NCBI GenBank assembly: GCA_017521285.1
Contig: JAFXDG010000067.1
Location: forward strand, 1-57,491
Length of the DNA stretch: 57,491 nucleotides
Direction of reading: 5' to 3'
Source of the DNA: Bacteroidaceae bacterium
Lineage (GTDB): Bacteria > Bacteroidota > Bacteroidia > Bacteroidales > Bacteroidaceae
The notes below the pieces were generated by a model. It had not been told where the DNA came from. It ran no database searches and saw only the letters and a list, made by a program, of their open reading frames with translations. Shown one piece after another: positions 1-57,491 of the stretch. The position numbers and the translations under genes are program-made. Numbering within the stretch: the stretch's first letter is position 1; each line of letters starts with the position of its first letter.

Positions 1-215
1 TATAATAATAATAAAATATATTTACATGGTAATGCTTGTATTCTTAGGATGAATATATGTCCAAAATTAATTGTCACGAATTGTCACGTCACGCTTTTTG
101 ATGTTTTCTCTTTCCCTCCCAAGAATCTCCCCTTTTGGTGGTTCGATACACATTTTTTTGCTCCACCCTTTAAAAAATTCTCATCCGTCCACCAAAAATT
201 TTTCATCGGCAATGC
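1..215. repeat. Dispersed repeat, copy 1 (cut by window edge)
   Basis: An AT-rich noncoding stretch that is closely similar, with small indels, to 21343-21560. Both copies share an AT-rich start, a block holding TTGTCACG twice followed by TCACG (near 70-94), and a T/C-rich tail. Copy 2 has an inverted partner of the TTGTCACG block on its left; here that partner, if present, lies outside the window. No convincing reading frame is seen. Confidence 0.75.
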
Positions 216-494
216 CCCTCTTCAAGCACTCGTATAAAAATTTGAGCCATCCCTTTGCGGTGCGGATTATTATCTTTTGCATGACAAAATCAGTCAAATC
301 ATTCAATCAACAAACGCACAAATAGCGATAATAAAACAGGACACAAAAAGCGGTAAAACCACTTCACAAATCCACAAACAAAGGTAAATATTTTTTAAAC
401 AGAAAGAATACTTTCACCTTAGAATAAAGAGGGAAGAGAGAAAAAATTTTGTGTAATCTGTCCCAAGAGGCTCTAAAAAATGCTTTTTTTTTAC

Positions 495-502
495 TACCTT
501 TG
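495..502 (+). promoter_or_regulatory. -7 promoter element before lepA
   Basis: TACCTTTG matches the Bacteroidetes -7 consensus TAnnTTTG and lies about 33 bases before the lepA start. No clear -33 TTTG is seen at the expected distance. The stretch from about 216 to 494 is AT-rich and I see no other gene in it. Confidence 0.6.
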
Positions 503-534
503 CAACTTGATAAATAGGATAATTTGCATTTTCA

Positions 535-2316
535 ATGAAAAAGATAAGAAATTTCTGCATCATTGCACACATCGACCATGGAAAATCAACCTTGGCCGAC
601 CGTTTGCTTGAATACACCAACACCATCCAAGTAACTCAGGGACAAATGCTTGACAATATGGACCTGGAGCAGGAGCGAGGCATCACCATCAAGAGCCACG
701 CCATACAGATGGAATATACATACAAGGGGGAAAAATACATACTCAACCTGATTGACACTCCGGGACACGTGGACTTCTCGTACGAAGTGTCGCGCTCGAT
801 TGCCGCCTGCGAAGGGGCATTGCTCATCGTAGATGCGTCGCAGGGTGTGCAGGCACAGACCATCAGCAACCTGTACATGGCGCTGGAGCACGATCTGGAA
901 ATCATCCCCGTGATGAACAAGTGTGACATGGACAGCGCCATGCCCGACGAGGTGGAGGACGAAATCGTGGACTTGCTAGGATGCAAACGCGAGGAGATTA
1001 TCCGCGCATCGGGAAAGACGGGTATGGGTGTGGAAGAGATATTGCAGGCCATTGTGGAGCGTGTGCCGCACCCGACAGGCGACGAAGAGGCTCCCTTGCA
1101 GGCGCTGATTTTCGACTCGGTGTTCAATTCTTTCCGCGGAATCATCGCCTATTTCAAGATTACGAACGGGGTGCTTCGCAAGGGTGACAAGGTAAAGTTC
1201 TTCAACACTGGAAAGGAGTACGATGCGGACGAAATCGGTGTATTGAAGATGGACATGGTGCCCCGCAACGAATTGCGCACGGGCGACGTGGGTTACATCA
1301 TTTCGGGTATCAAGACCTCGAAGGAGGTGAAGGTGGGCGACACCATCACCCACATTGCACGCCCCTGTGACAAAGCCATTGATGGATTCGAGGAGGTGAA
1401 ACCCATGGTGTTTGCCGGTGTGTATCCCATCGAGGCAGAGGACTACGAAAACTTGCGTGCTTCGCTCGAAAAGCTCCAGCTGAACGACGCTTCGCTGACC
1501 TTCCAGCCCGAATCGTCGGTGGCACTGGGCTTCGGCTTCCGTTGCGGATTCCTCGGCCTGTTGCACATGGAGATTATCCAGGAGCGCCTCGACCGTGAAT
1601 TTGACATGAGTGTCATCACGACAGTACCCAACGTTTCGTACAAGATATTTGACAAACAGGGCGGTTGCAAAGAGGTGCACAACCCTTCGGGTATGCCCGA
1701 CATCACCCTGATTGATCACATCGAGGAGCCGTACATCCGTGCCTCGGTAATCACCACCACCAACTACATCGGACCCATCATGACCCTCTGCCTGGGCAAG
1801 CGTGGCGAACTGGTGAAGCAGGAGTACATTTCGGGCAACCGTGTGGAAATCTTCTACGACATCCCCTTGGGAGAAATCGTCATCGACTTCTACGACAAGC
1901 TGAAGAGCATCTCCAAGGGATACGCATCGTTTGACTACCACATGAACGGTTTCCGCCCCTCGAAACTGGTGAAGCTGGACATCCTGCTCAATGGTGAGCC
2001 GGTGGATGCCCTCTCGACACTGACACACTTCGACAATGCCGAGAACTTCGGCCGACGCATGTGTGAGAAGCTGAAGGAACTGATTCCACGCCAACAGTTC
2101 GACATCGCCATACAGGCTGCCATCGGTGCCAAAATCATTGCCCGCGAAACCATCAAGCAGGTGCGCAAGGACGTGACCGCCAAGTGCTACGGTGGCGACG
2201 TGAGCCGTAAGCGCAAGCTGCTCGAAAAACAGAAGAAGGGAAAGAAGCGCATGAAGCAAATCGGCAACGTGGAAGTGCCACAGAAGGCATTCCTGGCCGT
2301 GCTGAAACTGGACTAA
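535..2316 (+). CDS. lepA: Elongation factor 4 (LepA)
   Basis: A ribosome-bound translational GTPase that acts on stalled or mistranslocated ribosomes and affects initiation and assembly. The 593 residues are the normal family length. The GTPase motifs are visible: AHIDHGKS (residues 11-18), DTPGH (74-78) and NKCD (128-131, with Cys where many homologues have Ile). The C-terminal part is typical of EF4, with the conserved [14 protein letters not shown] stretch and a Lys/Arg-rich end containing [11 protein letters not shown]. The start ATG lies about 33 bases after a TAnnTTTG element. It stands alone; the next gene is 303 bases downstream. Function is known from the family and the assignment is secure. 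Confidence 0.97.
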
Positions 2317-2327
2317 TGAGGTTTAAG

Positions 2328-2359
2328 GTAGGGTGTCCAATTTTAATGGACCTACTTTT
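2328..2359 (+). terminator. Possible weak terminator after lepA
   Basis: GTAGG, a small bulge and GTCCA can pair with TGGACCTAC across a 7-base AT loop, followed by TTTTG. The stem is imperfect and the T-run short, so termination is only a possibility. Confidence 0.35.
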
Positions 2360-2394
2360 GAAATTTTCACCAATGCTATCTTTGTCATTTTTCG

Positions 2395-2600
2395 GACACA
2401 GTCCTCAACAACCCGCCTGAGGACGACAGGACGAAGAATCTGATAACGTCAGCATAAATAACTTCTGCTTATGTTCACAGATTCTTCACTGCGTTCAGAA
2501 TGACAGAGATAGCATGAACCTGAAACTTTGAACTTGAAACCTTGAACTTGAAACCAATTGTCTGCGTCTGAACTTCTGAACTCTTGACAACAAATTCATA
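2395..2600. repeat. Low-complexity intergenic repeats
   Basis: The gap between lepA and the Crp-type gene holds short repeated phrases: an imperfect pairing around GAAGAATCTG/CAGATTCTTC and runs of TTGAACTTGAAACC variants. Very similar phrases recur near 39840-40035 and 54100-54210. No gene is seen. Confidence 0.6.
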
Positions 2601-2619
2601 ATTCATAAACCAAAGCCCT

Positions 2620-3198
2620 ATGGAAAGACGATACGAAATAGCCAAACAGTTCACCGAACAATACCGACGCCTGTCACCCGAGGCCACCAAGGCATTGTCT
2701 CTGATAATGGAGCCGATGAAGCTGGCCAAGGGCGAAGTGTTCATCAAAGAGGGCGACATTGCCCACTATGTCCACTATGTGGAGAAGGGGCTGGTACGCC
2801 AATTCTACTATAAGAACAAGCGCGACCTGACCGAGCATATCTCCTACGAGGGAAATGTGGTCATCTGCCTGGAGAGCTATCTGCGCCAAGAGCCGACCCG
2901 CCTGATGGCCGAGACACTGGAACCATCCATCATCTGGCGCATGAGCAAGGAGAACTTCTACCGCCTCACCGAGGAGATGCGCGAAGTGGAATTGCTCTAT
3001 CGGAAAATTTTTGAATACTCGTTGCTCGTATCGCAACAGAAAGCCGATGACATGCGCTTCGAGACGGCACACGACCGCTACCGCCTCCTGATGGAGCGAC
3101 ACCCCGAAATCATCAAACGTGCCCCGCTGGTGCACATTGCGTCATTCCTGCAAATGAGCCCCGAGACTCTGAGCCGCGTACGCTCAGGAGTGTTATAA
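2620..3198 (+). CDS. Crp/Fnr-family transcriptional regulator
   Basis: A 192-residue cytoplasmic regulator with an N-terminal cyclic-nucleotide-binding-like beta barrel (about residues 20-125, including the segment KGEVFIKEGD) and a C-terminal helix-turn-helix (about 165-190, HIASFLQMSPETLSRVR). It has no Cys ligands for an FNR Fe-S cluster in the N-terminus, so the signal it senses cannot be read. Such small Crp-like proteins are frequent in Bacteroidetes and usually respond to unknown small ligands. It converges with hsp20 and shares a terminator with it. The start ATG follows an AT-rich stretch without a clear ribosome-binding site. Family assignment is secure and the regulon unknown. Confidence 0.9.
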   Translation: MERRYEIAKQFTEQYRRLSPEATKALSLIMEPMKLAKGEVFIKEGDIAHYVHYVEKGLVRQFYYKNKRDLTEHISYEGNVVICLESYLRQEPTRLMAETLEPSIIWRMSKENFYRLTEEMREVELLYRKIFEYSLLVSQQKADDMRFETAHDRYRLLMERHPEIIKRAPLVHIASFLQMSPETLSRVRSGVL

Positions 3199-3226
3199 GA
3201 GAAAAACAGAACAATTATCTTTACAT

Positions 3227-3265
3227 AAAAAACAGCCGCATACGGACGACATGCGACTGTTTTTT
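3227..3265. terminator. Bidirectional terminator between crp-type gene and hsp20
   Basis: A-run, CAG, CGCAT, a 9-base loop, ATGCG, CTG and a T-run form a hairpin with one mismatch and A/T runs on both sides. It fits Rho-independent termination of both convergent genes. Confidence 0.8.
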
Positions 3266-3288
3266 GTTTATTTTTTCGGACAAACGCA

Positions 3289-3774
3289 TCACTTGATTTC
3301 AATGCTACGCACACTCTCGACCTTGGCTTGTGGCTTCATCTTGGGCAACTTGATTTTCAGCACTCCGTCGCTGACCTTGGCACAGATGTTTTCCTTGTCC
3401 ACATCATCGGGGAGGATAAGGGTCTGCTGAAACTTGCTGTACGAAAATTCGCGACGCAGATAGCGTGCCTCCTTCTCTTCGTCGGGCTTCTTTTCCTCCT
3501 TCTTCCCGCCATCTTTTCCGTCGCATCCGCAATCGGTGCATTTGCATTTCTTCTCCATCGTAATCACCAGGTCGTTGTCCTTGTTGATGTGGATGTCGAA
3601 ATCATCCTTACACATACCCGGTGCGGCAACCTCCACCTTGTAGGCTTTTTCGGTCTCCATCACATTGATGGCCGGTGCGGTGGCATTGGCCTTCATCACC
3701 CAATTGGTGTCGAAAAAATCATTGAAAATACTGGGCAACCAGTTCTGTCCGGCATTACGCTTCATAGGCATCAT
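3289..3774 (-). CDS. Small heat-shock protein, Hsp20/alpha-crystallin family
   Basis: An ATP-independent holdase that binds unfolding proteins in the cytoplasm. The 161 residues hold an alpha-crystallin domain (about 35-150), with the usual KAYKVEVAAPG beginning and the GVLKIKLPK strand near the end. The Bacteroidetes-typical segment YLRREFSYSKFQQTL is present. Odd feature: after strand ITMEKK a hydrophilic insert starts with four cysteines at residues 77, 79, 82 and 84 (CKCTDCGC), then a Lys/Glu/Gly-rich stretch. This could bind a metal or act as a redox switch, which is inference. An AAGGAG-type ribosome-binding site precedes the start (complement near 3781-3790). A tiny ORF lies just upstream. 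Confidence 0.93.
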   Translation of the reverse strand: MMPMKRNAGQNWLPSIFNDFFDTNWVMKANATAPAINVMETEKAYKVEVAAPGMCKDDFDIHINKDNDLVITMEKKCKCTDCGCDGKDGGKKEEKKPDEEKEARYLRREFSYSKFQQTLILPDDVDKENICAKVSDGVLKIKLPKMKPQAKVESVRSIEIK

Positions 3775-3813
3775 AACTTGTTCTCCTTTTTGTTAATTTA
3801 ATTAAACAATCTG

Positions 3814-3906
3814 TTATCTTTTTTTGACGAATGCCTCAGCCGTCCTTATCCCCACGTTTACCGCCTGTTTCAAATGAAGGGGAGAACTGGTGTCACGCTT
3901 GGCCAT
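3814..3906 (-). CDS. Possible 30-aa basic small protein upstream of hsp20
   Basis: A short frame, not a recognised family, encodes a basic peptide beginning MAKRDTSSP and ending EAFVKKR, then TAA. A GAGGGAG sequence lies about six bases before the ATG, an unusually good ribosome-binding site for this organism. The frame overlaps the end of an even shorter 18-codon frame (3893-3949, beginning MSKCTEPTT) in a different phase, which would allow coupled translation. It ends 40 bases before hsp20 and may be a leader or a co-transcribed small protein. Coding is inferred only from the ribosome-binding site and composition. The rest of 3775-4074 shows no other gene. Confidence 0.3.
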   Translation of the reverse strand: MAKRDTSSPLHLKQAVNVGIRTAEAFVKKR

Positions 3907-4074
3907 CCGGCTCTCCCTCAATCGTGGTAGGTTCTGTACATTTGCTCATCTATGAACAAGCGAAGCGGGGCAGAACCGGCTTTCGGCATTCATCCACATA
4001 AATGGACAAACAGGCCATTAGGTTCACCCCCGCTCCGGAGATTTAACAAAAGAAAACGTTCCTTCCTGACAAAA

Positions 4075-4536
4075 TCACACCAATTTGAACACGATGCGGA
4101 AAACTCCGTGCTCGTCGTAGCGCCAACTATTGATTTTGAAGGTGCCTATTTCGCGTGTATTCTCCACATGGGCACCGATGCAGGCACACACGTCGTAATC
4201 GCCGATGCGCACCAGTCGGAGGGTGGCACTGGCATCGTCGGGCAACTTGCTGGTATCTACCTCGGGTGGCAGATTGTCGCGTGTGGCAAACTCGTACGTC
4301 ACAGGCAGGCCTTGCGAAATCACTTCGTTCATCCGTCGCTCAATCTCCTGCACCTGCTCTTCGGTAGGGCATTCGGGCAATGGCCAGCTGATTTTGCTCT
4401 TCTTGCGCTCGATGTGTGCGTTGCGCGAACGTTCGCATCCGAACATCCTTATCATCGTCTGATTCAACAGATGCTCGGCCGTATGGCTGGGCGGATATTC
4501 CTGCTTGTTGTGGTCGTTGAGAATGGGTTCTTCCAT
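4075..4536 (-). CDS. AlaX-like tRNA-editing domain protein
   Basis: A free-standing 153-residue homologue of the second additional (editing) domain of alanyl/threonyl-tRNA synthetases, expected to hydrolyse mischarged aminoacyl-tRNA (for example Ser-tRNA-Ala). The zinc-binding pattern is visible: HTAEH near the N-terminus and CACIGAH in the C-terminal half (HxxxH ... CxxxH). I chose the ATG at 4536 because the domain begins right after it; an upstream in-frame ATG would add 26 residues of low family likeness. It is divergent from the HpaII-like gene. Substrate specificity cannot be read from the sequence. Confidence 0.8.
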   Translation of the reverse strand: MEEPILNDHNKQEYPPSHTAEHLLNQTMIRMFGCERSRNAHIERKKSKISWPLPECPTEEQVQEIERRMNEVISQGLPVTYEFATRDNLPPEVDTSKLPDDASATLRLVRIGDYDVCACIGAHVENTREIGTFKINSWRYDEHGVFRIVFKLV

Positions 4537-4649
4537 ATTCTTTGTTCTTTTGTCTAAAATAATCAAGTCCTTTTGTCTTTTTCTCTGCAAAAATATCCAA
4601 TATCGACGAAACAACCAACGATTTCATGGATAATCACAGATTTTTGCAC

Positions 4650-4657
4650 TATCTTTG
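4650..4657 (+). promoter_or_regulatory. -7 promoter element for the HpaII-like gene
   Basis: TATCTTTG matches TAnnTTTG and lies 32 bases before the chosen ATG at 4689. This argues that a longer frame opening at 4626 is not used. Confidence 0.65.
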
Positions 4658-4688
4658 CACACAATATGAACTAAGATATAAGAGGAAT

Positions 4689-5783
4689 ATGGCATTCGAA
4701 GCATCAAGACGTGACTGGAGCGAGTTGTACGCATTTTTCCGCCTGCTGGCCGATGGCTATGTGTGCGCAGGAAAAGCCGACGGTACTCCCGACGAAGAGA
4801 AGAAACTGACCGTGGCCATGGTGCAACGCGAAGAGCACGACGGCACACGACGATATATTATTGAAGGTGAAAATATCCACATCGCAGGAGAGGGTAGAGA
4901 CGAACGTTTTCCCCGCGAAGATTTTGCTACCGTGGCAATGCTGGTAGGCGACATGCTGAAGCAGGGCGGAGGCGAAGAGGAACTGACCTCGCCCGACGGA
5001 GTGGAGGAGTTTCTCGATGCCGTGGCCATCTACAACCTGGAGGCCAAGACGGACGACCGTACGGACTTCTATGTGGCATTTTGGAGTGTGGATGCCCCGC
5101 TCGTGGGTTTCCGTTCATACTCACGCTTGGGTGGCATGATTCCTCTGCTCGATGGCGGACGTACGGCCAACATCAAGTTTGAACAGACGGGCGTGCGTTT
5201 CCCCAATCCTACGGTAAACAAAATCAATTGGTTGGAGTCGCCCAACGAAGTGCTCGACCGTATGCTGATGATTGAGCGTATGGGCGGAGTGTTGAAGTAC
5301 AACGATGTGGCCGATAAGGTCTTCCGTAGCAATCTGCTGATGATTGACCTTCATTTTCCACGCATTGCGGCTGAGATGTTGCGCACCATGTATTACGAGG
5401 GCATCACACGCATCCCCGAACTGACTGAGCGCATCAAGGAAATCAATCCCCTGAAGATAAAGACCGAACTCATCACCAAGCACCGCTTCTATGAGTTCAA
5501 GGTGAAACAGTTCCTCTTGGCACTGGCCATGGGTATGCGCCCTGCCAAGTTGTACAATGGCACCGACTCGGCCGTGGAGGGATTCATCTACACCGACACA
5601 GAAGGTCGCACCATCTGTTACCACAAGGCCGACCGACAAACGTTTGAAGACTTCCTCTACAACCACACACGCTTGGAGAAAGGGCCGCTCGACAAGGACA
5701 AATATGGCTATCTTGAGCGCGAAAACAACCTCTATTACTTCAAACTCAACCTGAAGGTGGGGTTTGTGAAGAGGAACAAGTGA
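4689..5783 (+). CDS. HpaII-family type II restriction endonuclease-like protein (orphan)
   Basis: A 364-residue protein that I recognise as the HpaII-type restriction endonuclease family (HpaII cuts CCGG). Family-like segments are the N-terminal SRRDWSELYAFFRLLADG, REEHDGTRRYIIEGENI, the core EAKTDDRTDFYVAFW (from residue 118) followed by GFRSYSRLGG (140-149), and the conserved block MLMIERMGGVLKYNDVADK. No DNA methyltransferase is adjacent: neighbours are an AlaX-like gene and a YqeY protein, so protection must come from elsewhere or the enzyme is inactive or repurposed. As I recall the family, a Lys is expected in the GF-x-x-K-S motif where Tyr144 stands here. Start chosen at 4689, downstream of its -7 element. 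Family assignment rests on remembered sequence likeness. Confidence 0.7.
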   Translation: MAFEASRRDWSELYAFFRLLADGYVCAGKADGTPDEEKKLTVAMVQREEHDGTRRYIIEGENIHIAGEGRDERFPREDFATVAMLVGDMLKQGGGEEELTSPDGVEEFLDAVAIYNLEAKTDDRTDFYVAFWSVDAPLVGFRSYSRLGGMIPLLDGGRTANIKFEQTGVRFPNPTVNKINWLESPNEVLDRMLMIERMGGVLKYNDVADKVFRSNLLMIDLHFPRIAAEMLRTMYYEGITRIPELTERIKEINPLKIKTELITKHRFYEFKVKQFLLALAMGMRPAKLYNGTDSAVEGFIYTDTEGRTICYHKADRQTFEDFLYNHTRLEKGPLDKDKYGYLERENNLYYFKLNLKVGFVKRNK

Positions 5784-5822
5784 GGTGGACCCTATCTACT
5801 CCTGTAAAACAACATAATAAAT

Positions 5823-5972
5823 ATGCTTATGATGGACGATTTTGAAGACAGAATGGATGACTATTTTGAATATAAAATTGTCTCCGGCGAACTCGATGAC
5901 GAGGAAAAAGACCGCAAAAAGGAAGACAAGGATAGAAATTCCACAACAGATGAATATAATTCTAAATACTAA
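5823..5972 (+). CDS. Small acidic hypothetical protein (49 aa)
   Basis: A short frame starting MLMMDDFEDRMDDYFEY and rich in Asp, Glu and Lys (charged run ELDDEEKDRKKEDKDR), ending in TAA 20 bases before the yqeY-type start. It lies on the same strand as its neighbours with 39 bases from the endonuclease-like gene, so it may be cotranscribed. Its composition is protein-like and it reads better than the overlapping frame on the other strand. No function is known to me; the charge suggests a soluble, possibly disordered peptide. Confidence 0.5.
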   Translation: MLMMDDFEDRMDDYFEYKIVSGELDDEEKDRKKEDKDRNSTTDEYNSKY

Positions 5973-5992
5973 TAAATACACTTGTAGATAAC

Positions 5993-6442
5993 ATGTTATT
6001 CGATCAAATCAGCAACGACATCAAAGAGGCCATGAAGGCCCGTGACAAAGTGCGCTTGGAGACCTTGCGCAATGTGAAGAAAGTATTCTTGGAGGCAAAG
6101 ACGGCTCCGGGAGCCAACGACGAGCTCTCCGACGAAGCAGCTCTCAAGATAATCCAGAAGTTGGCCAAGCAGGGGCGCGATGCAGCCTCCATCTACGAAG
6201 GCCAGGGACGTGCCGACCTTGCCGCCGACGAGTTGGCACAGGTGTGTGTGCTCGAAGGCTATATGCCCAAACAGATGAGTGCCGAGGAGTTGGCCAACGC
6301 TTTGAAGGAAATCATTGCACAAGTGGGTGCCGCAGGCCCTCAAGACATGGGCAAGGTGATGGGCGTAGCCACCAAGCAATTGGCCGGACGTGCCGAGGGA
6401 CGCGCCATCTCGGCTTGTGTGAAGGAATTGTTGGCAAAGTAA
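5993..6442 (+). CDS. GatB/YqeY domain protein
   Basis: A 149-residue cytoplasmic protein of the YqeY family, related to the C-terminal helical tail domain of the GatB subunit of tRNA amidotransferase. The N-terminal ISNDIKEAMKARDKVRLETLR and the C-terminal MGKVMGVATKQLAGRAEG with AISACVKELL are family hallmarks. Free-standing YqeY proteins are thought to act with tRNA or amidotransferase-like enzymes, but the exact role is not established. A long repeat-built hairpin follows the gene. Confidence 0.93.
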   Translation: MLFDQISNDIKEAMKARDKVRLETLRNVKKVFLEAKTAPGANDELSDEAALKIIQKLAKQGRDAASIYEGQGRADLAADELAQVCVLEGYMPKQMSAEELANALKEIIAQVGAAGPQDMGKVMGVATKQLAGRAEGRAISACVKELLAK

Positions 6443-6450
6443 TATAAAGA

Positions 6451-6569
6451 GGAGTTCAGGAATTTAGGAGTACAGGAGTTCAGATAATAGTCTTGCTATT
6501 ATGGTAAGCTTTATGCAAGCAGAAGTATTGTCTGAACTCCTGAACTTCTGAAACTCCTGAACTCCTAAA
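6451..6569. repeat. GGAGTTCAG-type inverted repeat
   Basis: The left half repeats GGAGTTCAGGA/GGAGTACAGG words; the right half carries their complement (TCTGAACTCCTGAAC and CTCCTGAACTCCT). Together they would form a long imperfect hairpin between the yqeY-type gene and the transporter. The same words occur near 39842 and 54320. It may serve as a transcript end. Confidence 0.7.
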
Positions 6570-6579
6570 AAAGACTTTC

Positions 6580-7479
6580 ATGAACTCCAAACTACTCGGC
6601 CACCTGGCGTGCTTCATTGCATACTCCATCTTTGGCATCAACATCATCGTCTGTAAAGACCTGACGAGCAGCCACCTCATCTCGCCCATGGCGCTCTTCT
6701 GCTTGCGCTCCATCGGTGCCGGGTTGCTCTTTTGGCTCATCTCCCTGTTCACCTCTGGCGAAAAGGTCGAGCGGAAGGATTTTGTGAAGATATTCTTTGC
6801 CTCCGTCCTCGGATTCTTCCTCACACAGATAACCTTCCTGATAGCCATCCCCGACATCACTCCCATGGATTGCTCCATCGTGAGCGCCATCTCGCCCATC
6901 CTGACGATGTTCATTGCCGCCTTTGCCTTGAAAGAACCCATCACTCTGCGCAAAGCGGGCGGTGTGGCCATCAGTTTTTTCGGAATCATCTTCCTCATCC
7001 TCAATAGTGTGAGTGTCTCCGATGCATCGCGTCAGACAAGCCTTGTGGGCATCCTGCTCATCATAGCCAATTGCCTCAGTTTCTCGCTCTACTTGGGGCT
7101 TTTCAAACCCCTCATTGCCCGCTATCCGGTGGTCACGTTCATGAAGTGGATATTTCTTTTCTCTACCCTCATGTCACTTCCCTTTGCCGGTCACGAGATA
7201 GCCACCATCAACTATGCCGCCCTCTCGGGCACTTTCCTCTCCGAGCTTGCTTACCTCATCATCTGCGCCACCTTTGTCACCTATTTCCTCATCCCTGTAG
7301 GACAGAAGCGCATCCGCCCGACCTTGGTCAGCATGTACTCCTACGTGCAACCCATCATCGCCACCACCATCAGCATCTGCCTCGGCATGGACACCCTCGG
7401 TTGGCAAAAGGTGCTTGCCGCCCTCATGGTCTTCGGTGGTGTCATGATGGTAAACTTCAGCCGTAGTGCAAAGAGGTAG
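6580..7479 (+). CDS. EamA/DMT-family transporter
   Basis: A 299-residue inner-membrane protein with about ten hydrophobic helices in two repeats, as in the drug/metabolite transporter EamA family. The first half contains ISPMALFCLRSIGAG and the TPMDCSIVSAISPILTMF helices; the second ends with a VQPIIATTIS helix and GWQKVLAALMVFGGVMMV. Members export amino acids or other metabolites, and the substrate cannot be told here. It follows the repeat hairpin with no visible promoter element and is not clearly in an operon. Confidence 0.9.
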   Translation: MNSKLLGHLACFIAYSIFGINIIVCKDLTSSHLISPMALFCLRSIGAGLLFWLISLFTSGEKVERKDFVKIFFASVLGFFLTQITFLIAIPDITPMDCSIVSAISPILTMFIAAFALKEPITLRKAGGVAISFFGIIFLILNSVSVSDASRQTSLVGILLIIANCLSFSLYLGLFKPLIARYPVVTFMKWIFLFSTLMSLPFAGHEIATINYAALSGTFLSELAYLIICATFVTYFLIPVGQKRIRPTLVSMYSYVQPIIATTISICLGMDTLGWQKVLAALMVFGGVMMVNFSRSAKR

Positions 7480-7636
7480 AATATGAGAAAAATGTCCGAA
7501 TTGCCCCATGAGGGCCAAATATGATGAAATGTGAGGAGAGCATAATGAAACTGATAGAAAAGAACATAAAAGCCAAAACTTTAGTGTATGGATAATCAGA
7601 CGGAAATGCTTTCCAAATGAAAAAACAGAAAAAATA

Positions 7637-8080
7637 TCAGAATCCGATTGCTATTGTAAGAACTTCTTTAGATGAACTTCCAACGTAATTATATATAACT
7701 TTACCGTCTATTTTCATCAAATTTTCTTTTACACCAGCAACTTGAGGAGTTTTTTCTAAAGCGTTTCTAATCGATTTTTCCATCGTTTCCTTTTGGTATT
7801 TCTGCAATTGCTCTATAGTTGCGTAATTTTCATCAATTTCGTATGTATAAACCAAATTCTTTCCATCAAAAAAAACTGAATCCGCACGGGTCATCACATC
7901 TATTTGTTTACCTGCAAGAATTTTATTGGAAATTTCAGCCTCAAATTTCAAAGATTCTTTAGCCTTGTTTACTTCTTCATTTATTTCCGGAGCGGTTGAA
8001 TTCTGTTTTTCTGTATGACCATTTGAGCATGAAGATATTGAAAATAATAATAGCAAGGCAAAAAACAACATTTTTTTCAT
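7637..8080 (-). CDS. Small lipoprotein of unknown function
   Basis: A 147-residue protein with a lipoprotein signal peptide: MKKMLFFALLLLFSISSC, with the lipobox Cys at 18, then a Ser/Asn/Thr/Glu linker. The mature part (about 30-147) is charged and has no domain I recognise. It would be anchored in the outer or inner membrane facing the periplasm. It is more AT-rich than its neighbours, stands alone between a transporter and an amylase, and converges with the transporter gene. It has its own -7 element at 8146-8153. Confidence 0.75.
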   Translation of the reverse strand: MKKMLFFALLLLFSISSCSNGHTEKQNSTAPEINEEVNKAKESLKFEAEISNKILAGKQIDVMTRADSVFFDGKNLVYTYEIDENYATIEQLQKYQKETMEKSIRNALEKTPQVAGVKENLMKIDGKVIYNYVGSSSKEVLTIAIGF

Positions 8081-8145
8081 GAATATAGTCAGCTGTTATA
8101 TACCATCGCTACATCGGTTTTAGTAATAATACTATATTGTCGGTG

Positions 8146-8153
8146 CAAATATA
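8146..8153 (-). promoter_or_regulatory. -7 promoter element for the small lipoprotein gene
   Basis: The complement reads TATATTTG, matching TAnnTTTG, 66 bases before the start. No exact -33 TTTG is visible. The remainder of 8081-8356 shows no gene. Confidence 0.55.
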
Positions 8154-8356
8154 GGGAAATAAAATGGAATATCGTATGCTAATGAGGAAAAATAAAGTCG
8201 TGTTGAAGAAAAGTCTACCTATATCAGTATAAGACACAGGTATCAAGCTTTTAGTCTGAAGGCTAAGAATCTTTTCTACAGAATTAAAGAAAGGACCAAA
8301 AGGAGTTATTCATTTTGGTCCTCTTCCTTGAACTTTAAACTATGAATCTGAAACAA

Positions 8357-10051
8357 TTACAACTTCACCTTCAACACCTTGCCACTGAATCCATCAACGT
8401 GAGTAGAGGCTTGGAGGGTGGGAGAGAGGGCGATGTCCTCCCGCTTGCCCGTCAAAAGGTCGGTGGCTTTGATGGTGTCCTTGGCAGGGATTTCGAGGAA
8501 GTCGAAGGCATGGGCGGGGATGTTGATGCCCACTTCGGCAGGTGCTTCGTCGAAGTTCACCACCACAAGGATAAGCTCCTTCTTCAGCTTGCGGAAGAAG
8601 GTGTATTGGCGATGAGAGTTGAAGCGGGGATTGTCGTAATTGGCATACATGAGGTCGTAGAAAGTGCCTTCGGCCAATGCCTTCTCTGAGGTGCAGAGGT
8701 TGAGCACACGGGTGTAGAAGGCTTGGAGGGCTTTTTCCTCGTCGGTGAGGAGTTTGCCATCGAACTTTCCTCCATTGCGCCAACGACGGATGGTATCTAC
8801 CGTCCAATAGTCGAAGATGGTGGTGCGTCCATCGCGTCCGCTGAATCCCTCTTCGTCCATACCGCGCTCGCCAAACTCTTGTCCGAAATATACCATCACG
8901 GGATTGGCGTTCATGCACGCACTGACAATCATGGCCGGACGGGCTTTCTCGGCATTTCCGGCAAAGAAGTCAGAAGCGATGCGTTGCTCGTCGTGATTCT
9001 CGAGAAAGTTGAGCATGTTCATCTGAATACCTTCAAGGCTTTGCCAACATCCGGTGATGGCAGAGGCCGACTGGCCATAGCAAGTGACGGCCTTCAACGT
9101 GTCGTAGAGGCCCACTTTATCGTAGAGGTAATCGAACTTCCCGCCCCAAATGTAGTTGCGGTATTCGTTCGGATTATACACTTCGGCAATGAAGATGAGG
9201 TCGGGATATTGCTCCTTCACCTGCGGGATGACCCATCCCCAGAAGGCACAAGGCACCATCTCGGCCATGTCGCAACGGAAACCATCGATACCCTTGGAGG
9301 CCCAATAGAGGAGGATGTCGCGCATCTTCATCCATGTATTGGGGATAGGGTCGAAGTGCCAGGTGCGTCCGCCTTGGTAATCCACTCCGTAGTTCAACTT
9401 CACGGTTTCATACCAGTCGTTCACGTCGGGCCAGGCATCGAACCGGTCGTTACCCGTAGCTTTGGCGGGATACTCCATGTAAGGCTCGGTGGCATCTTTA
9501 GCGAGGTCGATGTGTCCCTCCAACTTGGTGCCGGGGATATAGTAGAAATTGTTTTGCGCGGAGAAGGCCCAATCCTTGTTGTCTTCCTCGCCGAGGTCGA
9601 TGACACCTTCGGGTTTGGCATCCGAGGCGTATTGACGCGCCACGTGGTTGGGCACAAAATCCATGATGACCTTCAAGCCTGCCTTGTGGGTGCGCTTCAC
9701 CAGGTTCTCGAACTCCTTCACGCGCTCGGGCACCGAAGTGGCGAGGTCGGGGTCAACGTCGTAGTAATCCTTGATGGCATAGGGCGAACCAGCCTTACCC
9801 TTTACCACGGCGGGGTGGTCGGGACGAATGCCATATCGGCGATAGTCGGTTTGTGTAGCGTGTTCGATGATGCCTGTGTACCAGATGTGTGTGGCACCCA
9901 GGGCCTTGATTTCCTCCAATGCCTTGGTGGTGAAGTCGGCCATGCGTCCGCATCCGTTCACGGCCTTGTCGCCATTGGGCGTGAGGCGTGTATTATTATT
10001 TCCGAAAAGTCGGGTAAAGACTTGGTAAATGACGAATTTATTGTTTTGCAT
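8357..10051 (-). CDS. Alpha-amylase family protein (GH13)
   Basis: A 564-residue glycoside hydrolase of family 13, acting on alpha-glucans or maltooligosaccharides. The TIM-barrel conserved regions are visible: VIMDFVPNHVA (region I), GIDGFRCDMAEMVP (nucleophile Asp in region II), LIFIAEVYNP (acid/base Glu in region III) and NFLENHDEQRIAS (transition-state Asp in region IV). A C-terminal beta domain follows. No signal peptide is present, so the enzyme is probably cytoplasmic, unlike the usual SusG outer-membrane enzyme. It lies upstream of, and separate from, fabD, with a GCGGAT-type hairpin between. Exact specificity is not readable. Confidence 0.93.
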   Translation of the reverse strand: MQNNKFVIYQVFTRLFGNNNTRLTPNGDKAVNGCGRMADFTTKALEEIKALGATHIWYTGIIEHATQTDYRRYGIRPDHPAVVKGKAGSPYAIKDYYDVDPDLATSVPERVKEFENLVKRTHKAGLKVIMDFVPNHVARQYASDAKPEGVIDLGEEDNKDWAFSAQNNFYYIPGTKLEGHIDLAKDATEPYMEYPAKATGNDRFDAWPDVNDWYETVKLNYGVDYQGGRTWHFDPIPNTWMKMRDILLYWASKGIDGFRCDMAEMVPCAFWGWVIPQVKEQYPDLIFIAEVYNPNEYRNYIWGGKFDYLYDKVGLYDTLKAVTCYGQSASAITGCWQSLEGIQMNMLNFLENHDEQRIASDFFAGNAEKARPAMIVSACMNANPVMVYFGQEFGERGMDEEGFSGRDGRTTIFDYWTVDTIRRWRNGGKFDGKLLTDEEKALQAFYTRVLNLCTSEKALAEGTFYDLMYANYDNPRFNSHRQYTFFRKLKKELILVVVNFDEAPAEVGINIPAHAFDFLEIPAKDTIKATDLLTGKREDIALSPTLQASTHVDGFSGKVLKVKL

Positions 10052-10070
10052 TATCTGTTCATTTCATTAT

Positions 10071-10185
10071 TCAGACGCAGATGACGCGGATGACGCGGAT
10101 TTTCTTTTGTCCAAGGTTCAATCAATTATGTTCTGTTGAACTTAAAACCTTTTTATCTGCGTTATCCGCGTCATCCGCGTCTGAA
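10071..10185. repeat. GCGGAT-type inverted repeat hairpin (copy A)
   Basis: The left arm (10071-10101) has repeated GACGCGGAT units and the right arm (10155-10185) ATCCGCGTCATCCGCGTC. They can pair over about 30 bases around a 53-base AT-rich spacer. Other members are at 25044-25127, 46715-46817 and a half copy at 57112-57146. It sits between fabD and the amylase gene on the minus strand. Confidence 0.85.
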
Positions 10186-10198
10186 AAATTAGTATTCT

Positions 10199-11086
10199 TT
10201 ACGCAATGCCGTGAGCATTAGCTTCTTTGTCAATCTTCTTGATAAGTCCTTGAAGCACAGCTCCGGGGCCACATTCGGTGAAATCGTCGGCACCATCGTT
10301 CAGCATGTTTTTAACCGTCTGTGTCCAACGCACAGAAGCGGTGAGCTGGGCAACGAGGTTAGCCTTGATTTCCTCGGGGCTGGTGTGAGGAAGGGCATCC
10401 ACATTCTGATAAACAGGGCACTTGGGAGTGTTGAACTGAGTGGCTTGGATAGCGGCTTCCAACTCTACCTTGGCGGGATCCATCAGCGGAGAGTGGAAAG
10501 CACCACCCACCTTCAAGGGGAGGGCACGCTTGGCACCGGCTTCCTTCATCAGTTCGCAAGCCTTGTTGATGCCTTCGATAGTACCTGAGATAACAATCTG
10601 GCCGGGGCAATTGTAGTTAGCAGCTACCACCACTTCGCCCGAGCGGGTAACCTGCTCGCAGATTTCCTCTACCTTGTCATCGCCCAAGGCAATCACCGCG
10701 GCCATGGTTGAGGGCTGAGCCTCGCAAGCCTTCTGCATAGCCATAGCGCGAGCGTAAACAAGCTTCAATCCGTCTTCGAAAGAGAGGGCACCGGCTGCTA
10801 CCAATGCACTGAACTCGCCAAGAGAGTGGCCGGCGGTCATCTCGGGCTTGAAATCGTCGCCCATGCAGAGGGCAGAGATTACTGAGTGGAGGAATACGGC
10901 AGGTTGGGTCACCTTTGTCTGACGGAGGTCTTCGTCAGTGCCTTCAAACATAATATCGGTAATGCGATATCCGAGGATATCATTCGCTTTTTCAAACAGT
11001 TCCTTAGCCAAAGCTGAGTTTTCGTAGAGGTCTTTACCCATGCCTACAAACTGGGCCCCTTGACCGGGGAATACAAACGCTTTCAT
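10199..11086 (-). CDS. fabD: Malonyl-CoA:ACP transacylase
   Basis: Moves the malonyl group from CoA to acyl carrier protein in the cytoplasm, giving the extender unit for fatty acid synthesis. The 295 residues match the family length. The N-terminal FPGQGAQFVGMGKDLYE, the nucleophile elbow GHSLGEF (Ser88) and the catalytic His region GGAFHSPLM are clear. It has a TAnnTTTG element 38 bases upstream. No other fab genes are adjacent, and thiD upstream is separated by a TTAAGG-type repeat. Confidence 0.96.
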   Translation of the reverse strand: MKAFVFPGQGAQFVGMGKDLYENSALAKELFEKANDILGYRITDIMFEGTDEDLRQTKVTQPAVFLHSVISALCMGDDFKPEMTAGHSLGEFSALVAAGALSFEDGLKLVYARAMAMQKACEAQPSTMAAVIALGDDKVEEICEQVTRSGEVVVAANYNCPGQIVISGTIEGINKACELMKEAGAKRALPLKVGGAFHSPLMDPAKVELEAAIQATQFNTPKCPVYQNVDALPHTSPEEIKANLVAQLTASVRWTQTVKNMLNDGADDFTECGPGAVLQGLIKKIDKEANAHGIA

Positions 11087-11123
11087 ATTTCTATTTTTAC
11101 TTAATAAATTTGAAAATCGGGCG

Positions 11124-11131
11124 CAAAGGTA
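11124..11131 (-). promoter_or_regulatory. -7 promoter element for fabD
   Basis: The complement reads TACCTTTG, matching TAnnTTTG, 38 bases before the fabD start. Confidence 0.6.
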
Positions 11132-11218
11132 CTCATAATTATTGAGATGTGGAAGCCTTGCCCCTATTTTTCGTCCCTTTTGCCCATTCTTGTCCCTATT
11201 AAGATAGAATTGTTTAAA

Positions 11219-11296
11219 GACCTTAACCTTGGCTTAAGGCAACCTTAACCCTGACTTAAGGTAAGCTTAACCTTGGCCTGATGTCGCCTCATGTCT
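11219..11296. repeat. TTAAGG-type repeat (copy 1)
   Basis: ACCTTAACCTTGG, CTTAAGGC and AACCTTAACC units, repeated and partly palindromic, followed by CTGATGTCGCCTCATG. About 30 of the first 32 bases match 49198-49229, and the tail also resembles the tail there. It overlaps the 3' end of thiD and lies upstream of fabD. Confidence 0.7.
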
Positions 11297-12163
11297 ATCT
11301 TGAATGCCGGCGAGTTTTTTCCCCTCCGTTGGGAAAAACTTTTTTAAGGGTAGGGGAGAAAAAAAGTGATTCAAAGGCCCATGGCCATGCCCCACGCGGA
11401 CATCGGCACCCTGTCGGATAGCTTCGCTCACATACTGTTTGGCTTGACGGATGGCTTCGGGTAAAGAGTGACCTCGTGCCACAAGGGCGGCTATGGCCGA
11501 CGAGAGGGTGCAACCCGTGCCATGCGTGTTGGGTGTATCAACCTTGGGCGATTGGAAGGCCAGGGGTTCGTCGGCATCAGGCATCAGCAAGAAGTCGGCC
11601 ATCACTTCCCCCTCCAAGTGTCCGCCCTTCAACAAGACGGCATACGTGCCCCACTGGCAGAGGTCGTAAATGGCACCTTCCATCTCGTCGGAAGTACGGA
11701 TGCGACGCCCCAACAATGCTTCGGCCTCCGGCAAATTGGGAGTAATCAGGGTACAAAGGGGAAAAAGTTCGTCAACGAGCGCCTCCATGGCTTCGCCACT
11801 CATCAACCGATGACCACTGGTGGACACCATGACAGGGTCGCAAATGACCACCGGCACGGGGTGACGACGAAGTTGGCGGGCAATGGCGCGAATGACAGGA
11901 GCATCGCCGACCATCCCTATCTTGACCGCATCAAGCGCGAGGTCGGACATAACGGCTTCCATCTGAGCACCCACCACATCAGCCTGCACGGGGTGCACGG
12001 CTTGTACGCCCAAAGTATTCTGCACGGTGATGGCCGTTATAGCCGTAGCGGCATAAGCTCCCAATGCCGAAATAGTCTTTACATCGGCTTGCACACCCGC
12101 TCCGCCACCACTGTCCGAGCCGGCCACACTGAGCACCGTAGGATAGGAAAAAATGTCGTTCAT
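11267..12163 (-). CDS. thiD: Hydroxymethylpyrimidine kinase / phosphomethylpyrimidine kinase
   Basis: Phosphorylates HMP and HMP-phosphate in thiamine biosynthesis; a cytoplasmic member of the ribokinase fold. The 298 residues include the N-terminal [19 protein letters not shown], the substrate region [21 protein letters not shown], and the C-terminal [13 protein letters not shown] anion-hole and catalytic motif. The last about 25 residues extend past the usual family end, and the 3' end falls in a TTAAGG-type repeat, so the tail may have been rewritten by that repeat. No thi operon or TPP riboswitch is adjacent. It is divergent from the UDP-glucuronate decarboxylase gene. Confidence 0.93.
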
Positions 12164-12189
12164 TCTGTACCTTATTATAATTTACGCTA

Positions 12190-12197
12190 CAAAAATA
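12190..12197 (-). promoter_or_regulatory. -7 promoter element for thiD
   Basis: The complement reads TATTTTTG, matching TAnnTTTG, 27 bases before the thiD start. A TTTG lies 23 bases further upstream, slightly more than the usual spacing. Confidence 0.55.
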
Positions 12198-12217
12198 CGC
12201 TTTTCTATCGGAAAAAG

Positions 12218-12248
12218 TTGCAAAAAACAAAAACAATATTTACTTTTG
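12218..12248 (+). promoter_or_regulatory. Promoter for the UDP-glucuronate decarboxylase operon
   Basis: TTG (12218-12220), a 20-base spacer and TACTTTTG (12241-12248) match the Bacteroidetes -33/-7 pattern. The start codon follows 72 bases later. It lies back to back with the thiD promoter. Confidence 0.75.
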
Positions 12249-12320
12249 CTCCGCCGAATGCCCGAAAAGGCCATCCGGCCCTTGATTTTTTTTGAACTTG
12301 TTAAATCTAAGATTTGTCTG

Positions 12321-13265
12321 ATGAAAAGAATATTAGTGAGCGGAGGAGCCGGCTTCATCGGTTCTCATTTGTGCACACGCTTGGTAAACGAAGGACACGA
12401 TGTCATTTGCCTGGACAATTACTATACAGGAAGTAAAGAAAACATCTGGCACCTGATAGGTCGTCCCAACTTCGAATTGGTGCGTCACGACATTGTGAAT
12501 CCCTATTGGGCAGAAGTTGACGAAATATACAATCTGGCTTGTCCGGCATCGCCCATCCACTATCAGCACGACCCCATACAGACGACCAAGACGGCCGTCG
12601 TAGGTTCACTGAACATGTTAGGATTGGCCAAGCGCGTGAATGCCAAAATCTTGCAGGCATCAACCAGCGAAGTCTATGGCGACCCGGCCATGCATCCGCA
12701 ACGCGAAGAGTATTGGGGAAATGTAAACCCCGTAGGTATCCGCTCGTGCTACGACGAGGGCAAGCGTTGTGCCGAAACCCTCTTCATGGATTATCATCGC
12801 CGACACGGAGTGAGGGTAAAAATCATCCGCATCTTCAACACCTATGGCCCCCGTATGTTGGCTCACGACGGACGCGTGGTGTCGAACTTCGTGGTGCAAG
12901 CCCTCAAGGGACAAGACCTGACCATCTATGGCGACGGAAAACAGACGCGTAGTTTCCAATACGTGGACGACCTGGTGGAAGGCATGATACGGATGATGGA
13001 AAACACGAGCGACGATTTCCTTGGCCCTATCAACATTGGTAATCCTGGCGAATTCACCATGCTGGAGCTGGCCGAAAAGGTCATCAAGCTGACCGGTTCG
13101 AAATCAAGAATCATCTTTGAACCCCTTCCACACGACGACCCGCGCCAACGCAAGCCGGACATCTCATTGGCCAAAAAAGTGCTTGATTGGGAGCCGAAGG
13201 TGCAATTGGACGAAGGATTGGGCCACATGATAGAATACTTCCGCAGCATCATTGACAAAATCTGA
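12321..13265 (+). CDS. UDP-glucuronic acid decarboxylase (UDP-xylose synthase type)
   Basis: An NAD-dependent extended short-chain dehydrogenase turning UDP-glucuronate into UDP-xylose for surface glycans. The 314 residues begin with the Rossmann motif [10 protein letters not shown] (residues 7-16). The UXS signature [13 protein letters not shown] is followed by the catalytic YxxxK pair at Tyr144 and Lys148 ([12 protein letters not shown]). [10 protein letters not shown] and [15 protein letters not shown] are further family stretches. I chose the ATG at 12321 because the Rossmann fold starts there and the promoter lies inside the longer upstream frame. The next gene follows after 5 bases, so the two form an operon. 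Confidence 0.93.
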
Positions 13266-13270
13266 TTCCT

Positions 13271-14422
13271 ATGGCTACGAACAATACGGTGACGGTAAGC
13301 ATCAACCCGTCCGATTATAAGATTCTGGTAGTAGATGACGTAATGCCCAATGTCCTTTTGCTGAAGGTCATGCTTACGAACGAAAAGTTCAATATCGTCA
13401 CTGCATCCAATGGCGAACAAGCCATCGAACAGGTGCGCAACGAAAAGCCCGACCTGATTCTGCTCGACGTGATGATGCCAGGTATGACCGGATACGAAGT
13501 GGCTCAAGTGTTGCAAAACGATCCGGAGACAAAAGAGATACCCATCATCTTCCTGACGGCACTGAACACGTCAGAAGACATTGTGCGCGGTTTCCGCATG
13601 GGAGGAAGCGACTTCATCTCGAAGCCCTTCAATAAAGAGGTGCTCATCGTGCGCGTGAAATACCAGCTTTCGTTGGTAGCTGCCAAGCGCATCATCCTCC
13701 AGCAAAACGAAGAGTTGCAACGCACCATTGCCGGACGCGACAAGCTCTACTCGGTAATCGCCCACGACCTGCGTTCACCCATGAGCACGGTGAAGATGGT
13801 GCTGAACATGCTCACCGAATCCACTTCGCCCGAAGTCATCGGTGAAGAGGCCTTCAGTATGCTCTCCATGGTAAATACTCAATCAGAAGAGGTGTTTGCC
13901 CTGTTGGACAACCTGTTGAAGTGGACAAAGAGCCAAGTGGGAAGATTGAACGTCGTGTCGCAACGCTTCCAAGTGGACGAAATTGTGGTGTCCGTCATCC
14001 AAGTCTTCCGCATGGTGGCCGAAGCCAAAGGCATCACCATCGAAGTGGGCGAGTGTGAAAAACTGAATGTGATTGCCGACATTGACATGTGCAAGACCGT
14101 GCTCCGCAATTTCCTGAGCAACGCCATCAAGTTCAGCAACCAAGGAAGCAAGATTCTCGTATCGGTAAAAAGGGACGGAGACAATTTTGCCCGCATCAGT
14201 GTGCGCGACTTCGGATGCGGTATCAGCGAAGAAGATCAGGCCAAACTTTTCCACACCGCCACACACTTCAGTAAATATGGCACCAACAACGAGGAAGGCT
14301 CAGGTCTCGGCCTTTTGCTTTGCCAGGATTTTGCCATCAAGAATGGAGGAAATGTCTATCTTGAATCTGTCCTCGGCGAAGGCTCGACATTCAGTTTTAC
14401 CGTGCCTATTGCAAGTGAATAA
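13271..14422 (+). CDS. Soluble response-regulator/histidine-kinase hybrid
   Basis: A 383-residue two-component protein with the receiver domain first: acidic pocket VDD (21-23), phospho-acceptor Asp66 in LILLDVMMPG, and Lys in FISKPF. A histidine kinase follows: phospho-His165 in SVIAHDLRSP, N-box VLRNFLSNAIKFS, G1 DFGCGIS and G2 GSGLGLLLCQ. No membrane segment or signal peptide is seen, so it senses inside the cell or receives phosphate from another kinase. It begins 5 bases after the UDP-glucuronate decarboxylase gene, an unusual pairing that suggests control of surface sugar supply (inference). No separate output regulator is nearby. Confidence 0.93.
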   Translation: MATNNTVTVSINPSDYKILVVDDVMPNVLLLKVMLTNEKFNIVTASNGEQAIEQVRNEKPDLILLDVMMPGMTGYEVAQVLQNDPETKEIPIIFLTALNTSEDIVRGFRMGGSDFISKPFNKEVLIVRVKYQLSLVAAKRIILQQNEELQRTIAGRDKLYSVIAHDLRSPMSTVKMVLNMLTESTSPEVIGEEAFSMLSMVNTQSEEVFALLDNLLKWTKSQVGRLNVVSQRFQVDEIVVSVIQVFRMVAEAKGITIEVGECEKLNVIADIDMCKTVLRNFLSNAIKFSNQGSKILVSVKRDGDNFARISVRDFGCGISEEDQAKLFHTATHFSKYGTNNEEGSGLGLLLCQDFAIKNGGNVYLESVLGEGSTFSFTVPIASE

Positions 14423-14427
14423 TAAAA

Positions 14428-14551
14428 AGTGAAAAGTGAAGAACGAAGAGTGAAGAATCCAATAGTATGAACACTATGATTCTTCACTCTTCATTTAGTA
14501 TATGATTATTCGTTCTTCATTCTTCACTCTTCGTTCTTCATTCTTCACTTA
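14428..14551. repeat. GAAGAGTGAAGAA-type inverted repeat
   Basis: GTGAAGAACGAAGAGTGAAG words in the left half face TTCTTCACTCTTCA words in the right half, including GAGTGAAGAATC against GATTCTTCACTC. The hairpin lies between two convergent genes, where it may end both transcripts. The right end runs into the 3' end of the next gene. The same words occur at 21000-21045 and 51395-51430. Confidence 0.7.
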
Positions 14552-15749
14552 TCAACGCCCACACAAGATATTGCGTCTCGCGTCCGACGGGTGTGAGTGG
14601 CAAGTATCCCTTGCAGATGCGTCCTTCGGGAGAGAGTTGGAGAGGCGCCTCTTCCATCCGCTGGCGATGTGCCTCACGCAAAGCCTCGGGAGTAGGGTAG
14701 TAGTCAACCACGAAGCGACCTCGGCACCCTTTGGCCACATATCGTTCGTAAAAGATGTGAGCCACCACACCCATATTCATCCGTAAATTGATTTCCACAC
14801 ACGGATGAAGACACATATCCCATTTTTGATTCTCCCTTTTTACAAGGCAAACCATCATATCCACTCCAACATATCCACGATAATCAGCTCCGATACGTTC
14901 GCCAATAAGTTCTTGTAGCATTGCACGTACAGAGTGTAAAGCCTCTCGAGAGACGTATGTGCTCAATTCACGTTCAATCTCCTCGTCCGCCATCAACAGA
15001 TTGCCTTCGTACGAGCCATTGGCATCCGTGACAAATCTTGAATAACCGACAAAGGTAAGCGGAGCGCCATCGCCCGCCGAATAAAACTCCATGGCAAAAT
15101 CCTTTACCTTACGATAGAGAGGCTCCACCACTACCGCCCCTTGTTGAGCAAGTGTCCGTGCGCACCATCCACTCAACGGAGGAGCATATTCGCCTTGCCC
15201 ACGGCGCAATCCCTTTCCACTACTCGACCACGGAGCCTTCAGCATCGTAGTGGGATATGAGGTCACTTGTTGAACTATTTCCTCTTCGGTTACGCAAAAA
15301 GCTGCTTCCCCTATCAAACGATGTGTGTCTGAGAGGTTTTGCATAAGGGCCTTCAGCACCTCCACCGCCATCCGCCTGCTCGACAAGGCACGCAATGCCT
15401 CCATCTCTTCCACGCTTGGCAGATGTTCGTCACCGAGGCCACGCACCTTCATCTGTTTGACAAGTGCCGCATTCCATCCCCAAGGGGAGAGTGGCTGAGA
15501 AGGGAGCGATTCTTTATTCGTAACCAACTTTATTTCAGAGCGGAGAATATTATTTGATAAAGTTTTGCTCCAATAATAGATCACATCGCTACTGGGTATA
15601 AGCACTGCGTCTCCCTCGTCGGCATACCATGCCGGCAAGAGCGACAAGTCGTCCGCCATGCGTCTGGCCGAACGTGGAGGCAGATAATTGGCATCGCCAT
15701 TGGCCAGTGCCAAGTCACTATCGGGGTTAAAAATGTACGTCTTTGCCAT
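14538..15749 (-). CDS. Hypothetical protein with ATP-grasp-like features
   Basis: A 403-residue cytoplasmic protein starting AKTYIFNPDSDLALANG. I do not recognise a characterised family, but the second half reads like an ATP-grasp fold: MLKAPWSSSGKGLRR (about 190-205) resembles the nucleotide-binding loop, VVVEPLYRKVKDFAMEFY the following strand with hinge-like residues, and GYVGVDMMV ... HPCVEINLRMNMG the metal-binding Asp/Glu/Asn end. This suggests ATP-dependent ligation of a carboxylate with an amine or thiol. The substrate is unknown. The gene has its own -7 element and is divergent from an AAA ATPase gene. Confidence 0.65.
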   Translation of the reverse strand: MAKTYIFNPDSDLALANGDANYLPPRSARRMADDLSLLPAWYADEGDAVLIPSSDVIYYWSKTLSNNILRSEIKLVTNKESLPSQPLSPWGWNAALVKQMKVRGLGDEHLPSVEEMEALRALSSRRMAVEVLKALMQNLSDTHRLIGEAAFCVTEEEIVQQVTSYPTTMLKAPWSSSGKGLRRGQGEYAPPLSGWCARTLAQQGAVVVEPLYRKVKDFAMEFYSAGDGAPLTFVGYSRFVTDANGSYEGNLLMADEEIERELSTYVSREALHSVRAMLQELIGERIGADYRGYVGVDMMVCLVKRENQKWDMCLHPCVEINLRMNMGVVAHIFYERYVAKGCRGRFVVDYYPTPEALREAHRQRMEEAPLQLSPEGRICKGYLPLTPVGRETQYLVWALISEE

Positions 15750-15791
15750 GAAAAAAGGGCTTTATAGCAGATATTTTCCATAAAGATGGTG

Positions 15792-15799
15792 CAAAGATA
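15792..15799 (-). promoter_or_regulatory. -7 promoter element for the ATP-grasp-like gene
   Basis: The complement reads TATCTTTG, matching TAnnTTTG, 42 bases before the start codon. Confidence 0.6.
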
Positions 15800-15829
15800 A
15801 AAAAAAGTTCAATATTTTGCTATCTCTAC

Positions 15830-15860
15830 TTTGCAATTTATGGAATCTTTGTTACCTTTG
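15830..15860 (+). promoter_or_regulatory. Promoter for the AAA ATPase gene
   Basis: TTTG (15830-15833), a 19-base spacer and TACCTTTG (15853-15860) give an exact match to the Bacteroidetes consensus. It excludes start codons before about 15867 and supports the ATG at 15897. Confidence 0.8.
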
Positions 15861-15896
15861 CACCGAATTAAAGCCCGAAGGTTCAAAACAGAAGGA

Positions 15897-17078
15897 ATGG
15901 AAGTCTTTTATCGTACACATAATTACCTCATTGAACACATCAGTGAGTCCCTTGTCCGCCGTGATTTGATGGACGAGATTGATTGGAGTGACCGCCTGAT
16001 AGGTATCAAGGGGACACGCGGTGTGGGAAAGACCACCTTCTTGTTGCAATACGCCAAGGAAAAATTCGGCACCGACCGTTCGTGTCTCTACATCAATCTG
16101 AACAATTTCTATTTCCAAGGCCGTGGCATAGCTGACTTTGCCGGCGAATTCCAAAAGCGTGGTGGACGGGTATTGTTGATTGACCAGGTGTTCAAGCAAC
16201 CCGATTGGAGTCACGAACTCCGCCTTTGCTACGACCGTTATCCGAGCCTGAAAATAGTCTTCACAGGTTCATCGGTCATGCGATTGAAGGAGGAAAATCC
16301 CGAGTTGAACGGCATTGTAAAATCCTACAATTTGCGAGGATTCTCCTTCCGTGAATTCTTGAATCTGCAGACAGGCAATAATTTCCCTGCCTATACGCTC
16401 GACGAAATCCTCAACAACCACGAACACATCGTGAAGAGCATCCTTCCGAAAGTGCGCCCGATGGAGCATTTTCAGGATTATCTGCACCATGGTTTCTATC
16501 CGTTCTTCTTGGAAAAGAGAAACTTCTCCGAGAATCTGCTGAAGACCATGAACATGATGATTGAAGTGGACATCCTGTTGCTGAAGCAAATCGAGTTGAA
16601 ATACCTTTCAAAAATAAAGAAGCTCCTTTACCTTCTGGCCGTAGAAGGCCCCGTAGCGCCCAACGTAAGCCAATTGGCTACGGACATACAGACATCCCGC
16701 GCCACAGTAATGAACTACATCAAGTATCTGGCCGATGCACGGCTCATCAACATGGTTTATGCCAACGGTGACGAGTTTCCCAAGAAGCCCGCTCGTGTGA
16801 TGATGCACAACACCTGCCTGATGTACAGCATCTATCCCGTGAAGGTGGAAGAGCAGCATGTGTTGGAGACCTTCTTCCTCAACAACCTGTGGAAAGACCA
16901 CAAACTGAACAAGGGAGAAAAGGGCATGTCCTTCCTGGTGGATGGCAAATACCAGTTCCGCATCTGCACCGAAGGGTATCGGATAAAGAACAATCCCAAT
17001 CATTACTACGCCCTGCACAGAATAGCCGTAGGGCATGGAAACCAAATCCCCCTATGGTTGTTCGGATTCCTGTATTGA
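15897..17078 (+). CDS. AAA-family ATPase with DUF4143-type C-terminus
   Basis: A 393-residue ATP-binding protein of the large prokaryotic 'ATP-binding protein/DUF4143' group. Walker A is GTRGVGKTT (39-47) and Walker B lies in RVLLIDQV, with Gln where Glu is usual. After the ATPase core (about 30-190) comes a winged-helix-like segment (VAPNVSQLATDIQTSRATV) and a C-terminal domain that in relatives is nuclease-like. The cellular role of this group is unknown; many copies occur per genome in gut Bacteroidetes. Start chosen from the promoter position. The gene stands alone before nifJ. Confidence 0.85.
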   Translation: MEVFYRTHNYLIEHISESLVRRDLMDEIDWSDRLIGIKGTRGVGKTTFLLQYAKEKFGTDRSCLYINLNNFYFQGRGIADFAGEFQKRGGRVLLIDQVFKQPDWSHELRLCYDRYPSLKIVFTGSSVMRLKEENPELNGIVKSYNLRGFSFREFLNLQTGNNFPAYTLDEILNNHEHIVKSILPKVRPMEHFQDYLHHGFYPFFLEKRNFSENLLKTMNMMIEVDILLLKQIELKYLSKIKKLLYLLAVEGPVAPNVSQLATDIQTSRATVMNYIKYLADARLINMVYANGDEFPKKPARVMMHNTCLMYSIYPVKVEEQHVLETFFLNNLWKDHKLNKGEKGMSFLVDGKYQFRICTEGYRIKNNPNHYYALHRIAVGHGNQIPLWLFGFLY

Positions 17079-17208
17079 TTGATGGTGATGGTGTGTGTCC
17101 CTTACGACACATTGCGAAAACGAAAAAAAAAGACGAATGATAATTTATATATAATAGGATATAATAGATAAATAATAAACTAATTTACTAATCAATTTAT
17201 ATTAGATT

Positions 17209-20757
<3,549 letters not shown>

Positions 20758-20785
20758 TATCCTTCAATCTCTCAACCAGATAGAG

Positions 20786-20822
20786 ATGGCGGTTCTCCCC
20801 TGTGGAGGATCGCCATTTTTTT
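20786..20822 (+). terminator. Rho-independent terminator after nifJ
   Basis: ATGGCG, G, TTCTCC, a short loop, GGAGGAT and CGCCAT form a long stem followed by a run of T. It lies 29 bases after the nifJ stop. Confidence 0.9.
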
Positions 20823-20827
20823 GAGCG

Positions 20828-21045
20828 ATGGCTGATGGCTATGGCGAATGGCGATGGCGATGGCCTGCTCCCCTTGACCTTTGACCTTCGACCTTAGACC
20901 TTCTACCTTTGACCTTACTCCCTCAACCTCTCAACGCATCAACCTCTCAACGAATAAACCCCCTCAACGTATCAACCTCCCTCCTTGAACTTGGAACCTC
21001 ATTCTTCACTCTTCGTTCTTCACTCTTCACTCCTCGTTCTTCCCC
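20828..21045. repeat. Low-complexity intergenic repeat cluster
   Basis: Runs of several word families lie side by side: GATGGCTATGGCGAATGGC variants, TTGACCTTCGACCTTAGACC variants, CTCAACGCATCAACC variants and TTCTTCACTCTTCGTTC variants. The same families appear, often in the other orientation, at 23876-24050, 53968-54095 and 14428-14551. No gene is seen. Confidence 0.75.
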
Positions 21046-21261
21046 TTGTTTTTGACCGGTCACAATGCAAAGATACTACATCCGAGGAGCGGTTTGCAAC
21101 TTTTCGTGTCACTCAATTTGAAATTAACATTTTGCGAGAGGTAAAGCATTGACAAGCATATGATTGCAAAAAATAGTTGGCGGAGTTTTCACATAAAGGT
21201 TTTGTTTATGCTGTCTCTGTCATCCTGCGATGGCGACTATACTCATTACCTCATTTGTGAA

Positions 21262-21435
21262 CGTGACGTGACAATTCGTGACAATTAAAAATACGCATAC
21301 TATCTGACCCTCTCTGTTGCACTTGAAAGAGAAACTATTATTATATATAATAATAAAATATATTTACATGATAACGCTTATATTCTTAGGATGAATATAT
21401 GTCCAAAATTAATTGTCACGAATTGTCACGTCACG
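21262..21435. repeat. Perfect 27-bp inverted repeat with 120-base spacer
   Basis: The arm at 21262-21288 (CGTGACGTGACAATTCGTGA...) is the exact reverse complement of the arm at 21409-21435. Each arm holds two TTGTCACG units plus TCACG. The right arm is part of the dispersed repeat shared with 1-215. The spacer is AT-rich with no frame. This could be a miniature element end, a protein-binding site or a recombination site; nothing in it decides. Confidence 0.85.
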
Positions 21436-21560
21436 CTTTTGATGTTTTCTCTTTCCTCCCAAAGAATCTCCCTTTTGAGTGGTTCAATACACTATTTTTT
21501 TGTCCCACCTTTAAAAAAATTTCCATCCGTCCACAAAAAAAATCTAATCACTAATGACTT
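21343..21560. repeat. Dispersed repeat, copy 2
   Basis: Closely similar to 1-215 over about 200 bases with small indels. It lies in the 1.4-kb gap after nifJ. From about 21560 to 22068 the sequence is AT-rich, holds TTATCGGCAAG near 21769 and again near 21820, and no convincing gene is seen. Confidence 0.75.
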
Positions 21561-21971
21561 TTTCAAACCCCTATAAGCAACTGTAGTTCATTCACTTTAT
21601 GGTGGATATAGTTTCCTACATTTTGCAAAATCAGCCATAATTCTGACATGAGAAATACTGTTTAAGCATGATAATATTTCCCGACAAATCGAGAGCCTGC
21701 AATAACCCTAAACCGACACTTGTTATCACCCAAGGGTGGGGGACAATGGACAAATGGACAATTGATTTATCGGCAAGTTTCATTCCCTTTTCGGTGCAAA
21801 AACAGAGCAAATTTTGCCGTTATCGGCAAGAAAAGGACAATAAGGTGGGCCTTGAGAGGTGTTCTCAAACGACGATTTTCTTCCTATTTTTGGGGGACAA
21901 TGACGTTTTTCCTCTACTTTTTCTGCAAAAACAACGTCTTTTTCTTGTTTTTTTTGAAAAAAGTCTTCAAC

Positions 21972-21993
21972 TGTCCCACGATTTGGGACAAGC
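21972..21993. repeat. Hairpin, left arm of islet-bracketing inverted pair
   Basis: TGTCCCA, CGATT, TGGGACA forms a perfect 7-bp hairpin. The same 21-22 bases recur inverted at 23146-23167, so the two copies bracket the region with the UDG-like gene and the 56-aa ORF. Confidence 0.85.
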
Positions 21994-22068
21994 TCCTCCT
22001 AAATTTGCATCAGAAATCATTAATCAATTAAAGAAATAGGAGGTTTTCGTATGACAGCACTTTTGGCA

Positions 22069-22239
22069 TTATGGGCTACTTATCTGTTCTTTTTCAAGCC
22101 ACAGTTGTTTTGGATAATAGTATTCAAAATCATGTCCCCAACTAATTGCAATTTCAATAATTTTACTCAACTTAGGATGTTCCTGTTTGAATCTTTCTTC
22201 TACAGACTTCTCGTAAGTGTGATTATTTGTTTTTCTCAT
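22069..22239 (-). CDS. 56-aa hypothetical protein downstream of the UDG-like gene
   Basis: A short frame beginning MRKTNNHTYEKSVEERFK and ending LEKEQISSP. It starts 5 bases after the stop of the UDG-like gene on the same strand, so the two are almost certainly cotranscribed and probably translationally linked. The peptide is hydrophilic, with a central KLSKIIEIAISWGHDFEYYYP segment likely to be helical. No family is known to me. Composition and spacing support coding; the opposite-strand frame over it (22051-22248) is less protein-like. Confidence 0.6.
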   Translation of the reverse strand: MRKTNNHTYEKSVEERFKQEHPKLSKIIEIAISWGHDFEYYYPKQLWLEKEQISSP

Positions 22240-22244
22240 TTTTC

Positions 22245-22997
22245 TTAGTTTTTAATATTATTTATCCAATTCTTATGACGTTCATACCAAAGCTGATTCG
22301 ACTTTCCAAGACGGGCGGTTTGGCGAGGATGGGCAAGACATAAGGCATTATAGGGCATTCCATTTATGCAAAATTCTACTTCCTTTCCATAAGGCTCAAT
22401 AGAAGAGAGTTTTCCTATCTTAGGCTTAAAGCGATATAAAAAGTATTTTATAGGTTCGTCACCAAGTAAGATAATCCGTTTTGCTCCAGATTTTTCTAAT
22501 TCGCTTATAATCTCTTTGATTCTATGTTCATCAGCAATACATTTGGGTACGGGAGGAAAGTTGTAGCTAATGTCAACCTCCTTATCATAGGTTTTGAATA
22601 ATGCTTTTTCTTGTGACTTGTTCTTTCGCGACTCGGGAAGAAGGTCGCAAAGCCACACATCATCACGTGTTAACCCTAACGGACGTAAATAATTCTCGTC
22701 GAGACAAATGCCCGAAGGTCCATTGAATGCTGTATCGGCAGGTTCAAGATGCCCGTATTTCGGATTGAGGTTGATTTTTCTTATCACCTCTTTGACATAT
22801 TCATTATTCCCTCGCCAAAAGATTTCAGGTTCACTTGCTACCGCCATTGCCCGTATGCGGAGTTTACCATCTGCACCATACCACTTTACGTGTACAGCAC
22901 TAGCATAAACACCAAGGATGAACATCTTCTTTGAGTGTCCATTGTCAACTTGTCTGACCGGTATTATCGGTTGTCCAAAAGGAAAGGTATATCTCAT
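22245..22997 (-). CDS. Uracil-DNA-glycosylase-superfamily-like protein
   Basis: A 250-residue protein with features of the uracil-DNA glycosylase fold: an N-terminal ILGVYASAVHVKWYG segment, a central RIILLGDEPIKYFL strand-helix and the C-terminal HPRQTARLGKSNQLW, which resembles the catalytic-loop HPS-type motif. In true UDGs such motifs bind and flip uracil; here the active residues cannot be matched one by one, so the base specificity or any activity is open. The gene is AT-richer than its neighbours and belongs to a small islet bracketed by inverted hairpins. A 56-aa ORF follows 5 bases downstream. It may be a defence or repair accessory gene (inference). Confidence 0.6.
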   Translation of the reverse strand: MRYTFPFGQPIIPVRQVDNGHSKKMFILGVYASAVHVKWYGADGKLRIRAMAVASEPEIFWRGNNEYVKEVIRKINLNPKYGHLEPADTAFNGPSGICLDENYLRPLGLTRDDVWLCDLLPESRKNKSQEKALFKTYDKEVDISYNFPPVPKCIADEHRIKEIISELEKSGAKRIILLGDEPIKYFLYRFKPKIGKLSSIEPYGKEVEFCINGMPYNALCLAHPRQTARLGKSNQLWYERHKNWINNIKN

Positions 22998-23145
22998 GTG
23001 TTTGCTATTTTTGCAAAAGTATATAAAAGGATTTAGTCAAACAAATATTAATTGATTTTTTAATCAAGATGAATAATATAAGTAGGTCTTTTGCTTTCAT
23101 AATTACTAATGTTAAAAAATGAATTTGTGGGCAAATTTAACGGCT

Positions 23146-23168
23146 GCTTGTCCCAAATCGTGGGACAA
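23146..23168. repeat. Hairpin, right arm of islet-bracketing inverted pair
   Basis: CTTGTCCCA, AATCG, TGGGACAAG forms a perfect 9-bp hairpin; 21 bases match 21973-21993 in inverse orientation. It lies between the start of the UDG-like gene and the HAD gene, about 60 bases before the HAD promoter element. Confidence 0.85.
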
Positions 23169-23226
23169 GCTGAAACTTTTTTGCGAAAATGATGAAAAAA
23201 AGTGCTTTTTCGCATACAAAAATCAC

Positions 23227-23234
23227 TATCTTTG
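23227..23234 (+). promoter_or_regulatory. -7 promoter element for the HAD hydrolase gene
   Basis: TATCTTTG matches TAnnTTTG and lies 35 bases before the chosen ATG at 23270. An upstream in-frame start at 23189 would place the promoter inside the gene and is not favoured. Confidence 0.65.
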
Positions 23235-23269
23235 CACCATGCACTATTGCATTAAACAGATTTCCAATC

Positions 23270-23878
23270 ATGATAAAGAACCTGATATTTGACTTTGGAA
23301 AGGTGCTCGTGGATTACGATTTCGAGGCTTTTTTCCGCCGATATATTACTGACGAAGAGAGGTGTCGGGCTTTTACGCCGGTGCTTCACAATGTGGAGAT
23401 ACAACGGATATTCGACCGTGAGGAGCGACCGGTGGATGAAATCATCGAGGAGATTATCTGCCAAAACAGGGAGTTTGAGCAGGAAATACGCTTCTTCGAT
23501 GAGCATTATCCTGAGATTGTGACCAACGAGGTGGAGGGGATGCGTGAACTGCTCACACGGTTGAAGGCGGAAGGGTACAGGCTCTATGGACTCACGAACT
23601 GGTGCAGCAAGGTGTATCTGACCATGGCCCAGTTTGAGATTTTCAATCTGCTCGACGGGTACATCATCTCCTCTGAAGAGAAGGTGATCAAGCCCGAAGC
23701 GGAAATCTATCACCGGCTATTCGACAGGTTCGACCTGAAGCCCGAGGAGTGCATCTTTGCGGACGACAGGGCGGAGAACATCGAGGGTGGCAGGCGCGTG
23801 GGCATGGAGGGCATTGTGTTCACCGATGCCGGGCAATACGAGCGTGAGTTGAGAAGGATGATATCGTTGATGCGTTGA
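23270..23878 (+). CDS. HAD-family hydrolase
   Basis: A 202-residue haloacid-dehalogenase-like phosphatase of the YihX/epoxide-hydrolase-N-like group. Motif I is FDFGKVLVDYD; here the position after the nucleophile Asp reads FGKVL, typical of this subgroup. Motif II is LTNWCS, motif III Lys lies in EEKVIKPEAEIY, and motif IV is CIFADDRAENIEG. Such enzymes dephosphorylate sugar phosphates such as glucose-1-phosphate; the substrate is not known here. Its 3' end runs directly into GTTGAGAGGTTGATGC-type repeats. Confidence 0.88.
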   Translation: MIKNLIFDFGKVLVDYDFEAFFRRYITDEERCRAFTPVLHNVEIQRIFDREERPVDEIIEEIICQNREFEQEIRFFDEHYPEIVTNEVEGMRELLTRLKAEGYRLYGLTNWCSKVYLTMAQFEIFNLLDGYIISSEEKVIKPEAEIYHRLFDRFDLKPEECIFADDRAENIEGGRRVGMEGIVFTDAGQYERELRRMISLMR

Positions 23879-24050
23879 GGGGTTGAGGGGTTGATGCGTT
23901 GAGAGGTTGATGCGTTGAGAGGTTGAGGGACTAAGGTCGAAGGTCTAAGGTCGAAGGCCATAGCCATCGCCATAGCCATCAGCCATCGCCATAGCCATAG
24001 CCATCGTTGATTGGTTGGGACGTTGAGAGGTTGCTTCGCAAGCGGTTGAT
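23876..24050. repeat. Low-complexity intergenic repeat cluster
   Basis: GGTTGATGCGTTGAGA repeats, AAGGTCTAAGGTCGAAGG repeats and CCATCGCCATAGCCATCAG repeats follow one another directly after the HAD stop. These are the inverse-oriented relatives of the cluster at 20828-21045. Confidence 0.75.
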
Positions 24051-24078
24051 ATACATTTAAACATTATTTTGAATCACC

Positions 24079-24993
24079 ATGAAAACATCTGCAAAATTCA
24101 GGGAATACATTTGGTTGGTGAACACCATACGCAAGGCGGGGAGAATATCCTTCGCTGAGTTACAAAAGAAGTGGCTCGACACGGATATGAGCGAAGGAGT
24201 GGAGCTGGCACGCTCGACCTTCAACCGGCACAAGGATGCCATTGAGGACATCTTCGGAATCTACATCGAATGTGACCGCCGTGATAACCAATACTACATA
24301 GGTAACGAAGGGGTATTGGCCGAGGACTCGGTGCAGAACTGGATGCTATCCACCCTGTCGGTGAGCAATGACATGAGCGAGAGCCTTTCCCTTCAAGACC
24401 GCATCTTGCTTGAATCCATCCCGTCGGAATACGGGCGCTTAGGAGAGATTACAGAGGCGATGAAGAAGCGCGTGTGCCTGAGCATGGAGTATCAGAAATA
24501 CGGACACACCGAGGTGAAAAAGGTGACGCTGGAGCCATATTGCATCAAACTGTTCAAGAGGCGCTGGTATGTGTTCGGCCGATTGAACGACGAGAGTATG
24601 GAGGGCGACAACTTCCGCATCTATTCCTTTGACCGCATCAAGGAGATTGGGCTGACCGACTTGCACTACGACTTGCCGGCCGGCTTCAGTGCCAAGGAGC
24701 TGTTCAGGGATTACTACGGCATATTGCTGAGCCACGACACGGAGGCGGAGCACATTGTGGTGAGGGCGCATGGCAACGAACGGTTTTACGTGCGCGACCT
24801 GCCCATACACCATAGCCAACGCGAGATAGGCGAAGGGGAGGAGTTTGCCGACTTTGAATTGCGGATGCATGCCACGTCGGACTTCTGTAGCCATGTGTTG
24901 AGCCGCAGTAACCAATTGCAGGTGCTCGAACCCGAGTGGCTGGTGAAGAAGGTGAAGGCTATGTTGCATGATGCTTTGGAGAGGTATGAGTGA
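24079..24993 (+). CDS. WYL-domain transcriptional regulator
   Basis: A 304-residue regulator with an N-terminal winged-helix region (about 5-65, STFNRHKDAIEDIFGI) and a WYL domain (about 125-215) with VTLEPYCIKLFKRRWYVFGR and RIYSFDRI. A C-terminal domain typical of WYL proteins follows. Such proteins bind DNA and sense nucleic-acid pieces or nucleotides, and often control defence or stress genes. Neighbours here are a HAD enzyme and formate-THF ligase, which do not reveal a target. The UDG-like islet is 1.1 kb upstream, and a regulatory link is only a guess. The gene converges with the fhs operon. Confidence 0.9.
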   Translation: MKTSAKFREYIWLVNTIRKAGRISFAELQKKWLDTDMSEGVELARSTFNRHKDAIEDIFGIYIECDRRDNQYYIGNEGVLAEDSVQNWMLSTLSVSNDMSESLSLQDRILLESIPSEYGRLGEITEAMKKRVCLSMEYQKYGHTEVKKVTLEPYCIKLFKRRWYVFGRLNDESMEGDNFRIYSFDRIKEIGLTDLHYDLPAGFSAKELFRDYYGILLSHDTEAEHIVVRAHGNERFYVRDLPIHHSQREIGEGEEFADFELRMHATSDFCSHVLSRSNQLQVLEPEWLVKKVKAMLHDALERYE

Positions 24994-25043
24994 AAGCCAT
25001 CGCCATCAGCCATCCATGATGAAGGTGTGTCATCATGAAACTT

Positions 25044-25127
25044 TTCAGGCGCGGATGACGCGGATAAAACAATTATACCATTTTTGATATAAATTGAATT
25101 ATAAATCCGCGTAATCCGCGCCTGAAT
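25044..25127. repeat. GCGGAT-type inverted repeat hairpin (copy B)
   Basis: The left arm TTCAGGCGCGGATGACGCGG (25044-25066) pairs with the right arm at 25105-25127, with one mismatch, across an AT-rich spacer. It sits between convergent WYL and fhs genes and may end both transcripts. Confidence 0.85.
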
Positions 25128-25168
25128 TCATTTTTGACACGCCCTATAATCGTGTCGTTATTTTCACC

Positions 25169-26839
25169 TCACGACAATCCCTCAATCTGTCCGTTCTGAA
25201 TGTCGATATGCAGGGCTTGTGGCTCTTTGGGGAGGCCGGGCATACGAAGGATGTCGCCGGCAATGACAACGAGCATCTCGGCACCCCGATTGATGACCAT
25301 GTCGCGCACATGAAACTCCATATCGTCGGCCACGCCATACATCTTGGGGTCGGTGGAGAAGGAGTATTGTGTCTTGGCAATGCAGATGGGGAAGTGGGCA
25401 ACACCCAACTGGTGGATTTTCTTCAACATCTTGCGGGCGGTGGTGCTATAGGTGACCATACTGGCCTTGTAGATGTTGGTGGCCACTTTCTCAATCTTCT
25501 CTTCCACGGTGTCTTCGTCGTTGTAAGCATAGCGCAAGGGGGCAGAGGGAATCTTCCCAATGCTATCGACAACCAATTGGGCAAGGTCAACGGCTCCCGC
25601 TCCGCCCTCGGCAAAGGCATTGTTGATGGCAAAGCCTACGCCCAGCTCCTTTTCGCAATGGAGGCGCACGAGTTCGACCTCTTCGTCGGTGTCGGAGGCA
25701 TAGCGGTTGAAGGCTACCACCACGGTCTGTCCGAAGGATTGCAGGTTGCGGATGTGCTTGTCGATGTTTCCGAATCCACGCTTCAGGGCTTCTGTATCGG
25801 GTTCCTTGAGTGCATCAGCTTTTACCCCGCCATGCATTTTCAAGCCTTGGGCGGTAGCCACGATCACGGTCAGTTTGGGTTGGAGTCCGGCCTTGCGGCA
25901 CTTGATGTCGTAGAACTTCTCGGCACCGAGGTCGGCACCGAATCCGGCTTCAGTGATGACGTATTCGCCAAAGGTCATGGCCAGTTTGGTGGCAAGCACC
26001 GAGTTGCATCCGTGTGCAATGTTGGCGAAGGGGCCTCCGTGTACAAAGGCAGCCCCTCCCTCGGTCGTCTGCACCAGATTGGGGTGGAGGGCATCTTTCA
26101 ACAGTACGGTGATGGCACCGGCCACTCCCAAATCTTTCACCGTGAAGGGCTTGTCGTCGAGGGTGATACCTAACAGGATATTCTCGATGCGACGACGCAG
26201 GTCGGCCTCATCCTTGGCCAGGCAGAGGATGGCCATAATCTCGGAAGCAGGCGTGATGTCGAAACCCGACTCTTGGGTGAGACCATTGCTCTTGGGGCCA
26301 AGGCCAGTGACGATGTAGCGCAGAGAGCGGTCGTTCACGTCCAACACTCTCCGCCAAAGAATCTCCTTCAATCCGAATCCGTTCTCCTGCTGGTGATAGA
26401 GATAGTTGTCCAACAGGGCCGAAATCATATTGTGTGCCGAGGTGATGGCATGGAAGTCGCCCGTAAAGTGGAGGTTGATTTTCTCCATCGGGAGCACCTG
26501 GGCATAACCGCCTCCAGCGGCTCCTCCCTTCATGCCGAAGCAGGGGCCCAAAGAGGGCTCGCGCAAGGCGACGATGGCCTTCTTCCCGAGTTTCTTCAAT
26601 CCCAAAGCCAGACCGATGGAGACGGTGGTCTTGCCAATGCCGGCCTTGGTGGGAGTGATGGCCGTCACCAGTATCAGGTTGCTCTGCTTCACCCGGTTTT
26701 CATCTATCAGATTACCATCAACTTTGGCTATGTAGCGACCATAGTTCTCAATCCCTTCGCGGGGGATGCCTGTCTCGTCGGCCACATGCTTGATTCGTTT
26801 CAATTCAATGCTTCTTGCTATTTCAATGTCTGATTTCAT
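25169..26839 (-). CDS. fhs: Formate--tetrahydrofolate ligase
   Basis: Joins formate to tetrahydrofolate using ATP, giving 10-formyl-THF for purines and one-carbon metabolism in the cytoplasm. The 556 residues match the family. The P-loop [16 protein letters not shown] and the conserved [22 protein letters not shown] region are clear. The start codon overlaps the stop of the upstream GH127-type gene by four bases (ATGA), so translation is likely coupled. That pairing is metabolically unexpected. The gene ends before a GCGGAT-type hairpin. Confidence 0.96.
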
Positions 26840-29757
26840 TTTGTGATAATATTATTCAATCTTTTTTCTGCATTCTTGATCATATCCAGTGTGCCACTTC
26901 CGTCGGAAACGTACTTCACCACCATGTCGGCATAATCGATGGCTTCGGTCAATGAGGGGGTAGGATGGGTAGCAGCTTCGGCGCGTGCTTTCTTCAACAA
27001 GGCGAGCAGATCGTTCAAATCTTCCAACTCGGCCAAGTTACCCGGACGCATGGTGTTGATGGCGGCATTAAGTGAAGCCACCACGTCGTTTATATCCTTG
27101 GCCTTAGCAGATTCGTCGGCTTGCAAAGCCTTTGCCTGAGTCAATACCGTCATCAGATTTGCATATCCGCGAGGTGCCCAAGGTGCATATTCGGGAACTT
27201 TCACACCCATTGCCAACCATGCCTCTTGTGCTTGTTTACGCTCTTCAGCCACTTGGATGAATTCGGCAAGAGCCGGCCTGTTCGCTATTTGCATCGATTC
27301 ATATTGCTTCATATCACCTGTCATGTGGATACGCAGATAGTGAGTGGAGTTGCGGTCAGCATAATAGTCGGGCACAAAGGTGCGGTCGTCAAAGGTGAGC
27401 GTATAGAGGTTACCGAATGTACCTTCTTCAGATGTAGGTGCATTGGCTTTTATCTTATCAAGATGAGAATCCAAAAGGACATCTCCTTGCAAATAGTCGT
27501 CTATTCCAGTGGTTGCCATGGCAAGGGGACCATACATCAGTGTACCCATCCATGCCGACGGAGTGGCTACAGTCTTTCCTGAATTTGCAACTATCGTCTG
27601 CATCTTGTCCGGGCCATAGTGGATATGCTTTGTGAAGGGCATTATCACTTCCACCACATCGCCCTCTTTCCACTTGCGTGAAGGAATCTCCACGTAGCTC
27701 GAAGGTTGATATTGCGTAGCGATGGATTGACCGTTCAACTTCACGTCAAACCCTTCGGTTGCCCAATATGGAACACGCAACTTCATGGCAAACTTGGCTT
27801 TACCCTCTACTATGCGCAAAACCGAACGTTCGGCCGGCCAACGGCATTCTTGACGAAGGGTTATACCTTTTTCTTCCCACGTAGCCGTAGTAGGCATATA
27901 GAGGCCTACCCACAGGGTATTCTTGGAGGTGAAGTAAGCGGCTTCCTGATATTTCACATGATTCTCCGAACCCGTACCTCCACAACATGATTCTTGCGGA
28001 GTGCGGTTGCCCCAAGGCTTGGAAGCATTCATTCCCACGGCATAGTGATAGGTCGTCAGGTAATGAGTGGGATGCAGCGAACCTACAATCTGGTTATAGA
28101 GCACGCGCTCGTAATAGTCCATATACGCAGCATTGTCGGGGTCGAAGCAATTCAGGTCTTTGGTCAACTTGGCCAAGTTGTAGGCACAGCAGGTTTCGTT
28201 CAATGTCGGATTAGGAGAAGGTTGTCCGTTGCGGTCAGTTGTCGCGTTGGTGTTCATGCTCAACACTTGTGTATAAGGCTGGCGGAACATTTCGCCATTG
28301 CCCACGCCTCCAGTAGAGTAGGCATAGCGTCCCTGAATCATCTGCCAGAAGTTGAAAGCCAGATTGTAGTAGTAAGGGTTCCCATTTCCCCGATAGCTTC
28401 GCAAGGCGCTCGTAATCTTTGGAATGTGTTGGTTGGCATGGCGGGTGCGGATGTCGTCGATGTTCTTTGACAAAGGCTCGTAGAAGGCAGGGCTGTCAAA
28501 GAATGAGGCGGCCTCCAGCAGACGGGCTTTTTCCTTCTTGTCCTTCACCATTTCCGACAGGCGTGAGAGGGACTCGCCCGTACCTCCGTCTTCACCGGCA
28601 ATGTACATATTCCACATTTCGTAACGGTTGCCCGGCTTGGCACGTCTCTCTTCGCGCGTACCCTCTGTCTCGACAAAGGTGCGGTAGTGCAAACGGTTCC
28701 AAATCCACAAACCCATATCTTTGGCAATCAGAAGAGCCTTGTCGGCAATCTCGTCATCATCCACATAAGTGGCTATGTCGATAAGTCCGGCCAACTGCTT
28801 GTGGATGGAGTAGTAGGGCGCCCACACCCAATCGTTGTTGTTGTAGGGGCGATACATTTCAATGAGAGCTGCATGGTGGGCAGGGATGGCATTCAGATAG
28901 CCGTATCCATACTTGGCATACTCTTTCTTATGCTGGTCAAAGGCCTCCCACGTACCCTTCATCTGGCGCAACTCGGCTTCGGGGGCAAAATCGCGTGCCT
29001 CCCAATAGCGTCCCAAGGAATCGCTCCACACGAACGTACGCTCCTGGCATTGGCGCAACTCGTCCACCATACGACGGATACGGCTACGCAAGGCATCTTT
29101 GGTAGAGGCATCGTCGGCACTGGCAAAGGCAAAGGCAAGAGCCGACATGTAGTGACCCGAGCCATGTCCCTTCAACTTGGTGGTAGGCGAGTCCCATCCG
29201 TCAGCTACGGTATATCCGTCTGTAGGCAAACCATACGTGTCGCGATAGTTGTAGAGCTGTTGGCTCACGTCCCAACTGAGAATCGTACGGATGGCCAAAT
29301 CGCGGTTACTGGTCAAGCGGTTTTCTCCCTCCACCGTCACAAGGTCGAGCGGAAGAGGTTCGGCCACGGGCTTCTTCGAGGGGACATCATACACATCCTT
29401 GCCCACCTTGACCTTCGCTTCGATAGGATAACCCTCGGGGGTGGTAGGGTCGCCCAAGATATACCCCTTCACACCATATTCACGACCAGCCGGATAGAGG
29501 CTGGCATCTGCCATCTCCTGCTCTGTAGCCAAAGCACTGTTCATCCATTTGACCTGACGGAACTCTCCCGTATGGTCACTATATGTCACCCACAACTGAT
29601 AAGGCAAACGGGGCACCGTGCCCACGGGTGATTCCACCTGAACATCTTCTACACTGACAATTTTCCGTCCTCCCTGACCTTCATCTGCAAGGGTTGGAAT
29701 AGTCAGACACATGGCTATAGCTGTGCCAAAAAAGCGCAACGACAAATTCTTTTTCAT
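26836..29757 (-). CDS. Secreted glycoside hydrolase, GH127/GH146 (beta-L-arabinofuranosidase type)
   Basis: A 973-residue enzyme with a signal peptide ([26 protein letters not shown]), so periplasmic or surface-exposed. The catalytic core (about 150-700) carries the metal/Cys site of the former DUF1680 family: ETCCAYN (Glu521, Cys523-524) and CCGGTG (Cys591-592), where a Cys acts as nucleophile and zinc ligand in characterised relatives. A beta-sandwich and a C-terminal helical part (about 880-973) follow. It should remove beta-L-arabinofuranose from plant glycans. It is not in a typical susC/susD locus; instead it overlaps fhs by ATGA. Exact linkage specificity is unknown. Confidence 0.88.
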
Positions 29758-29800
29758 ACAATTTCAATATATACATTAAGGTTAATCTATATTTATCGGG

Positions 29801-29834
29801 CAAAAATAGCTATAATATCTGAAATAACGACAAA
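29801..29834 (-). promoter_or_regulatory. Promoter for the GH127-type gene and fhs
   Basis: The complement shows TATTTTTG (29801-29808) as -7 element and TTTG (29831-29834) 22 bases further upstream, close to the Bacteroidetes pattern. It lies 44 bases before the GH127-type start. Confidence 0.6.
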
Positions 29835-29875
29835 AATCCTTTCACTAAAATAGCTCATGCACCATTTATTTTCTC

Positions 29876-32800
29876 TTATTTCACTACGACCTTGCGATGA
29901 TTGATGAGGTATATGCCCTTGGGAAGTCCGTCGGTAGAGGTAGCCTGATGGCGGATAATGCGACCTTGAAGGTCATATATATCGGCAGGCCAAAGGGGAG
30001 TGATGAGGTTTTCATGTATATGGTTTGCAGTAACCCTAAGGGTAGTTCTCACATCGTTGAAGGTCACTTCGTTGCCATTGCTTTTCACGAAATTGATGTG
30101 ACCTGCCTGGATGGGGTATGTGCCCGGTTGCAATGTCCCGTCTGAGGTCATTGTGAGTGCGAACAGGGTGCCTTCAGTGTTGTCGAAGGGTTGGTTTGCA
30201 GGTGAATAGCCAATGATGCGGTAGAGGGTCTTGCTGAGGAACCTTCCTTCGAAATTGTGTGTATTGTTGGCTCTGTTTCCTTTGTTTATGGTGACATCGG
30301 TGATGCCTTGGGGGAGGGTGAAATCCATGCAGAGTGCTACGTATGGAAGGTTGTTGGTGAACTGGGTGGATATTTCCCACGTGTTGCCTTCTTCGGTTTC
30401 GCTTGCATTCAGTGCGACGGGTTGCGAGTTTTCGGTGTCGGTCATGTCCCATTGGCTCCACATGGTTTGTGAAACTATTTGTATGGGGTTGTGGTGTGTT
30501 TTCTGACTACAAAGCCAGGCGAGGTCGGTGGCAGAGATACGTCCGTCGTTATTGATGTCAGCTTGTTCGGTAAATGAGCTGTTTGCTACAGTCTTCCCCA
30601 AGAGGTATGAGAGCAGGTTGTCCACGTCGGTTTCGTCCATGTTTCCGTCTTTGTTCAGGTCGCCGAAGGTAAAGGGTGTCTGCTCTTTTCCGTATCCCTT
30701 TTTCTCCATGTCGCGCATAAGGTGGTTGGCACGTTGGCTGAGCCATTGTTTCATCTGTGCGGTTCGTGTTTCGTATCCATTGCCGTCTCCCCATTTCTTC
30801 TGGTTGTTGAGGAACGAGGGCTTTGCAAAAGCATAGTAGTCGTCCACATAGTCGAGGAGCTCTTGCAAATGGAGCTTCATGAAGTCTGTCCACAATTGGT
30901 AATAGCGATGCTTCACCCATGGGCTTGTATTCCACAGGGCTGAGAAGAAGCGGTTTCCTGATGAGGAGGTGTGGAAGTTGAAAAGTCCAGTGGTTGCACC
31001 TGTGGTACAATAGTTGCGGTTGCTCTCGTATCCGAAAGCCCAGTCAAAGTCCCAGACGGGGCCGAAGGTGTAGGCGGTGTTCATGTCGTTGAGGTTTTCG
31101 CGATAGAGGAATACACTCTTGGGGTGTCCCAGTTCGGTATTGAGCACCAGTTCGTTGACCAGCATGAAGCGCACCAGTTTGTCCATATCAACGAATCGTT
31201 CGAAGTGGTTGTTTTGCTTTACGGCACCTTCAAATTGATTGAAGTCATTCTGTATCTGTGTGAGGGTGAGAATGGTTTCTTCCTTTTCGGCAAGGTCAGG
31301 TTCCTTGACATTTACGGGCATACCGTAGTTGGACGAGTAGAACTTGTAAGTTTCGTCGAAATAGCGGTCCAATTCGAGGAATGAGGCTTGCGATTCGTCT
31401 TCCAGGTCAACACTGTTATTAGCCAATCCTGTCTTTTGTGTAAAGATATAGCTTCCGAGATATTTGCCATTCATGTACAGTTCTACAGGCATGACGTCGT
31501 TAGCAGCCGCGGCATCAACCATGCGGGCTATCTTCATGGCGATGGGGTTTGACATCATGGAGCCGGTTTGGGCTTGTGCCAACAGGTTCCAATTCTTTCC
31601 TTTCTTCCATCCGAAGGGTTTTACGGAGTTGGCAAACTTCAGGCGATAGGGTTTCTTGGCGTTGTCCCAACTGGTGTTTCCCCGTCCTTTAATCTGTACC
31701 GAATCCTGAAAATCGGGCCATACGCCTTGCCCCTGTATGGTTATCTGTGCATTCAGGTAATAGTCTTTGCTTGTCACGGTCAGTCCTCCATCAATGTCAA
31801 TATCAATGCGTGGCACGGAAGTTGCCTGTTCCGTCAACCAGTCAATGTAGACCTTCGTCCGGCTACCCATCGGGGTCATCTGATAGGCGTATGTGGCAGG
31901 TTGCAACAGGGTGGAGTTTTCTCCGTTGTCGGTCACTTCATAAAGTCGGAATTCGCTCAAGCAAAGATAATTCTTGTAACCTACGCGCGAAGCGGTAAAT
32001 CGCAGGTAGGAGTATGCCGCATCCATGTTGATGACGGGCGAAGTGTAGGTTATTCCTTGTCCGATTACGGGCAATCCGTTTGCTTCGTCCAACAGGGTCA
32101 CTTCCTTCCATTGCTGCCCATCGTTCGAAGCTTCTATCCGCCATTCCTGTATGTTGTACCTGTCTGTACCCATACGGCTTATGTAGTAGAACTGGAATCC
32201 TTTGATGGCTTTTTTCAATTCCACTTGCACATACACCTGTTTGCTCAAATCCACTTCATACACTTTGTCTTGCGACCAGGTCGAATGGAATAGGGTAGAG
32301 GGGTCCCCGTCGAGCATCATGTCCAGTCCTTCACCTGCTTGGCTGGTGGGTGCGTTGGTCGAGAGCATGTCTGTCTTTAGGGCTATCTCCTCGGTGGTGA
32401 CACCCGTCTCGCTCCATACTTCATCAGTCAGTTTTACGGCTGTAAGCTGTTGGTGCATGGGCATGGCAACGGTATAGGTGACTTCACCGGCAAACCTCCT
32501 GCGCGACACACCGCTCACTTGCTCCACTCCATCGACATATACCTTTGCATCGCTCTGGCTTACGGAGAACGTAGGTGTCAGATACCTTCCGATAGCAGCC
32601 ACCGAAGCTATGGCCCGACCATCATCGGTGAGCGTAGCCTTCACATTGTCGGTCAGTTCATCGTTCAATTCATCCTTGAAGGTGAGTGCTGTCAACCTTG
32701 GGAACACGGGTTGTGCATCGCTGAAGGCTTTCACCTCTGTCTTTTTCCAAGTGATCACACTATCGTTCAACAGTGTCAGACGGTATTCATCTCCGCTGGT

Positions 32801-32929
32801 TTCAGTGCTTTTCACCAATTCTTTCGGATATCCCAATATCTGACCATCGGTAAGGTGGATGTAGTATTTTTCGGCTTTCACACAAAGGGTAGCCGCAAGC
32901 ATGGCAAGGCAAACAAGTATATTCTTCAT
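29876..32929 (-). CDS. Secreted CotH-like protein with F5/8C and dockerin-like domains
   Basis: A 1017-residue exported protein. It begins with a signal peptide (MKNILVCLAMLAATLCVKA). A discoidin/F5-8 type C carbohydrate-binding-like domain (about 210-340) is followed by a CotH kinase-like domain (about 400-740) with GRGNTSWDNAKKPYRLKF and WNLLAQAQTGSMMSN. Two EF-hand-like dockerin repeats follow (GDLNKDGNMDETDVDNLL and ADINNDGRISATDLAWL, about 755-815), then a cohesin-like segment and a short C-terminal sorting-type tail (DLQGRIIRHQ..GIYLINHRKVVVK). CotH proteins phosphorylate other proteins in spore formers; the role in Bacteroidetes is not known. Start chosen at the signal peptide. Confidence 0.85.
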   Translation of the reverse strand: MKNILVCLAMLAATLCVKAEKYYIHLTDGQILGYPKELVKSTETSGDEYRLTLLNDSVITWKKTEVKAFSDAQPVFPRLTALTFKDELNDELTDNVKATLTDDGRAIASVAAIGRYLTPTFSVSQSDAKVYVDGVEQVSGVSRRRFAGEVTYTVAMPMHQQLTAVKLTDEVWSETGVTTEEIALKTDMLSTNAPTSQAGEGLDMMLDGDPSTLFHSTWSQDKVYEVDLSKQVYVQVELKKAIKGFQFYYISRMGTDRYNIQEWRIEASNDGQQWKEVTLLDEANGLPVIGQGITYTSPVINMDAAYSYLRFTASRVGYKNYLCLSEFRLYEVTDNGENSTLLQPATYAYQMTPMGSRTKVYIDWLTEQATSVPRIDIDIDGGLTVTSKDYYLNAQITIQGQGVWPDFQDSVQIKGRGNTSWDNAKKPYRLKFANSVKPFGWKKGKNWNLLAQAQTGSMMSNPIAMKIARMVDAAAANDVMPVELYMNGKYLGSYIFTQKTGLANNSVDLEDESQASFLELDRYFDETYKFYSSNYGMPVNVKEPDLAEKEETILTLTQIQNDFNQFEGAVKQNNHFERFVDMDKLVRFMLVNELVLNTELGHPKSVFLYRENLNDMNTAYTFGPVWDFDWAFGYESNRNYCTTGATTGLFNFHTSSSGNRFFSALWNTSPWVKHRYYQLWTDFMKLHLQELLDYVDDYYAFAKPSFLNNQKKWGDGNGYETRTAQMKQWLSQRANHLMRDMEKKGYGKEQTPFTFGDLNKDGNMDETDVDNLLSYLLGKTVANSSFTEQADINNDGRISATDLAWLCSQKTHHNPIQIVSQTMWSQWDMTDTENSQPVALNASETEEGNTWEISTQFTNNLPYVALCMDFTLPQGITDVTINKGNRANNTHNFEGRFLSKTLYRIIGYSPANQPFDNTEGTLFALTMTSDGTLQPGTYPIQAGHINFVKSNGNEVTFNDVRTTLRVTANHIHENLITPLWPADIYDLQGRIIRHQATSTDGLPKGIYLINHRKVVVK

Positions 32930-32984
32930 TATTGTGTATGGGGGAGGGATGACTATATCTTCTTTGGGATAGGGGCGGATATGT

Positions 32985-33026
32985 AAAAAGGGGTGCATCT
33001 GTGTTTTTTGGCAGATACAACCCCTT
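32985..33026 (-). terminator. Terminator after the small membrane protein gene
   Basis: On the minus strand AAAGGGGTTGTATCTG pairs with CAGATGCACCCCTTT around a 9-base loop and is followed by a T-run. It ends the 62-aa gene and separates it from the CotH-like gene. Confidence 0.75.
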
Positions 33027-33069
33027 TGTCTGATTATTCCTAAAAATGTGTGTATAGGGAGTTTCTTTC

Positions 33070-33258
33070 TTACTTCAACCACTCAGCCAATTTGTCCTTA
33101 GCGAAGAAGTAGTAAACGATGAGACCAATCCAGCTGGTGATGAGCAACACAACGATGGCCAACAGTTTCTTTACGCCGTCAACGGGCAATTTCCAGATTT
33201 CGAGGCAAGCCTTGATGGTGAGGATAAGACCTACCAACCAAATAATAAATCCAATCAT
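33070..33258 (-). CDS. Small PLDc_N-type membrane protein
   Basis: A 62-residue protein with two hydrophobic helices (about 1-18 and 34-54) separated by a charged turn (EIWKLPVDGVKK). It resembles the phospholipase-D nuclease N-terminal (PLDc_N) small membrane domain, where W-I-G-L-I-V-Y-Y-F is typical. Function is unknown. It is placed between the CotH-like gene and tRNA-Arg and followed by its own terminator. Confidence 0.8.
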   Translation of the reverse strand: MIGFIIWLVGLILTIKACLEIWKLPVDGVKKLLAIVVLLITSWIGLIVYYFFAKDKLAEWLK

Positions 33259-33382
33259 AATTCTCTCTTTCTTTTATGTTTATATTCGTGTTAAAAAAAT
33301 ACGTTTCTAAAAGAAAAAGAGGAAAAACAGTACCATTTTGCATAGCATGTTCACCCTCTTTCAACCTTCGCACTATGAATGT

Positions 33383-33455
<73 letters not shown>

Positions 33456-33513
33456 ATCCTTTTTTTGCTCATGAAAACCGACAAATCGTGACTTGTCTCT
33501 CCCAATTGCGGTG

Positions 33514-33545
33514 CAAAAGTACTGCATTTGTTTGAATTGAGCAAA
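33514..33545 (-). promoter_or_regulatory. Promoter for tRNA-Arg
   Basis: On the minus strand TTTG (33542-33545), a 20-base spacer and TACTTTTG (33514-33521) match the Bacteroidetes -33/-7 pattern. Confidence 0.8.
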
Positions 33546-33608
33546 CTTTTCGCACAGTTTTTTAGCAACAAGGGCAATGAACACACGGATACTCCTTCCA
33601 TGCCATCG

Positions 33609-34541
33609 CTATCCCCCATTCAGCGGATTGCTGCCTGTGCCTCCGCCGCCGGAGTCTCCGCCGGTGTCGTCATCGTCGTCGTCGCCACTGCCGTCGCCCG
33701 TGCCGTCGTCGTAGATGCCCACGATGTTGTCCGGTGCCAGAAAGACATCGTTGCCGATGTAGCCCAACGACCCGGCAGCCACCGAGAACGAGGGCAGCGA
33801 CAGGATGGTGTTCACATCGCCCAACACCGTCAGCCGCGCCGTAGAGACCAGCAGGCGGTCGCTCCGCCGCGTGTGCACCGCCGCCACGGCATATACCACG
33901 CCGATGGTCGTTATCTCCAAGTATCCCTCCGAGGCCGCTATGGTCAGATACGGTGTGTTCAGGGCGGACAGCAGCGTGTCGTCCATCAGGTCCAGCGTAA
34001 TCTTCAGCGTGTGCACGCGTGCCACAGGCGTATTCTCCACCTTCGTCTGCACCAGCACGAAGAAGACCAGTGCATCGCCCTGCCTCAGCCGCGCATTCTG
34101 CCTCAGCAGGTTTTCGCTCACCGTCGCCACCGTATCGTCGGCACCGAACGAGGCCACTATGTCCGTCACGTTGTCCGTCATCTCGATGGGGGGCAGTGAA
34201 CCCTGTGTGATGACGTAGGGGGCGATGACCGACCCTCCGTTGTCGTACTGCTCGCGCGTGATATACACCGGCTCGGCCTGCAGGTTGATGCTCATGAAGC
34301 GGTTGTAGTCTGTCCGCCCCGCCTGCTTGTTTTCGAACCCCTCCTTCAGGTAAGGGGACAGCACCTTGTACAGGCCCAACACGTTCAGCCACTTTGTCCG
34401 TTGCTGCATCTGCGCCTCGGTGCGCGGGTTTCTCACTTGTGGGTTGTAGGCCGACACCACCTGTTCGCCGTCACGGATGCGATAGACCAGGTCACCCACC
34501 TTTCCTCTCAGTTTCCGGATGATTCCACTTCCTGTTGCCAT
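33609..34541 (-). CDS. DUF6266-type protein with Asp/Gly-rich tail
   Basis: A 310-residue protein whose start (GSGIIRKLRGKVGDLVYRIRDG..QVVSAYNPQVRNP..TEAQMQQRTK) matches the DUF6266 family of Bacteroidetes as I know it. The function is unknown; related N-termini resemble small DNA- or phage-related modules. The C-terminal 40 residues are low complexity: a run of Asp after TGDGSGDDDDDD, then Gly/Ser. The gene is clearly GC-richer than its surroundings, lies next to tRNA-Arg on the same strand, and faces a structured RNA. This looks like acquired DNA (inference). The Asp run comes from repeated GTC/GAC triplets that may slip. Confidence 0.7.
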   Translation of the reverse strand: MATGSGIIRKLRGKVGDLVYRIRDGEQVVSAYNPQVRNPRTEAQMQQRTKWLNVLGLYKVLSPYLKEGFENKQAGRTDYNRFMSINLQAEPVYITREQYDNGGSVIAPYVITQGSLPPIEMTDNVTDIVASFGADDTVATVSENLLRQNARLRQGDALVFFVLVQTKVENTPVARVHTLKITLDLMDDTLLSALNTPYLTIAASEGYLEITTIGVVYAVAAVHTRRSDRLLVSTARLTVLGDVNTILSLPSFSVAAGSLGYIGNDVFLAPDNIVGIYDDGTGDGSGDDDDDDTGGDSGGGGTGSNPLNGG

Positions 34542-34760
34542 ACTTCAATCTATTTTAAGGGTTATACATCACCTCTCACCAATTAGTCTCAAAAGGGAGT
34601 CAATACGGAGTCTGTTCGGACTCATAAGAGACTCATAAGAGACCTGAGCCGAAATCTTAACACGTCGGCACCCGTTTTTGTTTGCGCTCTTTTTTGTTCG
34701 TTTAGAAAGTTTAACACACCTTTTTCCGCCTTTCCGTGCGGCCGTATGCCGAAAGATAGC

Positions 34761-34768
34761 TATATTTG
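34761..34768 (+). promoter_or_regulatory. -7 promoter element for the structured RNA
   Basis: TATATTTG matches TAnnTTTG. Transcription would begin near 34775, 23 bases before the first stable hairpin. No exact -33 TTTG is present. Confidence 0.6.
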
Positions 34769-34775
34769 CACCCGA

Positions 34776-35017
34776 TTATTAAAAATTGTAGTATAAACCC
34801 GGGACAGGAGAAGCGTCTCTGTCCGGTACTTGAAATATGGATTTTGAGCTTTTGGCTCTTGTTCTCTTTCAACGAATACCGCCAAACATTCGACTCATGA
34901 GAACAAGCAGATGGAAGTTCACACCGCTGAGGTGTGGACTATTCGTGCTTGTTATGAGTTAGGTCACTTGGCGGTAACCTGTTGAAAGGCGAGTAACGGA
35001 TAGTTTGCGCCTTTTTT
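34776..35017 (+). ncRNA. Unidentified structured RNA or attenuator-type leader
   Basis: About 240 bases with rich pairing and no frame. Hairpin 1 (34802-34824) pairs GGACAG/CTGTCC with a further AGA/TCT. A small hairpin GAGC-TTTT-GGCTC follows. A long rod (34866-34988) is built from nested pairs: CTTTCAAC/GTTGAAAG, ACCGCCAA/TTGGCGGT, ACTCAT/ATGAGT, AACAAGCA/TGCTTGTT and TTCACACC/GGTGTGGA around a 5-base loop. A terminator-like stem AAAGGCG/CGCCTTT plus T-run ends at 35017. Its left arm overlaps the rod's last arm, so the two could exclude each other. The lipoprotein start is 22 bases further on. A 6S-like RNA is one alternative; no family could be assigned. Confidence 0.6.
34985..35017 (+). 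terminator. Terminator or attenuator at the end of the structured RNA
   Basis: AAAGGCG (34985-34991) pairs with CGCCTTT (35008-35014) around 16 bases, followed by TTT. The left arm shares GAAAG with the bottom stem of the preceding rod, which suggests a switch between two folds (inference). Confidence 0.5.
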
Positions 35018-35038
35018 CTGTTCCAAAATGTTTCAATT

Positions 35039-36613
35039 ATGAGAAAAATTAAATTTGCAGCATCCAACCTGTTGTTGGTAATGATGTGTTTTATGTTTGC
35101 AGCGTGTCCGGAACCAGACCCGGAGCCGGATATTGAAGAAAATTTGGTGAACACCCTAAAAATGTATAAATGGGAGTATTACGATGTCGATGATTTTACG
35201 GATACCGATTACGGTGGTTTTTGGGGCAGTTATACATACAGACTTTATTTTATGGATAATAATGTTGGCTACCATTATTCTGTCATCAAAGACTATGATA
35301 GCAGTTTGGGAAATTCTCAGAAAACATCATTTGACAAATTCACTTACAGTGTATCGGGCAATACGGTGAGATTGAACTTTAAATCCGGACAGGATACCTA
35401 TACTTATAGGAATGGTTTGCTTGTATCAAGTAGTGAAAGTTACTATGAACCTTCGCGGATGACTGAAAGTGACAAAGACTTTGTTAAGAGAAAAGCTCAA
35501 GAATTAGAAGAAGATGAGGAAAATGCGGAAATTTCTTCAAATATAAAAGACTATGTGGACATTACGTATGAATATGTCAAAGAAGACATGTGTATAGAAT
35601 TCACAATTGATACAGAATTGGGCAAGGAATTTCCTGGTAAAACTTTTAAGTATGGAATTGAGTATGGGTATGGAGATTATGAATATACCTCATATTGTGA
35701 AATGGGAGGAAACAGTTCACGGACATTTGTAATGTCAATTCTGTTTGCAGAATATGCCATCTATTACAATTCATATATAGCACTGCGAGAAAAGATAGAT
35801 GACGGAGAGAAACTTGATGACAGTGAACAGGAACTCTTGGAGGATGTGGTGTACTATTTGGAAAAGGATGTAAAAAAGTTCAAAGCTCGTTATTTTGTTG
35901 AGTACAACGGTGAAAGATTTTATTTTAATGCCTATTTCTACAATATCAAAATAGATTTGGACGACAGTTACAATAACTCGAATGGTGGAGGAAATACTAA
36001 TGACGAAAATAACCAAACCACAGGAACTATACAAGGTCACTCCTACGTTGACCTCGGCCTCTCCGTCAAATGGGCGACTTGCAACGTGGGAGCATCCAAG
36101 CCCGAAGATTACGGAGACCATTATGATTGGGGAGAAACAGATACGAAGAGTAAATATAGTGATAAGACTTACAAATGGTGCAAGGGAACAGATGATACGA
36201 TGACCAAGTACTGTACGGATAGTGAATACGGTACAGTGGATAACCGCACTACATTGACCTCTTCCGACGATGTGGCCACCGTGAAATGGGGCAGCAAGTG
36301 GCGTATGCCGACCAAGGAGGAAATGAAAGAACTGGATGAAGATTGCACTTGGACATGGACGACGCAAAACGGAGTGAAAGGAATGAAAGTGACAGGGCCT
36401 AACGGAAACAGTATCTTCTTGCCCGCTGCGGGCTACCGCATCGATACGGACCTTTGCTACCGTGGCTCGGACGGCCGCTACTGGTCTGCTACGTTGAACG
36501 AGAGCAACAGCAACTACGCGTGCAACCTCCGCTTCGGCAGCGGTTACAGCTACTTGTACTATTGGGGCAGCCGTGGCTACTCCGGGTTCTCCGTTCGCCC
36601 TGTCACAGAATAA
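35039..36613 (+). CDS. Lipoprotein with C-terminal FISUMP/C-type-lectin-like domain
   Basis: A 524-residue surface lipoprotein. The signal peptide ends in FAAC (lipid Cys23), followed by a Pro/Glu/Asp linker. Residues about 40-320 form an AT-rich, unrecognised region. From about 331 (GHSYVDLGLSVKWATCNVG) to the end lies a 'Fibrobacter succinogenes major paralogous'-type domain, with WGETDTKSKYS, WRMPTKEEMKEL and GRYWSATLNES. The last 45 residues are rich in Tyr, Ser, Gly and Trp at the positions that vary in retroelement-diversified lectin-fold proteins. The C-terminal part is GC-richer than the N-terminal part, so the gene is a mosaic. No reverse transcriptase is in the window. It is preceded by a structured RNA with terminator. 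Confidence 0.8.
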   Translation: MRKIKFAASNLLLVMMCFMFAACPEPDPEPDIEENLVNTLKMYKWEYYDVDDFTDTDYGGFWGSYTYRLYFMDNNVGYHYSVIKDYDSSLGNSQKTSFDKFTYSVSGNTVRLNFKSGQDTYTYRNGLLVSSSESYYEPSRMTESDKDFVKRKAQELEEDEENAEISSNIKDYVDITYEYVKEDMCIEFTIDTELGKEFPGKTFKYGIEYGYGDYEYTSYCEMGGNSSRTFVMSILFAEYAIYYNSYIALREKIDDGEKLDDSEQELLEDVVYYLEKDVKKFKARYFVEYNGERFYFNAYFYNIKIDLDDSYNNSNGGGNTNDENNQTTGTIQGHSYVDLGLSVKWATCNVGASKPEDYGDHYDWGETDTKSKYSDKTYKWCKGTDDTMTKYCTDSEYGTVDNRTTLTSSDDVATVKWGSKWRMPTKEEMKELDEDCTWTWTTQNGVKGMKVTGPNGNSIFLPAAGYRIDTDLCYRGSDGRYWSATLNESNSNYACNLRFGSGYSYLYYWGSRGYSGFSVRPVTE

Positions 36614-36655
36614 AAGCGTAGCGTATTCGATTCATTTGATTATTTAATTTATTTA

Positions 36656-36682
36656 GAGCGGGCCGATTTATGCCCGCTCTTC
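36656..36682 (+). terminator. Possible terminator after the lipoprotein gene
   Basis: AGAGCGGGC pairs with GCCCGCTCT around a 9-base AT-rich loop. A long T-run does not follow directly, so its efficiency is uncertain. Confidence 0.5.
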
Positions 36683-36787
36683 ACCAATCCTGCGAAGCGG
36701 GTCGAAAATATTTTCCAGAAATATGGCACAGATAAAAGAGATATTACAGAATGAATCAGAATAAGACAATAGAGTGCACAAAATCCA

Positions 36788-36885
36788 CCTTTTTCACGCA
36801 GCCAGCTATGTAGGTCAACACAGCTGGCTGTGTTGTTCATTCCAGCCGGCTGCATTGGCCAACACAGCCAGCTGCGTGAAAAGGG
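36788..36885. repeat. Nested palindromes with CAGCCAGCTG-type units
   Basis: An outer pair CCTTTTTCACGCAGC / AGCTGCGTGAAAAGG (one base indel) encloses ACACAGCTGGCTGTGT, CCAGCCGGCTG and ACACAGCCAGCTG units. The whole can fold as a large branched hairpin between the convergent lipoprotein and addB-type genes. The 36614-36787 stretch also holds AGAGCGGGC/GCCCGCTCT, a possible terminator for the lipoprotein gene. Confidence 0.8.
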
Positions 36886-36904
36886 GAGCTTATGGCACAC
36901 ATTT

Positions 36905-39799
36905 TTATTGACTTCTGCCACAGATATTGGCATATTTACAGTATTCGCAATGCTTGGCGACGGTGGTTTGTGTGAAGCGTGTGGTGGGCGAGAACACTTC
37001 GGTAAGCAGTTTGTCAAGCAAAGGTTTGAATTCACTGCGAAGGGGGGTGAAGTCTTCTACGGGTTGCTTGTTCAATTTCACAACGGGAGAATAGTCGGCA
37101 GAGGCAGCCTTCTGTATGTAGAACAGGGCAGGGGTGATGGGTTTGCCAGGGCACTGTTCGGACATAAGGGTTGCATAGAGAAACGTCTGGAACACATGAT
37201 ACGGCCTGTGCTCAACAGTGGTATCGAAGAGGTGTTCCATATTGCGGGCCTCTTGTATGGATTTGCCTGTCTTGTAATCGACAATGCGCAGGGTGCCATC
37301 TTTCTCATCCATGCGGTCGATGTTTCCGCCAAGATTGATGGTAAAGGGTGAAGTGCCATCATCAGGGATTACCTCTACGGCTTGTTTTACGGCATACTCT
37401 GCTGCCAGATAACGGAAAGGAGCATGTTCGGCATCGCGACGCAGAAGTTGCTTGACGTAGGCCGTAATGACCTCTTTGTTGAGCAGTTGCAGACCGTCGT
37501 ATTCGGCATGTTGGTCGAGGGGTATCAAGAAGAACTCTTCCTTGAAAGCACGGTTTACGGTTTCGCGCAGAGTGAGTTCGTCTTTCAACAAATCTTCGAT
37601 AGCGGCACGTGTAATGAGTCCGTCGGAACGTTTGCCAAGAATCTCCTTGTAAATGATTTCAGTCGTCCGATGGAATATGTTACCGAAGACGGAAGGGTCA
37701 ATCTCGGTAGTCACTTCATCGCTTTCATAAAGGTGGCAGGCATAGCGCAGGTAGAACTTGAGCGGACAGTCAAGATAGGTGTTCAAGGCTGAGGGTGAAA
37801 GTATTCCTTTGCCACCTCCACCAAACCGGTTACGCAGACGGGTTACAATCTCTTCATTGCTTTGCACTTCGATGGTTGCTTGCCGGTTAATGTTCTGCAT
37901 AGGTTGCAGGGTATATCGTTCCAACTTTGTTTCGGGAGTTTTTTCAACGAGGTATTGCAACATGAAGCGCGACATTTCACCACGGTTCAATCCTTCCGAT
38001 GAGGTGTTGTAGAGCATGGTCACGTGTTCGGCACGCTGGATAAGGCGGTAGAAATAGTAGGCATAGACGGCATTCTTATGTTCAACAGTGGTCATGCCAA
38101 AAGCCTTACGCAAGTTGTAGGGGATGAACGAAGAATCACCTTCCTGCTTGGGCAATTTCCCTTCGTTGACACTGAGCATAAGCAGGTTGCGGAAGTCAAG
38201 ATTACGCGTTTCGAGCACACCCATCACTTGCAATCCTATGGCTGGTTCACCATGGAAAGGGATGGATTGCGATGCAAGCAGGCGGGTAAGCAAGCGGGCC
38301 ATGATGGGCATTGAGACGGTAAGCAGTCCTTCATCAAGAAGACGCTTCAGACGGTTTATCAGGGTGTAACACTTGAACAAAGCTTCCTGACTGAGTTGTG
38401 TGTCAGCAGATTGTTGTTGCGGGGTTTCGTCGTCGCCACGGAATAGGGTAACAGCCTGATTGATGACCCGCAGCAACTGGTCAAGCATGGCTGTACAGGT
38501 TGTTGCTCCTTCTGCAGGGAAAAGCAGTTGCATCACTTCATCTGTCTGCAACTCTGATGGCAACGGAAAGAACCGGTTACGCTCAGTCAATTGTCGTTCG
38601 AGCGATTCGGCCTCGGTTGAAAGGCTTCTCACATAGGGATGTTTCAATACGGCTGACACATAGCGGTAGATGTATCTGCCCGAATGGGCATCGTATCCGT
38701 CGGTATATAGTTCGGTCAGCAGATTGAGCAAACTGTGTATGGACGTACCACTCAACGGATAGCCCATGGTGATATTGAGGGCCTTCACCTCCATTTCAGG
38801 CAAAGCATGAAGTACGGCTTGCAACAAGCCTTCGTTGCACAGTACAACAGCCGTTTCGTTTTCTTTCTCCGTCAGGTTCTTCATCAGCCATTGGGGGACG
38901 TATCGGGCTTGTGCATTTTCGGTGGAGGCAGCAATGTATTCCACTTGCTTGGGTTTGCACAAGTTTTTGAACAGTTGTGTATCAGTGAGTTCATTAGGAA
39001 AGTCGCGAAGGTTGCGACGGATGAACTCGCCAGCCTCGTGTTGCATGTGTTTCACATAGTGGAGATCGTAGTCCCAATAGAACATGGCTTTCCCCTTAGC
39101 TTGAAGGAGTGTGAAAAGGCGGTGTTCCACCTGATTGAGCACATTGAAGCCTACGAACACATATCGGTCGTAGGGAAGTGAATCAAGGTCGGTATCACCC
39201 TCAACCACCTTTCGGTACAACTGTCCTTCATAAGCCACTCCATCCGCCTCAAGCACCTCGTTGAAGCGGTGATAGATATTGCCAAGCACATTCCAAAGCA
39301 TAAGGAAACGTTCCTTCAGCTCCGTCTCTTTCTCGATGGAGAAATTGTGGAAAAACATGCGCAAGGCCTCTTCCTGTTCGCCGGTAAGGTAGCTATGGTC
39401 ATCCATCATCTGTCGCAGTTCCTTGAGGTTTTGGAACATGCGGTCGGCATCCACACGGTTCTTGTCGAGGTCGTCAAAGTCGGCCAGCAGCATTTCTCCC
39501 CAGAAATAGAAATTGTCGAGCGTCTCCTTCTCGTTACCCGTTTCTTGGCAAAAGATGGTGTAGAGGGTACACACCAGTCGTATGGGGTCAGCCACTTGCA
39601 AAGTGGACAATCCACGAAACAGTTCGCTGATGGTCATGTAGGCCGGTGTCCATACCGGTTTGTCGGTACATTGGGAGAGCCATTGGTTGAAGAATAGCCC
39701 GGCACGCTTGTTGGGAAACACAATGGCTGTGCGCGAAAGGTCTTTGCCAACCTTGTTATAAAGGTCTTCGGCAACGGATTTCAGGAAAGGGGAGGTCAT
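36905..39799 (-). CDS. AddB-like nuclease subunit, PD-(D/E)XK superfamily
   Basis: A 964-residue protein resembling the AddB/RexB subunit of the double-strand-break repair helicase-nuclease. The N-terminal part is an inactivated helicase-like fold starting near TAIVFPNKRAGLFFNQWL. The C-terminal nuclease has SPSALNTYLDCPLKFYLRY (with the first cluster Cys), the PD-(D/E)XK motif GNIDRMDEKDGTLRIVDYKTGK broken over about 845-866, and the final CEYCKYANIC, consistent with an Fe-S-cluster staple. It lies downstream of the AddA-like gene on the same strand with a 245-base repeat gap. Together they should trim broken DNA ends for RecA loading. Confidence 0.85.
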   Translation of the reverse strand: MTSPFLKSVAEDLYNKVGKDLSRTAIVFPNKRAGLFFNQWLSQCTDKPVWTPAYMTISELFRGLSTLQVADPIRLVCTLYTIFCQETGNEKETLDNFYFWGEMLLADFDDLDKNRVDADRMFQNLKELRQMMDDHSYLTGEQEEALRMFFHNFSIEKETELKERFLMLWNVLGNIYHRFNEVLEADGVAYEGQLYRKVVEGDTDLDSLPYDRYVFVGFNVLNQVEHRLFTLLQAKGKAMFYWDYDLHYVKHMQHEAGEFIRRNLRDFPNELTDTQLFKNLCKPKQVEYIAASTENAQARYVPQWLMKNLTEKENETAVVLCNEGLLQAVLHALPEMEVKALNITMGYPLSGTSIHSLLNLLTELYTDGYDAHSGRYIYRYVSAVLKHPYVRSLSTEAESLERQLTERNRFFPLPSELQTDEVMQLLFPAEGATTCTAMLDQLLRVINQAVTLFRGDDETPQQQSADTQLSQEALFKCYTLINRLKRLLDEGLLTVSMPIMARLLTRLLASQSIPFHGEPAIGLQVMGVLETRNLDFRNLLMLSVNEGKLPKQEGDSSFIPYNLRKAFGMTTVEHKNAVYAYYFYRLIQRAEHVTMLYNTSSEGLNRGEMSRFMLQYLVEKTPETKLERYTLQPMQNINRQATIEVQSNEEIVTRLRNRFGGGGKGILSPSALNTYLDCPLKFYLRYACHLYESDEVTTEIDPSVFGNIFHRTTEIIYKEILGKRSDGLITRAAIEDLLKDELTLRETVNRAFKEEFFLIPLDQHAEYDGLQLLNKEVITAYVKQLLRRDAEHAPFRYLAAEYAVKQAVEVIPDDGTSPFTINLGGNIDRMDEKDGTLRIVDYKTGKSIQEARNMEHLFDTTVEHRPYHVFQTFLYATLMSEQCPGKPITPALFYIQKAASADYSPVVKLNKQPVEDFTPLRSEFKPLLDKLLTEVFSPTTRFTQTTVAKHCEYCKYANICGRSQ

Positions 39800-39805
39800 G
39801 GGGGA

Positions 39806-40035
39806 AATTATTAATTATTAATTATGAATTATGAATTATGAATTTAGGAGTTCAGGAGTTACAAGAGTTCAGACGAATGTGCTGCTTGCATTCCTTTTTG
39901 CGGTGCTTTGTCATTCTGAACGCAGTGAAGAATCTGTAAACGTCAGCATACTCAATTGTCAAGCACACGTAATCAGATGCTTCCTTCGTCAGCATGACAG
40001 AGACGGTTTTGAACCTTGAACTTGGAACCTTGAAC
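39806..40035. repeat. Low-complexity repeats between addA- and addB-like genes
   Basis: AATTATTAATTATGAATT words, GGAGTTCAGGAGTTACAAG words, the pair CATTCTGAACGCAGTGAAGAATCTG and a TTGAACCTTGAACTTGG run follow each other. They match words at 2395-2600 and 54100-54340. No gene is seen in the gap. Confidence 0.7.
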
Positions 40036-40044
40036 CATTTAATG

Positions 40045-43000
40045 TTACTCATCGTTTATTCCTATTTTCTCAATATTTCCTTTATACACATACCACAGAT
40101 AGCCATCCACTTGCGGATACCCCATCTGGCGGAGCAGGTACATGTATTCACTTACTTGGGCTGTGTATTCGAGACGAGGTTTGCCAAACTTGAAGTCAAC
40201 CACCACTACGTGCTGATGGTCAGGCGACAGCATTACCCGGTCGGGACGACGCAAATGAGTCTCTTCCTTGTCGCGATAGATGATGGCTTGCTCGTTGAAG
40301 AGGGTCCATTCCGATGTAAACCAAGCGGCCCCTTGTGGATGTTGCAAAGCATGGTGCACAATACGTTTTACGTCGTTCACTCCCAAATGAGAGCCAAACA
40401 AGCCTTCCATCTCCATTTCACGCATCAAAGGTTCTACATCGTCAGCTGTACGTATGGCAGAGAAGATGCGGTGTAGCAACCGGCCCTGTCGCAAGTACAA
40501 ATCCTGCTTGTCTTCCTCGTTTTCGCCTTGAATGAAAGCCATCGAGCGGTTGCTCTGCCGGAACTCCAACGGGCGGTTATAACTTTCAAAGGCCACACCA
40601 AGGTTTGCCGGCCGCTGGACCAACAAGTTCGTAATGTTTTTCTCCTCCTTGCATTGAGGCAAGTTGACTGTGCCCCGTTCAAAAGGCATGTCCACCTCAT
40701 AGTCCGGACGTATCTGTTGGAGGGTTTCCTTTATCAGAGTTGACACACTGAAACCTTTTTCTTTCTGTCTGGCCATAACAATAAGGTTGGCCGTTGCACG
40801 TGTGAAGGCTACATAGAGGATGTTCAAATTGTCAACCCACAGTTCCAACCGTTCTTTCAAGAACGTGTCGTGATAAACCGAGTTGTTCATTTCGTTCCCA
40901 TACTTGATGGGCAACAAGTCAACGTGATTGTAAGGTTCGGTTGGTGCTGTGCACCATACGGTCTGTCCCGGTTGTTCGTTTTCCATCTGCCAATTACAGA
41001 AGGGTACGAGTACGGTATGGAACTCCAGTCCTTTGGAGTTGTGTATGGAGAAAATGCGAAGTCCGTCAACATTGCCCGAAGGAATGGTTTTGCTACATAG
41101 TTTATCGTCCCAATAACGAAGGAAACTGTCGTAGTCGGCAGTATAGTTGTTCAGATATTCTGTTACGGCATCGAAGAAGGGTAACAGATAAGCCTCTTCG
41201 CCCGGTTTTTCGTGCAATTGAAACAGTTCTACCAGTCTTTCCAACAGTTCGTATAGTGGCATACGTCGCAAGGATTCCGACTCAGCCACAAAGGATACAG
41301 GGAGATACTCATCCAACTGATCGGCTTGCAGACTATCCCATCGGAACGGTCCGTCTCCGGTGTGGCACAGAACAGCCAGATTTGCTTTGGCTATCAAGTC
41401 ATCCGGACGGGCCAATACACGCACAGCCTGTATCAGCGTATGCAAGGCCGGAGATGCATCCATGCGGTAAGCCTCGTTGGATACCACATTCACTTGTGGC
41501 AAAGCTGCCTTGAAGTAATCGGCTATGAGGGGGATGAATTTGTTCTTTCTCACCAATATGGCTATTCTGTTTGTGGGTATGCCGGCTGTTGTCAGACGCT
41601 CCACTTCATCAACTAAGGATTGCAAGGTTGCCTCTTCGTAGGTCATTCTATCGGTGTTGTCAAGGAAGGAGACCTTCACATAGCCTTGTGCTTTATCTTT
41701 TCCTTCGGGAAAGTCCTGACACACGTCGCTGTAAGCATCCAGCAAAGGAGTACAGTCGGTGGGCTGGTCTTCGCGATGATGGCGGTTGAGCACCTGTGTG
41801 GCAGCGGTAAAGAAGTCGTTGTTGAACGTAATGACCACCTCTTCACTCCGTCGGTTGGTAGTCAGACTTTTCTCCACCACAGGGAAGGCTTCCAACTTCC
41901 CGCGCAGATTGTTCAATATTCCCCAATCACCACTCCGCCATCGGTATATAGCCTGTTTCACATCGCCTACAATCAGGCTGTCAGCCCCTTGTGAGAGACC
42001 TTCGATGAGCAACATGCGGAAGTTCTTCCATTGCAATCGCGATGTGTCCTGAAACTCGTCTATCATCACGTGACGTATGTTGGCACCAATGCGTTCAAAC
42101 ACAAAGGATGAATCCCCGTCCTGTATCAGTTGGCGCAGCAATATGTTGGTTTCGGCCAACAGGAAACGGTTTTTGTGTTCGTTCTGTGTGTGCACCTCTT
42201 CATCAATGGCAGCCAACAGGCTCACCTTGTTGATGTGCTCCAGGGAAAGTTTGCACGAATTGATGGTGTGTATGGCCTGCGGACGTTCATTCTCAGCTTT
42301 GATGAGCAGGGCTTGCATGTCGGTAAGGAACTCGTCGGTAAGCGCCGGGTTAGGCTTTGTCTTGGTCCGCCATTCGTTGATGTCGAGCAGGCATTTCTCT
42401 ACAGTTGTGTTGCGTATGTCCTTCTCATTGTACTTCTTGTTACGCAACTTGTTGAAGTAGCTGCCTATGCCATTCTTTCCACCTTTGAACACTGTGTAGT
42501 CAAGTCCGCGCACTTCCAGTTGATGGAAGAATGTATCGACCACCTCCTGCAAAGGCTCTTCCGCCTTTTTTTGCATGGCATTGAGCAGTTTTTTGTAAAT
42601 GGGGATGAAATCCTTGTCCTTGAGTTTGGTGTGCAAAGTATTGCGTTGTTCCATGAACTCTTCACGGAAAATGTCGCGTCCGAATTTCTTGATGGAGGCT
42701 ATCACTTCCCACGTCTTGTCTTCGGCAATGAGTTCTTTGATGTAGTCTAACAGATGAGCAAAGATAGGTGAATGGATGTCTAACCTTTCAACCAGTGTAT
42801 CGACAGCATTGTCAAGCACACCGCTTGTGTCCAGTTCGATATTCATGCTTGCACCCAATCCCAGTTCGCGTGCCAGGTTTCGCATCACCGTCTGGAAGAA
42901 CGAGTCGATAGTAGTCACTTGGAAACGGCTATAGTCGTGTATCAGTTTGGTAAGGGCATCAGCAGCCCGTTCGCGTACGGCTTCTGCCGACATACCCAAT

Positions 43001-43233
43001 TCGTCGCATATCTTCTGCAAATACGCTTTGGAGTCTTTGTCACCAGTAGCAATGCCATAGAGTTGGCTCAAGATACGCTCTTTCATCTCTCCCGTAGCCT
43101 TATTGGTAAAGGTCACGGCAAGTATGCTGCGATATGCCACTGGGTTTTGTATCAATAGCTTGATGTATTCTACGGCCAGGGTAAATGTCTTTCCTGAACC
43201 GGCTGATGCTTTATAGACAAGAAGTGATGACAC
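40045..43233 (-). CDS. AddA-like UvrD/Rep helicase-nuclease
   Basis: A 1062-residue superfamily 1 helicase with C-terminal nuclease, the partner of the AddB-like protein. Walker A is KASAGSGKTFTL (from residue 8) and the helicase motif II region is HVMIDEFQDTSRLQW. Motif VI-like residues lie in NLNILYVAFTRAT. The C-terminal PD-(D/E)XK motif is DRVMLSPDH..VVVVDFKFGKP near 1000-1020. It forms the unwinding and one cutting activity in double-strand-break processing. The gene starts 34 bases after the acyl-CoA ligase gene, in one transcript direction with it and addB-like. Confidence 0.9.
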   Translation of the reverse strand: MSSLLVYKASAGSGKTFTLAVEYIKLLIQNPVAYRSILAVTFTNKATGEMKERILSQLYGIATGDKDSKAYLQKICDELGMSAEAVRERAADALTKLIHDYSRFQVTTIDSFFQTVMRNLARELGLGASMNIELDTSGVLDNAVDTLVERLDIHSPIFAHLLDYIKELIAEDKTWEVIASIKKFGRDIFREEFMEQRNTLHTKLKDKDFIPIYKKLLNAMQKKAEEPLQEVVDTFFHQLEVRGLDYTVFKGGKNGIGSYFNKLRNKKYNEKDIRNTTVEKCLLDINEWRTKTKPNPALTDEFLTDMQALLIKAENERPQAIHTINSCKLSLEHINKVSLLAAIDEEVHTQNEHKNRFLLAETNILLRQLIQDGDSSFVFERIGANIRHVMIDEFQDTSRLQWKNFRMLLIEGLSQGADSLIVGDVKQAIYRWRSGDWGILNNLRGKLEAFPVVEKSLTTNRRSEEVVITFNNDFFTAATQVLNRHHREDQPTDCTPLLDAYSDVCQDFPEGKDKAQGYVKVSFLDNTDRMTYEEATLQSLVDEVERLTTAGIPTNRIAILVRKNKFIPLIADYFKAALPQVNVVSNEAYRMDASPALHTLIQAVRVLARPDDLIAKANLAVLCHTGDGPFRWDSLQADQLDEYLPVSFVAESESLRRMPLYELLERLVELFQLHEKPGEEAYLLPFFDAVTEYLNNYTADYDSFLRYWDDKLCSKTIPSGNVDGLRIFSIHNSKGLEFHTVLVPFCNWQMENEQPGQTVWCTAPTEPYNHVDLLPIKYGNEMNNSVYHDTFLKERLELWVDNLNILYVAFTRATANLIVMARQKEKGFSVSTLIKETLQQIRPDYEVDMPFERGTVNLPQCKEEKNITNLLVQRPANLGVAFESYNRPLEFRQSNRSMAFIQGENEEDKQDLYLRQGRLLHRIFSAIRTADDVEPLMREMEMEGLFGSHLGVNDVKRIVHHALQHPQGAAWFTSEWTLFNEQAIIYRDKEETHLRRPDRVMLSPDHQHVVVVDFKFGKPRLEYTAQVSEYMYLLRQMGYPQVDGYLWYVYKGNIEKIGINDE

Positions 43234-43267
43234 GGTTTCTTTGATTTATGATGAATTGGAGAGGCTC

Positions 43268-44914
43268 TTAACTATACAAGAACCGTTTGATGCTCTTCTT
43301 GGCTGTCTTTTCAAATTCCTCGGGGTGAAGCTTCACGCGGGCAATTTGGGAATAGGCAGGAAGGTCTTTGTTGAGCAGTTCGCGGTTCTCTTCCATAATG
43401 CGTTCAAGGTCAGTTTGATTCAAGCCGTGTGCAAAGGCATCGTCACCATCGGGGTAAACCAAGGCAACCAGTTTGTCTAGCTGTAGCACAATGAGCGACT
43501 CCGACACGTATGGCATGTTGTTGAGCTTTGATTCTATCTCCTCGGGGTAGATGTTTTGTCCTGAAGCGGTAAGCAACATGTTCTTGCACCGGCCTTTGAT
43601 GTAGAAGTGTCCTTCGGCGTCCATGATGGCCATATCACCAGTATGGAGCCAACCGTTGCGGTCGATTACTTGAGCCGTAGCATCGGGGTTCTTGTAATAT
43701 CCGGTCATCAGGTTCATGCCCCGGCAAACCAGTTCACCGGGAATGTTGGCCGGATCGGGACTGAGCACTTTCACCTCCATGTTGTCAGCAGCCATACCAC
43801 ACGAACCGAGGCGATGTTCATCGTATCGCTCGTGACAGATGATGGGGCCGCATTCTGTCATTCCGTATGCCAAGGTGTAGGGGAAGTCAATCTTCTTCAC
43901 AAACTCCTCCACTTCGGCATTGAAGGGGGCACCGCCAATGATGATTTCAATGAAGTTTCCGCCAAACACTTCGATGGCCTCTTGACGCACGTAAGCTTTG
44001 GCATGATCGTTGATAATGGGAAGGTTCATCATCAGTTTGCCCAGCTTGGAGTTGACGCCTGGAAGAATGTTCTTCTTGAAAATTTTCTCCACCACCAGGG
44101 GGACGCACGAGATGATGCGTGGCTTGATTTCGGCAAACGATTCGGCAATGATTTTGGGTGAAGGCATACGGGTGAGAAACCACAAGTGTGCTCCCGAAGT
44201 GATGCCATAGAGGAAGTCGAACACCATGCCGAAAACATGCCCCATAGGCAGCATCGATACAATGCTGTCGCCAGCCTTGATACCTATCATGCGACGGCAA
44301 TACTGTACGTTGGAGAGCAGGCTGCGATAGGGGAGCATCACACCTTTACTGTAACCCGTAGTGCCCGAGGTGTAATTGATAATGGCCAACTCCTCACTCT
44401 CTTCGCGACGCCAATGAATATCTTGCCTGAGGAAACGGCAAGGATATTTACGGCCGAACAATTCGTTCAGGTGTTCGCGTGCATAAGTAAGTTCTTCCGA
44501 ACGGCTTACGAGCAACGAGAAATCGTTCAGTGACACGATACCTTCAAGACGAGGCATTTGACGCTCGTCCAGATTCTCCCACACTTGGTCACCTACAAAC
44601 AGGAAACGGGCTTCGCTATGATTCACAATGTGATGCACATTGTCTGCCTTGAACTCATGCAGAATGGGTACAACCACGGCACCATACGTCATGATACTCA
44701 GGAATGCCACACACCAGTTGGCACTGTTACGCCCGCAAATGGCAATCTTGTCACCCGGTCGGATGTCTATCTGTTCCAATATGGAGTGTATCTTTTCTAT
44801 TTTCCGCGCAACATCCTTATATTGTAGGGTTGTTCCTTTATAGTCAGTCAAAGCTTTTTTGTCCCAATTTTCGACAATGCCTTGCTCTATCAATTCTATG
44901 AAACTCGGTGTCAT
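43268..44914 (-). CDS. AMP-binding acyl-CoA ligase
   Basis: An adenylate-forming enzyme of 548 residues, probably a long-chain fatty acid--CoA ligase. The P-loop-like motif INYTSGTTGYSKGVML, the YGMTECGP segment, the WLHTGDMA motif and the C-terminal GRCKNMLLTASGQNIYPEEIE with its catalytic-loop region are present. It makes acyl-AMP and then acyl-CoA in the cytoplasm or at the membrane. I chose the ATG at 44914 rather than the GTG at 44935 because the family start MTPSFIELIEQG follows. It is the first gene of the addA/addB-like cluster with its own -7 element. Confidence 0.92.
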   Translation of the reverse strand: MTPSFIELIEQGIVENWDKKALTDYKGTTLQYKDVARKIEKIHSILEQIDIRPGDKIAICGRNSANWCVAFLSIMTYGAVVVPILHEFKADNVHHIVNHSEARFLFVGDQVWENLDERQMPRLEGIVSLNDFSLLVSRSEELTYAREHLNELFGRKYPCRFLRQDIHWRREESEELAIINYTSGTTGYSKGVMLPYRSLLSNVQYCRRMIGIKAGDSIVSMLPMGHVFGMVFDFLYGITSGAHLWFLTRMPSPKIIAESFAEIKPRIISCVPLVVEKIFKKNILPGVNSKLGKLMMNLPIINDHAKAYVRQEAIEVFGGNFIEIIIGGAPFNAEVEEFVKKIDFPYTLAYGMTECGPIICHERYDEHRLGSCGMAADNMEVKVLSPDPANIPGELVCRGMNLMTGYYKNPDATAQVIDRNGWLHTGDMAIMDAEGHFYIKGRCKNMLLTASGQNIYPEEIESKLNNMPYVSESLIVLQLDKLVALVYPDGDDAFAHGLNQTDLERIMEENRELLNKDLPAYSQIARVKLHPEEFEKTAKKSIKRFLYS

Positions 44915-44953
44915 ATTTTCAATCCGTTTGCACACTTTTCAGTTTTCTGTGCA

Positions 44954-44961
44954 CAAATATA
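44954..44961 (-). promoter_or_regulatory. -7 promoter element for the acyl-CoA ligase/addAB-like cluster
   Basis: The complement reads TATATTTG, matching TAnnTTTG, 39 bases before the start at 44914. Confidence 0.6.
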
Positions 44962-45081
44962 CATATTGAATGGAGGATTATAAGGAATTGAAACATTTTT
45001 TTTCATTTAATTAACACTCAAAGCCAAACTTTATATAGAACTTTGCAGCCGGATTCTAAAATAGGACAGAATTGTGTATAT

Positions 45082-45702
45082 ATGGATACATTAATTTATA
45101 AAGCCGCGTTGTTTGATTTCGACGGTACGTTGGTTGACACAGAACCGCAGTACAGCATCTTTTGGGGAGAACAGGGCAGGAGGTATCATCCCGAAATTCC
45201 CCATTTCGACAAGATAATCAAAGGGCAGACTTTGGGACAAATCTTCGACGGACACTTTGCCGGCATGACTGACGTGCAGAGCCGCATTGTGGAGGAGCTG
45301 AACGAATTTGAACGTACCATGAAGTTCGACTACATAAACGGAGCCCGAGAGTTTGTCACACGTTTGCACCAACAGGGGATGAAGACAGCCATAGTCACCA
45401 GTTCCAACAACCTGAAGATGGCCAATGCCTATCGCGAACATCCCGAACTGGAAGAACTGTTCGACCTCATCCTTACGGCCGACATGTTTACCCGTTCGAA
45501 ACCCGACCCGGACTGTTTCCTCACGGCAGCTTCAAAGCTCGGATGCACTCCCGAAGAGTGTATCGTTTTCGAAGACTCGCTCCACGGATTGCAAGCTGGA
45601 AGAAGTGCCGGTATGCACGTCGTGGCACTCGCTACGACACTGCCAGCCGAACGCATTGCCCCTTTGGCTGACGAGGTGTGGGATGACTTTACCCACAAAT
45701 GA
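45082..45702 (+). CDS. HAD-family phosphatase (beta-phosphoglucomutase-like)
   Basis: A 206-residue hydrolase with motif I FDFDGTLVDTEP, motif II VTSSN, motif III Lys in FTRSKPDPDCF, and motif IV CIVFEDSLHGL. The cap domain after motif I is alpha-helical, as in the beta-phosphoglucomutase/phosphatase subgroup. A sugar phosphate or pyrophosphate is the likely substrate, but it cannot be read off. Start chosen at ATG 45082, since the HAD core begins directly after it. It lies 153 bases before panB on the same strand without clear operon signals. Confidence 0.9.
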   Translation: MDTLIYKAALFDFDGTLVDTEPQYSIFWGEQGRRYHPEIPHFDKIIKGQTLGQIFDGHFAGMTDVQSRIVEELNEFERTMKFDYINGAREFVTRLHQQGMKTAIVTSSNNLKMANAYREHPELEELFDLILTADMFTRSKPDPDCFLTAASKLGCTPEECIVFEDSLHGLQAGRSAGMHVVALATTLPAERIAPLADEVWDDFTHK

Positions 45703-45855
45703 ACACCCACCGCCATACAAGCACGGAATGAACGTGATACAGTCGGCACTTCTTTATAGAACATCCATGGGATGAATAGGGTTCAACCACGGGTTGAATC
45801 AGACACAGATAAACAACAGTGAACAAACAAATTATAAACCAAATAAAAAGACAAC

Positions 45856-46677
45856 ATGGCAGGATATATTTCTGACGACAATCGCAAGGTGACGACTCAC
45901 CGGCTGATTGAAATGAAAAAGCGTGGCGAAAAGATTGCTATGCTCACTTCGTATGACTACACAACCGCACAGATTGTTGACGGTGCGGGCATCGATGTGA
46001 TTCTCGTGGGCGACTCGGCCTCAAACGTAATGGCCGGAAATGTCACCACATTACCCATCACACTCGAACAGATGATATACCACGGAAAGTCCGTAGTGCG
46101 CGGTGTGAAGCGTGCATTGGTGGTGGTGGACATGCCCTTCGGCTCATACCAGGGTAACGAATTGGAAGGTCTCTCATCAGCCATCCGCATCATGAAAGAG
46201 AGTCATGCCGATGCTCTGAAACTCGAGGGTGGAGAGGAAATCATTCCCACCGTGAAACGTATCATCTCGGCAGGCATACCCGTGATGGGTCACTTGGGAC
46301 TGATGCCACAATCCATCAACAAATATGGAACCTACACCGTACGGGCCAAAGAAGAAGCTGAAGCCGAAAAGTTGGTGCGCGATGCTCATCTTCTCGAAGA
46401 AGCCGGATGCTTTGCCATCGTGCTTGAAAAGATTCCCGCCGAACTGGCCACGCGCGTTGCCAGCGAACTGACAATTCCCATCATCGGTATCGGTGCCGGA
46501 GGTGGAGTCGATGGCCAGGTGTTGGTCGTAACCGACATGTTGGGTATGACAAATGGTTTCCGTCCGCGTTTCCTCCGCCTTTATGCCGACCTTAGCGAAG
46601 TGATGACCAGTGCCATAGGCCGATACGTTGAAGACGTGAAAAGTTGCGATTTCCCCAACGCAAAGGAACAATATTGA
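45856..46677 (+). CDS. panB: 3-Methyl-2-oxobutanoate hydroxymethyltransferase
   Basis: Transfers a hydroxymethyl group from methylene-THF to 2-oxoisovalerate, the first step of pantothenate synthesis, in the cytoplasm. The 273 residues match the family. Visible motifs are [30 protein letters not shown] (metal-binding Asp), [26 protein letters not shown] and the [17 protein letters not shown] loop. No other pan genes are adjacent. It is followed by a GCGGAT-type hairpin shared with the convergent DUF1573 gene. Confidence 0.97.
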
Positions 46678-46714
46678 CGCTTTAGGAAAAAACAAAGAGG
46701 GGAATGCGTCAATA

Positions 46715-46817
46715 AATTTTAGGCGCGGATTTCGCGGATTACACGGATTTATATTTCAAATTTATACACGAAAAAGTATAATTTATCCGCGAAATCCGCG
46801 TAATCCGCGCCTAAATT
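46715..46817. repeat. GCGGAT-type inverted repeat hairpin (copy C)
   Basis: The left arm (46715-46749) with GCGCGGATTTCGCGGAT pairs nearly perfectly with the right arm (46785-46817), ATCCGCGAAATCCGCG and onward. It lies between convergent panB and DUF1573 genes. Confidence 0.85.
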
Positions 46818-46844
46818 GATTTTTGACCTCCTCTCAAAAACAAC

Positions 46845-47285
46845 TTATTCTGCCTTTTCTTTCAACTGTTCGGCTTTCTTCACTTCCTTTTCCACATCAA
46901 TGTCCTTCGGAGTCATGTCACCCTTTATATAGAGGCGCACCAGTTCGTTGTCGGCATTGCTGTGTATGGTGATGGTCTTGCGGAACTTTCCAGGAAAACG
47001 TCCGGCACCATTGTAAGTCACCTTTATTTCACCTTTCTTACCGGGAGCAATAGGCTCTTTGGTATATTCGGGTACAGTACAACCACACGAAGCAATGGCC
47101 TGATGAATCACCAGTGGGGTATCACCGGAATTCTTGAACTTGAAGGTTGTGGTCACTACCGGGTCATCCTCAGAAAAGGTACCGAAGTCGTGTGTAGTCT
47201 TTTCAAAAGTCAGCTCTGCTTGCGCCAAAGCCGACACGAAGCCCAGCATCAACAGCAGGCTCATACATGTCAATCTTCTTTTCAT
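46845..47285 (-). CDS. Secreted DUF1573 protein
   Basis: A 146-residue exported protein with a signal peptide (MKRRLTCMSLLLMLGFVSALAQA) and one immunoglobulin-like DUF1573 domain (about 24-120) including TTHDFGTF, FKFKNSGDTPLVI and SCGCTVPEY. The C-terminal tail is Lys/Glu-rich. These proteins are abundant in Bacteroidetes; their role is not established, though a cell-envelope function is likely. I chose the ATG at 47285, where the signal peptide begins. It has a -7 element at 47356-47363. Confidence 0.88.
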   Translation of the reverse strand: MKRRLTCMSLLLMLGFVSALAQAELTFEKTTHDFGTFSEDDPVVTTTFKFKNSGDTPLVIHQAIASCGCTVPEYTKEPIAPGKKGEIKVTYNGAGRFPGKFRKTITIHSNADNELVRLYIKGDMTPKDIDVEKEVKKAEQLKEKAE

Positions 47286-47355
47286 CGTCGTATTGTCTTT
47301 TCTTATCTTAAAAACTTTCAGCATACAAGTCTATTTCTTGTACCGATTCAGCCGA

Positions 47356-47363
47356 CAAAGATA
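47356..47363 (-). promoter_or_regulatory. -7 promoter element for the DUF1573 gene
   Basis: The complement reads TATCTTTG, matching TAnnTTTG, 70 bases before the chosen start. Confidence 0.55.
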
Positions 47364-47447
47364 CACCATAAAAGGCAAAAAGGTGGACAAAATGATTAAA
47401 AATAACTTAAAATGGGACGCAAATGATAAAAAAACGACAGAAAACCC

Positions 47448-47477
47448 TTGTGCGTTTCTCATTCTTTTGTAATTTTG
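47448..47477 (+). promoter_or_regulatory. Promoter for tRNA-Gly
   Basis: TTG (47448-47450), a 19-base spacer and TAATTTTG (47470-47477) match the Bacteroidetes pattern; the tRNA starts 35 bases later. Confidence 0.7.
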
Positions 47478-47512
47478 CCCGTCGAAAAAAGATAATCCTA
47501 CCACGAATTGAT

Positions 47513-47585
47513 GCGGCAGTAGCTCAGTTGGTAGAGCATCAGCTTCCCAAGCTGAGGGTCGCGGGTTCGAGTCCCGTTTGCCGCT
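47513..47585 (+). tRNA. tRNA-Gly (anticodon CCC)
   Basis: A full cloverleaf: acceptor GCGGCAG with TTGCCGC (one G-T pair), D-arm GCTCAGTTGGTAGAGC, anticodon arm TCAGC-TTCCCAA-GCTGA, T-arm GCGGGTTCGAGTCCCGT, discriminator T. The CCA end is not encoded. Confidence 0.97.
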
Positions 47586-47682
47586 CAAAGGTTTTTACCT
47601 AATTAACTTTGTCATTATTATAAAAATAGAGACACCACCCGAAAGTGACGTCTCTATTTTTTTATATCATCTGCCAAAAGTA

Positions 47683-49131
47683 TCAGAGTGAATCGCCGAA
47701 GTCTTCCTTGAACTTGGTGACAAGTTCCTCTTGCCAGTGTCCGATTTCTTTCAGACGACCGAAAAAGAAGCGGAGCACGGCAGGCTCTTCCACCCACTTG
47801 AGGCCACCGATAATTTCACGGTTGTCCCAAAGCCACTTCACACGGTCGGCCACATACTTGATTTGTGACAAGGTGAACACACGACGAGGCACAGCCAAAC
47901 GCATCAGCTCGAGTTCGGCAAAGCGCTCGCTACCATCGGGTTCGCGCTGTTCAGAGAGTGTACCACGCTCCATACCACGGATACCACCGGCAATGTAGAG
48001 GGCAGTGGCAACAGCAGCAGCCGGATACTGGTCGTGAGGCATGTCGGGCACGAATCCCTGACAATCGAGGTGGGCACCAAGACCACCGGCAGGCTTAATC
48101 ATAGGCACACCGTAGTCGTCCAACTCCTTCACCAGGTAAGCGATGAACTCAGGACCGTGGCTCAGGTAATCCATGTCGAGTGACTCATAGAGACCTTCGG
48201 CCATAGATTCGATAGAGCGTACGTCGATACCACCGTATGTGAGGAAGCCTTCGTACAAGGGGATGTACTCCATCATGCTCTTGATGAGTTCGGTGTTGTG
48301 GCTGATGATGGCACCACCACGTGCAAAACCGAGCTTACGGGCAGAGAAGTAGATGATGTCCATCTTGTTGGCCAAGAGGTGGTAGATTTCTTTCGGAGTC
48401 ATGTACTTGCACTGGGCCTCGCGGGTCTTCATGAAGTAGATGTTATCCTGAAGCAATGATGCGTCGAGGATGCTGGGCACACCGAAGTCGTGACAGATGT
48501 CGGCCACGGCCAGCATGTTCTCCAAACTTACGGGCTGTCCGCCGATGAGGTTAGTACCGGCTTCCACACGTACGTAAGCCACCTTTTCGGGACCTACTTC
48601 GCGGATGACACGCTTCAGTTCGCGCAAGTCGAAGTCGCCCTTGAAGGGTTCGTCGCTTTGGGGAACAAGACCTTTCTTGTGAACCAGCTCCAACACTTCA
48701 CCTCCGCAACGTGTCACATGTGCCTTGGTGGTAGTGAAGTGGAAGTTCATGATAGCAACCATACCGGGCTTTACGAAACGCTCGGCAAGGATGTTTTCGC
48801 AAGCACGTCCCTGGTGGGCAGGAAGCACGTTGTCCACACCGAACACCTCCTTCATGGCAGCTTTCAGGCGGTTGAAGGTCTCACTGCCTGCGTAAGCATC
48901 GTCGGCCACGTGCATGGCAGCTGTCTGACGGTCAGACATGGCATTCACACCTGAGTCGGTCAACATGTCGAGATAGATGTCCTTATTCTGAAGAAGGAAA
49001 GTGTTGTTACCTGCTTGTTGGATGGCACGCAGACGCTCATCTACGGGCAAAAGATTCAATTTCTGTACCACACGTACCTTATGCATTTCCAAAGGTACCT
49101 GATTTTCCGGTTGGTAAAATTTTACGCTCAT
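47683..49131 (-). CDS. Tryptophanase-family beta-eliminating lyase
   Basis: A PLP-dependent cytoplasmic lyase of 482 residues, of the tryptophanase / tyrosine phenol-lyase family, expected to split an aromatic amino acid into the ring compound, pyruvate and ammonia. The catalytic Lys is Lys266 in IIYFSARKLGFARGG, which corresponds to the second Lys of the usual S-x-K-K-D motif; here the context is R-K-L rather than K-K-D. Other family parts are FGVDNVLPAHQGRACENIL, NFHFTTTKAHV, ILDASLLQDN and GIRGMERGTLSEQ. The unusual active-site context makes the substrate uncertain. A TTAAGG-type repeat lies upstream. Confidence 0.82.
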   Translation of the reverse strand: MSVKFYQPENQVPLEMHKVRVVQKLNLLPVDERLRAIQQAGNNTFLLQNKDIYLDMLTDSGVNAMSDRQTAAMHVADDAYAGSETFNRLKAAMKEVFGVDNVLPAHQGRACENILAERFVKPGMVAIMNFHFTTTKAHVTRCGGEVLELVHKKGLVPQSDEPFKGDFDLRELKRVIREVGPEKVAYVRVEAGTNLIGGQPVSLENMLAVADICHDFGVPSILDASLLQDNIYFMKTREAQCKYMTPKEIYHLLANKMDIIYFSARKLGFARGGAIISHNTELIKSMMEYIPLYEGFLTYGGIDVRSIESMAEGLYESLDMDYLSHGPEFIAYLVKELDDYGVPMIKPAGGLGAHLDCQGFVPDMPHDQYPAAAVATALYIAGGIRGMERGTLSEQREPDGSERFAELELMRLAVPRRVFTLSQIKYVADRVKWLWDNREIIGGLKWVEEPAVLRFFFGRLKEIGHWQEELVTKFKEDFGDSL

Positions 49132-49137
49132 TTCTTT

Positions 49138-49290
49138 ACTTATGAATTATTAATTATTAATTTTCTCTTTCACTCGTGCGGCTCGCAATTGTTAACGGAC
49201 CTTAGCCTTGGGTTAAGGCAACCTTAACCGCCAACTAAGCCTACATCATCCCAAGGCTGATGTGGCGTCAGGCATCGCTTTATGTAGGGG
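49138..49290. repeat. AT words and TTAAGG-type repeat (copy 2) upstream of the lyase gene
   Basis: TATGAATTATTAATTATTAATT directly precedes the gene start region, broken here into its repeated units. From 49198 a TTAAGG-type block matches 11219-11250 at about 30 of 32 positions, followed by a GCTGATGTGGCG tail also similar to the other copy. Both copies lie about 70-130 bases upstream of a minus-strand gene. From 49291 to 49496 I see no gene. Confidence 0.65.
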
Positions 49291-49496
49291 TATTCATGGC
49301 TTGCCGCTCAATGGGGTTGCAAATATAAAGCATTTTATTCGATTATCGGTACATTTAGAAAGTATTTTTATCGGTTTGAAGGCATTTTTGTAAGCATGGC
49401 CGTTTTTTCATATTCTTTTTACCTCAAAAAAAGCTTTTTATTCGGGTAAAGTTAAAAAAAACAGAAAGGCATGATACAAGTTGCGATTGAATTGTT

Positions 49497-49504
49497 TATC
49501 TTTG
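49497..49504 (+). promoter_or_regulatory. -7 promoter element for the ATP synthase operon
   Basis: TATCTTTG matches TAnnTTTG and lies 56 bases before atpD. No exact -33 TTTG at standard spacing. Confidence 0.65.
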
Positions 49505-49551
49505 CAAACGTTTATATCACGAAAAACTATACATTAATATATATTATATAG

Positions 49552-51078
<1,527 letters not shown>

Positions 51079-51121
51079 ACAGACAAAAACAGAAGAACAA
51101 AAGGAGAAAAGAAAATTGCAA

Positions 51122-51397
51122 ATGAACATCCATCTCCAAATCCTATCGCCCGAAAAGCGGTTGTTCGACGGACAGGTGAGCAAAGTCACTTTCCCCGGGA
51201 CAAAGGGACGCTTCACCGTGTTGCCTCGTCATGCGGCACTCATCTCGTCGCTCGACAAAGGGGTGATAAACTTCTCTGAAGTACGCAACCCCGACAAACC
51301 TCACGAAGGGGTGGAGCACATCCAACCCATCCTCCGCGGATTCGTTGAGGTGAACAACAACGAAGTGGTGGCGTGTGTGGAAATCAGTGAAGAATGA
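51122..51397 (+). CDS. atpC: ATP synthase F1 epsilon subunit
   Basis: The small rotor subunit of 91 residues, containing only the N-terminal beta-sandwich (LQILSPEKRLFDGQVSKVTFPG, then GRFTVLPRHAALIS); the helical C-terminal domain that inhibits hydrolysis in E. coli is absent, as usual in Bacteroidetes. I prefer the ATG at 51122, though a TTG at 51116 has better spacing to AAGGAG (51101-51106). The 3' end runs into GAAGAGTGAAGAA-type repeats before atpB. Confidence 0.93.
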   Translation: MNIHLQILSPEKRLFDGQVSKVTFPGTKGRFTVLPRHAALISSLDKGVINFSEVRNPDKPHEGVEHIQPILRGFVEVNNNEVVACVEISEE

Positions 51398-51441
51398 AGA
51401 GTGAAGAACGAAGAGTGAAGAATGAAGAATAACTTAAGAAA

Positions 51442-52524
51442 ATGAACAGCCATACGATACGGACATATTTGTTGACTGCATTGCTTTGCCTGGCGGGAGC
51501 ATGGCTGCCCTTACAAGCATCATCAAACGCTGTTGCGGAGAATAAATCCATTGACATCAAGGAGATAATCTTCGACCACATTGGCGATGCCTACGAGTGG
51601 CACGTGGCCACCATTGGCGACAAGCACATCAGCATACCACTTCCCGTAATTGTGTACAGTCAAGAGAAAGGGTTGAATGCTTTCCTCTCATCGCACCTCC
51701 ATCATGGCCACAGCTACGAGGGCTTCCACATTGCCACCGAGGGCGACTACAAGGGCAAGGTGGTCGAGACCCTTTCAACGGGTGAAGTGAAGCGCCCCAT
51801 GCTCGACCTTTCGCTCACCAAGATAGCTGCCGGCATTGTGCTCAACAGCCTTCTGTTAGTCACTATCATCCTCTGTGTCAGCCGGTGGTACAGGCGCAGA
51901 GAGGCTTCCGACGATGCACCGCGTGGTTTTGTGGGCATGATAGAGATGCTCATCATGATGGTGTACGACGGCATCATCAAACCCAGTGTGGGCAAGGACT
52001 ACGAGCGCTATGCACCCTACCTGCTCACCGCCTTCTTCTTCATCTTCCTCAGCAATCTCATGGGTTTGGTACCCATCTTCCCTGGTGGAGCCAATGTGAC
52101 AGGCAACATAGCCATCACACTCGTGCTTGCCATCTGCACATTCCTTGCCGTCAATCTGTTCGGCACACGCGAATATTGGCGCGAAGTGCTTTGGCCCGAT
52201 GTGCCCATGTGGATGAAGTGCCCCGTACCGTTGATGCCCGTCATCGAGATATTCGGACTCTTTACCAAACCCTTTGCCCTCACCGTCCGTCTGTTTGCCA
52301 ACATCATGGCTGGCCATTCGGTGATACTGGCATTGGTATGCATCATCTTTGTCACCCATTCGATGGGAGCCTTGATAAGTGGAAGCATGACGGTGGTGTC
52401 GGTCCTTTTCACCATCTTCATGAATTGTCTGGAGTTGCTTGTTGCCTTCATCCAAGCCTACGTGTTCACCATGCTTTCAGCGGTGTTTATAGGCATGTCG
52501 AGGGTGGAGCATCATGAGAAATAG
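51442..52524 (+). CDS. atpB: ATP synthase Fo a subunit
   Basis: The integral membrane stator subunit of 360 residues that forms the ion half-channels. It begins with a signal-like hydrophobic segment (about 8-26) and a long hydrophilic, His-rich extracytoplasmic part (to about 115), a Bacteroidetes trait; five or six membrane helices follow. The essential Arg lies in the LTVRLFANIMAGH helix. The gene follows atpC by 44 bases; there is no separate atpI gene in between. The stop is 41 bases before atpE. Confidence 0.96.
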   Translation: MNSHTIRTYLLTALLCLAGAWLPLQASSNAVAENKSIDIKEIIFDHIGDAYEWHVATIGDKHISIPLPVIVYSQEKGLNAFLSSHLHHGHSYEGFHIATEGDYKGKVVETLSTGEVKRPMLDLSLTKIAAGIVLNSLLLVTIILCVSRWYRRREASDDAPRGFVGMIEMLIMMVYDGIIKPSVGKDYERYAPYLLTAFFFIFLSNLMGLVPIFPGGANVTGNIAITLVLAICTFLAVNLFGTREYWREVLWPDVPMWMKCPVPLMPVIEIFGLFTKPFALTVRLFANIMAGHSVILALVCIIFVTHSMGALISGSMTVVSVLFTIFMNCLELLVAFIQAYVFTMLSAVFIGMSRVEHHEK

Positions 52525-52565
52525 AAAATAATTCATAATTAATAATTCATAATTAAAAAAGAACT

Positions 52566-52823
52566 ATGTTATCATTAATCGCATTACAAGCGGCCGCAGG
52601 AGCCGTAGGTTTGGGAAAAGTAGGTGCTGCCATCGGAGCAGCTATAGCAGTTGTGGGAGCCGCATTGGGTATCGGTAAGATTGGTAGTTCGGCCATGGAG
52701 GCCATTGCACGCCAACCAGAGTCTGCAGGTGACATCCGCACAAGCATGATTATCATCGGTGCACTCATCGAAGGTGCCGCATTGTTTGCCATTATCGTTT
52801 GTCTGCTTGCCGTAGTATTATAA
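52566..52823 (+). CDS. atpE: ATP synthase Fo c subunit
   Basis: An 85-residue hairpin of two membrane helices that forms the rotor ring. The Gly-rich first helix and the polar loop with ARQPE are typical. The ion-carrying carboxylate is the Glu in GALIEGAALF of helix 2. The residue after Glu is Gly rather than Ser/Thr, and the Gln of Na+-binding relatives is not evident, which favours proton coupling (inference). Confidence 0.97.
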   Translation: MLSLIALQAAAGAVGLGKVGAAIGAAIAVVGAALGIGKIGSSAMEAIARQPESAGDIRTSMIIIGALIEGAALFAIIVCLLAVVL

Positions 52824-52836
52824 TTCCTTTTGAGGT

Positions 52837-53331
52837 ATGGAACTGTTTACCCCCGATGCAGGGTTGCTCTTCTGGATGCTTCTCTCGTTCGGCATAGTGT
52901 TCTTTGTGTTGGCCAAGTGGGGTTTCCCCGTCATCACCCGCATGGTGGACGACCGCAAGCGCTTCATCGACCAGTCGTTGGAGGCTGCCCGCGAAGCTAA
53001 CGCCAAGTTGGAGGGCATCAAGGCCGAGAGTGAAGCCCTGTTGGCCCAAGCCCGCGAGGAGCAGCGCCTGATACTGAAGGATGCTGCCAACACACGCGAC
53101 CGCATCATTGAGGAGGCACGCGAAAAGGCGCGGACCGAAGGTGCTCTCATGTTAGAGGAAGCCCGCCAGCAGATTCAGCACGAAAAGGAGAATGCCATAC
53201 GCGACATCCGCCGACAAACGGCTGAAATGGCCGTCGAGGTGGCTGAGAAGATTATGCGCACCAACCTCGCTACCGAGCGCCAACAGATGGACCTCGTCGA
53301 GCGCTTGTTGGATGAGGTGGAGAAGAATTGA
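52837..53331 (+). CDS. atpF: ATP synthase Fo b subunit
   Basis: The 164-residue peripheral-stalk subunit with one N-terminal membrane helix (about 8-28, FWMLLSFGIVFFVLAKWGFP) and a long charged helical stalk rich in Ala, Glu and Arg (about 40-164). It begins 13 bases after atpE. The next gene, atpH, follows after a 102-base repeat-filled gap. Confidence 0.96.
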   Translation: MELFTPDAGLLFWMLLSFGIVFFVLAKWGFPVITRMVDDRKRFIDQSLEAAREANAKLEGIKAESEALLAQAREEQRLILKDAANTRDRIIEEAREKARTEGALMLEEARQQIQHEKENAIRDIRRQTAEMAVEVAEKIMRTNLATERQQMDLVERLLDEVEKN

Positions 53332-53335
53332 AGGT

Positions 53336-53430
53336 AAACCCCTCAATCCCTCCCGAGAGGGGAAGAGGAGAGATACAAACGAAGAGTAATTCGCTGAATT
53401 CATAATTAATAATTCAAAATTCATAATTAG
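53336..53430. repeat. Repeat-filled gap between atpF and atpH
   Basis: CCCTCCCGAGAGGGG palindrome-type words are followed by ATTCATAATTAATAATTC words. The first relates to the block inserted in atpG. There is no gene. Confidence 0.65.
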
Positions 53431-53433
53431 AAC

Positions 53434-53970
53434 GTGTACATAGGACCCATAGCCAAACGATACGCCAAAGCGCTGCTTGCCTACGCCATCGAGTGCAAGG
53501 CCGAGGCAGAGGTATATGAGCAGGCGTTTTCCCTTTGCCGCACACTGATGCAAGTGAAGGAGTTGCAGCGTGCCATGCTCAATCCAGTGCTCGACCGCAC
53601 GGCCAAGGTCAATCTGCTGCGTACAGCTTCGGGTGGAGCTTTCCATCCCGTGTGCGAACGCTTCATCGGATTGCTCTTCCAGCAGCGTCGCGAGCGCTAC
53701 CTGCTCTTCATCCTTGCCTCCTTCATCAGTCTTTACCGGCGCGAGAAGGAAATCTATGTAGGGCAACTCACCACGGCTGTACCTTTGGACAAGGCCACCG
53801 AGGAGCACCTGCGCACCATGGTTGCCCAAGCGGTGAAGGGTACCGTTGAGTTTGACCTCAGTGTGGACGAAGAGATTCTTGGTGGATTCATCCTCCAGCT
53901 CGACAACCAGCGCATGGATGCCAGTGTGAAGGGACAGCTCCGCCAGTTGCGTGCCGAGTTGATGCGTTGA
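53434..53970 (+). CDS. atpH: ATP synthase F1 delta subunit
   Basis: The 178-residue stator subunit (OSCP-like) linking F1 to the b stalk. The N-terminal IAKRYAKALLAYAIE and the C-terminal VDEEILGGFILQLDNQRMDASVKGQL motifs are typical. It starts with GTG, with no upstream ATG in a suitable position. A 432-base repeat block separates it from atpA, very long for an operon of this kind. Confidence 0.94.
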   Translation: MYIGPIAKRYAKALLAYAIECKAEAEVYEQAFSLCRTLMQVKELQRAMLNPVLDRTAKVNLLRTASGGAFHPVCERFIGLLFQQRRERYLLFILASFISLYRREKEIYVGQLTTAVPLDKATEEHLRTMVAQAVKGTVEFDLSVDEEILGGFILQLDNQRMDASVKGQLRQLRAELMR

Positions 53971-54395
53971 TTCGTTGATGCGTTGATTCGTTGATGCGGT
54001 GAGACGTTGATTCGTTGAAAGGTTGATTCGTTGAGAGGTCTAAGGTCAAAGGTCAAAGGTTTAAAGCCATAGCCATCAGCCATAGCCCTCGGCCAAGGTT
54101 CATGCCGTCTCTGTCATCCTGAGTGAAGTCGAAGAATCTAGCAGTCGGACATTTATAATAATACTTTGGCTTGTAGATTCTTCGACTCCGTAAACTACGC
54201 TCAGGATGACAAAGCGCCGGAGGAAGGAAAGCACCAGGAGAAGGATTAAGCACAGGAAGAAGGAAAATAACGGATGATGGATGACAAAGCGCCGAAGGAA
54301 GAAAATGCAAGCAGCACTATCGTCTGAACTCCTGCACTCCTGAACTCCTGCACTCCTAAAAAGAAAACTGTACATTGTAAATGGTAAATTGTAAT
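53968..54395. repeat. Large repeat block between atpH and atpA
   Basis: Several word families lie in a row: TTGATTCGTTGATGCG repeats, AAGGTCAAAGGTC repeats, CCATAGCCATCAGCC repeats, an inverted pair built from TCATCCTGAG..TCGAAGAATCTA and TAGATTCTTCGA..CTCAGGATGA (54114-54211), GGAAGGAAAGC words, and CTCCTGCACTCC words. No frame of interest is present. The inverted pair could form a transcript hairpin inside the operon. Confidence 0.8.
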
Positions 54396-54402
54396 TGAAA
54401 TT

Positions 54403-55998
54403 ATGCCAGAAAACAACGCCATAAGACCCAGTGAAGTGTCCGACATATTGCTTCAGCAATTGCGCGACATCGACACCACTTTGAAGTTCGACGAAGTGGG
54501 CACCGTGCTCCAGGTGAGCGACGGTGTGGCCCGCATCTACGGATTGAACAATGCCGAAGCCGAAGAACTCCTTGAGTTTGAAAACGGTGTGATGGCCATC
54601 GTGATGAACCTTGAGGAGGACAACGTCGGTGCCGTACTGCTCGGTCCTACCGACCTCATCAAAGAGGGTATGGTGGTCAAGCGCACCGGCCGCATTGCCA
54701 GCATCCGTGTGGGTGAAGGTATGCTCGGACGTGTAGTCAACGCCATCGGCCAACCCATCGACGGTGGCAACGACATCAGTGGCCCCCTCTACGAGATGCC
54801 CCTCGAGCGCAAGTCGCCTGGTGTCATCTTCCGCCAGCCGGTGAACGAGCCCCTTCAGACAGGATTGAAGGCGGTCGATTCCATGATTCCTATCGGACGC
54901 GGACAGCGCGAGCTCATCATCGGCGACCGTCAGACGGGCAAGACCTCCATTGCCATCGACACCATCATCAACCAGCGTGCCAACTACGAGAAGGGCGAAC
55001 CCGTCTATTGCATCTATGTGGCCATCGGTCAGAAAGGCTCTACCGTAGCCAACATCGTCGATACCCTGCGCGAACGTGGTGCGTTGGACTACACCGTGGT
55101 GGTAGCAGCCACAGCTGCCGACCCTGCCGCCATGCAATACTATGCACCCTTTGCCGGTGCTGCCATTGGTGAATATTTCCGCGACACTGGCCGCCATGCC
55201 CTGGTTGTCTATGACGACCTTTCGAAGCAAGCCGTAGCCTATCGCGAGGTTTCCCTGATTCTTCGTCGTCCCTCGGGTCGCGAAGCCTATCCGGGCGACA
55301 TCTTCTACCTCCATTCGCGCCTGCTCGAACGTGCGGCCAAAATCATCAAGCAACAAGAGGTGGCCGAGCGCATGAACGACCTCCCCGAGAGTCTGCGTGG
55401 CATCGTCAAGGGTGGAGGTTCGCTCACCGCCCTGCCCATCATCGAGACTCAGGCAGGCGACGTGTCGGCCTACATCCCCACCAACGTCATCTCCATCACC
55501 GATGGCCAGATATTCCTCGAAGCCTCGCTCTTCAACCAAGGCTTCCGTCCTGCCATCAATGTCGGCATCTCCGTCTCTCGTGTGGGAGGCAGTGCCCAAA
55601 TAAAATCGATGAAAAAGGTGGCCGGTACCCTCAAGATTGACCAGGCACAATACCGCGAGCTGGAAGCCTTCTCGAAGTTCAGCAGCGACATGGACCCCGT
55701 CACTGCGCAAACCATCGACCGCGGACGCAAGAACAACCAGCTGCTTATCCAACCCCAATACTCGCCCATGCCCGTCGGCGAACAGGTGGCCATCCTCTAT
55801 TGTGGCACCCGTGGCCTTATGGCCGGCATCCCTGTCGAGAGTGTACGCGAGTTTCAAGACCTCTTCCTCGACCGCCTGCGTACCGAGCACCAGACCGATG
55901 TCATCGACATCCTTGCCTCGGGCATCATCAACGACGACGTGACCGCCATCATCGAGCAAGTGGCCCGCCAGGTAGTGAAAGGAATGGGAGGAAAGTAG
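54403..55998 (+). CDS. atpA: ATP synthase F1 alpha subunit
   Basis: The 531-residue non-catalytic nucleotide-binding subunit. P-loop [12 protein letters not shown], the [20 protein letters not shown] segment, the [12 protein letters not shown] region and the [18 protein letters not shown] arginine-finger-area are clear. It follows the repeat block. The stop is 93 bases before atpG, with CCATCGCCAACAGCC and ATTCATAATTCATAATTAG words in between. Confidence 0.98.
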
Positions 55999-56091
55999 TG
56001 TCCGACGGCTTGCTACGCACTATGGAAAATAGCTATAGCCATCGCCAACAGCCATCGCCAACTTCATAATTCATAATTCATAATTAGAATA

Positions 56092-57039
56092 GTGGCCTCA
56101 CTGAAAGAAATAAAGACCCGCATCGCCTCTGTCAAGAACACGCTGAAGATAACCTCGGCCATGAAACTCGTGGCCTCGGCCAAGCTTCACAAGGCACAGA
56201 TGGCCATCGAGAACCTGCTGCCCTACAGCCAGCGGCTGGACGGCATTGTCAGCAACCTGATGCAAGCAGACCTGTCTGTTGACAAGGGAGAAACCGGCCA
56301 GTCGGCAAGTTCGTCCGGCACCAATCCCTTGGCAACCCGTTCCCTTGTCAGCCCGTCAACCGCTCTGAAACGCGTTGCCCTTGTTGCCATCAGCAGCAGT
56401 GCCAGCCTTTGTGGCGGGTTCAACAACAACCTCATCCGCCTTGCCATCCAAACCATCGATGAATACAAGCGCCAAGGCACCGACCTCCTGCTCATCCCCA
56501 TCGGCCGCAAGGTGGCACAGGCATTGTCAACCGAGTCCGACTACGTCTCCATTGGCGAAAAGCCCACCTATGCCGAGGCCGCAGCCCTTGCCGCCCACCT
56601 GACCGACCTCTACCTCAGCGGACAAGTCGATTGCGTGGAAATCCTCTATACCCACTATCACAACATGGCCGTGCAGGTGCTCATGCGCAAGCAGTTCTTG
56701 CCTGTGGAGGTTCAAGACTCAAAGGAGAAAAGCATTTCACTCCCCTCCCTTGCGGAGAGGCAGGGAGAGGGTCTTCTGGGGGGAGGGTCCCCTTTCATTC
56801 TCGAGCCATCGGCTCCCGAGTTGCTCTCCACCCTGTTGCCACAAGCCCTGGCCATGCGCCTCTATGCCATCCTGCTCGACTCCTCGGCTGCCGAACATGC
56901 CGCCCGCACCTTTGCCATGCAAACGGCTACCGACAACGGCGATGCCCTCCTGCAAGAGCTGAATCTACAATTCAACAAGGTGCGCCAGCAATCCATCACC
57001 AACGAGCTCCTCGACATCGTAGGCGGACAAATGAGGTGA
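56092..57039 (+). CDS. atpG: ATP synthase F1 gamma subunit with repeat-derived insertion
   Basis: The central rotor shaft, 315 residues against about 290 in relatives. The N-terminal SLKEIKTRIASVKNTLKITSAM and C-terminal LNLQFNKVRQQSITNELLDIV coiled-coil helices are intact. GTG is the start. Two extra segments occur in the globular part: residues about 68-88 (Ser/Thr-rich) and 210-234. The second is encoded by CTCCCTTGCGGAGAGGCAGG-type palindromic DNA followed by a G-run, like the intergenic word near 53345, kept in frame. It lies in a surface region, so function may be kept (inference). Confidence 0.95.
   Translation: MASLKEIKTRIASVKNTLKITSAMKLVASAKLHKAQMAIENLLPYSQRLDGIVSNLMQADLSVDKGETGQSASSSGTNPLATRSLVSPSTALKRVALVAISSSASLCGGFNNNLIRLAIQTIDEYKRQGTDLLLIPIGRKVAQALSTESDYVSIGEKPTYAEAAALAAHLTDLYLSGQVDCVEILYTHYHNMAVQVLMRKQFLPVEVQDSKEKSISLPSLAERQGEGLLGGGSPFILEPSAPELLSTLLPQALAMRLYAILLDSSAAEHAARTFAMQTATDNGDALLQELNLQFNKVRQQSITNELLDIVGGQMR
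56719..56793. repeat. Repeat unit inside atpG coding sequence
   Basis: About 75 bases with an inner palindrome CTCCCTTGCGGAGAGGCAGG-like, GGGAGAGGG and GGGGGGAGGG. Composition is unlike the surrounding codons and like the noncoding words of this genome. It adds about 25 residues (210-234) without breaking the frame. Confidence 0.65.
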
Positions 57040-57054
57040 TTAATTATGTACAAC

Positions 57055-57240
57055 TGAGAATACCACGCAGATGATGCAGATTAATATTTTACCATGCGGC
57101 GCGTGACATTCTTTAGACGCAGATTGCGCGGATGACGCGGATAAAATCTGCCATGAAGAACGTTGAGCGATAAGCGATGAGTGATGAGAGCTCTGCTCGA
57201 ACTGAACTTCCTCCCTAAACCCTAAACTCTAAACCTTTCA
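57055..57240. repeat. Repeat mix after atpG
   Basis: A half copy of the GCGGAT hairpin (57112-57146), GATAAGCGATGAGTGATGAG words and CTAAACCCTAAACTC words. No gene is seen. Confidence 0.65.
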
Positions 57241-57254
57241 CTCAACCTTCTATG

Positions 57255-57294
57255 TACAAAAAAAGTGCTACAAGTTCAATACTCATAGCACTTT
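57255..57294 (-). terminator. Hairpin with T-run on the minus strand
   Basis: AAAGTGCTA (57262-57270) and TAGCACTTT (57286-57294) form a perfect 9-bp stem with a 15-base loop; on the minus strand a run of seven T follows. It would stop leftward transcripts, or weakly the atp operon. Confidence 0.65.
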
Positions 57295-57404
57295 AATCTC
57301 TTATTTTCAACTATCTAAAATCTATTTAACGTGAGTTCGATATAATTTCAGAATTATTGTTGTCCGCTAAATCTCAAAAACGCTTTTCGTCGTGCGCACG
57401 CGAA

Positions 57405-57442
57405 AAAAATGGGCTGATTCTCGCTAGGAGAGTCAGCCCTTT
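57405..57442 (-). terminator. GGGCTGA hairpin with T-run on the minus strand
   Basis: GGGCTGA, TTCTC, a short loop, GAGAG and TCAGCCC make a strong stem; on the minus strand seven T follow. Together with the promoter element just right of it, this resembles the insulated end of an element or gene unit. Confidence 0.6.
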
Positions 57443-57446
57443 GGCT

Positions 57447-57491
57447 TATCTTTGCAGCGCTCAAACTAAAACGATAGCCAAATCATGTACA
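57447..57491 (+). promoter_or_regulatory. -7 element and probable start of a truncated gene at window edge
   Basis: TATCTTTG (57447-57454) matches TAnnTTTG. An ATG lies at 57485 with only two codons before the window ends, so the gene cannot be identified. Confidence 0.45.

What the first reader, a model, noticed from the sequence alone, without database searches (positions are those of the whole stretch)
36030..36613. C-terminal lectin-like domain looks like a retroelement-diversified (DGR) target
Seen: the domain from residue 331 resembles FISUMP/C-type-lectin modules; in the final 45 codons TAC, AGC, GGC, TAT and TGG codons cluster (GSGYSYLYYWGSRGYSG), as expected if AAC/AAT codons of a template had been changed at adenines. 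Known: several Bacteroides DGR target proteins carry such a domain with the variable region at the C-terminus. Inference: this lipoprotein may be diversified by a template and reverse transcriptase elsewhere in the genome; none is in the window.
Basis: partly seen in the sequence, partly recalled or inferred. Interest (0 to 1): 0.75.

Follow-up and report, generated by a model that had tools for sequence, protein, structure and literature searches.

The report
Lipoprotein tail rewritten by a retroelement
The tail of this bacterial lipoprotein carries the mutation fingerprint of a diversity-generating retroelement, a known device that rewrites binding sites at chosen codons, although the template and the enzyme that did the writing were not found in the available genome.

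Summary
The 524-aa lipoprotein (35039-36613) ends in an Lcl_C/DUF1566-like domain. A second lipoprotein in the same assembly (contig C130) shares the domain but, beyond a similar signal peptide, not the N-terminal region. Over 65 aligned C-terminal codons the two genes differ at 34 bases: 18 at codon position 1, 16 at position 2, none at position 3. In the 128 domain codons before them, 29 of 50 differences are at position 3. Of 23 substituted codons, 22 end in C or T, as expected from AAC/AAT template codons. A pair in a second genome of the genus shows the same pattern. Of 11 family relatives with a related reverse transcriptase, 9 gave a template/variable-repeat pair, in cassettes with a MutS_I-like gene. 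A congener has a decayed cassette, and the window keeps the first 13 codons of its accessory gene.

No template and no reverse transcriptase of this type was found in the 86%-complete own assembly. The only RT there belongs to a hankyphage-like prophage with its own unrelated template. The gene is thus a remote or orphaned DGR target, a kind known from Treponema denticola; this is a new member.

The parts
35039..36613 (+). Target gene: 524-aa predicted lipoprotein (signal peptide ending MFAAC, lipidated Cys predicted at residue 23, then an acidic PEPDPEPD stretch)
   Evidence: ORF; the lipobox was read by eye from the translation, no signal-peptide program was run
36029..36610 (+). C-terminal Lcl_C/DUF1566-like domain, a family whose members are common DGR targets
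   Evidence: Pfam Lcl_C E 1.3e-7, 32.3 bits, sub-threshold; paralogs in the own genome at C130, C77 and C23
36420..36610 (+). Variable repeat (VR) as inferred; positions that differ from the sister target run from 36440 to 36590
   Evidence: 34 mismatches to the C130 copy, 18/16/0 at codon positions 1/2/3; ends set by analogy with TR/VR pairs in relatives, of which 4 of 9 end in CAGAA just before the stop as here
36616..36622 (+). GCGTAGC mini-inverted repeat, 2 nt after the stop codon; possible target-recognition hairpin
   Evidence: GCGNAGC within 30 nt of the stop in 11 of 26 genus copies and after 3 of 9 family VRs, after 0 of 9 TRs, the end of one of which (L148) is uncertain; motif chosen after looking, copies share ancestry
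36655..36680 (+). 9-bp perfect GC-rich inverted repeat with 8-nt loop (hairpin/cruciform or terminator)
   Evidence: GC-rich stems stand at similar places after several related VRs, but not after the sister target on C130
36689..36701 (+). Second short inverted repeat CCTGC-GAA-GCGGG
   Evidence: forms such as ACCCGC-GAA-GCGGGT recur after several related VRs, not all
36723..36764 (+). Vestige of the DGR accessory gene: first 13 codons (MAQIKEILQNESE) then a stop
   Evidence: window 36593-36764 is 86% identical to the stretch behind the target in a congener's decayed cassette, where the ORF goes on as a MutS_I-like protein

Best explanation
About the last 64 codons of this lipoprotein are the variable repeat of a diversity-generating retroelement acting in trans. 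Mutagenic reverse transcription copied an RNA template rich in AAC/AAT codons, with random bases placed opposite adenines. The cDNA replaced the 3' end of this gene and, separately, of a second lipoprotein gene on contig C130. Shown: two paralogs whose C-terminal blocks agree at third codon positions and differ only at positions 1 and 2 (apart from one codon insertion), and related template/variable-repeat cassettes in other genera of the family. Inferred: a shared template, lipidation and surface display, a C-type-lectin fold, and ligand binding by the varied residues. Not resolved: whether template and RT are still in this strain (unassembled or unbinned) or have been lost.
For: Window versus C130: 65 aligned codons, mismatches 18/16/0 by codon position, while 128 codons upstream have 13/8/29; the 3' flank 36601-36637 has 1 mismatch in 37. 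Of 23 substituted codons, 20 end in C, 2 in T and 1 in G. Genome G002 has a pair with VR 14/15/0 against 37/38/55 upstream; zero-position-3 pairs are 2 of 56 within-genome pairs and 0 of 244 between-genome pairs. Of 11 family relatives outside the genus with a related RT, 9 gave a TR/VR pair, with 201 mismatches at template adenines and 21 elsewhere (the windows were picked for adenine bias, so that ratio is not independent). Their template peptides carry Asn at many of the columns that vary here (compared by eye). Congener G008 has a target, a MutS_I-like ORF and an RT fragment with IGNLTSQ in one locus, and the window keeps part of the flank behind that target.
Against: No template and no RT of this type in the own assembly, and no template seen in 15 genus genomes by blastn or by one pattern that presumes the template's form. 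Of the six other VR-bearing genus genomes only G002 is over 90% complete; the five genomes at 94-99% have no VR match. One substituted codon (TTG/TGG) does not fit an AAY template codon, and the two copies differ by one codon (GGC, window only). The other 54 of 56 within-genome pairs do not have a position-3-identical VR. The sister target on C130 lacks the GC-rich hairpins found behind the window gene. Strain variation was not tested.
Confidence: 0.94

Rival explanations
1. Fossil target (a sub-case of the best explanation): the DGR wrote both genes in the past, then the template-RT core was lost from this lineage, and the tails are now frozen.
For: No core of this type found in the own assembly, and no template seen in 15 genus genomes. 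A decayed cassette in G008:C118 and flank vestiges at window 36723-36764, C58:10889-11008 and C130:18446-18535. T. denticola isolates without a core keep target genes, read as leftovers (PMC4891356, passages).
Against: No position-3 difference in 65 codons while the same genes have 29 in 128 upstream, so the last writing is recent relative to the paralogs' age. The assembly is 86% complete, and short repeat-bounded mobile contigs can be left out of bins.
Confidence: 0.45
2. Ordinary paralog divergence: gene conversion homogenised the 3' ends and positive selection then changed the ligand-contact residues.
For: Paralogs exist; in known DGR targets and lectin folds such residues are exposed (general knowledge, not tested here).
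Against: 34 first- and second-position changes with no third-position change; 11 of 23 substituted codons changed at both positions; 22 of 23 ending in C/T. Conversion would also have removed the position 1/2 differences. A pair in a second genome shows the same.
Confidence: 0.03
3. The RT of the hankyphage-like prophage on contig C90, the only RT found in the assembly, rewrites this gene.
For: It is a DGR-type RT (the ten listed phage records are 73-77% identical) in the same genome.
Against: A template-like stretch of its own lies beside it (C90:7152-7262); contig C90 has no adenine-biased match to the window VR and no blastn match to it.
Confidence: 0.02

Closest known systems
DUF1566 (Lcl_C)/Fib_succ_major DGR targets of human gut metagenomes (PMC4159848, passages read)
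   Same: Same C-terminal domain family with the VR at the C-terminus; a lipoprotein example is described. DUF1566 was the most frequent target domain there (47 proteins).
   Different: That survey reports systems with template and RT; here the target is remote or orphaned and was recognised by comparing two targets.
Treponema denticola TvpA-type multi-target DGR with gains and losses (PMC4891356, abstract and passages)
   Same: Several dispersed targets of one template, most with lipoprotein signals; isolates without the core keep target genes.
   Different: The domain there is FGE-sulfatase type, the host differs, and the core is known in sister isolates; here no core that matches this VR was found in the genus genomes held.
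BPP-1 DGR target with downstream hairpin/cruciform (PMC3240598, abstract and passages)
   Same: VR at the gene end, inverted repeats downstream, adenine-directed codon change.
   Different: Here a mini-repeat stands 2 nt after the stop and a 9-bp stem 41 nt after it with an 8-nt loop, not a GRNA tetraloop; function untested.
Hankyphage (Bacteroides phage p00; the equation of the two names is recalled) DGR
   Same: A relative lies in the same assembly (contig C90), with a template-like stretch and RT of its own.
   Different: Unrelated template; the annotated phage record has one of its two repeats in a tail-fibre gene.

Membership tests
DGR variable repeat (target) | Differences between template and VR fall at template adenines | tested here: inconclusive
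   No template held, so not testable directly. The indirect test, VR against VR, is met: 0 of 34 differences at codon position 3 and 22 of 23 substituted codons end in C/T; one TTG/TGG and one codon indel do not fit.
DGR variable repeat (target) | VR at the 3' end of the gene, in a C-type-lectin/FGE/DUF1566-like domain | tested here: met
   Pfam Lcl_C E 1.3e-7 but sub-threshold at 32.3 versus 34.9 bits; the differing positions end at 36590 and the inferred VR right before the stop codon.
DGR variable repeat (target) | Several targets in one genome share the non-adenine positions of one template | tested here: met
   C92/C130 and G002 C3/C39, the only 2 zero-position-3 pairs of 300.
DGR variable repeat (target) | Inverted repeat shortly downstream of VR | tested here: met
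   GCGTAGC at 36616-36622 and a 9-bp stem at 36655-36680; role untested, and the C130 sister target keeps only the first of these.
Complete DGR | Template repeat in the genome | tested here: not met
   No template in the own assembly (blastn with E up to 10, pattern with up to 3 mismatches) and none seen in 15 genus genomes; the assembly is 86% complete. Searches used a faulty pattern and do not count.
Complete DGR | DGR-type RT with accessory protein in the genome, serving this target | tested here: not met
   The only RVT_1 match in the assembly is the hankyphage-like RT on C90, which has a template-like stretch of its own. Beside the window gene only the first 13 codons of the accessory gene remain.
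Active DGR target | Population variation confined to VR adenine codons | not testable with these tools
   No reads and no second strain of the species were held.

The most novel reading that the evidence does not exclude
In this Bacteroidaceae genus the DGR core comes and goes as a transient element, while a standing set of dispersed lipoproteins with different N-terminal regions keeps the variable domain, so that an incoming core can rewrite many receptors at once and then disappear, leaving a frozen, strain-specific repertoire.
Probability: 0.25. Interest if true: 0.6.

Novelty: new member of a known kind. Interest (0 to 1): 0.42.

Why it matters
Surveys that look for a reverse transcriptase next to its target miss targets like this one; PMC8144416 says so of its own method (passage). 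The comparison used here, third-codon-position identity with first- and second-position divergence between two paralogs, recognises DGR targets without a template, and suggests that hypervariable lipoproteins are more widespread in gut Bacteroidaceae than RT-anchored searches show. If the core is really absent, the genus is a case for studying how such repertoires are written and then frozen.

Tried and rejected
Template searches. Blastn in the own genome, in the genus and in 399 family genomes (which scored only 2 candidates per genome, so a partial look) and one template pattern in the genus gave no template for this VR. Of the places listed, 30 came as loci and ten further stretches were fetched; the rest were not read. 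Adenine-wildcard scans of loci held: about 0.98 Mb, further loci (one search ended in an error after that part had run): no template. A peptide scan for Asn-rich templates hit 7 templates of other genera and one VR-like stretch, L192.

(degenerate template pattern, genus and family) were built one codon short and do not match the window's own VR, so their negatives are worthless and are not used.

Other RTs of the genus. RVT_1 matches occur in 7 of 15 genomes. Beyond the own genome and G008, I looked closer at G014, G013 and G001. G014, which has no VR match, holds two DGR-type loci: C111, where a template/variable-repeat pair of another kind was found, and C168, an IPVGNLTSQ RT cut by the contig end among phage lysis-type genes. 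Neither gave a template for this VR (its one hit is a low-complexity artefact). G013 has a group-II-like motif and G001 gave no RT motif in that scan. The RTs of G002 and G010 were not classified.

Viral contigs: two protein scans and one DNA pattern gave nothing. Phages: 7 distant matches, 6 of them Prevotella phages; plasmids: 1, Prevotella. PDB by sequence: nothing at E up to 0.1. PHROGs: no match for the window protein at E up to 1e-5. The hankyphage-like RT was considered and rejected as the writer. One search aligned the C130 copy on the wrong strand and is superseded. In one search the L149 plus-strand hits are a simple tandem repeat and were dropped. In some searches the copy G8_C59 was dropped (frame broken), leaving 25 copies.

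Full report
The gene at 35039-36613 encodes 524 residues beginning MRKIKFAASNLLLVMMCFMFAAC, a lipoprotein signal by eye, and ending in a domain that starts near residue 331. Pfam gives Lcl_C over residues 402-522, E 1.3e-7, just under the curated cut-off; that Lcl_C is the present name of DUF1566 is recalled.

The decisive comparison. The window is contig C92 of a 3.38-Mb, 141-contig assembly, 86% complete. The same assembly has a second lipoprotein (C130, 411 aa) with the same C-terminal domain. Its first 23 residues resemble the window's signal peptide (65% identity), but the rest of the N-terminal region gives no significant blastp match. From 36377 to 36438 the two genes differ at 1 of 62 bases, and from 36601 to 36637, across the stop codon, at 1 of 37; between them, in 36439-36600, they differ at 34. 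Those 34 lie at codon positions 1 (18) and 2 (16), never 3, while the 128 domain codons upstream have 13, 8 and 29 (Fisher p = 2.7e-9). Of the 23 substituted codons, 20 end in C, 2 in T and 1 in G, and 11 are changed at both of the first two positions (list). This is what two variable repeats written from one template with AAC/AAT codons look like. Exceptions: TTG/TGG, and one codon (GGC) present only in the window copy.

The pattern repeats, but not everywhere. Among 15 genomes of the genus, 7 (own included) have matches to the VR region. Of 300 pairs among 25 domain copies, exactly two have no third-position difference in the VR block. Both are within-genome pairs: C92/C130, and C3/C39 of genome G002, whose upstream domains have 55 third-position differences in 116 codons (p = 1.5e-6). 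The other 54 within-genome pairs do not show this, so most copies are older or were written from other templates.

The machinery in relatives. In G008, a congener, a target of this family is followed by an ORF with Pfam MutS_I (23.7 bits, over cut-off) and an RT fragment containing IGNLTSQ. No template/variable-repeat pair was found there, so the cassette looks decayed. The window stretch 36593-36764 is 86% identical to the flank behind that target and contains the first 13 codons of the accessory ORF, then a stop. Flank vestiges also lie at C58:10889-11008 and C130:18446-18535. With the RT fragment as query, 12 of 399 family genomes match at E up to 1e-30, 11 of them outside the genus. All 11 loci were fetched, and 9 gave a template/variable-repeat pair, with 201 mismatches at template adenines and 21 elsewhere (the windows were selected for adenine bias). 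By eye, 10 of 11 have the MutS_I-like ORF and 7 of 11 an Avd-like ORF. Only L147 and the G008 ORF were tested with Pfam: L147 gave bAvd E 1.7e-8, MutS_I E 0.013 and, for its target, Lcl_C E 2.4e-7, all under cut-off. Some of these cassettes are themselves imperfect: the L150 RT has an internal TAG, the L148 target frame runs off after the VR, and L151 and L154 targets are cut by contig ends. Template peptides carry Asn at many of the columns that vary in the window (by eye).

What is missing. The only RVT_1 match in the own assembly is on C90. It belongs to a hankyphage-like prophage (RT 73-77% identical in the ten phage records listed) with a template-like stretch of its own at C90:7152-7262 (82% identical to an annotated phage template), and C90 shows no match to the window VR. 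Blastn with the VR (E up to 10) finds C92, C130, a 26-base vestige and short or weaker matches. A template pattern with up to three mismatches finds the C130 copy at 0 mismatches, which serves as positive control, and no template; it would miss a template of another form. Searches used a faulty pattern and are disregarded. One congener, G014, holds two DGR-type loci of other kinds, so DGR cores as such do occur in the genus, but none seen matches this VR.

Target-site features. After the stop codon stand GCGTAGC (36616-36622), a 9-bp stem (36655-36680) and a short stem with a GAA loop (36689-36701). GCGNAGC occurs within 30 nt of the stop in 11 of 26 genus copies, against 0.2% per copy in shuffled flanks, and after 3 of 9 family VRs but 0 of 9 templates, the end of one of which (L148) is uncertain. 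Fifteen of 26 copies lack it, the motif was chosen after looking, and the copies share ancestry. The C130 sister has the mini-repeat but not the GC-rich stems. In BPP-1 an inverted repeat just downstream of VR is required for efficient homing (PMC3240598, abstract and passages); that GCGAAGC forms an unusually stable DNA mini-hairpin is recalled, not checked. These repeats could equally be terminators.

Mechanism. Most likely an RNA template was reverse transcribed with random bases opposite adenines and the cDNA replaced the 3' end of at least two lipoprotein genes, giving them new ligand-binding faces. Writing in trans is inferred from two targets on different contigs.

What is known. DUF1566 was the most frequent DGR target domain in a survey of human microbiomes, which also describes a lipoprotein target with the related Fib_succ_major domain (PMC4159848, passages). 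DGRs with several VRs and one template are described (PMC6642488, passages). Remote targets are stated to be missed by contig-based surveys (PMC8144416, passages). T. denticola isolates without a core keep target genes (PMC4891356, abstract and passages). The listings of searches name neither this protein family nor this genus as a DGR case; that is not exhaustive. Of nine named relatives, four are labelled Bacteroidaceae, from sheep rectum and goat cecum assemblies; the window's own source is not known. The finding is a real, new member of a known kind.

Noticed in passing
L022 (G000:C90) 7152-7262 and 7391-8761: Hankyphage-like DGR in a prophage contig of the same genome: template-like stretch 82% identical to that of PV107408.1, RT 73-77% identical to the ten phage records listed, placed behind head-type genes; the phage tail-fibre gene matches this contig only in the repeat.
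   Followed up: partly
L147 (G299:C13), reverse strand 4967-6910: A DGR target whose N-terminal part is a protein kinase domain (Pfam Pkinase 135 bits) fused to an Lcl_C-like variable domain.
   Followed up: no
L147, L149, L151, L154, L155 (RT ORFs): In 5 of 11 family cassettes the open frame of the RT starts upstream of, and reads in frame through, the template repeat; Pfam even finds weak Lcl_C in the L147 RT ORF.
   Followed up: no
L084 (G008:C118) 3418-3699 and 7705-8076: The decayed DGR locus is flanked by a partial copy of a gene start (MNNEL/MNNEQ..IPLDFNLPKDKTENIIKVIG, FtsZ-like by recall) that is repeated behind it, as if an insertion had duplicated the gene start.
   Followed up: no
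L048 (G007:C49:11453-11686 and surroundings): A target copy in a congener with two in-frame stops in its domain, one of them in the variable block: a broken target.
   Followed up: no
L088 (G014:C111) and L089 (G014:C168): Another genome of the genus holds an unrelated template/variable-repeat pair beside an RT, and an IPVGNLTSQ-type RT at the end of a 4.7-kb contig with amidase-like and other phage-type genes (by eye).
   Followed up: partly
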